NCBI GenBank assembly: GCA_947632285.1
Contig: CANROT010000004.1
Coordinates: forward strand, 1 to 37,130
Direction of reading: 5' to 3'
DNA from: an uncultured Clostridia bacterium
Lineage (GTDB): Bacteria; Bacillota; Clostridia; Oscillospirales; CAG-272
Length of the DNA stretch: 37,130 nt
Below, in pieces: positions 1-37,130 of this stretch. The notes beneath the pieces are model-generated. The model had not been told where the DNA came from. It searched no databases and saw only the letters and a program-made list of their open reading frames with translations. The translations under genes were made by a program, and so were the position numbers. Every line of letters begins with the position of its first letter. The first letter of the stretch is position 1.

Positions 1-855
1 CTCACCGCCCAGGCCCACAGCGAGCTCTACATCCAGAAGACCCTCAACGAGCAGGACGATGAGCCCGTAGACCGCAGTCAAAAGGAGCATCGGTACGGGG
101 CAGGAAAACGGCAGTCCGTGCGCGTGCAGAACGAGGAACGAGATGAGGACGGAGACGCCCGTTGCCGGCAAAAAGGTGATCGCGGCGACGACGAACATCT
201 CGAAAAACGCCGTCTCAAACAGCTTTTTGAAGTCGGCGCCGAAGCTCATGTATATGCCGTAGATGAATTTGTAGTGGTTGATCCTGATATTGTAGAGGAT
301 CACGAGCAAAAAGACCGAGAGCACCGTCAGCGCCGCCATCGCGATGATGTATATCATTCTGTTTGCGAACAGATTGCGGTCAAAGTTTAACAGCGGTGTC
401 TTTTCGTAGTGCAAATTGCCGCTCCTGGCGAGCTCGGTCAGGTGCGTGTAGAAGCGGTCGAACGATTCGTTCGCGAGCTCGCGCGTCGAGCCTTTCAGCG
501 TTATGTATATATCGTAGGTCGAGACGCCCTCATATGCGTCGTAGTGGCGGTATGAGCGGATATCTTCGTATACGTCGTCTCTGCCGAAAAAGCTGCGCCA
601 TTCGTTGTCGACGTACATCATCTGCGATTCGCTCAGCCCGTAGACGACGACGTGGTAGTCGTATTCGTCGCGGACGCGGTCCCATTCGGTGTTGTCGTTG
701 TTGTAGATGATGACCGTCAGCGTCGAGAAGAAGACCTGAATGATGAAGACGGCGGCGAAAAAGCACGCGTACTGTCCGATGTTGGAGAAGACGTTCTTCG
801 CGGACATCTTCAGCGTTTTATAAAGATACCGGCAGAGATCGGCTATCAAATCCAC
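1..855 (-). CDS. FtsX-type ABC transporter permease (N-terminal part, cut by window edge)
   Basis: This reading frame is open from a GTG at 855 to the window edge (285 codons), so the C-terminal part is missing. A strong ribosome site (aaggagggg) lies just upstream of the GTG. Hydrophobic segments sit at about residues 29-51, 167-190, 216-243 and 255-270. The long polar stretch between the first two (about 53-165) should be extracytoplasmic. After the second segment comes YNIRINHYKFIYGIYMSFGA, the kind of cytoplasmic loop seen in FtsX/MacB-type permeases. Such proteins pair with an ATPase in export, peptide-sensing or cell-wall roles. It begins 18 bp after yhaN and is likely co-transcribed with yhaO and yhaN. 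The partner ATPase is not in the window. The family assignment is fairly firm; the substrate is unknown. Confidence 0.7.
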   Translation of the reverse strand, partial: MDLIADLCRYLYKTLKMSAKNVFSNIGQYACFFAAVFIIQVFFSTLTVIIYNNDNTEWDRVRDEYDYHVVVYGLSESQMMYVDNEWRSFFGRDDVYEDIRSYRHYDAYEGVSTYDIYITLKGSTRELANESFDRFYTHLTELARSGNLHYEKTPLLNFDRNLFANRMIYIIAMAALTVLSVFLLVILYNIRINHYKFIYGIYMSFGADFKKLFETAFFEMFVVAAITFLPATGVSVLISFLVLHAHGLPFSCPVPMLLLTAVYGLIVLLVEGLLDVELAVGLGGE

Positions 856-873
856 GTCCCCTCCTTTTTCGGT

Positions 874-3141
874 TTATTCGGCGGAAAGCACGATGCGGCG
901 GCAGCCCGGCAGAAGGCGCGATTCGCGCCCCTGGCAGGAAAGTATCAGAGACTGCGGCTCGCCCTCGCCGTGCAGCAGCGAGAGCATTGCGCGCGCGCGC
1001 GCGTCGTCCATCTGTGAAAACGATTCGTCAAAGATGAGCGTCGGCAGCTCGCGGCGGAACAGGAGCCGCACGAGCGAGAGCCGGAGCGAGAGATATGCGG
1101 CGTCTGTCGTACCGCCGCTCATGGAGTCGAGGGTGCGGTACGCGCCGTCTGCGGAGATTGAGAGCCCGAATGCGGCGTCGACGCCGAGCTCCGTATATTT
1201 GCCGCCGGTGATGCGGCTCATGTATGTGCGCGCAGTCTCGCGCAGCCTCGGTGCGACGCTCTCGCGGACGCCGCGCCCGGCGGCGGCAAGCGTGTCTATG
1301 GCGAGCACGCATGCGTCGAGCTTTGCGCGGTCGAGGGCGATCTCTTTTTTCAGCCCGTCTATCGCGACGGAGATCGCGGCGGGGTCCTCGGACGATGCCG
1401 CGAGCTGTGCGCGGCGTATCTCAAGATCGTGTATGGATTCCGTCAGCCGCAAGACGGCATTTTCGGTGAATTCGCGTTCGCGGCGCAGGTCGGAGACGGA
1501 ATAGTTCTGCTGCCCCTCGGCGCGGATAAACTCCGCATCTCCCCTGACCTCGTCCTCGCTGACGCCGGAGAGCTGCCGCTCGAGCTCGCTTATCTCGGCG
1601 CGCTTTCTTTCAATTTCTTCCGTTATCGCGCAGTCGCGGCCGTATATCTCTTCGCACCCGTCGAGCAGCTCGGCGAGCTCGGCGCCGAGCGTGTCGTCGC
1701 TCTCGGGGACGATGCCGCGCTGGGACAAGAGCTCGCGCGCCTCGCGGACTTCGTCGTCATAGACCGAATACTGAACGTACAGCTCCGTTTCCGCGGCGGC
1801 GATGTCCTCGCTGATGCGGCGGTATTCCCTTGCGTCTTCCTTTATATCCGGTATGCGGACGCGCAGCTCGCCGACGCTTTTCGCGCCGAAGCGCCGCAGC
1901 TCGCGGCTCTGCTTTGACGATGCGGTCACGGCGACGATCGCCGTGATGAGCGCGGCGACGCTGAATACGGCAGCGGCGGAGAACAGCGCTATCATATATA
2001 CGGGCCCGCTGTCGCGGAGATAAAACGCAAGGAACGCCGAGACCGCGGCGAAGATGAGCGTCAGCACGGCTATGAGCGAGCAGACGGATTTCTTTGAGGC
2101 CGTCTTTTCGACCGCCTTTACGACCTCGTCGCCCGCGCCCTCCTCGTCGACAAGCCGGTCGTAGAGCTCGCGGTCGGGGCATTTTGCAGCCTCGTCGCGC
2201 AGCCCGTCGAGCTGGCGGGAGACTGTGGCGATGGAGGCGGACGTCGCCGCCATTCCGTCCGAGACGGAGTGCAGCTCGGCGATGTAGGCGGCGTCCGGGA
2301 AGTGTCCGCTCTCGGACACGGTCCCGGTCAGGAGCGCGTCCTTTTCGCCGTAGAGCGCGGCGACCTCGTCCTTCAGCCCGGAGAGCTTGTCGAAGCGGCG
2401 CAGATTTTCAAGCGTTTCGTAATTTTTCGATTTCTGCCGCGCCGCCTCGCGCCGCTTGACGGCGTCCTCGCGCCTCGCCGTCAGCTCCGCAATAGACGCC
2501 TCGACGTTGATGAGCTCGCCGGAGGCGCGCATCGCGGTTTCGAGCCGACCGGAGAGGGCGGCGAGCTGCTGTTCCTTTTCGTATATCGCGCCGCCCTTGC
2601 CGTTTTTATGCAGGAGCTGGCGGCGAATGACGTCTATTTTGTCGGCGGCCTTCTCGGTGTTCACGGCCTCGTCCGCGGAGAAGAGCAAATTCTCCGCCGC
2701 AGCGCTCATTTTTTCTCCGTCAATTTTGGCGCCGCTCCACTGGCGCACAAATGCCGTGCTCAGAAACACGTCCTCGGGCACGCCGAAGAGCGCCTCCCCC
2801 GGGCATTTGCCTCGGTTGAGCTCGAGCCCCGTCTCAACGTCCGTCATGCGGACCGTCTCGCGTATTGTGTCCTTCGCCCCGGCGAGGACGGCGGCGCGCT
2901 CTATGAGCACGCGGCCCGCGCCCGTCACGACCGTGAGCGAGCCGGAAACGGACGATTCGCCCCAGCCGATATAGCGGGAGCGGCCGGACTTCATTCCGTA
3001 CAGCACGAACGTGATAAAGGACGCGACCGTCGTTTTGCCGGACTCGTTTTCACCCTCAAGGATATTTATCCCGGGAGAGAGCAAAAACTCGCGCCCGTGC
3101 ATTCGCCCGAAGCTGTTTATCGTAATTTTTTCAATATACAT
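874..3141 (-). CDS. yhaN: YhaN-like SMC/SbcC-type ATPase with two membrane segments
   Basis: The 755-residue protein has the bipartite ATPase layout of the SbcC/Rad50/YhaN group. Walker A GENESGKTT is at residues 30-38 and a long charged coiled-coil-like middle follows. Near the C-terminus are the signature-like SMSGGTTDAA and Walker B TLIFDESFSQMD (D705, E706). Two hydrophobic segments interrupt the coiled coil at about 353-375 and 380-406. Membrane segments in this position are a feature of Bacillus YhaN-type proteins rather than of classical SbcC. Its neighbour 23 bp upstream is the SbcD-like phosphoesterase, matching the yhaO-yhaN pair of Bacillus, so it is presumed to be the motor/scaffold of a nuclease complex in DNA repair at the membrane. 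The ATG at 3141 opens directly into MYIEKITINSFGRM, the usual start for the family. Confidence 0.85.
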   Translation of the reverse strand: MYIEKITINSFGRMHGREFLLSPGINILEGENESGKTTVASFITFVLYGMKSGRSRYIGWGESSVSGSLTVVTGAGRVLIERAAVLAGAKDTIRETVRMTDVETGLELNRGKCPGEALFGVPEDVFLSTAFVRQWSGAKIDGEKMSAAAENLLFSADEAVNTEKAADKIDVIRRQLLHKNGKGGAIYEKEQQLAALSGRLETAMRASGELINVEASIAELTARREDAVKRREAARQKSKNYETLENLRRFDKLSGLKDEVAALYGEKDALLTGTVSESGHFPDAAYIAELHSVSDGMAATSASIATVSRQLDGLRDEAAKCPDRELYDRLVDEEGAGDEVVKAVEKTASKKSVCSLIAVLTLIFAAVSAFLAFYLRDSGPVYMIALFSAAAVFSVAALITAIVAVTASSKQSRELRRFGAKSVGELRVRIPDIKEDAREYRRISEDIAAAETELYVQYSVYDDEVREARELLSQRGIVPESDDTLGAELAELLDGCEEIYGRDCAITEEIERKRAEISELERQLSGVSEDEVRGDAEFIRAEGQQNYSVSDLRREREFTENAVLRLTESIHDLEIRRAQLAASSEDPAAISVAIDGLKKEIALDRAKLDACVLAIDTLAAAGRGVRESVAPRLRETARTYMSRITGGKYTELGVDAAFGLSISADGAYRTLDSMSGGTTDAAYLSLRLSLVRLLFRRELPTLIFDESFSQMDDARARAMLSLLHGEGEPQSLILSCQGRESRLLPGCRRIVLSAE

Positions 3142-3164
3142 ACCGTTACCTGCCGTTCTCGTTT

Positions 3165-4277
3165 TCAGTCGGCGATATTTTCGCCCGCCATGGCGGTGAG
3201 CCCGTACCGCAGCGCGCGGAGCGCCGTCGCGCGGACGGCCGGGTCCGGGTCGGCGAGGCGCGGCTTCAGCTCGCGGTAAAACGCGCCGCGCACGGTCGGG
3301 TCGGTGTCGAGGTAGTCGGTGTTGAGCGCGGGGGACGTTGCGTCCCGCACCTCGAGGGCGAAGACCTCGTCGATACCGTCCGCGACGATGTCGGGTGAGA
3401 CGGTGAGCGTCGGCGGCAGCTCGCCCTTGAGCGTCACGCGCAGAAGCGTGTTTTCGGTATATTTGCGCTCGCGTATCCGCTCACGGATTCGCTCGCGTAT
3501 CTCGAGCTGGGAGGCGGCGCCGGTGACCGAGACGGTGTCCGTCTCGTAGCGACGCTTTGAGAGCGGCAGGCGGCGGACGGTTTTTTTGCCGTCGTCACCG
3601 ATCTCGACGGAGATCGCGCCCTTCACGCCTGTCTCGTCAAAGCCGCGCCCCTCAAGGCAGCCGCAGTAGCCGAAGACGCAGCCGTTTTTTTCCGAGAGCT
3701 CCGGCGGGTTGTGGACGTGGCCGAGCGCCGCGTAATCAAACCCGGCCTCCGCGATCTGCGCGGAGGTGACGGGCGCGTAAGTCGATGCGGGCGCGTCAAG
3801 GTCGGCGTGCGCGCAGAGCAGGCGGATTCGGCCGTTTTCCTCCGTTTTTGAAACGGGGGAGGCGGTGAGCGTCTCGCCCGTGAAGGCGTAGCCGTAGACG
3901 TCGCAGTTGATCTCGGGAAACTCAAAGCGCGTCATCGTCGGCTCCCTGAACAAAAACACATTCGGCGGGAACTTCACGTGCGCGTAGACGCTGTCGGGCG
4001 TGTACGGGTCGTGATTGCCGGGGCTGATGACAATGCGGCAGCCGGGCACGCGCGAAAACTCGCGCGTGATGATGGAAAGCGTTTCGCGCGTCACGAATCC
4101 GCGGTCAAAAAAGTCGCCGGTTATGAGGAGTACGTCGACGGATTCCGTGCGGACGTATGTCATCAGCGAGGAAAAAACGCCGCGCAGCTCCGCTTTGCGG
4201 ATCGCGGCGCGCCGCTCGTCCAGCCCGGAAAACGGGCTGTCGAGGTGTATGTCGCCGGTGTGGACTATTTTAAGCAT
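3165..4277 (-). CDS. yhaO: YhaO-like metallophosphoesterase (SbcD/Mre11-type DNA nuclease)
   Basis: The 370-residue protein carries the ordered metal-binding motifs of calcineurin-like DNA nucleases: HTGDIHLDSP (D9, H11), LLITGDFFDRG, SPGNHDPY, LLCAHADLD and ALGHVHNPPE. The C-terminal 120 or so residues form the capping and ATPase-contacting region, which is poorly conserved. It lies 23 bp before yhaN, so the two probably form a two-subunit nuclease/ATPase complex for DNA end processing. The start ATG at 4277 gives the expected MLKIVHTGDIH but has no clear ribosome site. The 5' region is unusually AT-rich and holds a near-palindrome (AAATATG..GATATC..ATATTT, about 4342-4361) that could be an operator. 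Function is inferred from family and neighbour. Confidence 0.88.
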   Translation of the reverse strand: MLKIVHTGDIHLDSPFSGLDERRAAIRKAELRGVFSSLMTYVRTESVDVLLITGDFFDRGFVTRETLSIITREFSRVPGCRIVISPGNHDPYTPDSVYAHVKFPPNVFLFREPTMTRFEFPEINCDVYGYAFTGETLTASPVSKTEENGRIRLLCAHADLDAPASTYAPVTSAQIAEAGFDYAALGHVHNPPELSEKNGCVFGYCGCLEGRGFDETGVKGAISVEIGDDGKKTVRRLPLSKRRYETDTVSVTGAASQLEIRERIRERIRERKYTENTLLRVTLKGELPPTLTVSPDIVADGIDEVFALEVRDATSPALNTDYLDTDPTVRGAFYRELKPRLADPDPAVRATALRALRYGLTAMAGENIAD

Positions 4278-4408
4278 ATTATATCGGGCGGCGGGCGTCG
4301 CCCTCCGCGCCTCTCCGTTGTTTTTTACAGTATATACACAAATATGATATCACATATTTCATATGAACGCAAGATTTTTCGGTGAGCAAAAACAAAAAAT
4401 GAAAAAGC

Positions 4409-4453
4409 GGATTTCCAAAGTAAATTCCTCTTTTGAATTTACTTTGGAAATCC
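4409..4453 (-). terminator. Perfect 19-bp inverted repeat, probable terminator of the 4545-5348 gene
   Basis: The arms ggatttccaaagtaaattc (4409-4427) and its exact complement (4435-4453) enclose a 7-nt loop. On the minus strand the hairpin is followed by a T-rich tail (cgctttttcattttttg), which fits a Rho-independent terminator about 90 bp past the stop of the zinc-peptidase-like gene. The stem is A/T-rich, unlike the GC-rich terminators elsewhere in the window, so it may have arrived with the neighbouring low-GC gene. No U-tract is present on the plus strand. Confidence 0.5.
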
Positions 4454-4544
4454 ACGAAAGAGCTGAAGTGAGGTTGAAGCCTTTGGAGGCGTCATTGACG
4501 CGGTCGAAACCGTCGCGGAACTTCCTGCCGAGAGTGCTGCCGTT

Positions 4545-5348
4545 CTAACAGCTTTTTATAATCCTCTCTACAGCGTCTGCGTAATTGTATAGTGACGATT
4601 CTCGCATGAGAACACCGAGGTTGCTGTGCATCTCACCTTTAACAGGAATGCATAGGCTGCAGCAGTTGATGTCAAGCTCGTCAAGCTCCCAGGATTCGTC
4701 TGCCTCCGCTTCTTCATCTATAACGAATTCCTTTGGAACAAAGTACGGGACGTCATCACAATCACTGGGAACAAACCTCCAATTGTAAGGCAAAGCTTGC
4801 GCCGCTTCGACTATCGCTCGCCCGCAATCACCGTTCCAAAAGTTATTTTCGATCGTGAAGTCGGCCGCTTCATTCCAACCCATATCCGTTACGTCCAAAA
4901 CGAAAATGTGTCGGACATTTATTCCCCTTTTTTCCAGGAAATTTGCCAACTGAGCAGCACCGCGGGAATCGACTTCCTCATCTCCGGTAAAAGCGATCAA
5001 TATATCGTCCGGCAATGAACCTTTCATCATCAGATAAGTGATCACGGCATTCGTAACGGCATTATCATATGTGCCCTTCATCATTCCGTCGTGATCTCTT
5101 TGTGAAAAGCAGCGGGTAATATTTCTTTCACAGTCAATATGTGAAGTCACCACCACGGCGTCGCGATCCTTATAGTTGTTCAACGGCTTTGACGCGTATA
5201 GAATGAAAAGCCCCTCTGCGTTAATTCTTCTGTATTTACTGTCCCACAAAAGAGATGTTATAGCATCGATCCTTTCTGTTTCTTTAAACTGTTTCCCGTT
5301 ATCCCTGTTGATCACGGAAACCGCGTTCAATATGTCGGTCAGTTCCAT
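4545..5348 (-). CDS. Zinc-dependent aminopeptidase-like protein (M20/M28/M42-type fold)
   Basis: The 267-residue protein shows the ordered ligands of co-catalytic zinc peptidases: SHID (H70, D72), GTYDN (D95), GDEE (E124/E125), a later Asp in LDVTD (D152 or D155) and a C-terminal GEMHSNLG (H241). It lacks a signal peptide, so a cytoplasmic peptidase or amidase role is likely. It is short for M20 or M42 enzymes (about 350), and no dimerisation domain is evident. A good ribosome site (agggggacaat) precedes the ATG at 5348. Base composition and codon use are clearly more A/T-rich than those of its neighbours, and it interrupts an otherwise GC-rich directon between the radical SAM gene and yhaO, which suggests acquisition by transfer. 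The exact family and substrate are not known to me. Confidence 0.6.
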   Translation of the reverse strand: MELTDILNAVSVINRDNGKQFKETERIDAITSLLWDSKYRRINAEGLFILYASKPLNNYKDRDAVVVTSHIDCERNITRCFSQRDHDGMMKGTYDNAVTNAVITYLMMKGSLPDDILIAFTGDEEVDSRGAAQLANFLEKRGINVRHIFVLDVTDMGWNEAADFTIENNFWNGDCGRAIVEAAQALPYNWRFVPSDCDDVPYFVPKEFVIDEEAEADESWELDELDINCCSLCIPVKGEMHSNLGVLMRESSLYNYADAVERIIKSC

Positions 5349-5393
5349 ATTGTCCCCCTAATTTTAAAAGCAGGATTAAAAGTACGGAAAATT

Positions 5394-6296
5394 TCAAAGG
5401 CCCTCGCCGTCGAAGGCGGGGATAAAGCTCTCCTCGACCGTGCCGCCCTCCTGGATAAAGCCGTTTGTGACGCCGATGTCGGCGGCAAAGTCGACGACGG
5501 AGTCGTATTCCTCCTCCGTGACGGGGCGGCACAGCTCCGGGTAGGGCGGGGAGCCGGTCGGGGTGTACTGGTTCATGATGCTTATGTAGACGCCGTCTCC
5601 GAATCGGTCGAAGATGTATTTTATGCAGCGGCGGCTGTCGTCCGCGTGCGTCGGCAGGACGAGGTGGCGGACGATCATTCCGCGCGTCATCATTCCGTCG
5701 TCGTCAAACACCGGCCGCCCGACCTGAGAAAACATCTCGTCGAGCGCGAGCTTCGCGACTTCAAAATAATCGGGCGCGTGCGAATACTTTTCCGATAGCT
5801 CGGAGGAAACGTATTTGAAGTCGGGGAGATAGATGTCGACGAGGCCGTCGAGTATGCGCAGCGTCTTTTGCAGCTCGTACCCGCCCGAGTTCCAGACGAC
5901 GGGAATGCGGAGCCCGCGCGACTTTGCGTCCGAAATGGCGTCGGCAACGGTCGGGGTGAAGTGCGTCGCGGTGACGAGGTTGATGTTTTCGGCGTGCGAC
6001 TCGTCCTGAAGGCGCAGAAAAACGTCCGAGAGCTCGCGAGCGCCGAGCGGCTTGCCGCCGCGCCCGCGCGAGATTTGGCGGTTCTGGCAGAAGACGCAGC
6101 CGAGAGAGCAGCCGACAAAGAAGACGGCGCCCGAGCCTCGCTCGCCGGAGATGCACGGCTCCTCCCACATGTGGAGCGCCGCGCGCGCGGCAAAAACGGT
6201 GTCTCCCATTCCGCACGCGCCGCGCGTTACCGTCCTGTCCGCGCCGCAGCGGCGCGGACAGAGGTCGCAGCTTTTGTATGATCCGTACTCAGTCAT
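5394..6296 (-). CDS. PflX-type radical SAM protein (COG1313)
   Basis: The 300-residue protein has the radical SAM cluster motif CSLGCVFC (C63, C67, C70), giving a 4Fe-4S site for S-adenosylmethionine cleavage. An extra N-terminal cysteine set (C10, C13, C17, C28) is typical of the PflX/pyruvate-formate-lyase-activase-like group. Further family-like stretches are NLVTATHFTP, WNSGGYE and IYLPDFKY. The substrate of PflX proteins is not established; a glycyl-radical-activating or peptide-modifying role is only a guess. The ATG at 6296 overlaps the end of the TIGR04076 gene by 8 bp, indicating translational coupling. Confidence 0.85.
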   Translation of the reverse strand: MTEYGSYKSCDLCPRRCGADRTVTRGACGMGDTVFAARAALHMWEEPCISGERGSGAVFFVGCSLGCVFCQNRQISRGRGGKPLGARELSDVFLRLQDESHAENINLVTATHFTPTVADAISDAKSRGLRIPVVWNSGGYELQKTLRILDGLVDIYLPDFKYVSSELSEKYSHAPDYFEVAKLALDEMFSQVGRPVFDDDGMMTRGMIVRHLVLPTHADDSRRCIKYIFDRFGDGVYISIMNQYTPTGSPPYPELCRPVTEEEYDSVVDFAADIGVTNGFIQEGGTVEESFIPAFDGEGL

Positions 6297-6618
6297 ATTC
6301 CGCCTCGATGAGAAAGCTGACCGGGCGAAATCCGTCGCTGCACGACACGAGCGCCGAGTGCGGGTCCTTCATCCAGCCGTCAAAGAAATTCCCGCCGCCG
6401 GACAAAAGCTCCGAGACGAAGGGCTCCATCGCGCGCCACGCCTCCGGGCACAGCGCCTCCGGGCGGGCGCCCTCCGAGTAGAAAACGTCGCCGACGGTGA
6501 CAGAGCACTCCTCGGGAAGCGGGTTTTCGTATTTTTCGACAAGGTCGCCGTATCTTGACGCCCGCAGCGCCGTGACCTTCACGCGACGGGGCAGGCGGGG
6601 TCCGCGTTCCGTGCTCAC
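6289..6618 (-). CDS. TIGR04076 family small protein
   Basis: This small cytoplasmic protein contains the features I associate with TIGR04076: an opening VKVTAL strand, a GDVFYSEG segment, a cysteine in ALCPEAWRAMEPF and a C-terminal CSDGFRPVSFLIE. Its function is unknown. Two starts are possible. An ATG at 6633 lies inside the upstream gene without a ribosome site. A GTG at 6618 forms a GTGA overlap with the stop of the metallo-beta-lactamase gene, as seen at other junctions here, and is preferred (109 residues). It sits between two probable redox or hydrolase genes in one operon, and such proteins often neighbour iron-sulfur or radical SAM genes. Confidence 0.65.
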   Translation of the reverse strand: MSTERGPRLPRRVKVTALRASRYGDLVEKYENPLPEECSVTVGDVFYSEGARPEALCPEAWRAMEPFVSELLSGGGNFFDGWMKDPHSALVSCSDGFRPVSFLIEAEYD

Positions 6619-7307
6619 GGCTCCGCGTCGCATAAAAAGGTCGCCGCGCCGACGTTGATGCGGCGAATCTTTGCCCCGTGAAATTCAACTGTGTTGCCGG
6701 TGAGCTCCCCGGATATAATGCGCTCGGCGCCGATCCTCAGCGCCGGGACGATGTCGGGCGTGACGGGGCACGTGCCGTGCGAGGGGTAGATGAAGTCGAA
6801 GCGGTCCGACATCGATTCGAGCCGCGCCATGCTCGCGGCATATGCGTGCAGCTCGCGCTGCGGGCCGAACATGAATATGCTCCCGTCCTGAACGGGGTCG
6901 CCGCCGTAGAGGGCGCGCCCCGCGCGGTCGAGCACGGTGATGCTCCCCGGCGTGTGCCCGGGCATGTGGATCACCTCGAGCTCGCGTCCGCCGAGGTCGA
7001 GGACGCTGCCGTCCCAGACCGGCGTAAAGCTTCCCCTTTGGCGGGCGGTTTTATAATAGTTCGTCGCCTCGGAGGGGTGCATATAGAAGGTGTCGAATTT
7101 GTCGGCGGAGCCTATGTGATCCGGGTCCGCGTGCGTCGTCAAAAGGCAGACGGGCAGGGAGACGAGGGTTTTTGCGATCTCGTCGGCGTTATTGACCGTC
7201 ATACCGGAGTCAATGAGCAGCGCGCGCCGCGCGCCCGAGAGCAGGAAAAAGCGGACGCCGCCGTCCTCTATTTTCCAGGTGTTTTCGTTTATTTTTGTTA
7301 TCTCCAT
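6615..7307 (-). CDS. Metallo-beta-lactamase-fold hydrolase
   Basis: From the ATG at 7307 the protein has 230 residues and opens MEITKINENTWKIEDGG, a typical first strand of the fold. The metal motif is THADPDHIGS (H59, D61, D63, H64), the H-x-D-x-D-H variant in which the second His of HxHxDH is Asp. HMPGHTPGS and LYGGD supply later ligands, and PSHGT the last His. This arrangement fits glyoxalase II-like or related thioester/phosphodiester hydrolases, but the substrate cannot be read from sequence. A longer reading from a TTG at 7325 is possible but less likely. It is followed without a gap by the TIGR04076 gene. Confidence 0.8.
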   Translation of the reverse strand: MEITKINENTWKIEDGGVRFFLLSGARRALLIDSGMTVNNADEIAKTLVSLPVCLLTTHADPDHIGSADKFDTFYMHPSEATNYYKTARQRGSFTPVWDGSVLDLGGRELEVIHMPGHTPGSITVLDRAGRALYGGDPVQDGSIFMFGPQRELHAYAASMARLESMSDRFDFIYPSHGTCPVTPDIVPALRIGAERIISGELTGNTVEFHGAKIRRINVGAATFLCDAEP

Positions 7308-7355
7308 TTTCCGGGACCCCCGCAATATATTTTATCCGTTCCGAAAGGAATGATG

Positions 7356-8003
7356 TTATATTTTAAAGCATTTCTGTATCGACTTCGGGTGGCCGAGCAC
7401 GTATATCGAGTCCCCGGATTCGAATTTGAGGTCCGGCGTTATGTTCATGTTGAGCTTTCCGTCGTCGCGGTAGGCGAGGATATTTATGCCGTATTTTTTG
7501 CGGATATCGAGCTCGATGACCGTTTTCCCGTCCCAGTCGCGGGGGATCGTGACCTCGAAGATCGCGTACTCCCCGTCGAGCTCGATGTAGTCGAGGACAC
7601 TGTCGGAGGTGCAGCGGATCGCGGTCCATGCGGCGAGCTGCTTTTCGGGATAGACGACCTCGTCCGCGCCGCAGCGCAGGAGGAATTTCTCCTGTACTCC
7701 GCGCGAGGCGCGCGCGATGACCTTTTTCGCGCCGAGCTCCTTCAAGAGCGAGGCTGTGACGAGCGAGCTCTGAAAATCGTCGCCGATAGCGACGATGCAG
7801 GCGTCAAAGTTGCGAATGCCGAGCGTTTCGAGGAATGCGGCGCTTGTGCTGTCGCCGATCTGCACATTCGTGACGAACGGCAAAACGGAGTTCGCGCGCT
7901 CTTCGTTGACGTCGACGGCCATGACCTGATGGTTCAGCTCGGAGAGCTTTCTCGCGATGTGCGTTCCGAATCTGCCGAGACCTATTATGAGTACGGATTT
8001 CAT
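7356..8003 (-). CDS. ktrA: KtrA-type RCK regulatory subunit of potassium uptake
   Basis: The 215-residue protein has an N-terminal Rossmann RCK_N domain, with VLIIGLGRFGTHIA as the dinucleotide/ATP-binding loop and AVDVNEE at the end of strand 2. A C-terminal RCK_C domain follows (about 135-215). The length and single RCK_N-RCK_C pair match KtrA/KtrC rather than the doubled TrkA. It should form a cytoplasmic octameric ring gating KtrB in response to ATP/ADP; in Bacillota the C-terminal domain may bind c-di-AMP. It begins 23 bp after ktrB with a good ribosome site (aaggagag), confirming a KtrAB pair. Confidence 0.93.
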   Translation of the reverse strand: MKSVLIIGLGRFGTHIARKLSELNHQVMAVDVNEERANSVLPFVTNVQIGDSTSAAFLETLGIRNFDACIVAIGDDFQSSLVTASLLKELGAKKVIARASRGVQEKFLLRCGADEVVYPEKQLAAWTAIRCTSDSVLDYIELDGEYAIFEVTIPRDWDGKTVIELDIRKKYGINILAYRDDGKLNMNITPDLKFESGDSIYVLGHPKSIQKCFKI

Positions 8004-8026
8004 TTTGTATTCTCTCCTTTTCGAAA

Positions 8027-9355
8027 TTATCCTATCGTTATCTTTTCCTGCGGGAAGCGCTGCGCGCTCGGGTTCGCCCCGGAGACGGTCGCGAATATCA
8101 GCGTCAGCCCGCCGACTCTGCCGCAGTACATGAGCAGTATGAGTATGAGGCGCGAGACCGCGCCGAGCGTCGGCGTTATACCGAGCGTCAGTCCCACGGT
8201 CGCAACGGCGGACGCCGTTTCAAAGAGGCAGGTCAAAAGCGGCAGCCCTTCTATGCGGCTTATGAGGCAGCCGCCGCCGATAAAGAGCACAAGATACATC
8301 GTGACGACCGTCGCGGCGCTCCGCACGGCCTCCTCCGAAATGCGGCGGCCGAAGAAGTTCGTGCTTTCGCGGCGGCGGAAGACGGAGACTGCGTTTGAGA
8401 GCAGGACGGCGAGCGTCGTCGTCTTCATGCCGCCCGCCGTTGATCCGGGCGAGCCTCCGACGAGCATCACGGCGATCATTATCGCGATCCCGGCCTCGCT
8501 CAGCAGCGTGAGGTCGACGGTGTTGAACCCGGCGGTGCGCAGCGTCGCGGACTGGAAGAGTGAGCCGAGCACGCGTTCACCCATCGGCAGCGAGCCGAGC
8601 TCGAAGAAAAAGAAATAGAGCGCGGGCAGAAGGAGGAGCAGGGACGTCACGGTGAGGACCACCTTGCTCTGCATGCGGTAGCGCACAAGGCGGAATTTGT
8701 TTTTGCGCACGTCGTCCCAAGTTGAAAAGCCGATGCCGCCGATGACGATCAGGAGGATCACGGCGATATTTATTAAGGGCGAGTCGACGAAAGAGGTGAG
8801 CGAGGAAAACTTGCCGTTCACGCCCATGAGGTCGAATCCTGCGTTGCAGAACGCCGAGATCGAGTGAAAGACCGAGTACCAGATGCCGCGGAGCACGCCG
8901 AATTCGGAGCAGAACGCCGGCGCCATCAGAACGGCGCCCGAAAGCTCGAATATCAGCGTCATACGGATTATGAATCCCGTCAGCTCGACGATGCCGCCGA
9001 GCCTGTCGGCGGAGATCGAATCCTGCATGACGCTGCGCTGGCGCAGCCCAATGCGGCGGCCCGAAATCGCCGAAAAGGCTATCGCCATCGTGACGATACC
9101 CATTCCGCCGATCTGTATTAAGAGCAGTATCACGGATTGACCGAATACCGACCAGTATGTAGCCGTGTCCTGTACGACGAGTCCGGTGACGCAGAGCGCC
9201 GAGGTCGCGGTGAACAGCGCGTCCGGAAAGCTCGTCCACTCCCCGCTCCGGGACGAGGCCGGCAGCGTTAAGAGCGCGGCGCCGAGAAGGATCCCGACGG
9301 CGAAGCTGATGATTATAATTTGAGATGAGGAAAGTTTTTTGCTAATCTTTGCCAT
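8027..9355 (-). CDS. ktrB: KtrB potassium channel/transporter subunit
   Basis: The 442-residue membrane protein belongs to the TrkH/KtrB superfamily of four fused membrane-pore-membrane repeats. The four filter loops are visible as TSALCVTGL, SISAFCNAGFD, SATLRTAGFN and ASAVATVGLT, each with a filter glycine. GGSPGSTAGGMKT marks the intramembrane gating loop in the third repeat. With the downstream RCK subunit it should perform K+ (Na+-linked) uptake in osmotic and pH balance. No c-di-AMP riboswitch precedes it; only 28 bp separate it from the asparaginase gene, so it is probably expressed from an upstream operon promoter. Confidence 0.93.
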   Translation of the reverse strand: MAKISKKLSSSQIIIISFAVGILLGAALLTLPASSRSGEWTSFPDALFTATSALCVTGLVVQDTATYWSVFGQSVILLLIQIGGMGIVTMAIAFSAISGRRIGLRQRSVMQDSISADRLGGIVELTGFIIRMTLIFELSGAVLMAPAFCSEFGVLRGIWYSVFHSISAFCNAGFDLMGVNGKFSSLTSFVDSPLINIAVILLIVIGGIGFSTWDDVRKNKFRLVRYRMQSKVVLTVTSLLLLLPALYFFFFELGSLPMGERVLGSLFQSATLRTAGFNTVDLTLLSEAGIAIMIAVMLVGGSPGSTAGGMKTTTLAVLLSNAVSVFRRRESTNFFGRRISEEAVRSAATVVTMYLVLFIGGGCLISRIEGLPLLTCLFETASAVATVGLTLGITPTLGAVSRLILILLMYCGRVGGLTLIFATVSGANPSAQRFPQEKITIG

Positions 9356-9383
9356 AAATGCTCCTTACCGTGCAATACAGCAT

Positions 9384-10388
9384 TCAGAGAGAGGTGTGTG
9401 CGGCGGGCCAGAGAATGTCGCCGGAGACGGGGGTGTAGAACATACGGGCGACCGCGTCCGGGTCGCGCGTCTGCGCGAGGATCCACATCAGCTTTGCGAA
9501 TACGGCCTCGGTCGTCATGTCGTATGCCTCGAGCACGCCGAGATTGTTTTTCAGGCGGTGCCCGACGTTGTAGACGCCGAGGTCGCTGCCCTCGTTTTCG
9601 ACCTGCGTCGTCAGGACCGCGATCTTGCCGCGCGCCTTCCAGGTGCTGATGCAGTCGTAGAATCCGCCCGCCTCGGGAACGCCGCCGACGCCGAAGCTCT
9701 CGATTATGACGGCGTCACTCTCCGAGAAGAGGAAGTCGAGGATTCCGCGCCCCATGCCGGGCAGCAGCTTGACGAGCGAGACGCTCGTGTCGAGGTCTTC
9801 ATAAAACGTCGGCGCGCCGTCGCACGGGCGCTGTATATACCGCAAAAGCACGCCGTCCCGCAAAACGCCGAGCTCGGGATAATTTATGCTCGAAAACGCG
9901 TCAAAGCTCTTTGAATGCGTCTTTTTTGCGCGCGTGCCGAGGATTATCTTGTGGTCGAAGACGATGGAGACGCCGGGCATATCGGAGGACGCGCACAGAA
10001 AAGCGTCCGTGAGGTTCGCCTTAGAATCGGTAGTGTCAAATCCTATCGGCTTCTGCGCCCCGGTCAGAACGATCGGTTTCGGGCTCCCCTGTATCATATA
10101 CGAGAGCGCCGCCGCCGTGTACGCCATTGTGTCCGTCCCGTGCGTCAGGACAAAGCCGTCGTAGGCGTCGTAATTGTCCCTTATCGCGCGGACGATCATC
10201 TGCCAGTGGCACGGGGTAATGTTCGTGCTGTCGAGGGCGAAGAGCTCCACGCAGTCGGCGGAGCATATCCTGCCGACAGACGGCGTAAAGGAGAGCAGTC
10301 TCTCCGTTGAGATCCCGGGCGAAAGCCCGCTGTCCGTCATCTCGGAGGCGATAGTCCCGCCCGTTCCTATGAGAAGTATTTTTTTCAT
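9384..10388 (-). CDS. ansA: L-asparaginase, type I (cytoplasmic)
   Basis: The 334-residue enzyme has both asparaginase signatures: IGTGGTIAS (nucleophile T12) near the N-terminus and LTHGTDTMA (T85, D86) in the middle. It hydrolyses asparagine to aspartate and ammonia. No signal peptide is present, fitting the cytoplasmic type I form. A ribosome site (aaaggac) lies 6 nt before the ATG at 10388. It is preceded by the winged-helix gene and followed closely by ktrB; there is no obvious metabolic link to potassium transport, so the arrangement may only reflect a shared housekeeping operon. Confidence 0.9.
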   Translation of the reverse strand: MKKILLIGTGGTIASEMTDSGLSPGISTERLLSFTPSVGRICSADCVELFALDSTNITPCHWQMIVRAIRDNYDAYDGFVLTHGTDTMAYTAAALSYMIQGSPKPIVLTGAQKPIGFDTTDSKANLTDAFLCASSDMPGVSIVFDHKIILGTRAKKTHSKSFDAFSSINYPELGVLRDGVLLRYIQRPCDGAPTFYEDLDTSVSLVKLLPGMGRGILDFLFSESDAVIIESFGVGGVPEAGGFYDCISTWKARGKIAVLTTQVENEGSDLGVYNVGHRLKNNLGVLEAYDMTTEAVFAKLMWILAQTRDPDAVARMFYTPVSGDILWPAAHTSL

Positions 10389-10418
10389 ATTTGTCCTTTA
10401 TGTCAACAGCAGCAATGC

Positions 10419-11471
10419 TTATTCCTCAAAATTGATCGACGCAATATTTTCCCACAGCGAACATGCAGAATCGAAAACGAGATCCTTTTCCTTCCGAGTT
10501 GCCGTTCTGAACATTGTTATCGACAATTTTTCATTCTTCTTTTTCCATTTTCCGACCACTTCGCCATCTATCATCAATGCGGGGCTTACAATTCCCGCAA
10601 GATTAAATATCGCCCTCATATTTTCCGGGCTCAAAAACAGGCTTTCCTTTTTTTCGTGAGCTAAGAGAAGCTGATCAAATCCCGCAAGGAATACGCATTT
10701 GGGAATTCCTTGGTCGTAGGCTCGATCATTGTCGATATAGTAATATGTTCTGCCCTCACATTCCGTCGACGATACGGGCAGGCGGGAGAGCCGGTCTTTG
10801 ACCTGTGCGGCCGTCGCATGGAAATAGTACATGGCATCGTGAACGGTCGCGGGGGCCATGTGCGTAAAATACCGGCGAGCCGTTTCAAGCTCCGCTTCCC
10901 GTTCCGGGATCGGCTCAAACGAAGGGGAAAGACAGAAAGCTTTCTTTTCCCCGACAACATAGTTAATAAAACCGCGTTCGCACATTTCGCGGATCCCGCC
11001 GCCCCATTGATCGAACATACTGCCCTCTTCCGGTTCGGTCATGCCTTTTTGTCTGCATACGTCCTTTAATTCTTCTCTTGTGAGCTCGGAATATTTAAGA
11101 GCGTCTAAGATCACATCGACAAAATAAGCCTGTCTCTCCGGCGTGAGCGCCCATTTATCACGCTGATTCCAAAATGAATATCCGTGCCAATCATTGCGAA
11201 GATAATCCTGCCCATTATTACAATGAATAAACAGGGGAAGATCATCTTCAGCAAATACGTGGACTGTTCCTCGGACTGTCCAGTTCTTCACAAGACCGTC
11301 TTTGACCGTGTCCTCCCGAAAATCGGAGCACCTTATCTTCAGCGAGTGCATGGCATTTACCATGAATTGCGCTTGAACACCGCAAAGATCGCGGATCACG
11401 GTCATTTTATCTTTTGGCGTTATAAGATGCTGATTGGCTAATTGGCGGATCTTCAATTCCTCGACGGTCAT
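10419..11471 (-). CDS. Winged-helix DNA-binding protein, AlkZ/YcaQ-like (HTH_42)
   Basis: The 350-residue protein matches the HTH_42 (PF06224) group that includes the DNA interstrand-crosslink glycosylase AlkZ and E. coli YcaQ. Near the N-terminus CGVQAQ holds a Q-x-Q pair (about residues 33 and 35), the position of the catalytic QxQ-type motif of AlkZ-like enzymes. Central GRTYYYIDNDRAYD and ending residues fit a three-winged-helix architecture. A role in repairing alkylated or crosslinked DNA is plausible but unproven. Like the gene at 4545-5348, it is more A/T-rich than its neighbours, suggesting later acquisition. The ATG at 11471 follows an aaggcagg ribosome site, 38 bp after rlmD. Confidence 0.72.
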   Translation of the reverse strand: MTVEELKIRQLANQHLITPKDKMTVIRDLCGVQAQFMVNAMHSLKIRCSDFREDTVKDGLVKNWTVRGTVHVFAEDDLPLFIHCNNGQDYLRNDWHGYSFWNQRDKWALTPERQAYFVDVILDALKYSELTREELKDVCRQKGMTEPEEGSMFDQWGGGIREMCERGFINYVVGEKKAFCLSPSFEPIPEREAELETARRYFTHMAPATVHDAMYYFHATAAQVKDRLSRLPVSSTECEGRTYYYIDNDRAYDQGIPKCVFLAGFDQLLLAHEKKESLFLSPENMRAIFNLAGIVSPALMIDGEVVGKWKKKNEKLSITMFRTATRKEKDLVFDSACSLWENIASINFEE

Positions 11472-11509
11472 TATATACCTGCCTTACTCATCGATCTTTC
11501 TTATTTTCA

Positions 11510-12769
11510 TTACGGCTGCCCGACACCCGGTCCGGACAATAAGCATACCGTCTCCACGTGGCTCGTCCGCGGGAACATGTCGACGGGGGTGAGAGATACT
11601 ATACGGCAGCCGCCGGAGACAAGAATGGAGGCGTCGCGCGCGAGCGTTGCGGGATTGCATGAGACGTAGACGATGCGGTCGGGCTTCATTTTGCAGAGGT
11701 GCGAGATCAGCCGCCGGTCACACCCGGCGCGCGGAGGGTCGACGATGACGCAGTCGGCGGAGGCGCTGTAAGATGAGGCGTCCCCGAGGATAAAGCGTGC
11801 GTCGACAAAGTTTTCGGCGGCGTTTTTGCGCGCGTCCGCGACGGCGGAAGCGTTGATTTCGATCCCCGTGAGGGAGACGGGCGTCCGCTTCGCGGCGGCG
11901 ATGCCGATGGTGCCCGTCCCGCAGTATAGGTCGGCGAGGCGTTCGCCGGGGGAGAGCGACGAGAGCGCGATGACGCGCTCATATAAAAGCTCCGCGCACG
12001 CACGGTTCACCTGATAAAATGAATCGGGAGAGATGCGGAAACGGCAGCCCGCGAGCTCGTCGAATATTGCCTCGTCCCCGGAGGCGTGCGTATATTTACC
12101 GTCGACGGCGACGTAAACGCTCGTCAGAAACGGGAATTTCTCCGCCGCGGCCGCTGCCGCCGAAAACAGCGCGTTCCCCGGCGCGCCTGCATCGGCGCGG
12201 AGAATGAGCATCGTGCCCTCCGAGGCGCGGCGGACCGTGAGACGCGTGAGCCCCGGGACGTTCATTCCGGCGACGAACGCGCGCACCTCGTCCGTTTCCT
12301 CATCGTGCAGAAGGCAGCGCCGGGAGGGGACGATTTTTTGCGAGAAGCGCTCATAATACCCGGACTCGCCGCCTGCGACGGGGACCGTGACCTTTGAGCG
12401 CACGGCGCCGGGACCGGAGGTGAGAAACGGCTCCGGCGTTATATCAAGACCGCATTTTTTCATCGCGGAACGGATAAAGTCTGATTTGACGGACAGCTCG
12501 TGAGAATACGAGACGTGGCGGAACGTGCAGCCGCCGCAGCCGGAGGAAAACGCTTCGCAGTCCGGCGTTATCCTGTTTTCGGACGGGGAGGTGATTCGAT
12601 CTGCCGCCGCCTCATAAAACGAGCCGCGCGCCTTTTCGACCGTGACGTCGGCAACGTCGCCCGCGACGGCTCCGGAGACGAAAACGACGCGCCCGTCCGG
12701 CGCGCGCGCGACGCCGGCGCCTAGATTCGTCGTCGATGTGACGACCGCACGAAAACGCTCTTCCATCAT
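11510..12769 (-). CDS. rlmD: RlmD/TrmA-family class I 23S rRNA (uracil-5-)-methyltransferase
   Basis: The 419-residue protein has an N-terminal TRAM-like domain (about 1-58), four 4Fe-4S cysteine ligands (C71, C78, C81 in CEAFSSGCGGC, plus C152), and a SAM-binding domain with LADLYCGTGTIGI. VIVDPPRAGC, the nucleophile C371 in VYVSCNPATLARD and the base E406 in TSHVETV complete the active site. It methylates a uridine of 23S rRNA (the U1939 or U747 class; the paralogue cannot be told from sequence alone). It is the first gene behind the consensus promoter at 12889-12917 and probably heads the long minus-strand operon. The start could be Met1 or Met2, three bases apart. Confidence 0.9.
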   Translation of the reverse strand: MMEERFRAVVTSTTNLGAGVARAPDGRVVFVSGAVAGDVADVTVEKARGSFYEAAADRITSPSENRITPDCEAFSSGCGGCTFRHVSYSHELSVKSDFIRSAMKKCGLDITPEPFLTSGPGAVRSKVTVPVAGGESGYYERFSQKIVPSRRCLLHDEETDEVRAFVAGMNVPGLTRLTVRRASEGTMLILRADAGAPGNALFSAAAAAAEKFPFLTSVYVAVDGKYTHASGDEAIFDELAGCRFRISPDSFYQVNRACAELLYERVIALSSLSPGERLADLYCGTGTIGIAAAKRTPVSLTGIEINASAVADARKNAAENFVDARFILGDASSYSASADCVIVDPPRAGCDRRLISHLCKMKPDRIVYVSCNPATLARDASILVSGGCRIVSLTPVDMFPRTSHVETVCLLSGPGVGQP

Positions 12770-12821
12770 GATACCCCGCTGTCGGTTTTGTGAACAATCC
12801 GTTAATTTTGCGCCGCCGGTA

Positions 12822-12850
12822 TTGTAAATGAATCATAAAAATTATATAAT
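12822..12850 (+). promoter_or_regulatory. SigA-type promoter for the sortase operon
   Basis: TTGTAA (12822-12827) and TATAAT (12845-12850) are separated by 17 bp. The predicted start near 12857 leaves an untranslated leader of about 80 nt before the sortase ATG. It faces the rlmD promoter. Confidence 0.6.
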
Positions 12851-12888
12851 AGAACCGATTACGAAAAGCCGGCGCAGCCGTTATGAAG

Positions 12889-12917
12889 ATTATACTATCG
12901 CGGCGGCGGAATGTCAA
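12889..12917 (-). promoter_or_regulatory. Consensus SigA promoter for rlmD and the downstream run
   Basis: On the minus strand TTGACA (12917-12912) and TATAAT (12894-12889) are separated by 17 bp, a perfect consensus. Predicted start near 12882; the leader of about 110 nt shows no riboswitch I recognise. It lies within the transcribed leader of the divergent sortase operon, so the two transcripts overlap by a few tens of bases. Confidence 0.75.
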
Positions 12918-12935
12918 GGGCGGGGGTGAATACAG

Positions 12936-13946
12936 ATGAATACGACGGAACCGAAGCGCAGGCACGCTGTCCGCGATCACGAGACCGATCCCGACGATGA
13001 CGTATTTCTGCATTCTCTTGACGAGATAACGCCTGAGGAGCTCGGCGGCGAGGACAGGACCTACAAGCGCACGGGCAGCGAGCTCGTTTCATATATAATA
13101 GAGCGTTCCGTGTATTTCTTCGCGGTCGCGGTATTCATCGTATGCGTCGCCATGCTTTGCATGTCGCTGTGGCAGCAGTTTTCGGGCGAGCTGTATTATT
13201 CGCAGGTCGCGGACGAGTTCTCGATGAGCCATCTGCTCTCCGGCAAGGACAAAAACAAGCACGACGTCGCCGTCATGCAGGGCAGCGGCGCCTCGTCCCC
13301 GTATGAGATGGGCGTGACTCAGCCCAACTCCGGTATACACATAGAAAATACGGAGCACAACGCCGAGGTCGAGGAGCTGAAGGCGCAGATGGCGTCGCTC
13401 AAGCAGCAGTACCCGGACATGTACGGGTGGATATATGTTGAAGACACGGTCATAGATTATCCCGTGGTGCGCGGAGCCGACAACGAATTCTACCTCGACC
13501 ACGCGTTCACCGGCGAGTCTTTGTCTGTCGGCTCGATTTTTGCCGACTGCACGCTCAGGGACTATATAATGGACAACTACAACGTCGTCCTCTACGGGCA
13601 CAACAGCCCGATAGGAAACATGTTCGCGGACGTGATGAAATTCGTGCTTGACAGGGAATTCTTCGACACGCATCACATCTATATCTACACTCCGACGGGG
13701 CTGTACGAATATGAGCCGTACAGCATCAGCATGTTCGATTACGACACGTACTATTTCCGCACGGGATTTAAGGACGGCGCGGACTTCGTTTCGTTCGTCG
13801 ACGAGATGTCGAGGGACGCGATCTACAAAAAGGACATGACCTTCACCAAAAACGACAGGCTGCTGACGCTGTCGACCTGCACGAAGACGGGCATAAATAC
13901 AAAGCGCTATTGTCTCCAGGCGAAGCTCGTAAGGGTGATAGAATGA
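12936..13946 (+). CDS. srtB: Class B sortase
   Basis: The 336-residue protein has a charged N-terminal cytoplasmic tail, one membrane segment at about 59-81, a helical linker (about 140-158) and a sortase B catalytic domain. Catalytic residues are visible: H222 in YGHNSPIGNMF, C315 in LTLSTCTKTG and R324 in NTKRYC. The enzyme attaches substrate proteins carrying an NPQTN-like signal to peptidoglycan. The N-terminal tail is longer and more acidic than in most class B sortases. No substrate gene is visible in the window; downstream genes are housekeeping types. The ATG follows a gggggtg ribosome site. Confidence 0.92.
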   Translation: MNTTEPKRRHAVRDHETDPDDDVFLHSLDEITPEELGGEDRTYKRTGSELVSYIIERSVYFFAVAVFIVCVAMLCMSLWQQFSGELYYSQVADEFSMSHLLSGKDKNKHDVAVMQGSGASSPYEMGVTQPNSGIHIENTEHNAEVEELKAQMASLKQQYPDMYGWIYVEDTVIDYPVVRGADNEFYLDHAFTGESLSVGSIFADCTLRDYIMDNYNVVLYGHNSPIGNMFADVMKFVLDREFFDTHHIYIYTPTGLYEYEPYSISMFDYDTYYFRTGFKDGADFVSFVDEMSRDAIYKKDMTFTKNDRLLTLSTCTKTGINTKRYCLQAKLVRVIE

Positions 13947-14788
13947 CGGAGCTCATCTGCCCTTTATGCGGCTCCCCGCTGACGGAGCGCGAACGCGCGC
14001 TCGTCTGCGCCGCCGGCCACAGCTATGACATCGCCGCCTCGGGATATTGCAATCTTCTGCGGCCCGGCAAGCTGCGCAACCGCGCCTCCGGGGACGACAG
14101 GGAGATGGTATCCGCGAGAAAGCGGTTCCTCGCCGCCGGATATTACGCGCCGGTGCTCGAGGCTATATCCTGCCGCCTCGCGGCGCTCGTTGACGAAGGG
14201 CTCGTCATAGACGCCGGGTGCGGAGAGGGGTACTATACGAACGGGATCGCGCGCCGCCTGCCATGCATACATATGCTCGGCATCGACGCCTCGAAATACG
14301 CGGCGGACGCCGCGTCAAAGGGCGCTGTGAGGGACGGCGTCTCCGACCGCGTGCGGTATGTGACCGCGTCATGCACCGACATGCCGATCGCGGACGGGGC
14401 GGCGAGGGCGGTCATCTCGCTGTTCGCTCCGTGCGGTTACGGCGAGTTTTCGCGCGTGACGGCGGGGGGCGGTCATCTAATTATAGGTTCGGCGGGGCAG
14501 AAGCACCTCTCCGAGATGAAGGAGATCCTTTACGGCGCGGAAAATGTCCGCCCGAACGTCCCGATAGATCACCCGGCGCTCGCGGGGCCGTTCGGCTATT
14601 CGGTGCTGTCGCGCGAAAACGTCACGTTCACGGCGGAGGTCGCCGGGCGCGAGCACATCGCGGCGCTGTTTTCAATGACGCCGTACCGCTGGCGCACGCC
14701 GCGCGAGGGCGCGGAGCGACTGCTCTCGCTCGAGGCGCTCACGGTCACGGTCGACGTCGACTTGACCGTTATGAAGCTGAAAAAATAA
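13943..14788 (+). CDS. rlmA: RlmA-type 23S rRNA (guanine-N1-)-methyltransferase
   Basis: The 281-residue protein starts at the ATG at 13943, overlapping the sortase stop as ATGA. It opens with an RlmA zinc finger (C6, C9, C22, H26 in CPLC and CAAGHSYD) and the family-typical SGYCNLLRPGK. A SAM-dependent domain follows with IDAGCGEGYYTNGI, and ISLFAPCGYGEFSRV is typical for the group. It should methylate N1 of G745 or G748 of 23S rRNA, at the macrolide/tylosin region. The longer reading frame that starts inside the sortase gene has no ribosome site and is not used. Confidence 0.9.
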   Translation: MTELICPLCGSPLTERERALVCAAGHSYDIAASGYCNLLRPGKLRNRASGDDREMVSARKRFLAAGYYAPVLEAISCRLAALVDEGLVIDAGCGEGYYTNGIARRLPCIHMLGIDASKYAADAASKGAVRDGVSDRVRYVTASCTDMPIADGAARAVISLFAPCGYGEFSRVTAGGGHLIIGSAGQKHLSEMKEILYGAENVRPNVPIDHPALAGPFGYSVLSRENVTFTAEVAGREHIAALFSMTPYRWRTPREGAERLLSLEALTVTVDVDLTVMKLKK

Positions 14789-14817
14789 AGACTCTTTTGC
14801 AAAGAGGAAAAAATAAA

Positions 14818-15549
14818 TTGAAACTGTCAGTCTGTATACCGATGTACAACGAAAGCGCGATCGCGGAGGAGTCCGCGCTCGGCTTTTCCGGCGCGCTCGA
14901 CCGCATGTTCGGCGACGACTACGAGCTCCTCTACTGCGACGACGGCAGCACGGACGGGTGCGGCGATATCATACGCGGGCTCGGGCTGCCGCGCGTGCGC
15001 GTCATCGGCTATGAGCACAACCGGGGCAAGGGCTCCGCTGTGCGCACCGCCGTTCTCGCCTCGGGGGGGGACGTCGTCGTCTGTACCGACTGCGACTGCG
15101 CATACGGGACGGACGTCATCGCTCACACAGTCGGGATATTTGACAGCATGCCGGACGTTGACGTCGTCATCGGCTCCCGCAACCTTTCTTCCGACGGGTA
15201 CGAGGAGTACACGGCGCTGCGAAAGCTGATGTCGAAGACGTACATAAAGGTCGTGCAGATCATCGCGGGCTATTCGCATTCCGATTCCCAGTGCGGGTTC
15301 AAGGCGTGGCGGCGGGACGCGGCAAAGGCCGTGTTCAGCCTCTGCGAGACGGACGGCTGGGCGTTTGATATAGAGGCGCTGCTGATCGCGGAAAAGCTCG
15401 GCTTTCGAATCACGGAGACGCCGGTGCGCGTCATGAACCATACGGACTCCGCCTCAAAGATCAAGCCCGTGCGGGACACGGCGCGCATGCTGCGCGATCT
15501 CTGCCACATAAAGGCGCGCGTCAAAAAGCTGCAAATTCCCGGAAAATGA
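14818..15549 (+). CDS. Family 2 glycosyltransferase (polyprenyl-phosphate sugar synthase-like)
   Basis: The true start is a TTG at 14818 with a gagg ribosome site 10 nt upstream, giving 243 residues. GT2 features are KLSVCIPMYNE, the nucleotide-binding CDDGST (D41, D42), the DxD motif in CTDCDCAYG, and DSQCGFKAW, which is characteristic of dolichyl/undecaprenyl-phosphate glucose or mannose synthases. No membrane segment follows, so it resembles the soluble DPM1-like forms rather than GtrB/ArnC types with C-terminal helices. It likely transfers a sugar from a nucleotide donor to a lipid phosphate at the inner membrane face. The dinB start overlaps its stop as ATGA. Confidence 0.82.
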   Translation: MKLSVCIPMYNESAIAEESALGFSGALDRMFGDDYELLYCDDGSTDGCGDIIRGLGLPRVRVIGYEHNRGKGSAVRTAVLASGGDVVVCTDCDCAYGTDVIAHTVGIFDSMPDVDVVIGSRNLSSDGYEEYTALRKLMSKTYIKVVQIIAGYSHSDSQCGFKAWRRDAAKAVFSLCETDGWAFDIEALLIAEKLGFRITETPVRVMNHTDSASKIKPVRDTARMLRDLCHIKARVKKLQIPGK

Positions 15550-16802
15550 GTGCTAAAAGGCTGATATTCCACGTCGACGTGAATTCCGCGTTCCTTTCGT
15601 GGGAGGCGGCGAGGCGCGTGAAAAACGGAGAGGCGGACCTGCGCCTGATCCCGTCGGCGATAGGAGGCGACGTCGAAAAGCGGACCGGCGTTATCCTCGC
15701 GAAGTCGATACCGGCGAAAAAATACGGGATAAAGACGGGGGAGCCTGTCGCATCGGCAAAGAGAAAATGCCCGGAGCTGTATCTCGCGCGGCCGGATTTC
15801 GGCCTGTACGCGAAGTGCTCGCGGGCATTTACGGATATTTGCGGAAAATACGCGCCCGTCGTCGAAAAGTTTTCGATAGACGAGTGCTTTCTCGACATGA
15901 CGGGGACGGAGAGGATATATCCCGACCCCGTCGCGATCGCGGAAAAGATAAAGGACGAAATACGCGACACGCTCGGCTTCACGGTCAATGTCGGCATCGG
16001 GGAGAATAAGCTTTTGGCGAAGACGGCGAGCGACTTTATGAAACCTGACCGCGTGCACACGCTGTTTTCGGACGAGATAGAGGAAAAGCTGTGGCCGCTC
16101 CCGGTGCGCGAACTATATTCCGTCGGGACGGCGACTGCGGAAAAGCTCGAGCGGGCGTATATTCTGACCGTCGGCGAGCTCGCGAGGGCGGACGAGGCGT
16201 ATGTGCGCCGCCTTGTCGGAGACAAGATGGGCGCGATGATACACAACTTTGCAAACGGAATCGACGACTCGCCCGTGCGCGGCGAGCCTGAGGAGGCGAA
16301 GGGGTACGGCAACTCAACGACGCTCGAGAGGGACATAACGGACGCGCGCGAGGCGCACCGCGTCCTGCTCGCGCTGTCCGACAGCGTCGGAATGAGAATG
16401 AGGGCGGACGGCGTGCGGGCACGCTGCGTGTCCGTGACGGTGAGGTATAACGACTTCCGCGACCGCTCGCATCAGTGCGCGCTGCCGCTGCCGACCGACA
16501 TAACCGACGAGATATACGAGACATCAAAGCGGCTGTTTTCGGAACTGTGGGACAAAAGGACGCCGCTGCGCCTGCTCGGCGTGTCCGTCACGGACCTGAC
16601 GCGGGGCGAGGCGGAGCAGCTCTCGATGTTTTCAGAGGAGGACGAGGGGCGCGAGCGCGCGCGCAAGCTCGACCGCGCCACGGACGCGATCCGCCATAGC
16701 TTCGGCGCAGACACTATAGTGCGCGGCTCCGCCTACCGCACCGACATAAACGTCGGAAAGAAATACAAAGCAAGCCTCGACAGTACCGAAAAAAAGCCAT
16801 AA
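15546..16802 (+). CDS. dinB: DNA polymerase IV (Y-family, DinB)
   Basis: The 418-residue polymerase has the Y-family catalytic acids D11 (FHVDVNSAF) and D112/E113 (KFSIDECFLD), a steric-gate Phe at about F16, palm/finger/thumb regions and a little-finger domain. NVGIGENKLLAKTAS and the helix-hairpin-helix region (YSVGTATAEKLE) are typical. EQLSMF, about 60 residues from the C-terminus, is a good sliding-clamp-binding motif. It performs error-prone translesion synthesis. It is the last gene of the sortase operon and ends at a strong hairpin. No LexA-type box was seen before the operon. Confidence 0.94.
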   Translation: MSAKRLIFHVDVNSAFLSWEAARRVKNGEADLRLIPSAIGGDVEKRTGVILAKSIPAKKYGIKTGEPVASAKRKCPELYLARPDFGLYAKCSRAFTDICGKYAPVVEKFSIDECFLDMTGTERIYPDPVAIAEKIKDEIRDTLGFTVNVGIGENKLLAKTASDFMKPDRVHTLFSDEIEEKLWPLPVRELYSVGTATAEKLERAYILTVGELARADEAYVRRLVGDKMGAMIHNFANGIDDSPVRGEPEEAKGYGNSTTLERDITDAREAHRVLLALSDSVGMRMRADGVRARCVSVTVRYNDFRDRSHQCALPLPTDITDEIYETSKRLFSELWDKRTPLRLLGVSVTDLTRGEAEQLSMFSEEDEGRERARKLDRATDAIRHSFGADTIVRGSAYRTDINVGKKYKASLDSTEKKP

Positions 16803-16822
16803 AAAGCTTTAAAGATAGGGGC

Positions 16823-16860
16823 GCGGGGAAAGGAAATTTCTCGAAATTTCCTTTCCCCGC
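16823..16860. terminator. 17-bp perfect hairpin between convergent dinB and the ABC exporter
   Basis: gcggggaaaggaaattt (16823-16839) and its exact complement (16844-16860) flank a CTCG loop, followed by aagtttatttta on the plus strand. It should end the dinB operon and may also stop the opposing ABC transcript. The stem core GCGGGG(A/G)A recurs in three other intergenic hairpins of this window. Confidence 0.75.
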
Positions 16861-16880
16861 AAGTTTATTTTATTATTATG

Positions 16881-18755
16881 TCAAGCCTCCGCGCTGTACT
16901 GGAGGGTATAGAGCTGGTAGTATCGGCCGCGGCGGTGGAGGAGCTCCTGATGTGTGCCCTCCTCGACTATCTGTCCATGGGAGAGCAGGATTATGTTGTC
17001 GGCGTGCTGTATCGTTGAGAGCCTGTGCGCGACGATGAGCATCGTGCCGATGTTCTTCATCTTTTCGAGCGAATCCTGAATCAGGATCTCCGTTTCGGTG
17101 TCGATATTCGCGGTCGCCTCGTCGAGGATCATGACGGAGGGGCGGTGAAGTATCGTGCGCGCGAACGACAAGAGCTGGCGCTGCCCGGCGGAGAAGTTGT
17201 TGCCGCGCTCGCGCACGACCTCGTCAAGCCCGCCCTCGAGCTTGTCGATGAATTTGTCGGCGTTCACGTAGCGGCACGCCTCCTTTATTTCGTCGTCGGT
17301 GAAGCTCTCCTCGCGGAGCACGATATTCGACCTTATCGTGCCGGAGAAGAGGAAGACGTCCTGGAGCATCTGACCGAAGCGGCAGCGGAGCGACGATATC
17401 TTTATATGCTTGATGTCTATGCCGTCGATGAGGATCTGCCCCTTCTGTATGTCGTAGTTGCGGCAGATGAGGGAGAGTATCGTCGTCTTGCCCGAGCCCG
17501 TCGAGCCGACGAAGGCGACGGTCTCCTTCGGGCTGACATGGAAGGAAACGCCGCGTAGCACCCACTCGCCGGGATTGTATGCGAACCACACGTCGCGGAA
17601 CTCGATCTCGCCGCGAATGTCTTCAAGCTCGACGGCGTCCGGCTCGTCGACGAGCTCGGGCTGCATATCGAAGACGGAGAAAATTTTCTCCGCCGACGCG
17701 AACGCGGACTGGAGCGCGTTGAACTGCTCGGCGAGCGTCTGTATCGGGTTGAAGAACGTCGAGATATACATATAGAACGAGACGAGCGTTTTTATCGTTA
17801 TCGTCTGCCCGAGGAAGACGGTCTCCTTTATATATCCCCTGCCGCAGAGGAAGAGCAGGCACATGACCGAGGTGATATAGAGCATATATACCATCGGGCG
17901 GAAAATGCCGAAGACGAAGATCTGGTTGTTCTTCGCGCGCTTGAGGCCGTTGCTCTTTTCGAGGAATTCGTTCATCTTCGCGTCCTCGCGGTTGAAGATC
18001 TGCGTTATCTTCATTCCGGAGAGATTTTCGGAGAGGAACGTGTTGATGTCCGTCGTCCTGTCCTTCACCGTGCGGAAGACGCGGCGCGTGAATTTGCGGA
18101 AGATGACGGTGAACAGCACGAGGAACGGGATAAAGCAGAGCACCATCAGCGTCAGCATATAGTTGAGCATCAGCATCGCGACGAGAACGCCGATTATGAC
18201 GAAGACGTTCCTTATCATGTTGACGAGAATGTTCGTGAACATCATCGAGATCGCGTTCGTGTCGTTCGTCACGCGCGTGACGAGCTTGCCGACGGGAATG
18301 TTGTTGAGCTGGTTGTGCGACAGGCTCTCGATGTGCGTGAACAGGTCGAGGCGCAGCGCGGAGAGGATCTTCTGCCCCGTCTTTTGCAGGATTATTGACT
18401 GGAAATACGTGCACACCATGGAGACGACGAGGATAACGCCGTAAAACGCGACGCGGATAAAGAGCTCCGAGAGCCCGAAATCCTTTGCGATTATCTCCTC
18501 GATGTCGCCGATGATGAGCGGGGATACGATGTCATACGCTATCGATACCGCCATGATGAGCAGCACGAGCAGAAAGCTCCGCCAATGCGGCTTTGCGTAT
18601 TTCAGAAGGCGCGCCATGATCTCGCCGTCCGGCATGTTGCGGTCGAAGGTGACCGCCTGCCCGCGGCGCTTGAGCACGATATAGGCGGCGACGAATATGA
18701 CGGCGAAAACGCCGATTATTCCCCCGGCAATGAGGACAGGCAGAAATTCACGCAT
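16881..18755 (-). CDS. ABC exporter half-transporter with catalytic NBD (BmrD/YheH-like)
   Basis: Starting at the ATG at 18755 (aaggagg ribosome site 8 nt upstream; overlap of 8 bp with the partner gene) the protein has 624 residues. An extra N-terminal membrane helix (MREFLPVLIAGG onward, to about residue 28) precedes the usual six-helix ABC exporter domain. The nucleotide-binding domain has Walker A VGSTGSGKTT, the altered signature FSAGQRQ and Walker B SVMILDEATANID with the catalytic Glu present. The partner has Asp at that place, so the two form a heterodimer of the BmrCD/TM287-288 type with one consensus and one degenerate ATP site. Such pumps export drugs or peptides, but the substrate here is unknown. 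The additional N-terminal helix is unusual. Confidence 0.88.
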   Translation of the reverse strand: MREFLPVLIAGGIIGVFAVIFVAAYIVLKRRGQAVTFDRNMPDGEIMARLLKYAKPHWRSFLLVLLIMAVSIAYDIVSPLIIGDIEEIIAKDFGLSELFIRVAFYGVILVVSMVCTYFQSIILQKTGQKILSALRLDLFTHIESLSHNQLNNIPVGKLVTRVTNDTNAISMMFTNILVNMIRNVFVIIGVLVAMLMLNYMLTLMVLCFIPFLVLFTVIFRKFTRRVFRTVKDRTTDINTFLSENLSGMKITQIFNREDAKMNEFLEKSNGLKRAKNNQIFVFGIFRPMVYMLYITSVMCLLFLCGRGYIKETVFLGQTITIKTLVSFYMYISTFFNPIQTLAEQFNALQSAFASAEKIFSVFDMQPELVDEPDAVELEDIRGEIEFRDVWFAYNPGEWVLRGVSFHVSPKETVAFVGSTGSGKTTILSLICRNYDIQKGQILIDGIDIKHIKISSLRCRFGQMLQDVFLFSGTIRSNIVLREESFTDDEIKEACRYVNADKFIDKLEGGLDEVVRERGNNFSAGQRQLLSFARTILHRPSVMILDEATANIDTETEILIQDSLEKMKNIGTMLIVAHRLSTIQHADNIILLSHGQIVEEGTHQELLHRRGRYYQLYTLQYSAEA

Positions 18756-20529
18756 TTTGCTCGCCTCCTTCCTCCTCGAGCCGCTGGAGCTCGACTGTGT
18801 GACTATAGTCCGGGCAGCGTCGGCACAGCTCTTCATGCGTGCCGACGTCGACGACCCTGCCGTCGTCGATGTATATTATCTTGTCCATGTGCTCGATAGT
18901 TGAGATTCGGTGCGCGATGAGGATCGTGGTCCGCCCGGCGCGCGTCTTTTTCAGGTTTTCGAGGATCGTTTTCTCCGTCTTCGTGTCGACGGCGGAAACG
19001 GAGTCATCGAGTATGAGGATCGGCGCATTCTTCATCAGCGCGCGCGCGATCGAGATGCGCTGTTTCTGCCCGCCGGAAACGGTGACGCCGCGCTCGCCGA
19101 GCACGGTGCCGTACCCCTCGGAGAATTCGCGGATATTGGAGTCGACGTCGGAGAGGACGGCGGCGTATTCGATCTCGTCCTCGTCTGCATCGTCGACGGC
19201 GAATGAAATGTTGCGCGCTATCGTGTCCGAGAAGAGGAAGTTGTCCTGCGGAACGTATGCGGCGGAGGCGCGGACGTCGCTGATAGAGACGTCGTTGACG
19301 TCGTGCCCGTCGATGAAGACGGTCCCGTCCGGGACGTTGTAGGTGCGGAGAATGAGGTCGACGATCGTCGTCTTGCCGGAGCCCGTCTTGCCGACGAGGC
19401 CGACGCTCTCACCCGCGTTTATGCGGAACGAAACGTCGGAGAGAACGTCAAATTCCCCGTCCGGATAGCGGAAGGTGAGGTGGCGGAATTCGATATCGCC
19501 GCGGACGTCGCGGAGCGCGCCGACGCCGGGGCGGTCCGTGACCGTCTGCACTTCGTCGAGCAGCCCGCTGATGCGGTCGAGGGAGGCCTTGCCGCGGCTC
19601 GTCATGTCGATGAGCTCGGAGACCGCCATGATGGGCCAGACGATCGCGTTGAAGTAGCCGATGTATTCGACGAGCTGACCGGCGTTGAACGTGCCGAGGT
19701 AGACGAGATAGCCGCCGTAGCCGAGAATGACGCAGATGACGGACTGGACGAACAGCGTCACGAGTATGTGCAGCAGCACGGAGGAGCGCGTGAAGTCGAC
19801 ATTGGCGCGTTCGTTCTCGGTGTTGAGGCTGCGGAACGCCCAGAGCTCCTTCGCCTCCTTGACGAACGCCTTTATCACGGCGATGCCGGAAAAGCTCTCC
19901 TGCGAAAAATCGGACAGCTTGGAGAACGCCTCCTGCCGTATCGCCCACTTTTTCTCCATATATTTGCCGACGACGGTGGACGCGCCGAGCAAAAGCGCCA
20001 TCGGTATGAGGGAGAGCACGGTCATGAGGCGGCTCATCTCCCACATGTGCCACACGGCGAGGACGCCGAGCATAACCGCGTCAAACAGCATCAAGAGGCC
20101 GTTGCCGTAGCAGTCCTGGACCGTGTCAAGATCGTTCGTGAACAGGCTCATCAGGTCACCGACCTTGTTGACCTGATAGAACTCGTGCGAGAGGCGGCGG
20201 CAATGGTCGAACATCTTGTTTCGGATATCGGCCTCGACCTTGATCGCCGCGCCGAAAAAGCAGATGCGCCACAAAAACCGGCCGAACACCATGGAGATGA
20301 TGACGCCGAGCATCGGCATACAGATGTGATCGAGCAGAAAATCCATGTCGAAGACGTATCTGACGCCGTCGATAGTCACCGCCCCGTCGTTGATGCCGTT
20401 GACGACGAGCTGGTAGAGGTTCGGGACGACCATCTGCATATAGTCCACGAGCGCGAGCGAAAGCAGCCCGAGTATGAGCCAGGGCGCGTATTTTATGTAG
20501 TATTTGTTTATGTATTTACCGAATATCAT
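18748..20529 (-). CDS. ABC exporter half-transporter with degenerate NBD (BmrC/YheI-like)
   Basis: The 593-residue protein has six membrane helices followed by an NBD with Walker A VGKTGSGKTT and a consensus signature VSGGQKQR. Walker B is ILILDDSVSAVD, where the catalytic Glu is replaced by Asp. This DDS form marks the non-catalytic half of heterodimeric exporters such as BmrC/LmrC. It is first in a two-gene operon behind the promoter at 20573-20601 and overlaps the second gene by 8 bp, consistent with one-to-one assembly. I see no leader peptide like that regulating bmrCD in Bacillus. Confidence 0.9.
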   Translation of the reverse strand: MIFGKYINKYYIKYAPWLILGLLSLALVDYMQMVVPNLYQLVVNGINDGAVTIDGVRYVFDMDFLLDHICMPMLGVIISMVFGRFLWRICFFGAAIKVEADIRNKMFDHCRRLSHEFYQVNKVGDLMSLFTNDLDTVQDCYGNGLLMLFDAVMLGVLAVWHMWEMSRLMTVLSLIPMALLLGASTVVGKYMEKKWAIRQEAFSKLSDFSQESFSGIAVIKAFVKEAKELWAFRSLNTENERANVDFTRSSVLLHILVTLFVQSVICVILGYGGYLVYLGTFNAGQLVEYIGYFNAIVWPIMAVSELIDMTSRGKASLDRISGLLDEVQTVTDRPGVGALRDVRGDIEFRHLTFRYPDGEFDVLSDVSFRINAGESVGLVGKTGSGKTTIVDLILRTYNVPDGTVFIDGHDVNDVSISDVRASAAYVPQDNFLFSDTIARNISFAVDDADEDEIEYAAVLSDVDSNIREFSEGYGTVLGERGVTVSGGQKQRISIARALMKNAPILILDDSVSAVDTKTEKTILENLKKTRAGRTTILIAHRISTIEHMDKIIYIDDGRVVDVGTHEELCRRCPDYSHTVELQRLEEEGGEQNA

Positions 20530-20572
20530 CTATCGCTTTCCGCCTTTCCCGTAATACGGACGCCGAGCTTTC

Positions 20573-20601
20573 ATTATGGCATAATGCGCGCCCGTTGTCA
20601 A
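20573..20601 (-). promoter_or_regulatory. SigA-type promoter of the ABC exporter operon
   Basis: On the minus strand TTGACA (20601-20596), a 17-bp spacer and CATAAT (20578-20573). Predicted start near 20566, about 37 nt before the ATG at 20529. Confidence 0.7.
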
Positions 20602-20654
20602 TAAGTTTTTGCGCCCCCAGTGATTTTTTTCCTCTGTTTTCTTTATTTTAAGCG

Positions 20655-20685
20655 CAAAAAACGCCCGCCGGTGGAGGCGGGCGTT
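20655..20685 (-). terminator. Rho-independent terminator of the preQ1-controlled operon
   Basis: aacgcccgcc (20660-20669) pairs with ggcgggcgtt (20676-20685) around a 6-nt loop; on the minus strand TTTTTGCGC follows. It lies directly after the DUF4298 gene. Confidence 0.85.
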
Positions 20686-20688
20686 CTT

Positions 20689-20976
20689 TCACTCGTGAAA
20701 TAGCTCAAAAACCGTTTCTTTTACGGCGGCGACGGAGGCGAGAAGATCGAATACCGAGTCCTCGGAGAGGACGCCGCGCTCAAGGTCGGGCGGAAAAAGG
20801 CCCGCCGCGTCGTCTGCGGCGTCGGTGAGCCAGTCCGTTTCGTAATACGCGCGCAGCGCCTCGATCTCCGGGAGCGCGGCCCTGTATCCTTCGAGCGCGG
20901 CCTCGAGCGCACAGACGGCGGAGGCGGCGCTTTTGAGATAGTTTTCGTTTCGCTTTACGCGGTCGATGTCGATCAT
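20689..20976 (-). CDS. DUF4298 family protein
   Basis: The 95-residue protein begins at MIDIDRVKRNENYL (ATG at 20976); longer readings run into the SDR gene without support. It fits DUF4298: a helical N-terminal half, then LRAYYETDWLTDAADDAAG, LERGVLSEDSVFDLL and a final helix. Function is unknown. It is the third gene of the preQ1-riboswitch operon, 5 bp after the SDR gene, so a role connected with queuosine precursor use is suggested by position only. Confidence 0.8.
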   Translation of the reverse strand: MIDIDRVKRNENYLKSAASAVCALEAALEGYRAALPEIEALRAYYETDWLTDAADDAAGLFPPDLERGVLSEDSVFDLLASVAAVKETVFELFHE

Positions 20977-20981
20977 ATCGG

Positions 20982-21629
20982 TCACCACACGAAATTCGAT
21001 TTTGCGGCCTCGCCGTTGTCGACGAGCAGGTCCTGCGCCGTCATCGATTTGTTTGTGACGGTGAGAAAATATGCCCAGTCGGCTATCTCGCACGGCTCCG
21101 CCCACTTCGGCAGGAGCGTTTCCGCCATGATGCGCTCCCACAGCGCGGGATCGCGCATGACGCGGTCGTTCAGGCTCGTGCGGACGCCGCCGGGGGAGAG
21201 GCTGTTCGCCGTCGCTCCGTATTCGGCGACGCGCAGCGCCGTATTTTTCATATAGGCGACAACGCCGCCCTTGCTCGCCGCGTATTCGGGGAACTCCGCG
21301 CCGGTCGAGGCGCTCGCGGACGCGATAAAGAGGATACTTTTTATCCCGGCGCGTATGCCGTATTTCTCCGTGACGCGGATCGTCCCCTTCAGGTTGACGT
21401 CGATGTCGCGCCCGGAATTTTGCACCCCGGCGTTATTGATGAGGATATCGACGCCGTCTATGTCGGGCAGCGCGTCCGAATAAATATCGGCGGTATAGTG
21501 CGTGTATGCTGGACTTGAAACGGCGCCTGTGCAGACGTCGATGCCGATGACGGTGTGCCCCTCGCTCAGAAATTTTTCCGCTATGGCGGCGCCGATACCG
21601 CCGCTCGCGCCGGTTATAAGGACCTTCAT
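20982..21629 (-). CDS. Short-chain dehydrogenase/reductase (SDR)
   Basis: The 215-residue protein starts at the ATG at 21629, which overlaps the transporter stop as ATGA and has a ggaagg ribosome site. Classical SDR motifs are TGASGGIG (NAD(P) binding, residues 7-14), INNAG and the catalytic pair in YAASK, with Ser in FIASASAS. Acidic D31 after the second strand (GIDVC) favours NAD(H). It is smaller than usual SDRs (about 250). The substrate is not evident. Its place behind a preQ1 riboswitch, coupled to a queuosine-precursor transporter, makes a deazapurine or queuine-related reaction possible, but that is inference. Confidence 0.8.
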   Translation of the reverse strand: MKVLITGASGGIGAAIAEKFLSEGHTVIGIDVCTGAVSSPAYTHYTADIYSDALPDIDGVDILINNAGVQNSGRDIDVNLKGTIRVTEKYGIRAGIKSILFIASASASTGAEFPEYAASKGGVVAYMKNTALRVAEYGATANSLSPGGVRTSLNDRVMRDPALWERIMAETLLPKWAEPCEIADWAYFLTVTNKSMTAQDLLVDNGEAAKSNFVW

Positions 21630-22366
21630 TCCCGTGCCTTCCGTATGTATTCGAAGTATTCTCTGCCGACGTCCGCCTCGCGCCATCTCTTGCACGTCAC
21701 GTACCCGAGGCGCGAGAAGGCGACCTCGCATAAAAGCTCGGCGACCATGCCCGTGGCGGCGCACGTCACGCACTGGGTCAGCGTCCAGTCGAAGAAGACG
21801 TGGCTGACGATCAGCGCGAAGACGATGTTGTCCGCGAACTGACCGACGGCGGTCGAAATATATGTCCTGCACGCGTAGGCGAGAAAGCCGTCCTTGCGGA
21901 AGAGCTTTCCGACCGCGTAGTTCAGAGTGTTGTTGATGACGGCGGAAACGATGAACGCCGTCGTGCTGCCGAGCAGCACATACCACGTGCCGCCGAAGGT
22001 GCGGTCGAGCGCCGTGTTGATGACGGCCTCGGAACCCTCGACATACGATTCGCCCCACACGCCCGGGATCAGGCTCGCGAGGAAGAAAAAGAGCGCGACC
22101 AAAAGGTTGACGGCGGCGGCGAGCAGCGAGAGCTCCGTCGCGGCCTTCGGGCCGAAGTGCTTTGTGAGAATGTCCATCGACAGAAACGCGACCCACGAAA
22201 CGATAATGCCGCAGTCGAGGGCGAGCCAGTCAAAGGGCAGGGTGACGCTCTTGTTCGCGAGCAGATTCATCGCGATGAGAGAGATGACGAAAAGCGAGGT
22301 GAGAAGAGCCGGAGTTGAGCGCAGAAGAAGCCCGAACTCCCGCATCTCCCGTTTGATGCGGGACAT
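21626..22366 (-). CDS. yhhQ: YhhQ/VUT-family queuosine precursor transporter
   Basis: From the ATG at 22366 (MSRIKREMREFG) the protein has 246 residues and about six membrane helices. NLLANKSVTL, DILTKHFGPKAA, INNTLNYAVG and the intramembrane-type YISTAVGQFADNIVF are typical of the PF02592 (VUT/YhhQ) family, whose E. coli member imports preQ0/preQ1-type precursors. A preQ1-I riboswitch lies immediately upstream with the ribosome site built into its pseudoknot, independently supporting this substrate. The queuosine biosynthesis genes proper are not in the window. Confidence 0.9.
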   Translation of the reverse strand: MSRIKREMREFGLLLRSTPALLTSLFVISLIAMNLLANKSVTLPFDWLALDCGIIVSWVAFLSMDILTKHFGPKAATELSLLAAAVNLLVALFFFLASLIPGVWGESYVEGSEAVINTALDRTFGGTWYVLLGSTTAFIVSAVINNTLNYAVGKLFRKDGFLAYACRTYISTAVGQFADNIVFALIVSHVFFDWTLTQCVTCAATGMVAELLCEVAFSRLGYVTCKRWREADVGREYFEYIRKARE

Positions 22367-22375
22367 GGATTTGTA

Positions 22376-22418
22376 CCTTCCTTGTTTTTTATTTAAGATG
22401 GTTATCAAGAAACATCTT
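22376..22418 (-). promoter_or_regulatory. PreQ1-I riboswitch (translational) upstream of the YhhQ-type transporter
   Basis: Read on the minus strand: P1 AAGATG (22418-22413), loop UUU, P2 strand CUUG, loop AUAAC, P1 strand CAUCUU (22400-22395), A-rich linker AAAUAAAAAA, and P2 strand CAAG (22384-22381). CUUG pairs perfectly with CAAG, so the H-type pseudoknot of preQ1-I aptamers can form. The loop Cys-position C directly before the P1 3' strand, and the tail AAAACAAGG, match the known class layout (compare the Thermoanaerobacter form). The ribosome site AAGGAAGG (22383-22376) overlaps the P2 3' strand, so ligand binding should block translation of the ATG at 22366. A possible -10 TATAAT lies at 22449-22444. 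Confidence 0.85.
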
Positions 22419-22444
22419 ATTTACAATATTAAATTAAAGCTGCA

Positions 22445-23185
22445 TTATATCCAGCCAAAAGCGAACTGCCTTATGATGCCGAGACATTCGCGGACCGCGT
22501 TCGGGATCAAGAGATAGATCGGCGATGCGCCGTGTATATGAGAGGCGGCGATGCCCGCGGCGCGCGCGTGCAGCTCGGCGCGGGCGACGTGATAATCGCT
22601 CGTGACGATGGCGGCGCGCCAGTCGGCTCCGAGCCGGCCGTCGAGCAGTTCTTTTGAGTAAATGCAGTTTTCGCGCGTGCTCGTCGAGGCCGATTCTTCG
22701 ATCATTATATCCTCGGGCACGCCCTTTGAGAGCAGGTATTTTTTCATCGCCCGGCATTCGGCGACCGCCTCGTCTTCCCCCTGCCCGCCGCTGAGAACGA
22801 TGACGGCACCGGGGTTTTCGGCGTGATACCGCAAGGCGGCGTCGAGGCGGCACTTGAGCTGCACGCCGACCTCCTCGCCGCGCAGACCGCAGCCGAGGAC
22901 GATGACGGCGTCCTCATCGTATGTCGCGGTGTCGACGCTGCCGTAAATGACGAGCGCCGAGAGCGCCGATATGCCGATGACGGTGACGGCGGCAAACGCG
23001 CGCGGCACCCACCGGGGCATATGCGGGGCAAGCCGTCCCGAGCACGCGCCCGCAAGTATGAAGACGGCGGCGAGCACGTATGTAACGATGACGCCGGAGT
23101 GCGTCTTCGACGTGAGCGACGACGCGCACGCGGAGGCGGCGAATACCGCGCCAAGCGCGATATAGATATACCCTGTTTTTTTCAT
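22445..23185 (-). CDS. YdcF/SanA-family (DUF218) membrane protein
   Basis: The 246-residue protein has two to three N-terminal membrane helices (about 5-24, 33-48 and 62-84) and a DUF218 domain with DAVIVLGCGLRGEEVG, VLSGGQGEDE, EESASTSTREN and TSDYHVARA. These match YdcF/SanA/ElyC proteins, thought to act in cell-envelope precursor metabolism at the outer membrane face; the reaction is unknown. The ATG at 23185 has no ribosome site and lies only 6 nt after a TATAAT -10 element, so its mRNA is predicted to be leaderless. Confidence 0.85.
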   Translation of the reverse strand: MKKTGYIYIALGAVFAASACASSLTSKTHSGVIVTYVLAAVFILAGACSGRLAPHMPRWVPRAFAAVTVIGISALSALVIYGSVDTATYDEDAVIVLGCGLRGEEVGVQLKCRLDAALRYHAENPGAVIVLSGGQGEDEAVAECRAMKKYLLSKGVPEDIMIEESASTSTRENCIYSKELLDGRLGADWRAAIVTSDYHVARAELHARAAGIAASHIHGASPIYLLIPNAVRECLGIIRQFAFGWI

Positions 23186-23191
23186 AACGGT

Positions 23192-23220
23192 ATTATAGCA
23201 CCGCGCCCCTCAAATATCAA
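23192..23220 (-). promoter_or_regulatory. Promoter giving a leaderless transcript of the YdcF gene
   Basis: On the minus strand TTGATA (23220-23215), a 17-bp spacer and a perfect TATAAT (23197-23192). The usual start point, 7 nt downstream, falls on the A of the ATG at 23185. Confidence 0.7.
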
Positions 23221-23234
23221 GTGCAAATTTTGCG

Positions 23235-23249
23235 CCCCGCAAGGCGGGG
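23235..23249 (-). terminator. Short GC hairpin after the VWA gene
   Basis: ccccgc (23235-23240) pairs with gcgggg (23244-23249) around a 3-nt loop just past the VWA stop. No clear U-tract follows on the minus strand, so termination here is uncertain. Confidence 0.35.
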
Positions 23250-23255
23250 TTTGCG

Positions 23256-23912
23256 TCAGCGCCTGTCCCCGCCGCGCTGCTTGCGGTCGTCCTCTATCCG
23301 CGATTTCCACGAATCGGTGAGCGGTGCGCTGCATCTGACAGTTGCGATCGCCTCGCTCATGACCTCGTAGTTCAGGCGCGTGCCCTCCTTGTCCGAGATA
23401 TACTGCGCCGCGCGGTCCTTCCCGATGCCGAAGCTCTTTGCGGTCGAGACGGCGTCAATGTTCGCGCCGAGGAAGAGAAATTCCCAGCCGTACTTTGATT
23501 TCTGCCGCTCTATCATCTCGCGGACGCGGTCGAGGGTGTATCTCCTGCTCGCGTTCTCCATTCCGTCCGTCGTGATGATGAAGACCGTGTGCTCCGGGAC
23601 GTCCTCTTCGCGCGCGTATTTGTGGACGTTGCCGATGTGGTGGATCGCGCCGCCCACGGCGTCGAGCAGCGCCGTGCAGCCGCGCACCGTGTAGTCGCGG
23701 TCCGTCAGCGGCTCGACTCGGCGCACGTCGACTCTGTCGTGCAGCACCTCCGTCTCCCCGTCAAAGAGCACGGTCGAGACGAGCGCCTCGCCCGGCTCGC
23801 GCTTTTGTTTTTCTATCATCGAGTTGAAGCCGCCTATCGTGTCGGCCTCGAGCCCGCTCATGGAGCCGCTCCTGTCAAGAATAAATACGATCTCGGTAAG
23901 TCCTTTTTTCAT
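23256..23912 (-). CDS. Von Willebrand factor A domain protein
   Basis: The 218-residue cytoplasmic protein is almost entirely one VWA domain with a full MIDAS site: DRSGSMS (DxSxS) near the N-terminus, the threonine in GCTALLD and the aspartate in IITTDGMEN. The last 30 residues are highly charged. It has no signal peptide. Similar stand-alone VWA proteins occur in many Bacillota next to tellurium-resistance, phosphatase or kinase genes, but its partner is unknown. A ribosome site (gggagg) lies upstream of the ATG. It follows the macro-domain gene with a hairpin between them. Confidence 0.85.
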   Translation of the reverse strand: MKKGLTEIVFILDRSGSMSGLEADTIGGFNSMIEKQKREPGEALVSTVLFDGETEVLHDRVDVRRVEPLTDRDYTVRGCTALLDAVGGAIHHIGNVHKYAREEDVPEHTVFIITTDGMENASRRYTLDRVREMIERQKSKYGWEFLFLGANIDAVSTAKSFGIGKDRAAQYISDKEGTRLNYEVMSEAIATVRCSAPLTDSWKSRIEDDRKQRGGDRR

Positions 23913-23927
23913 TTCTTTTTTCCTCCC

Positions 23928-23972
23928 GAATAAAAATTATTGACCGCAGGCCATATCTCTGTCCTGCGGTCA
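23928..23972 (-). terminator. Hairpin terminator after the macro-domain gene
   Basis: tgaccgcagg (23941-23950) pairs with cctgcggtca (23963-23972). On the minus strand the stem is followed by ataatttttatt. It separates the macro gene from the VWA gene; partial read-through or a promoter within the stem region (TATACT at about 23979-23974) could supply the VWA gene. Confidence 0.6.
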
Positions 23973-24021
23973 CAGTATAACTCTTTTTCGGGAGGTCGAG
24001 GTCGCCCGCCGGGCGACATTT

Positions 24022-25011
24022 TCACGCGCCGAGAAGGCTCTGGTCAAAGGCGAACAGCGCCTCGTTTATCTCGTAGATATTGTAGTTCCCGCGCTCGATG
24101 AAGTATTCGATTATGATATCGAATTTGCTGCTGTGGGAGAGGGTAAAGCCCGCCGTCCGCAAGAGGAGCTGCGTTTCCGAGAGCGGCAGCTCAAGCGCGA
24201 CCGCGAACGCGAGCGCGGTCGGCTTTGACGGCTTATAGAGCCTGTCGCTGCGGATCTTGGAGAACAGCTTGCGGTCAATGTTCGCCTTTTTGTAGCACTC
24301 CGCGTCCGTCATGCCGGATTCGTCTATCTTCCGCAGCAGCATCTCGGAAAAGCTCTCGTCGAGGCGGGCGACCGCCTCATCGAGCGAGCGCGGCGCTTTT
24401 GCGTTGCGGAGGGGTGCGGCAGGGGCGTCGGCGCATACGGGCGCCTGAAGCGTAATGCTCTCTCTTTGCCTGTCTATGTGCGCGTCCGCATATATGTCGT
24501 CGATGTATCTTTCGATATCGGCGAACCGTTTCCCGGCAGCCCTGTACGACTCGCGGTCGAAGATGACGATATAGACCGTCATGTCGCAGGTTTTGAGAAA
24601 TTCATCTATCGTGTCCGTCGCCGTCCGCAGCGCGGCGTCCTTCGGATAGCCGTATGCGCCCGAGGAGATCAGGGGAAAGGCGACCGACTCGCACCCCGCC
24701 TCTTTCGCGAGGCGGAGGGATTCGCGGTAGCATGAGGCGAGCAGCTGCGGCTCGCCGTGCATTCCGTCCGAAAAGACGGGGCCGACCGTGTGTATAACGT
24801 ATTTGCACGGCAGCGAATATGCGCCCGTTATCTTTGCCATGCCCGTCTCGCAGCCGCCGAGCGTGCTGCACTCACGGAGCAGACCGGGCCCCGCGGTGCG
24901 GTGTATCGCGCCGTCAACGCCGCCCCCGCCGAGAAGGGAATTGTTCGCGGCGTTGACTATCGCGTCGACGGCCATTTTAGTTATGTCGTTCCTGACGATA
25001 AAAAGCGGCAT
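24022..25011 (-). CDS. Macro-domain ADP-ribose hydrolase fused to a C-terminal HTH-like domain
   Basis: Residues 1 to about 170 form a macro domain of the O-acetyl-ADP-ribose deacetylase type: [33 protein letters not shown] and [12 protein letters not shown] are the ADP-ribose-contacting loops. A low-complexity linker (about 175-215) leads to an all-helical module of about 115 residues. It contains [20 protein letters not shown], which reads like a lambda-repressor/XRE-type HTH, followed by [15 protein letters not shown] and a conserved-looking end ([18 protein letters not shown]). The protein may remove ADP-ribose from protein or nucleic acid targets while the C-terminal module provides binding. 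A gggagg ribosome site precedes the ATG at 25011. Confidence 0.88.
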
Positions 25012-25036
25012 ATGTATTTGTCCTCCCGGTCTTTTT

Positions 25037-26431
25037 TTATTTTTCTTCGACGAGGTTGTTCACCCAGCGGCGGCTCTTCACAAGGTAAAAGCCGAGCGCC
25101 GCCTTGATGATGTTCAGCCCCTCGACGCAGATGAACATGTATACGACGTAAAGCTCCGTGAATCGCGACAGCAAAAACGCGACGGGGACGCACAGTGCCC
25201 AGACGAACCCGCTGTCAAAGATAAAGGTGATCACCGTTTTCCCGCCGGAGCGCAGCGTGAAATAGCTCGAATTGACGAACGCGTTCAGCGGCATCATCAC
25301 GGCGGAGACGGTAAGGAGGCGGGACGCGAGCTCGCGCACCGTGTCCGTCGTATTGTATATCTTCGGTATGAACGGCGCGAGCGCCGCCATGACTATGCCG
25401 ACCGCGGCGCTCAGGAGCACCGCGAAGACGATGAGCTTTCTGTTCTCGTCGACGGCGCGCTCCGTCTCCCCCGCGCCGAGGAGCTGACCCACGATGATCG
25501 AGACCGTCGTTCCCATCGCGAAGAACGCGCAGAAAAAGAGGTCGGAGACGGTCGTTGAGATATTGAGCGCGGAGACGACCTCGAGCCCGCGCACGGAGTA
25601 GCACTGATTGAGCATTGTCATGCCGGACGCCCACAAGAGCTCGTTGCAGAGCAGCGGCGCGCCGATGACGGCGACCTGCCGCAGCAGGCTCGCGGGAACG
25701 AACGGCGAGCGGTATACGCCGACGATGTACGGGTTTTTGTCCTTGTTCCGGTGCGTCCAGATGATGACGATCAAACACTCGGTCACGCGCGCGGCAACGG
25801 TCGCTGCCGCCGCGCCGACGACGCCGAGGGCGGGTATGCCGAGCGGCGCGACACCGAAGATGAGGACATAGTTCAGGGCGAGGTTCACGAAAACGGCGGC
25901 GATCCCCGCTTTCATCGGCAGGACTGTCTCCCCCGTCTCGCGCAGCGTGCTCGAATATACCTGCGTCACCGCGAACGGCACCGTCCCGAAGAGCATCACG
26001 TGCAGGTACGAGATGCCGTAGCCGAGCGTGGCGGCGAGGTCAAGGTCCTCCTTGCCCTCGTGCAGGAACAGCGAGATCAGGCCGCCGCCGAAAAAGATGA
26101 AGATCGCGGCGAACACCGAAAGCGAGATGAGCGCGATATAGAGCTTGATGCGGAACGTGTGGCGTATGCCGTCGCTCTCGCGCTTGCCGTAGAACTGCGC
26201 CGTGAATATCCCCGCCCCGGCGAGCCCGCCGAAGATGCAGAGGTTGAAGACGAAGAGAAGCTGATTGACTATGGCGACGCCGGACATCGGCTCCGTGCCG
26301 ACCTGACCGACCATGACGTTGTCGAGCAGGCTCACGAAATTAGTAATGACGTTCTGCACGAGTATCGGCGCCATGACGGAGAGCAGCCTCCGGTAAAACG
26401 CGCGGTCGCCGAAATATTTTTTAAGTATCAT
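25037..26431 (-). CDS. MATE-family multidrug/cation antiporter
   Basis: The membrane protein has about 12 helices in two related halves. MATE features include [29 protein letters not shown] in helix 2 and [14 protein letters not shown], with a similar [16 protein letters not shown] in the second half. It exports drugs or toxic metabolites in exchange for H+ or Na+. The ATG at 26431 is preferred because AAGGA lies 5 nt upstream (464 residues); an ATG at 26446 would add five residues. It starts a MATE, macro, VWA gene run behind a promoter whose -10 overlaps that of the opposing rhomboid gene. Confidence 0.9.
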
Positions 26432-26439
26432 AATTTTCC

Positions 26440-26468
26440 TTGACATATTTGCATGGAGCTTTTATATT
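26440..26468 (+). promoter_or_regulatory. Promoter of the rhomboid gene (near-leaderless)
   Basis: TTGACA (26440-26445), a 17-bp spacer and TATATT (26463-26468). The predicted start at about 26475 leaves roughly 3 nt before the ATG at 26478, which has no ribosome site. Confidence 0.65.
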
Positions 26469-26494
26469 ATACTCAAGATGAAACACAAAATCAA
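26466..26494 (-). promoter_or_regulatory. Promoter of the MATE gene run, overlapping the opposing -10
   Basis: On the minus strand TTGATT (26494-26489), a 17-bp spacer and TATAAT (26471-26466). It shares bases with the plus-strand -10 at 26463-26468. Confidence 0.6.
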
Positions 26495-27110
26495 GGACAA
26501 AATCGGGCGCGCTATGGGAAAAGGGACACACGGAAGAATAAAAATAGAATATGACTCGCCAGTCGTTCTGACGTTCGCGTTCTGCTCGCTCTTCGCGCTC
26601 ATCGCGGACGCATTGACGGGCGGCGCCGCGAATGTATATTTGTTCAGCGTTTACCGCTCGCCGCTGTCGGACCCGCTTTTTTACGTGCGCCTTTTCTGCC
26701 ACGTGCTCGGGCACGCGGGCTTTTCACATTTTTTCGGCAATATGACGCTCTTTCTGATAGTCGGCCCCGCCGTTGAGCGGAGGTACGGCAGCCGAGATCT
26801 TCTCATCTCTATGGCATTGACCGCGCTCGCGAGCGGGATATTGCATGTCGCCGTCTCGGCGGACACGGCGCTGCTTGGCGCGAGCGGGATAGTGTTCCTC
26901 TGTATATTTCTTTCGGCCGTCGACGGCGTCCGGGACGGGAAGCTGTCGCTCTCGTTCATTCTCGTCGCCGTCATCTACCTCGGGCAGGCGATATATGAGG
27001 GGCTCTTCGTCCGCGACAGCGTCTCGCAGCTCGCGCACATCGTCGGCGGCGTCTGCGGCATCGCGTGCGGGCTTTATCTCGGCCGGCGAGGACGGCGGGG
27101 AGGGGCGTAA
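26478..27110 (+). CDS. Rhomboid-family intramembrane serine protease
   Basis: The 210-residue protein has about six membrane helices. HVLGHAGFSHFFGNMTLF is the conserved loop after helix 1. The nucleophile is in LLGASGIVFLCIF (GASG) and the catalytic His in SQLAHIVGGVCGIACG, so it is expected to be active. Rhomboids cleave membrane-protein helices near the outer face; the substrate is unknown. The start at 26478 lacks a ribosome site but fits a near-leaderless transcript; a later ATG at 26514 also lacks one. It stands alone and ends in a bidirectional hairpin. Confidence 0.88.
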   Translation: MKHKIKDKIGRAMGKGTHGRIKIEYDSPVVLTFAFCSLFALIADALTGGAANVYLFSVYRSPLSDPLFYVRLFCHVLGHAGFSHFFGNMTLFLIVGPAVERRYGSRDLLISMALTALASGILHVAVSADTALLGASGIVFLCIFLSAVDGVRDGKLSLSFILVAVIYLGQAIYEGLFVRDSVSQLAHIVGGVCGIACGLYLGRRGRRGGA

Positions 27111-27126
27111 AAACGCCGGAAAATTT

Positions 27127-27180
27127 ATGCGGGGAAAGCCTTTATCGCGCCGCAGACGCGCATCATGGCTTTCCCCGCAT
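27127..27180. terminator. Branched hairpin between the convergent rhomboid and thiamine operons
   Basis: atgcggggaaagcc (27127-27140) pairs perfectly with ggctttccccgcat (27167-27180), and the 26-nt interior can form a smaller GCGC hairpin. Ttttatt follows on the plus strand and an A/T-rich tail on the minus strand, so it probably ends both operons. Confidence 0.75.
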
Positions 27181-27182
27181 TT

Positions 27183-27821
27183 TTATTCGTGGCGTATTTT
27201 TATGAGCAGCAGCCGACCGGTGCGGACGGTGACGGCGGCGGTCTTGCCGGGGAGGGGTTCGTTGCTGATCCCGTACTGGTAATTGCTGTCAATGACTGCG
27301 TCCGAGAGCGGATATTTCGCGCCGGTGACGGTGACGCCCTCCGCCCTGCCGGTCAGGTTCAAAAGCGAGAAGAACGCGTACCGATCCTCGATTTCCACCG
27401 GTTCGGAGCCGACGACGAGCAGCTCGGACGTGTCGTCAACGATAATGCCGCCGAGGCCGCGCTCCGCGAGCCAATAGAGGATATAGACGTTCCCGAGCGT
27501 GTGATCGAGCCTGCCGCCGGTGACGCCGAGCAGCAGAAAATCCGAAAACCCGCGCCGGACCGCCTCGCGCACGGCGAAAACGGTGTCGGTGTCGTCCTTT
27601 TCGCAGGGGAGGCGTATCGTCTCGATCTCCGTCTCCGGGACGGGGTGGGAGTCGAAGTCGCCGACGATGAGGTCGGGGTGGGCGCCGAGCGCCTCGGCGT
27701 TATATAGCCCGCCGTCGCAGGCGACGATGAAGTCGTCGGGGGCGATAAACACGGCTGCCTCGCCGACCTTGCCTATCGGGGCGCCGCCGATGACGACGCA
27801 GCGGCGATTTTTCGCATTCAT
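27183..27821 (-). CDS. thiN: Thiamine pyrophosphokinase
   Basis: The 212-residue enzyme shows the family motifs IACDGG-like VACDGGLYNAE, IVGDFDS, KDDTDT and LGVTGGRLDHTLGN. It transfers pyrophosphate from ATP to free thiamine to give TPP. The start ATG at 27821 shares one base with the thiC stop (TGATG), and longer readings run into thiC. It is the last gene of the thiamine operon. Its presence, with no thiL in the window, means the pathway product TMP must be dephosphorylated first; the HAD phosphatase in the same operon is the natural candidate. Confidence 0.93.
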   Translation of the reverse strand: MNAKNRRCVVIGGAPIGKVGEAAVFIAPDDFIVACDGGLYNAEALGAHPDLIVGDFDSHPVPETEIETIRLPCEKDDTDTVFAVREAVRRGFSDFLLLGVTGGRLDHTLGNVYILYWLAERGLGGIIVDDTSELLVVGSEPVEIEDRYAFFSLLNLTGRAEGVTVTGAKYPLSDAVIDSNYQYGISNEPLPGKTAAVTVRTGRLLLIKIRHE

Positions 27822-29125
27822 CACAGAATGTCGATATATTCGCCCGCGAGCGCCTTGTTCATGCTGCGGACGGCGCAGAATTTCCCGCACATGGAGCAGC
27901 TCTCCTCAAGCTCGGGGCGGCTCTCCTCGCGTATGCGCTTTGCGGTCTCGGGGTCGATGGCGCACTCCCACTGGGCGTCCCAGTCAAAGGTGCGGCGCGC
28001 GTCCGCCATTTTGTCGTCAATGTCGCGCGCGTGCGGGATATGTTTCGCGATGTCGGCGGCGTGCGCCGCGATGCGCGATGCGATGATGCCCTCCTTTACC
28101 TGCTCGACGTTCGGCAGGGCGAGGTGCTCCGCCGGCGTCACGTAGCAGAGGAACGCGGCGCCGCTCGCGGCAGCGATCGCGCCGCCGATGGCGGAGGTGA
28201 TGTGATCGTACCCCGGGGCGATGTCGGTCACGAGCGGGCCGAGCACGTAGAACGGCGCGCCCATGCATATCGTCGACTGGATTTTCATGTTCGCCTCTAT
28301 CTGATCGAGCGGGACGTGCCCCGGGCCCTCGACCATGACCTGCACGTCGCGCGCCCACGCGCGCTTTGTAAGCTCGCCGAGGCGGACGAGCTCCTCGATC
28401 TGGCAGACGTCGCTCGCGTCTGCGAGGCAGCCGGGGCGGCAGGCGTCGCCGAGCGAGATCGTGACGTCGTATTCGCGGCAGATATCGAGTATCTCGTCAA
28501 AGTATTCGTAGAACGGGTTCTCCTCGCCGGTCATGCTCATCCACGCGAACACGAGCGAGCCGCCGCGGGAGACGATGTTCATCTTCCTCTTATGATTTTT
28601 GATCTGATCTATCGTCTTGCGCGTTATGCCGCAGTGCAGCGTCACAAAGTCGACGCCGTCCTCGGCGTGCAGGCGCACGACGTCGATGAAATCCTTCGCC
28701 GTCAGCGTCGAGAGGTCGCGCTGATAGTGTATGACGCTGTCGTATACCGGCACCGTCCCGATCATCGCCGGGCATTCGCCCGTCAGCTTGCGGCGGAAGG
28801 GCTGGGTGTTGCCGTGGGACGAAAGGTCCATTATTGCCTCCGCGCCCATGTTGACGGCGGCCATGACCTTCTGCATCTCGACGTCGTAGTCCTTTGAATC
28901 GCGGGAGACGCCGAGGTTCACGTTTATCTTTGTCCGCAGCATCGAGCCGACGCCGTTCGGGTCAAGACATTTGTGATTTTTGTTCGCGGGAATGGCGACC
29001 TGCCCCTTTGCGACAAGCTCGCGTATCTCCTCCTCTGTCCTGTATTCCTTTTTTGCCACGGCGGCGATCTCGGGCGTTATGATCCCGCGCCGCGCGGCGT
29101 CCATCTGTGTCGTGTAATCTCTCAT
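27821..29125 (-). CDS. thiC: Phosphomethylpyrimidine synthase ThiC (short form)
   Basis: ThiC converts aminoimidazole ribotide to HMP-phosphate by radical SAM chemistry. The protein (434 residues from the ATG at 29125) is the short form common in anaerobes. Recognisable stretches are [47 protein letters not shown] and [10 protein letters not shown]. The C-terminal cluster motif reads CSMCGKFC (C410, C413, C417), one residue shorter than the CX2CX4C of E. coli ThiC; the DNA is clear there. An ATG 30 bp further upstream lies inside thiD and is less likely. Confidence 0.96.
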
Positions 29126-29144
29126 TTTCCTGCACCTCAAATAT

Positions 29145-29948
29145 TTATTCGGCATCTATGAACCTGCCGTGAAGGTCTGCCATGTGATCGAGCGGGCCGC
29201 GCCCGCGCCCGAGGTCGAGCATCGCGGAGAGCGCGCCGGAAACGTATTCCTTCGCGCGGCGAACGGAGGCTTGCAGATCGCTCCCCTTTGCAAGGTTTGC
29301 CGCGATCGCGCTCGAAAGCGTGCAGCCCGTGCCGTGCGTGTTCGGATTCTCTATCCTCTCCCCCGAAAACCAGACGGGGGCGCCGCCCTCAAAGAGCAGG
29401 TCGTCCGCGTTTGCGGCGGTGTGCCCGCCCTTGCAGAGCACCGGGACGCCGTAAGTCTCGGATATCGCGCGCGCCGCCGCGGCCATGTCCTCCCTTGAGG
29501 CGATACGGACGCCGGAGAGGATCTCCGCCTCGGGAATGTTCGGCGTGATGACGGAGGCGAGCGGGAAAAGGCGGCGGCAAAGCGTCCCGACCGCGCCCTC
29601 GTCTATGAGCCGGGAGCCGCTCGTCGCGACCATGACCGGGTCAACGACGACGTTTTCTGCCCCGTAATGCTCGAGCGTATCCGCGATCACCTCGATGAGA
29701 GCGGCGGAGGACACCATACCGATCTTGACGGCGTCCGGGCGGATATCGGTGAACACCGCGTCGAGCTGAAGGCGCAGAAATTCGGGCGTCACCTCGGAGA
29801 TGCCGAGCACCCCGGTCGTGTTCTGCGCGGTCAGCGCCGTCACGGCGACCGTCGCGAAGACGCCGTTCGCCGTCATCGTCTTGATGTCGGCCTCTATCCC
29901 TGCGCCGCCGGAGCTGTCGCTCCCTGCTATTGTAAGCGCTGTTTTCAT
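29145..29948 (-). CDS. thiD: Hydroxymethylpyrimidine/phosphomethylpyrimidine kinase
   Basis: The 267-residue ribokinase-fold enzyme has [19 protein letters not shown] at the N-terminus, [23 protein letters not shown] and the anion-hole [15 protein letters not shown]. It phosphorylates HMP and HMP-P to HMP-PP, the pyrimidine donor for ThiE. It lies between the HAD phosphatase gene (3 bp gap) and thiC in the thiamine operon. Confidence 0.95.
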
Positions 29949-29951
29949 ATT

Positions 29952-30605
29952 TTAAAGCCTCTTTATTATATCATGCGCGCCGTAAAAATCGTTTATGAAC
30001 GCGTCGGCGGTATTTTTTATCTCGTCTCTGCCGCCCGCCTCCGCATCGTCGGCGACGCCGATGACGCGAAAGCCCGCGGTCTTCGCCGTCCGGACGGCGT
30101 AGAGCGCATCTTCAAACACGCATATGTGCTCGGGGGCGGCCCCGAGCGCGCACGCCGCGCGGAGGTATATCTCCGGCTCGCGCTTTGAGGTCGAGAGCTC
30201 GGAGCAGACAAAAATCTCGCGGAAAAGGTCGAGGATCCCGAGGCGGGCGAGCGCGGCCTCATGCGTCTGCCGCACTCCCGCCGTCGCGACCGCGAGGGGA
30301 ACGCCGGAATCCCTGAGCGCCGTCAAAAACTCGCGCGCTCCCGGCTTGAGCTCCGCCTCATTATAGTAAAAATCGCGTATTTCGGACAGAATGTCCTCTT
30401 CCATCTGCTCCGCCGGGTCGGGGAGGGAGAAGAGGTCTTTTATATATCTGCACCCCTCCGGCAGCGTCATCGTAAAGACGAGGTCGGAGAGCCCGGGCGG
30501 CACCTCTATCCCGCGCCGCTGAAGGTATCTGTCGCTGACGTCGTGCCAGATCGCCATTGAGTCGAGCAGCGTGCCGTCAACGTCGAAAATAACGCCGCTT
30601 ATCAC
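29952..30605 (-). CDS. HAD-superfamily phosphatase in the thiamine operon (candidate TMP phosphatase)
   Basis: The 217-residue protein starts at a GTG that overlaps the thiE stop as GTGA. HAD motifs are IFDVDGTLLDS (nucleophile D8, acid D10), VATAG (motif II), a lysine in STSKREPEIY (motif III) and VFEDALYAV (motif IV), with a helical C1 cap at about 16-85, the beta-phosphoglucomutase/phosphatase layout. It sits between thiE and thiD. ThiE makes thiamine monophosphate and the last gene encodes a pyrophosphokinase that needs free thiamine, so a TMP phosphatase is the missing step; HAD enzymes with that activity are known in bacteria and plants. The assignment here is inference from context. 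Confidence 0.85.
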   Translation of the reverse strand: MISGVIFDVDGTLLDSMAIWHDVSDRYLQRRGIEVPPGLSDLVFTMTLPEGCRYIKDLFSLPDPAEQMEEDILSEIRDFYYNEAELKPGAREFLTALRDSGVPLAVATAGVRQTHEAALARLGILDLFREIFVCSELSTSKREPEIYLRAACALGAAPEHICVFEDALYAVRTAKTAGFRVIGVADDAEAGGRDEIKNTADAFINDFYGAHDIIKRL

Positions 30606-31249
30606 GTCGCGATCTCCCGCGACATAGAGAGGAGCCTGCGCGCTGCGACCTCGATCTCGGCGACGTCACCCGCCGCGAATATCGCCGAAACGACCGCGAC
30701 CCCGGCGACCCCGGTGCCGGAGAGCGTCCGCACGTTCGATTCGCTTATGCCGCCGATGGCGACGGCGGGTATCGACACGGACGCGGTTATATCGGCGAGC
30801 GCCGAGGGCGTTATGTGACGCGTGTCGGACTTGGTCGAGGTCGGGAACATCGCGCCGACGCCGATGTAGTCGGCGCCTGCGGCCTCCGCCGCCCTCGCCT
30901 CAAAAACGGTGCGCGCCGAGACGCCGATGATGAACCCGTCACCCATCAGGCGGCGGACGCTTTCGGGGTTCCCGTCGGACTGGCCGAGGTGAACGCCGTC
31001 CGCGCGCGCGAGCATGGCGACCTTTACGCTATCGTTTATGATGAGCGGCACGCCGTATCTGCGGCAGATCGGCAAGATCGCCTTTGCCTCCGCTAAAAAT
31101 TCGTCCTCACCGAGCGATTTTTCGCGGAGCTGCAAGAGCGTGGCGCCGCCGCGCAGCGCCGCCTCAACGTCGTCCGCAAGCGAGCGGCCGCCGAGCCATG
31201 CGCGGTCGGTCACGGCGTAAAGCCTCATCGTATCACGTGATAATTTCAT
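30602..31249 (-). CDS. thiE: Thiamine-phosphate synthase
   Basis: The 215-residue TIM-barrel enzyme carries LYAVTDR, LLQLREKSL, PLIINDSVKVA, ADGVHLGQSD, IGVSART, GVGAMFPTSTKSD and AIGGISESN. It joins HMP-PP and thiazole phosphate to give TMP. The ATG at 31249 has GGAG 7 nt upstream and overlaps thiM by 17 bp; a second ATG at 31228 would just clear the thiM stop but lacks a ribosome site. Confidence 0.95.
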   Translation of the reverse strand: MKLSRDTMRLYAVTDRAWLGGRSLADDVEAALRGGATLLQLREKSLGEDEFLAEAKAILPICRRYGVPLIINDSVKVAMLARADGVHLGQSDGNPESVRRLMGDGFIIGVSARTVFEARAAEAAGADYIGVGAMFPTSTKSDTRHITPSALADITASVSIPAVAIGGISESNVRTLSGTGVAGVAVVSAIFAAGDVAEIEVAARRLLSMSREIAT

Positions 31250-32048
31250 ATCTTGCTCCGTTTTCGAGTGTTTCGGGCGTCATGTTGTATACGGCGTCTA
31301 TGATGTATGCGCGGTATGTGCCGCTGCCGTCCGCATGCGTGAGCCGCCGGGCGGCGATTTCGCCGGACAGCCCCATCACGGCGGCGGCAGTCAGAGCGCC
31401 GTCAAATGCGTCACCGCCTGCGGCAAGGAATGCCGCGACGAGCGAGGTGAGCTCACAGCCCGTCCCGGTGACGCGGCTCATCATGACGTCTCCGTTATGA
31501 AGGAGCGCGGTCCTTTTGCCGTCCGTGACGATATCGGTCTGCCCGGACAGCACCGTGACCGTGCCGTATGTTTCGGAAAACCGCCTCGCGAGCGCGGCGT
31601 GCGGAAGGTCACCACCGCGGAGGTCCGCCTCCGCGGCGTCGACGCCGCCGGAGGTGGAGAGCTCCCCCGAAAGCGCGCGTATCTCGGAGACATTCCCACG
31701 CACGGCGGAAAAATGGACGCACGAGAGCAATGTCTTCGCCGCCTCCGTCCTGCGGCGGGAGGCGCCCGCGCCGACCGGGTCCAAAACGACGGGGCGGCAG
31801 AGCGCATTCGCCGTTTTACCGGCGGTGAGCATCGCGTCAAGCCTGCGGTCCGAGAGCGTGCCGAGGTTCAGGACGACGGCGGCGGCAAGCGACGCGATAT
31901 CCTCCGCCTCCGCGGGATCGTCGGACATGATGGGCGAGGCGCCGCACGCGAGCAGGATGTTGGCGCAGTCGTTTGCGGTGACGTAATTGGTGATCGAATG
32001 TATTATCGGGCGCGCGGCCCGGACGCGGGTGATAAGTTCGCTGTTCAT
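31233..32048 (-). CDS. thiM: Hydroxyethylthiazole kinase
   Basis: The ribokinase-fold enzyme (271 residues from the ATG at 32048) has IIHSITNYVTANDCAN, ASPIMSDDPAEAED, PVVLDPVGAGASR, VRGNVSEIRAL and SRVTGTGCELTSLVAAF. It phosphorylates salvaged hydroxyethylthiazole. With no thiazole synthesis genes (thiG, thiH, thiS, thiF) in the operon, this and ThiW imply that thiazole is taken up. Homology favours the start at 32048, but the only good ribosome site (GGGAG) precedes an in-frame ATG at 32078 located in the apical loop of the hairpin described at 32049-32099, so translation may be controlled by that structure. Confidence 0.94.
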   Translation of the reverse strand: MNSELITRVRAARPIIHSITNYVTANDCANILLACGASPIMSDDPAEAEDIASLAAAVVLNLGTLSDRRLDAMLTAGKTANALCRPVVLDPVGAGASRRRTEAAKTLLSCVHFSAVRGNVSEIRALSGELSTSGGVDAAEADLRGGDLPHAALARRFSETYGTVTVLSGQTDIVTDGKRTALLHNGDVMMSRVTGTGCELTSLVAAFLAAGGDAFDGALTAAAVMGLSGEIAARRLTHADGSGTYRAYIIDAVYNMTPETLENGARYEIIT

Positions 32049-32099
32049 AAAACAAAAGCGGGCCGAGGGAGCCCGCATTTCGGCGGACTCCCGACCCGC
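32049..32099 (-). promoter_or_regulatory. Terminator-like hairpin in the thiW-thiM gap; candidate HMP-PP (thiS-motif) riboswitch
   Basis: On the minus strand GCGGGUC (32099-32093) pairs with GGCCCGC (32064-32058) and GGGAG with CUCCC past a 2-nt UC bulge. UCCGC then pairs with GCGGG around the loop CGAAAU. UUUUGUUUU follows and ends at the thiM ATG. This is a classic intrinsic terminator placed inside the operon. Thiazole-salvage genes flank it, and a small aptamer embedded in a terminator is the known form of the HMP-PP riboswitch, so it is a candidate for that class. I cannot confirm the consensus from memory; a plain attenuator is the alternative. Confidence 0.5.
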
Positions 32100-32124
32100 G
32101 ATCCTTTCTTTTTCAATCGGTAAA

Positions 32125-32694
32125 TCAATCGAGCGATTTTTTAACGATGTCGAGTACCTTCGTGCGCTGCATCGCGGCGACGACGGCGCCGGACATCAAC
32201 GAGCCGACGACGGTCGAGATGAGGAACGGCACGATGTACGCGTAAAATGCCGTTGACGCCGCGTCCGCGTTCATGAAGAGCAGCGCCACGGGGTACGCGC
32301 ACAGTCCGCCGAGCACTCCCGTGCCGAACACCTCTCCGACGATGGCGAGCACGAGGGCGAGCCACGGCTTTTTCGTCACGCGGTACAAAAGCCCTCCCAA
32401 AAGCGCGCCTATCATCGAGCCGGGGAACGCGAGCAGCGTCCCGAGCCCCATGATGTTGCGCAGTATCGAGGCGATTAATGCCGCGCCGACGCCGTAAGCG
32501 GGCCCGAGCAGGACGGCGCAGAAGACGTTCACGATGTGCTGGACGGGCGAGCATTTGCTCCCGAAGACCGGGAAGTAGATGTAGCTGCCGACGACGGCGA
32601 CCGCCGCGAGGACCGCGGCGACAGCGAGCTTTTTGACGTTTACCTTGCGGGTCTTTTTTTCTTTTTTTGCGGTTGTTGCACTTGTTGACTGCAT
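32125..32694 (-). CDS. thiW: ThiW, thiazole-specific S component of an ECF transporter
   Basis: The 189-residue protein starts at the ATG at 32694 (MQSTSATTAKKEKK, with an aaaggag ribosome site). It has about six membrane helices. GSKCSPVQHIVNVFCAVLLG, NIMGLGTLLAFPGSMIGALL and VFGTGVLGGLCAYPVA match ThiW, the putative thiazole-binding subunit of an energy-coupling-factor importer. The shared EcfA/EcfT parts are not in the window. It is the first gene of the operon, behind a TPP riboswitch and a second leader structure. Confidence 0.93.
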   Translation of the reverse strand: MQSTSATTAKKEKKTRKVNVKKLAVAAVLAAVAVVGSYIYFPVFGSKCSPVQHIVNVFCAVLLGPAYGVGAALIASILRNIMGLGTLLAFPGSMIGALLGGLLYRVTKKPWLALVLAIVGEVFGTGVLGGLCAYPVALLFMNADAASTAFYAYIVPFLISTVVGSLMSGAVVAAMQRTKVLDIVKKSLD

Positions 32695-32880
32695 TTTATA
32701 GTCTCCTTTGAGTTTTAGGGAAACGGCACACACAGCGTCACTTTCCCCGTGATGAAAAAAGTCGGTCGAGGCTCCCTGGCCTCCTCTCACGCCGGAACAC
32801 GGCTTCCCATCGCTGCGTTTACTTCGGCAAAGGGCGCTCCCCCTCCGCCTGCACCGTTTTCCCTCCTTTCAAAAGAGATA
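32695..32880 (-). ncRNA. Unassigned structured leader between the TPP terminator and thiW
   Basis: This 186-nt stretch lies in the transcript after the TPP riboswitch terminator. On the minus strand it contains a strong ribosome-site-like AAAGGAGGG, then GAGGGGGAGCGCCCUUUGCC, GAAGUAAACGCAGCGAUGGG, a GCCG/CGGC hairpin, and GAGGC/GCCUC followed shortly by UUUUUU (32760-32755). A further GGGGAAA/UUUCCC hairpin follows (about 32748-32718). The GUAAnnnCAGCGnnGGGAAG stretch resembles the 3' conserved half of TPP aptamers, but CUGAGA is absent. It could be a second sensor, a divergent TPP-like element or an attenuator. I do not recognise the class. Confidence 0.4.
32819..32854 (-). CDS. Possible 11-codon leader ORF upstream of thiW
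   Basis: A GTG at 32854 lies 6 nt after AAAGGAGGG on the minus strand and opens VQAEGERPLPK before a TAA. The ribosome site and spacing are ideal, but the same bases are part of a possible RNA structure, so it may not be translated. Confidence 0.2.
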   Translation of the reverse strand: MQAEGERPLPK

Positions 32881-32882
32881 TG

Positions 32883-32915
32883 CGAAAAACAGCGGGCGCC
32901 CGACCGGGCGCCCGC
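32883..32915 (-). terminator. Terminator of the TPP riboswitch expression platform
   Basis: gcgggcgccc (32892-32901) pairs with gggcgcccgc (32906-32915) around a 4-nt loop; on the minus strand TGTTTTTCG follows. It lies about 20 nt after the aptamer, as expected for transcriptional attenuation by TPP. Confidence 0.85.
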
Positions 32916-32934
32916 AAAAGAAAATCGCTTACAG

Positions 32935-33030
32935 CAAAACTCCCTACGTTGGCATTGCCCAAATCAGGTGATCGGGTCCGGCGGAACACTATCCGCCGTC
33001 TCAGCCGCCTTGCGGCAGCGCCCCTGTTTT
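32935..33030 (-). promoter_or_regulatory. TPP riboswitch (THI element) controlling the thiamine operon
   Basis: On the minus strand the aptamer shows the conserved blocks in order: GGGGCGCUGCC, GGCUGAGA, an optional P3a hairpin (GGCGGAUAGUGUUCCGCC), GGACCC, ACCUGAU, GGGCAAUGCC and ACGUAGGGAG. These match the TPP-binding class. The predicted transcription start is only a few bases before it, and a terminator follows, so TPP should stop transcription before thiW. This is the only regulatory element strong enough to control all seven downstream genes. The whole 33184-32695 interval between genes is thus leader, promoter and terminator. Confidence 0.95.
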
Positions 33031-33039
33031 CCGCCTTGT

Positions 33040-33068
33040 ATTGTAGCACAACCGCCCCTCCGTGTCAA
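33040..33068 (-). promoter_or_regulatory. Consensus SigA promoter of the thiamine operon
   Basis: On the minus strand TTGACA (33068-33063), a 17-bp spacer and TACAAT (33045-33040). The predicted start near 33033 is at the 5' edge of the TPP aptamer. Confidence 0.85.
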
Positions 33069-33130
33069 GCGCCAAGGGCGATTTTATGTTTGCCCTTATC
33101 CCTGAATTAAAAAGGTTTTGAAAGAAGGGG

Positions 33131-33173
33131 TGCGGGGGAGAAAACTTTTCCTTAAAAAGTTTTCTCCCCCGCA
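33131..33173. terminator. 19-bp hairpin terminator after the ASRT gene
   Basis: tgcgggggagaaaactttt (33131-33149) pairs perfectly with its complement (33155-33173) around a 5-nt loop. It lies 12 bp past the ASRT stop. The minus-strand tail is caccccttctttc then CCTTTTT. Its stem core and plus-strand upstream flank resemble those of the 16823-16860 hairpin. Confidence 0.65.
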
Positions 33174-33184
33174 ATACAAACCCC

Positions 33185-33559
33185 TTACTCTTCAGGCGAC
33201 CATGCTATCGTTGTCATCAGCGCGAGCTCGGCGCGGCTCGCGTCGAGGCGCGAATACTGCACGACGACGGGCTCGCTTGACTCCAAAAGGATCGCGTAAG
33301 GCGTGTCATACGGTATCGCCGAACCGTCCTCGCCCCGGAGCTTATCGAGCCTTATGTGATGCGTGCGCTCCGCGCCGCAGACGGCGCGGAACCCGCGGAT
33401 CGGGCCGCGGTCCTCAAACAGCAGCGTCAGCGATATCTCGGCGTCCGCCCCGGACGTGTTTATGACGCAGACTGCCTCGTGAGTTGTGAGGTCGTTCGCC
33501 GATTCGGAGCCCAGAAACGCGTCCGGTATCAGCCACACCTTTTTGCCGTAAGCTTTCAT
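33185..33559 (-). CDS. Sensory rhodopsin transducer (ASRT, PF07100) homologue
   Basis: The 124-residue protein matches the Anabaena sensory rhodopsin transducer family along its length: KKVWLIPDAFLG, a THEAVCVINTSG strand, LLFEDRGPIRGFR, RTHHIRLDKL, IPYDTPYAILLES, VVVQYSRLD and ELALMTTIAWS. The family is a small soluble beta-sandwich that forms tetramers. The Anabaena member binds a light sensor and perhaps DNA, but homologues are common in non-phototrophs where the role is unknown. No rhodopsin is present here. The ATG overlaps the stop of the HAD gene as ATGA, so the two products may work together. Confidence 0.85.
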   Translation of the reverse strand: MKAYGKKVWLIPDAFLGSESANDLTTHEAVCVINTSGADAEISLTLLFEDRGPIRGFRAVCGAERTHHIRLDKLRGEDGSAIPYDTPYAILLESSEPVVVQYSRLDASRAELALMTTIAWSPEE

Positions 33560-34221
33560 TTGCTGCCCTCCGTTACAATAATATCATATATTTCACCGGG
33601 CGCGCGGACGAGAACGTCGGCGCCCGCATCAGATAAAATTTCGCGCGAACGGTAGCCCCAGAGCACGCCGGCGGACGTCATTCCCGCGTTGTGCGCGGTC
33701 AAAACGTCAACGTCGGAGTCGCCGACGAAGAGGACGCGGCGCGGTTCGGCTCCGAGCGCGGCGGCAACGGCGAGCGGCGCCTCCGGCGCGGGCTTGACGG
33801 GGTATTTCCCCTGACCGACGGCGATGTCGAATTGATCGGGGAAAAGCGTGTCCGCGAGCCGCTTTACGAGCGCGTCCGGCTTGTTTGACAGGACCGCGAG
33901 CCTGACGCCGGAGGCGCGCAGGCGGGAAATCAGCTCGAAAATTCCCGGATATGGGGCGGTCGTGTCGCAGAGGTGCTCGGAATATATCTTCATATAGAGC
34001 GCGAGCGTTTCGTCGACCGTCTCAGCATCGGTTCCCTCGGGCAGCGCGTGCTCTATGAGGCGGCGCGAGCCGTGATTTATGCCGAGCGCGGTATGGGAAT
34101 ATTCGCGCGGCGGGAGGCCGAGCCCGGAGAGCGTCAGATTGACTGATTTGTGTATGTCGGGGAGCGTGTCGCAGAGCGTCCCGTCAAGGTCGAATATCGC
34201 GGCTTTATATTTCAGTGTCAT
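33556..34221 (-). CDS. HAD-superfamily phosphatase (phosphoglycolate phosphatase-like)
   Basis: From the ATG at 34221 the protein has 221 residues. HAD motifs are IFDLDGTLCDT (D11, D13), VLSNKP, a lysine in YPVKPAPEAP and VLFVGDSDVDVLTA, with a helical C1 cap, matching the Gph/PpaX group. Likely substrates are phosphoglycolate, pyrophosphate or sugar phosphates; the sequence does not decide. It is preceded by its own promoter (34256-34284) and coupled to the ASRT gene. Longer upstream readings lie in the promoter region and are rejected. Confidence 0.85.
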   Translation of the reverse strand: MTLKYKAAIFDLDGTLCDTLPDIHKSVNLTLSGLGLPPREYSHTALGINHGSRRLIEHALPEGTDAETVDETLALYMKIYSEHLCDTTAPYPGIFELISRLRASGVRLAVLSNKPDALVKRLADTLFPDQFDIAVGQGKYPVKPAPEAPLAVAAALGAEPRRVLFVGDSDVDVLTAHNAGMTSAGVLWGYRSREILSDAGADVLVRAPGEIYDIIVTEGSK

Positions 34222-34255
34222 GATCTTTGTCGCCTTTTTCCTGCGGTTTGTAACA

Positions 34256-34284
34256 ATGATATCACTCGCGCGCGCTTTTTTCAA
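34256..34284 (-). promoter_or_regulatory. SigA-type promoter of the HAD-ASRT pair
   Basis: On the minus strand TTGAAA (34284-34279), a 17-bp spacer and TATCAT (34261-34256); predicted start near 34249, 28 nt before the HAD ATG. Confidence 0.6.
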
Positions 34285-34319
34285 GCATATGTGTGAAATT
34301 TGGGGGAAAAAGCGAAGGC

Positions 34320-34877
34320 TCACGCGTCCGTCCTGTGATAGAGCTCGACGCCGCTTTCATGTTCGCGGCGGAGCAGGCCGAATGAGATCATTTCTCGCCG
34401 GACGCAGCAGTAGTCGTCGTAATATTTCTTTATGTGCTCGTTTATTTCCTCTTCCGTGTATGGATCCTTTTTTTCAAGCTCCGAAAGCATGTGGCAGAGG
34501 ACGACCTCGCGCTTTTTGTTCTGCGACGGAAGATGCGTCAGCCTGCCGAACGGCATAAAGGCGTTTATCACGGCGTCGCGGTATGCGGCGTCGTTATCAA
34601 CGGGCGGGGCGGCGTCGGCGACAAGCTCCGCGAGCGTCGCGGAGAGCGCGTCCGGAATGAGCGAATATATCATGTAAAACTGCGTCCTGCGGCACTCGAC
34701 AAGCCCCGCCTCCTCCAGCTTTTTCAAGTGATGGCTGACCGTGGCGCTCGTAAGCCCGAGGCGGCTTGCGATAAGCTCCACATATGCCTCTCCCTTCATC
34801 AGCATACCGACGATACGGAGGCGCGAGCTGTCGCCGAGCGCTTTGAAAACGGCGAGCGCGCCGGATATTTCGTCCAT
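34320..34877 (-). CDS. ArsR-family regulator with C-terminal DUF2087 domain
   Basis: The 185-residue protein has an ArsR winged helix (about 1-80: ALGDSSRLRIVGMLMKGE, then TSATVSHHLKKLEEAGLVE as recognition helix and wing). A DUF2087 domain follows at about 100-172: VINAFMPFGRLTHLPSQNKK, YTEEEINEHI and DDYCCVRREMISFGLL. No ArsR-type metal cysteines (ELCVCDL) are seen near the recognition helix. The start shares one base with the stop of the upstream unknown gene (TAATG). Two palindromes flank the operon promoter at 35532-35550 and 35597-35616 and are likely binding sites, giving self-regulation. Confidence 0.88.
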   Translation of the reverse strand: MDEISGALAVFKALGDSSRLRIVGMLMKGEAYVELIASRLGLTSATVSHHLKKLEEAGLVECRRTQFYMIYSLIPDALSATLAELVADAAPPVDNDAAYRDAVINAFMPFGRLTHLPSQNKKREVVLCHMLSELEKKDPYTEEEINEHIKKYYDDYCCVRREMISFGLLRREHESGVELYHRTDA

Positions 34878-35476
34878 TACAGCGTCTCCTTTACGTATTT
34901 TTCCGCGGGATGCACGTCATAGCTCCACTTTTCAAACGGCAGAGCGCCGTTTTCGCGGTACCACGCGAGCCAGCCGCGGCAGACGGCGTATATGGCGTCG
35001 ACGATGACGTTCGCCTCGAACGCGCGCTCGGGGTGTCCGCTCTCATACGCGGCGGCGATCTCCGCCTCGCGCTTGTCAAGCATGGCGTTGTGCAGGAACC
35101 ACGTCCCGTGGGCAAAGAAGGCGAAAACGCCGAGATCGTCGGGCGAAAGCTCCGCGAGCGCGTCCTCAAGCCCGTCCGTGACGTGCTCTCGGCGGATCAT
35201 CTCCATGCGCCGCGAGACGAGCTCACCGACCGTTTTTGAATTCCACGTCATACCGACGAAGAAGGCACAGTGCCCTGCCATGCGCTCGGCGATGATGAGC
35301 GTGCGGCGGCGGAGGTCGTTTTCGGGTTTCAGCGCCGCAAGCTTCGCGGCGTATCCTTTGGTGCGGGACTCTGCGATCCCGGAAAGCGCGCGATACGCCT
35401 CTATCGTCTTTGTGTATTCCGCCGCGTCCGGCATATGCCTCAAAAGCTTGTATGTGTTTATCCGGTTGTTGTCCAC
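34877..35476 (-). CDS. Protein of unknown function co-transcribed with an ArsR regulator
   Basis: I do not recognise this 199-residue protein. It starts at a GTG (35476) with AAGGAG 8 nt upstream, is predicted to be mostly helical and cytoplasmic, and has no signal or clear membrane segments. Notable stretches are RMAGHCAFFVGMTWNSKTV, FFAHGTWFLHNAMLD, FEANVIVDAIYAVCRGWLAW and the C-terminal FEKWSYDVHPAEKYV; several His, Trp and Cys residues could form a ligand pocket. It is the first gene of a two-gene operon with the ArsR-DUF2087 regulator behind an operator-flanked promoter, so it may sense or process whatever the regulator responds to. Confidence 0.7.
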   Translation of the reverse strand: MDNNRINTYKLLRHMPDAAEYTKTIEAYRALSGIAESRTKGYAAKLAALKPENDLRRRTLIIAERMAGHCAFFVGMTWNSKTVGELVSRRMEMIRREHVTDGLEDALAELSPDDLGVFAFFAHGTWFLHNAMLDKREAEIAAAYESGHPERAFEANVIVDAIYAVCRGWLAWYRENGALPFEKWSYDVHPAEKYVKETL

Positions 35477-35531
35477 TTTATTTCTCCTTTTCCCGTTTTA
35501 TCGTCCGATGATGCTGCGGACCCGCAAAACT

Positions 35532-35550
35532 ATTTTGATGAGCATCAAAT
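35532..35550. promoter_or_regulatory. Palindromic operator 1 (ArsR-type)
   Basis: ATTTTGATGAGCATCAAAT is a near-perfect palindrome just downstream of the -10 (between promoter and GTG start). Its half-site TTTTGATG recurs in operator 2. Confidence 0.6.
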
Positions 35551-35562
35551 CAGACTGTGTAC

Positions 35563-35591
35563 AGTATACACCGCATATGCGGACTTGTCAA
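35563..35591 (-). promoter_or_regulatory. Consensus SigA promoter of the unknown/ArsR operon
   Basis: On the minus strand TTGACA (35591-35586), a 17-bp spacer (which itself contains the palindrome CCGCATATGCGG) and TATACT (35568-35563). Predicted start near 35556. Operators flank it on both sides. Confidence 0.8.
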
Positions 35592-35596
35592 GATTT

Positions 35597-35616
35597 ATTT
35601 TGATGTTTATCAAAAT
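35597..35616. promoter_or_regulatory. Palindromic operator 2 (ArsR-type)
   Basis: ATTTTGATGTTTATCAAAAT is a perfect palindrome (8-bp arms, 4-bp centre) directly upstream of the -35. Its centre is about 65 bp from that of operator 1, close to six helical turns. Confidence 0.6.
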
Positions 35617-35660
35617 ATTTTTTATAGCGCATCAAAGCGCCGTATGCGGCGCATACATTC

Positions 35661-35689
35661 TTGCATATCGGGCGAAAATGTGATACAAT
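35661..35689 (+). promoter_or_regulatory. SigA-type promoter of the rhomboid-like gene
   Basis: TTGCAT (35661-35666), a 17-bp spacer and TACAAT (35684-35689). Predicted start near 35696, about 30 nt before the ATG at 35727. Confidence 0.7.
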
Positions 35690-35726
35690 CGGTGATATAG
35701 GAGAAGAAAATTTCGGAGACGTTCGT

Positions 35727-36392
35727 ATGAGCATGAAGAGCAAACTGAAAAAACTCGAATATAAACTCGCGCCGTATGCGATAAAAAATCTGATGACGAT
35801 AATGATCGGCGCGATGGCCATCGTTTTTGTCGCGAACTTCGCCGTCAGCATGTCGGGCAGGGACCTGTCGCTCTACAGCTGGCTGATGTTCGACCGCGAC
35901 GCCGTTCTCGCGGGGCAGGTGTGGAGGCTGTTCACGTTCATATTCCTGCCGCCGGAAACGAATCTGATATTTGTGATCTTTGCCCTGTATCTCTACTGGA
36001 TAATGGGCTCGGCGCTCGAACACGAGTGGGGCGCGTATCACTTCAATCTGTTTTACCTTTTCGGCATAATCGGCGCGCTCATCGCCGGGTTCATCACGGG
36101 GTACGCGACGAACAGCTACCTCAATATGTCCCTGTTTCTGGCGTTCGCGCTGTACTATCCGAATTTTCAGCTCTACCTATTCTTCTTTATCCCGATAAAG
36201 ATAAAGTGGCTCGCGTGGCTCGACTTCGTCTTCCTCGCCATCGCTTTCGTGCTTGACGGCTGGGGCGGCAGGCTCGCGATAATATTCTCGCTCATAAATG
36301 TGATCCTCTTCTTCTGGCGCGATATGATCGCCGAGTGCAAGCGGCTCGGCATGAACATCAAATACAGATGGAACCGCTGGCGGCGTATGTGA
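35727..36392 (+). CDS. Rhomboid-like membrane protein without catalytic residues
   Basis: From the ATG at 35727 (GGAG ribosome site 9 nt upstream) the protein has 221 residues and about six helices. AGQVWRLFTFIFLPPETNL, YWIMGSALEHEWGAYHFNLF and a glycine-rich GIIGALIAGFITGYA resemble rhomboid helices 1-3. The nucleophile region reads YLNMSLFLAFALYYP without the GxSG motif, and the last helix (GGRLAIIFSLINVILF) lacks the catalytic His, so it is probably a pseudoprotease of the iRhom/derlin kind, perhaps a membrane chaperone. The charged C-terminus (YRWNRWRRM) should face the cytoplasm. Function unknown. Confidence 0.8.
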   Translation: MSMKSKLKKLEYKLAPYAIKNLMTIMIGAMAIVFVANFAVSMSGRDLSLYSWLMFDRDAVLAGQVWRLFTFIFLPPETNLIFVIFALYLYWIMGSALEHEWGAYHFNLFYLFGIIGALIAGFITGYATNSYLNMSLFLAFALYYPNFQLYLFFFIPIKIKWLAWLDFVFLAIAFVLDGWGGRLAIIFSLINVILFFWRDMIAECKRLGMNIKYRWNRWRRM

Positions 36393-36405
36393 ATGGATAT
36401 AAAGT

Positions 36406-36449
36406 CGCGGGGGAGACTTTTCGACAGCGAAAAGTCTCCCCCGCGTTTT
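36406..36449 (+). terminator. Hairpin terminator of the rhomboid-like gene
   Basis: cgcgggggagactttt (36406-36421) pairs perfectly with aaaagtctcccccgcg (36430-36445), with two more inner pairs and an ACAG loop; TTTT follows. It shares the GCGGGG core with other hairpins here. Confidence 0.8.
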
Positions 36450-36456
36450 GCGGTCA

Positions 36457-36487
36457 AAAAATGTCGGCAGCCACATCGGCTGCCGAC
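36457..36487 (-). terminator. Hairpin terminator of the iscS-iscU operon
   Basis: gtcggcagcc (36463-36472) pairs with ggctgccgac (36478-36487) around a 5-nt loop; on the minus strand ATTTTTTGACC follows, directly after the iscU stop. Confidence 0.85.
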
Positions 36488-36493
36488 TGTGCT

Positions 36494-36928
36494 TTATTCC
36501 TCGGGAATGATGTGGCAGGCCTCCTCGTCCTTTTCGGGGACCTCGAAGTCTATCTCTCTGCCGATCTTTTTGTAGTAATCGGCGAGCGCCGCCCTGACTG
36601 CCTCTTCCGCGAGCACGGAACAGTGTATCTTTATCGGCGGGAGCCCGTCGAGCGCCTCAACGACCGCCTTGTTCGTCAGCTCGAGCGCCTCCTTCACGGT
36701 GTGTCCCTTGATGAGCTCCGTCGCCATAGACGAGGTGGCGATAGCGGCGCCGCAGCCGAACGTCTTGAACTTGACGTCGACGATGACGTCGTTCTCTATC
36801 TTTAAAAACATCTGCATTATGTCGCCGCAGGTGGCGTTGCCGACGGTGCCGACGCCGTCCGCATTCTCTATCTCACCGACGTTTCTCGGGTGAGCGAAGT
36901 GATCCATTACTTTTTCGCTGTACTGCAT
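36494..36928 (-). CDS. iscU: Iron-sulfur cluster scaffold IscU/NifU N-type
   Basis: The 144-residue scaffold opens YSEKVMDHFAHPRNVG and has the three cluster-binding cysteines in GNATCGDIM, TFGCGAAIATSS and KIHCSVLAEEA, with the regulatory Asp after the first Cys. It receives sulfur from the cysteine desulfurase just upstream and assembles 2Fe-2S/4Fe-4S clusters for proteins such as ThiC and the radical SAM enzyme. The C-terminal acidic tail (EKDEEACHIIPEE) is typical of the Clostridial NifU-like form. A perfect AAGGAGG precedes the ATG at 36928. Confidence 0.95.
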   Translation of the reverse strand: MQYSEKVMDHFAHPRNVGEIENADGVGTVGNATCGDIMQMFLKIENDVIVDVKFKTFGCGAAIATSSMATELIKGHTVKEALELTNKAVVEALDGLPPIKIHCSVLAEEAVRAALADYYKKIGREIDFEVPEKDEEACHIIPEE

Positions 36929-36940
36929 TACGAAACCTCC

Positions 36941-37130
36941 TTATTTATCGTCGCCGGGGTATATCGGGCTCATCGAGCGGAGCCTTGAAACGATGCCCGG
37001 CAGCTTTTCGATTATATAGTCGACGTCCTCGTCCGTGTTGCCGTGGGAGAGGGAAACTCTCATCGAGCCGTGCGCCTTTTCGGCGGGGAGCCCGAGGGCG
37101 AGCAGCACGTGGGACGGTTCGAGCGAATTT
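36941..37130 (-). CDS. iscS: Cysteine desulfurase IscS/NifS (C-terminal end only)
   Basis: The last 62 residues are visible before the window edge: LEPSHVLLALGL, AHGSMRVSLSHGNTDEDVDY and IVSRLRSMSPIYPGDDK. The SMRVSLSHGNTDEDVDY segment is the typical C-terminal region of NifS/IscS, a PLP enzyme that releases sulfur from cysteine. The stop is 12 bp before the iscU start, so the two form an iscSU operon. The active-site Cys and Lys lie outside the window. Confidence 0.88.
   Translation of the reverse strand, partial: NSLEPSHVLLALGLPAEKAHGSMRVSLSHGNTDEDVDYIIEKLPGIVSRLRSMSPIYPGDDK

Follow-up and report, generated by a model that had tools for sequence, protein, structure and literature searches.

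A preQ1-I-like leader ahead of a YhhQ–SDR gene pair in uncultured Clostridia, a candidate unit for queuosine salvage

Introduction

What would an SDR enzyme and a DUF4298 protein have to do with queuosine precursors? The question is raised by a locus in a 37,130-nucleotide contig stretch from an uncultured Clostridia bacterium (the whole stretch analysed here, called the window), in which a sequence-only reading had placed a preQ1-I riboswitch ahead of genes for a YhhQ-type transporter, an SDR and a DUF4298 protein, and had tied both of the latter to the use of queuosine precursors. The answer we favour, with a confidence just short of even, is that a preQ1-I-like leader stands over a YhhQ–SDR pair in which YhhQ imports a precursor and the SDR converts it, most likely queuine, to preQ1.

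Table 1. Features of the locus, in window positions.
Feature	Positions	Strand	Basis
preQ1-I-like aptamer	22380..22418	-	sequence; type II/III features: U-rich L1, AC preceding the P1 3′ strand, Shine-Dalgarno within the P2 3′ strand
P1 5′ strand AAGAUG	22413..22418	-	sequence; covariation in relatives
P1 3′ strand CAUCUU	22395..22400	-	sequence; covariation in relatives
P2 5′ strand CUUG	22406..22409	-	sequence; invariant in the relatives chosen
P2 3′ strand CAAG, overlaps the ribosome site	22381..22384	-	sequence
C22401, counterpart of the preQ1-specificity cytosine, directly 5′ of the P1 3′ strand	22401	-	assigned by anatomy; position as described in PMC11625349
Shine-Dalgarno AAGGAAGG	22376..22383	-	sequence; 9 nt ahead of the YhhQ ATG at 22366
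YhhQ/QPTR-family transporter, 246 aa, divergent subfamily	21626..22366	-	PF02592 79.5 bits, cut-off 27.2
Classical SDR, 215 aa, YhhQ partner	20982..21629	-	PF13561 78 bits; model pLDDT 95.5
DUF4298 protein, 95 aa, passenger	20689..20976	-	PF14131 57.1 bits
Intrinsic-terminator-like stem with T run	20662..20679	-	sequence

A preQ1-I-like pseudoknot overlaps the YhhQ ribosome site

Read on the reverse strand from 22418 to 22380, the leader runs AAGAUG-UUU-CUUG-AUAAC-CAUCUU-(A-rich)-CAAGG. The earlier description of a pseudoknot with a 6-bp P1 and a 4-bp P2 (CUUG/CAAG), whose 3′ strand runs into the ribosome site (Table 1), is borne out by direct reading of the sequence. This is the H-type arrangement of preQ1-I elements, in which the evidence for P1 is covariation and that for P2 is complementarity alone. 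An AC before the 3′ strand of P1 is described as the rule for preQ1-I types II and III (PMC11625349), and AAC is found both in the window and in the model-found elements of genomes G111 and G115 (below); in the counts of window-type leaders this specificity cytosine was a letter demanded by the regular expression used. The single-strand fold of the element is not exceptional (z -0.37) in a program that does not treat pseudoknots.

Searches with the Rfam PreQ1 family, proposed as a check by the sequence-only reading, gave a divided outcome. At the gathering cut-off no PreQ1 match was found in the window; RF00522 does pick out the element, as the best of three matches in the 2.2-Mb genome, but at 18 bits (E 0.39) it stays under the cut-off of 39. 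None of 20 loci with the second leader type (type B, below) reaches that cut-off, and no PreQ1 match was listed for 29 relatives in two scans, one at E up to 0.5 and one at E up to 10. However, the same RF00522 search reported nothing on the yhhQ leader of Escherichia coli K-12 even at E up to 10. The preQ1-I type III switch, for which a co-crystal structure is reported, is the type that regulates E. coli yhhQ (PMC10622847), and by our own reading the sequence AUUGGGUUCCCUCACCCCAAUGGUUAAUCAAAAAGG ahead of that gene fits the published switch. The low RF00522 score here therefore says little.

We built a model, R1, from the leaders of relatives. It finds the window element as its sole match in the window at 65.6 bits, the window sequence being a member of the training set, and it misses the E. 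coli yhhQ leader, so that R1 is specific to this lineage. Over 146 related genomes R1 matched 14 at E < 1e-3. Thirteen of these matches lie before YhhQ–SDR (8 supplied training sequences, 3 are identical in their core and only those of G011 and G035 are new), and the remaining one, in G111, lies directly upstream of QueT in a genome that lacks the pair (E 5e-9, outside the training set; RF00522 21 bits). Seven further genomes (G115, G092, G103, G128, G014, G098 and G031) matched at E 0.005–0.05, and we looked at the neighbourhoods of the match in G115, G092 and G103. In G115 the element again lies upstream of QueT (E 0.008, outside the training set) and has a wholly different P1, GCUGUG/CACAGC; in G092 and G103 no queuosine gene was seen near the match. 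In 80 loci of a second collection of contigs, 14 matched R1 at E ≤ 0.01, 9 of them training loci; every match is on the YhhQ strand and just upstream of YhhQ.

By our reading a preQ1-I-like element occurs in 88 of 104 leaders: 39 of type A, the window type, 46 of type B, with the core GACAGUUCGnnACCAUCCUGUC...AAACAAAACUA, and three variants of type B (L030, L032 and L059) scored by eye. These counts are raw with respect to duplicates and kinship (L077/L008 and L127/L010 are apparently the same loci), and L079 was omitted as too short. The other 16 leaders have no element by this reading; for one of them, that of L119, an exact match to type B lies farther out, about 480 nt upstream of the YhhQ match. 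P1 covaries in type A leaders, with seven double-change cells over three of the six pairs and a covariation score that none of 500 shuffles reached; the sample is the 17 of 31 type A leaders with a 3-nt L1, variable L1 length misaligning P1 in the full set. P2 has no such support, since it is invariant in the 17 leaders and its letters were demanded by the regular expression. Type B leaders also precede QueT in the QueT–QueF units of G049 and G123 (L217 687–722, forward strand, and L216 1847–1882, reverse strand; RF00522 17.8 and 27.2 bits). Both leader types thus also serve known queuosine genes where there is no pair, as QueT follows them in G111, G115, G049 and G123.

The leader could in principle be a chance pseudoknot, with the pair controlled in some other way. 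The scores below the Rfam cut-off in the window and in all 20 type B loci, the blank scans of the 29 relatives, the unvarying P2 and the 16 leaders without an element all fit such a reading. Against it stand the covariation of P1, the QueT-linked matches of G111 and, less strongly, G115, neither of them a training sequence, and the equal silence of RF00522 on the E. coli leader, and we find it scarcely credible. That the element is a real preQ1-I-like leader, with preQ1 sensing predicted, is well supported by these comparisons of sequence.

The SDR, not DUF4298, travels with YhhQ

The gene layout is as the sequence-only reading had it: YhhQ and SDR overlap by a 4-nt ATGA, the SDR and DUF4298 genes are 5 nt apart, and one terminator-like stem follows. 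The window YhhQ scores 35.5 bits against TIGR00697, the YhhQ equivalog, whose cut-off is 50.95, and we therefore treat it as a divergent subfamily rather than filing it as that equivalog.

A YhhQ search (E ≤ 1e-8) matched 33 of 146 related genomes and an SDR search (E ≤ 1e-30) matched 32. In each of these 32 the SDR adjoins a gene of the YhhQ family (30 loci, L004–L033, together with G076 and G088). The partner in G088 is a canonical YhhQ that the first YhhQ search had missed. PF02592 exceeds its cut-off in 42 of the 146 genomes, 32 of them with the low-scoring window subfamily (31 with the SDR, and G015 without) and 10 with canonical YhhQ, of which only that of G088 comes with the SDR. The second collection holds at least 503 loci with a relative of the SDR. 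Among the best 80, which we examined, YhhQ lies beside or near the SDR in 77, and in 74 it is a window-type YhhQ directly upstream. A canonical YhhQ lies directly downstream of the SDR in L128 and L134 (that of L128 is cut by the contig end and scores 28.3 bits against PF02592; that of L134 resembles it), and in L131 one lies 1.5 kb downstream, past a gene on the opposite strand. The SDR thus partners two subfamilies of YhhQ, in either gene order. No YhhQ was seen within the stretch examined in L106, L122 and L142 (3 of the 80) or in G286.

The two proteins are also found as one. Searched with the window YhhQ and SDR joined end to end, the database returned four proteins that span both (P0121–P0124; 466–491 aa, 51–57% identity, 98–100% cover) and match both PF02592 and PF13561. 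P0124 has a linker of about 40 residues and no methionine at the junction; P0121–P0123 keep a methionine there, so that for these three an artefact of read-through or frameshift is less firmly excluded.

DUF4298, by contrast with the SDR, follows in 3 of 107 loci (L004–L006), those of the window's own genome and of two others of the same genus, and was not found in the 80 loci of the second collection; we therefore regard it as a passenger. The SDR half of the earlier claim about queuosine-precursor use holds, through the pairing with YhhQ, the fusions and the mutual exclusion with QueT described below, and the DUF4298 half is not supported; likewise, when homologues elsewhere are asked for a link to queuosine genes, the SDR has one and DUF4298 does not. 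That the two act together in precursor use, for which their shared predicted operon and terminator in the window would speak, is with this distribution highly improbable.

Among 398 genomes spanning the phylum only the window's own genome and G286 carry the SDR, which suggests a family restricted for the most part to this order and neighbouring ones. The SDR-bearing records (the best 80 of at least 503) are mostly from uncultured Clostridia and include one isolate, Pumilibacter muris. A protein search with the SDR scored 7999 candidates, 6476 of them at E ≤ 1e-25, and none of the best 120 of those 6476 has a name more specific than 'SDR family oxidoreductase' or 3-oxoacyl-ACP reductase. In G286 (L166 3889–9054) no YhhQ is in view, and the SDR has as neighbours a nucleoside hydrolase, two S-type proteins of ECF transporters and a radical SAM gene of TIGR04100. 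We considered this neighbourhood as an equivalent of queK–qrtT–queL and dropped it, since the search reported no preQ1 leader at the locus and the gene families found are generic or unproved.

Genomes with the pair lack QueF and QueT

The remainder of the queuosine pathway was compared between the 31 genomes that carry a window-type YhhQ with the SDR (pair genomes) and the 115 without the pair, counting matches at the default search E, a few of which lie below the Pfam cut-off. Tgt and QueA are each present in 31 of 31 pair genomes and QueG or QueH in 28, whereas QueF and QueT are present in none. The corresponding figures without the pair are 106 for Tgt, 108 for QueA, 102 for QueG or QueH, 9 for QueF and 93 for QueT. 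In tests that ignore kinship, the QueT contrast (0/31 versus 93/115) has p 9e-18 and the QueF contrast p 0.2. Conversely, the SDR at E ≤ 1e-30 is found in none of the 93 QueT genomes. A QueF gene was not found in the window's own genome. We rejected reduction of epoxyqueuosine as the job of the SDR, since 28 of the 31 pair genomes already have QueG or QueH.

The Tgt proteins carry the motif GLAVGE, presumably the preQ1-type motif, in 29 of the 30 pair genomes fetched (the split Tgt of G005 was left out), with GLAVRE in G063, and in 10 of 10 other genomes. In Bartonella, V220 of Tgt is described as likely to hinder queuine (PMC11570991), and we take this residue to correspond to the valine of the motif. 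Given the motif, pair cells probably need free preQ1, and given the absence of QueF, the known route to it from preQ0 would be closed to them.

QueF adjoins QueT in G049, G096 and G123, and in G030 (L215 980–2153) it is followed directly by a canonical YhhQ. Since QueF, a preQ0 reductase, holds the slot beside the transporter in G030, G049 and G123, preQ0 is also possible as the imported base. The QueT proteins of G049, G123 and G096, all adjoining QueF, have the three lowest best-per-genome QueT scores and are perhaps a preQ0-importing subgroup.

The SDR is a probable NAD-dependent alcohol dehydrogenase

The window protein shows the TGxxxGIG and N-S-YxxxK motifs and the Rossmann fold of a classical SDR, and its structure model (Table 1) matches classical SDRs, the best matches including galactitol dehydrogenase, FabG-type and EntA-type enzymes. 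These neighbours are generic and tied in fold score, so the fold search does not discriminate between substrates. Among NCBIfam models 183 families match the SDR, and the 25 matches listed are all below cut-off. Invariant in 90 SDRs are N79, S104, Y116 and K120, the glycine motif, D31, Y42, H44, E112-F113-P114 and W176. In the model D31 closes strand 2, which would favour NAD. We infer that the SDR is an alcohol dehydrogenase that oxidises its substrate.

These features bear on whether the pair might instead import preQ0, with the SDR reducing it to preQ1 in place of QueF. QueF is missing from all 31 pair genomes, the layout of a transporter beside a reductase occurs here in G049, G096, G123 and G030, and a greater efficiency for preQ0 is described for the YhhQ of E. 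coli (PMC5372724). Yet QueF is equally missing from 106 of the 115 genomes without the pair. Moreover, QueF works through a cysteine thioimide, whereas no cysteine is invariant among the 90 SDRs, and we know of no SDR that is a nitrile reductase. The QueF T-fold domain (PF14489) is absent from the SDR by domain search. The predicted preference of D31 for NAD also sits poorly with the use of NADPH described for QueF (PMC5372724). Altogether we judge the replacement of QueF by the SDR to be improbable.

A possible route from queuine to preQ1

Queuine has a ring cis-diol next to the C–N bond to preQ1. If YhhQ imports a queuosine precursor, probably queuine, the SDR would convert the imported base to preQ1: NAD+-dependent oxidation of one ring hydroxyl of the cyclopentenediol may make the neighbouring C–N bond labile, and its cleavage would release the amine preQ1 for Tgt. 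High preQ1 would then switch the module off, preQ1 binding to the leader being predicted to block the ribosome site. Import of queuine by a YhhQ is on record in Chlamydia (PMC11570991), as is conversion of queuine to preQ1 by QueL (PMC11477304). The link of the SDR to queuosine salvage, and a salvage role for switch and pair, are well supported; conversion of the imported base by the SDR is likely; and queuine would be the most likely of several substrates. We propose only tentatively, with less confidence than for the pair as a whole, a third bacterial route of queuine salvage, in which the enzymes of a widespread SDR family would be queuine dehydrogenases, freeing preQ1 through C–N cleavage of a redox-assisted kind, beside or fused to a queuine-importing YhhQ and under preQ1-I control.

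A simpler possibility is that YhhQ imports preQ1 itself and that the SDR is an accessory, removing a by-product or acting on another substrate, and dispensable for making preQ1. The necessity of the pair is indeed called into question by G015, in which a window-type YhhQ follows a preQ1-like leader with neither SDR nor QueF, so that this YhhQ may be useful alone; six genomes, moreover, have a canonical YhhQ without QueF, SDR or QueT. However, the near-fixed pairing, the gene overlap, the partnership with two YhhQ subfamilies and the fusions suggest that the SDR acts directly on the imported compound, and the exclusion of the SDR from all 93 QueT genomes points the same way. An accessory SDR is therefore, to our mind, unlikely, if less so than one that reduces preQ0.

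Conversion of the imported base by the SDR would resemble the Clostridioides difficile unit in which a preQ1-I switch precedes queK–qrtT–queL, described as joining a preQ1 switch, a transporter and an enzyme by which an imported base is turned into preQ1 (PMC11477304). Here, however, the transporter is of the YhhQ family rather than the ECF protein QrtT, an SDR takes the place of the lyase QueL, and the unit has no nucleoside hydrolase. The radical-SAM domain of QueL is absent from the SDR, which matches only NAD(P)-type Rossmann families, and the likeness to QueL is one of role only. With the E. coli type III switch over yhhQ the leader shares the hiding of the YhhQ ribosome site by a preQ1-I switch, which is predicted here, and the AC before the 3′ strand of P1 (PMC10622847, PMC11625349); it differs in its 4-bp P2 (CUUG/CAAG), its longer loop and its divergent YhhQ subfamily, and the annotated neighbours of E. 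coli yhhQ include no SDR. The QueT–QueF units of G049 and G123 likewise join a transporter to a reductase, behind the second leader type of this family, but there the transporter is the ECF protein QueT rather than YhhQ, and the enzyme is T-fold QueF rather than the SDR. NAD-dependent diol SDRs (EntA-type, galactitol dehydrogenase) have the same fold and catalytic N-S-Y-K; the SDR here is shorter (215 aa), and fold scores do not separate the classical SDRs listed.

An exchange of queuosine precursors is described for the gut, most species of the large intestine having no queDECF and depending on salvage (PMC11130926). For a step at import the pair points to a specific family of enzymes, so far unstudied, and it offers an explanation of how queuosine tRNA could still be made in genomes without QueT and QueF. 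We found no description of this SDR in PMC12506659, PMC11888242 and PMC11130926, or in the titles and starts of abstracts that otherwise represent the queuosine, queuine and preQ1 literature on YhhQ or dehydrogenases. As two genes, or one fused gene, the pair is a construct directly testable in an E. coli queuosine auxotroph.

Other features of the leaders and the window

The leader sequences suggest attenuation for type B and translational control in the window; many type B leaders continue into a GC stem and a T run, and by eye the 5′ side of this stem could pair with the aptamer. In several type A leaders (L073, L078, L105, L112, L114 and similar) P1 and the 3′ tail appear by eye to be separated by an insertion of one or two hairpins, about 50 nt at most. 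The leaders of L030, L032, L059 and L168, from four genomes of two families, share a variant in which the core, CGGAGUUCGGCCUCUAAAUCCUCCG, is near-identical and the tail is AAAACCAAGGAG; in L168, the locus of G015, this variant stands ahead of the YhhQ that lacks an SDR. In the window, a TATAAT at 22449–22444 on the reverse strand closely precedes the switch; it overlaps the end of a DUF218 gene and has no good -35 element. Elsewhere in the window, a TPP riboswitch at 32924–33035 on the reverse strand scores 64.5 bits, above the Rfam cut-off.
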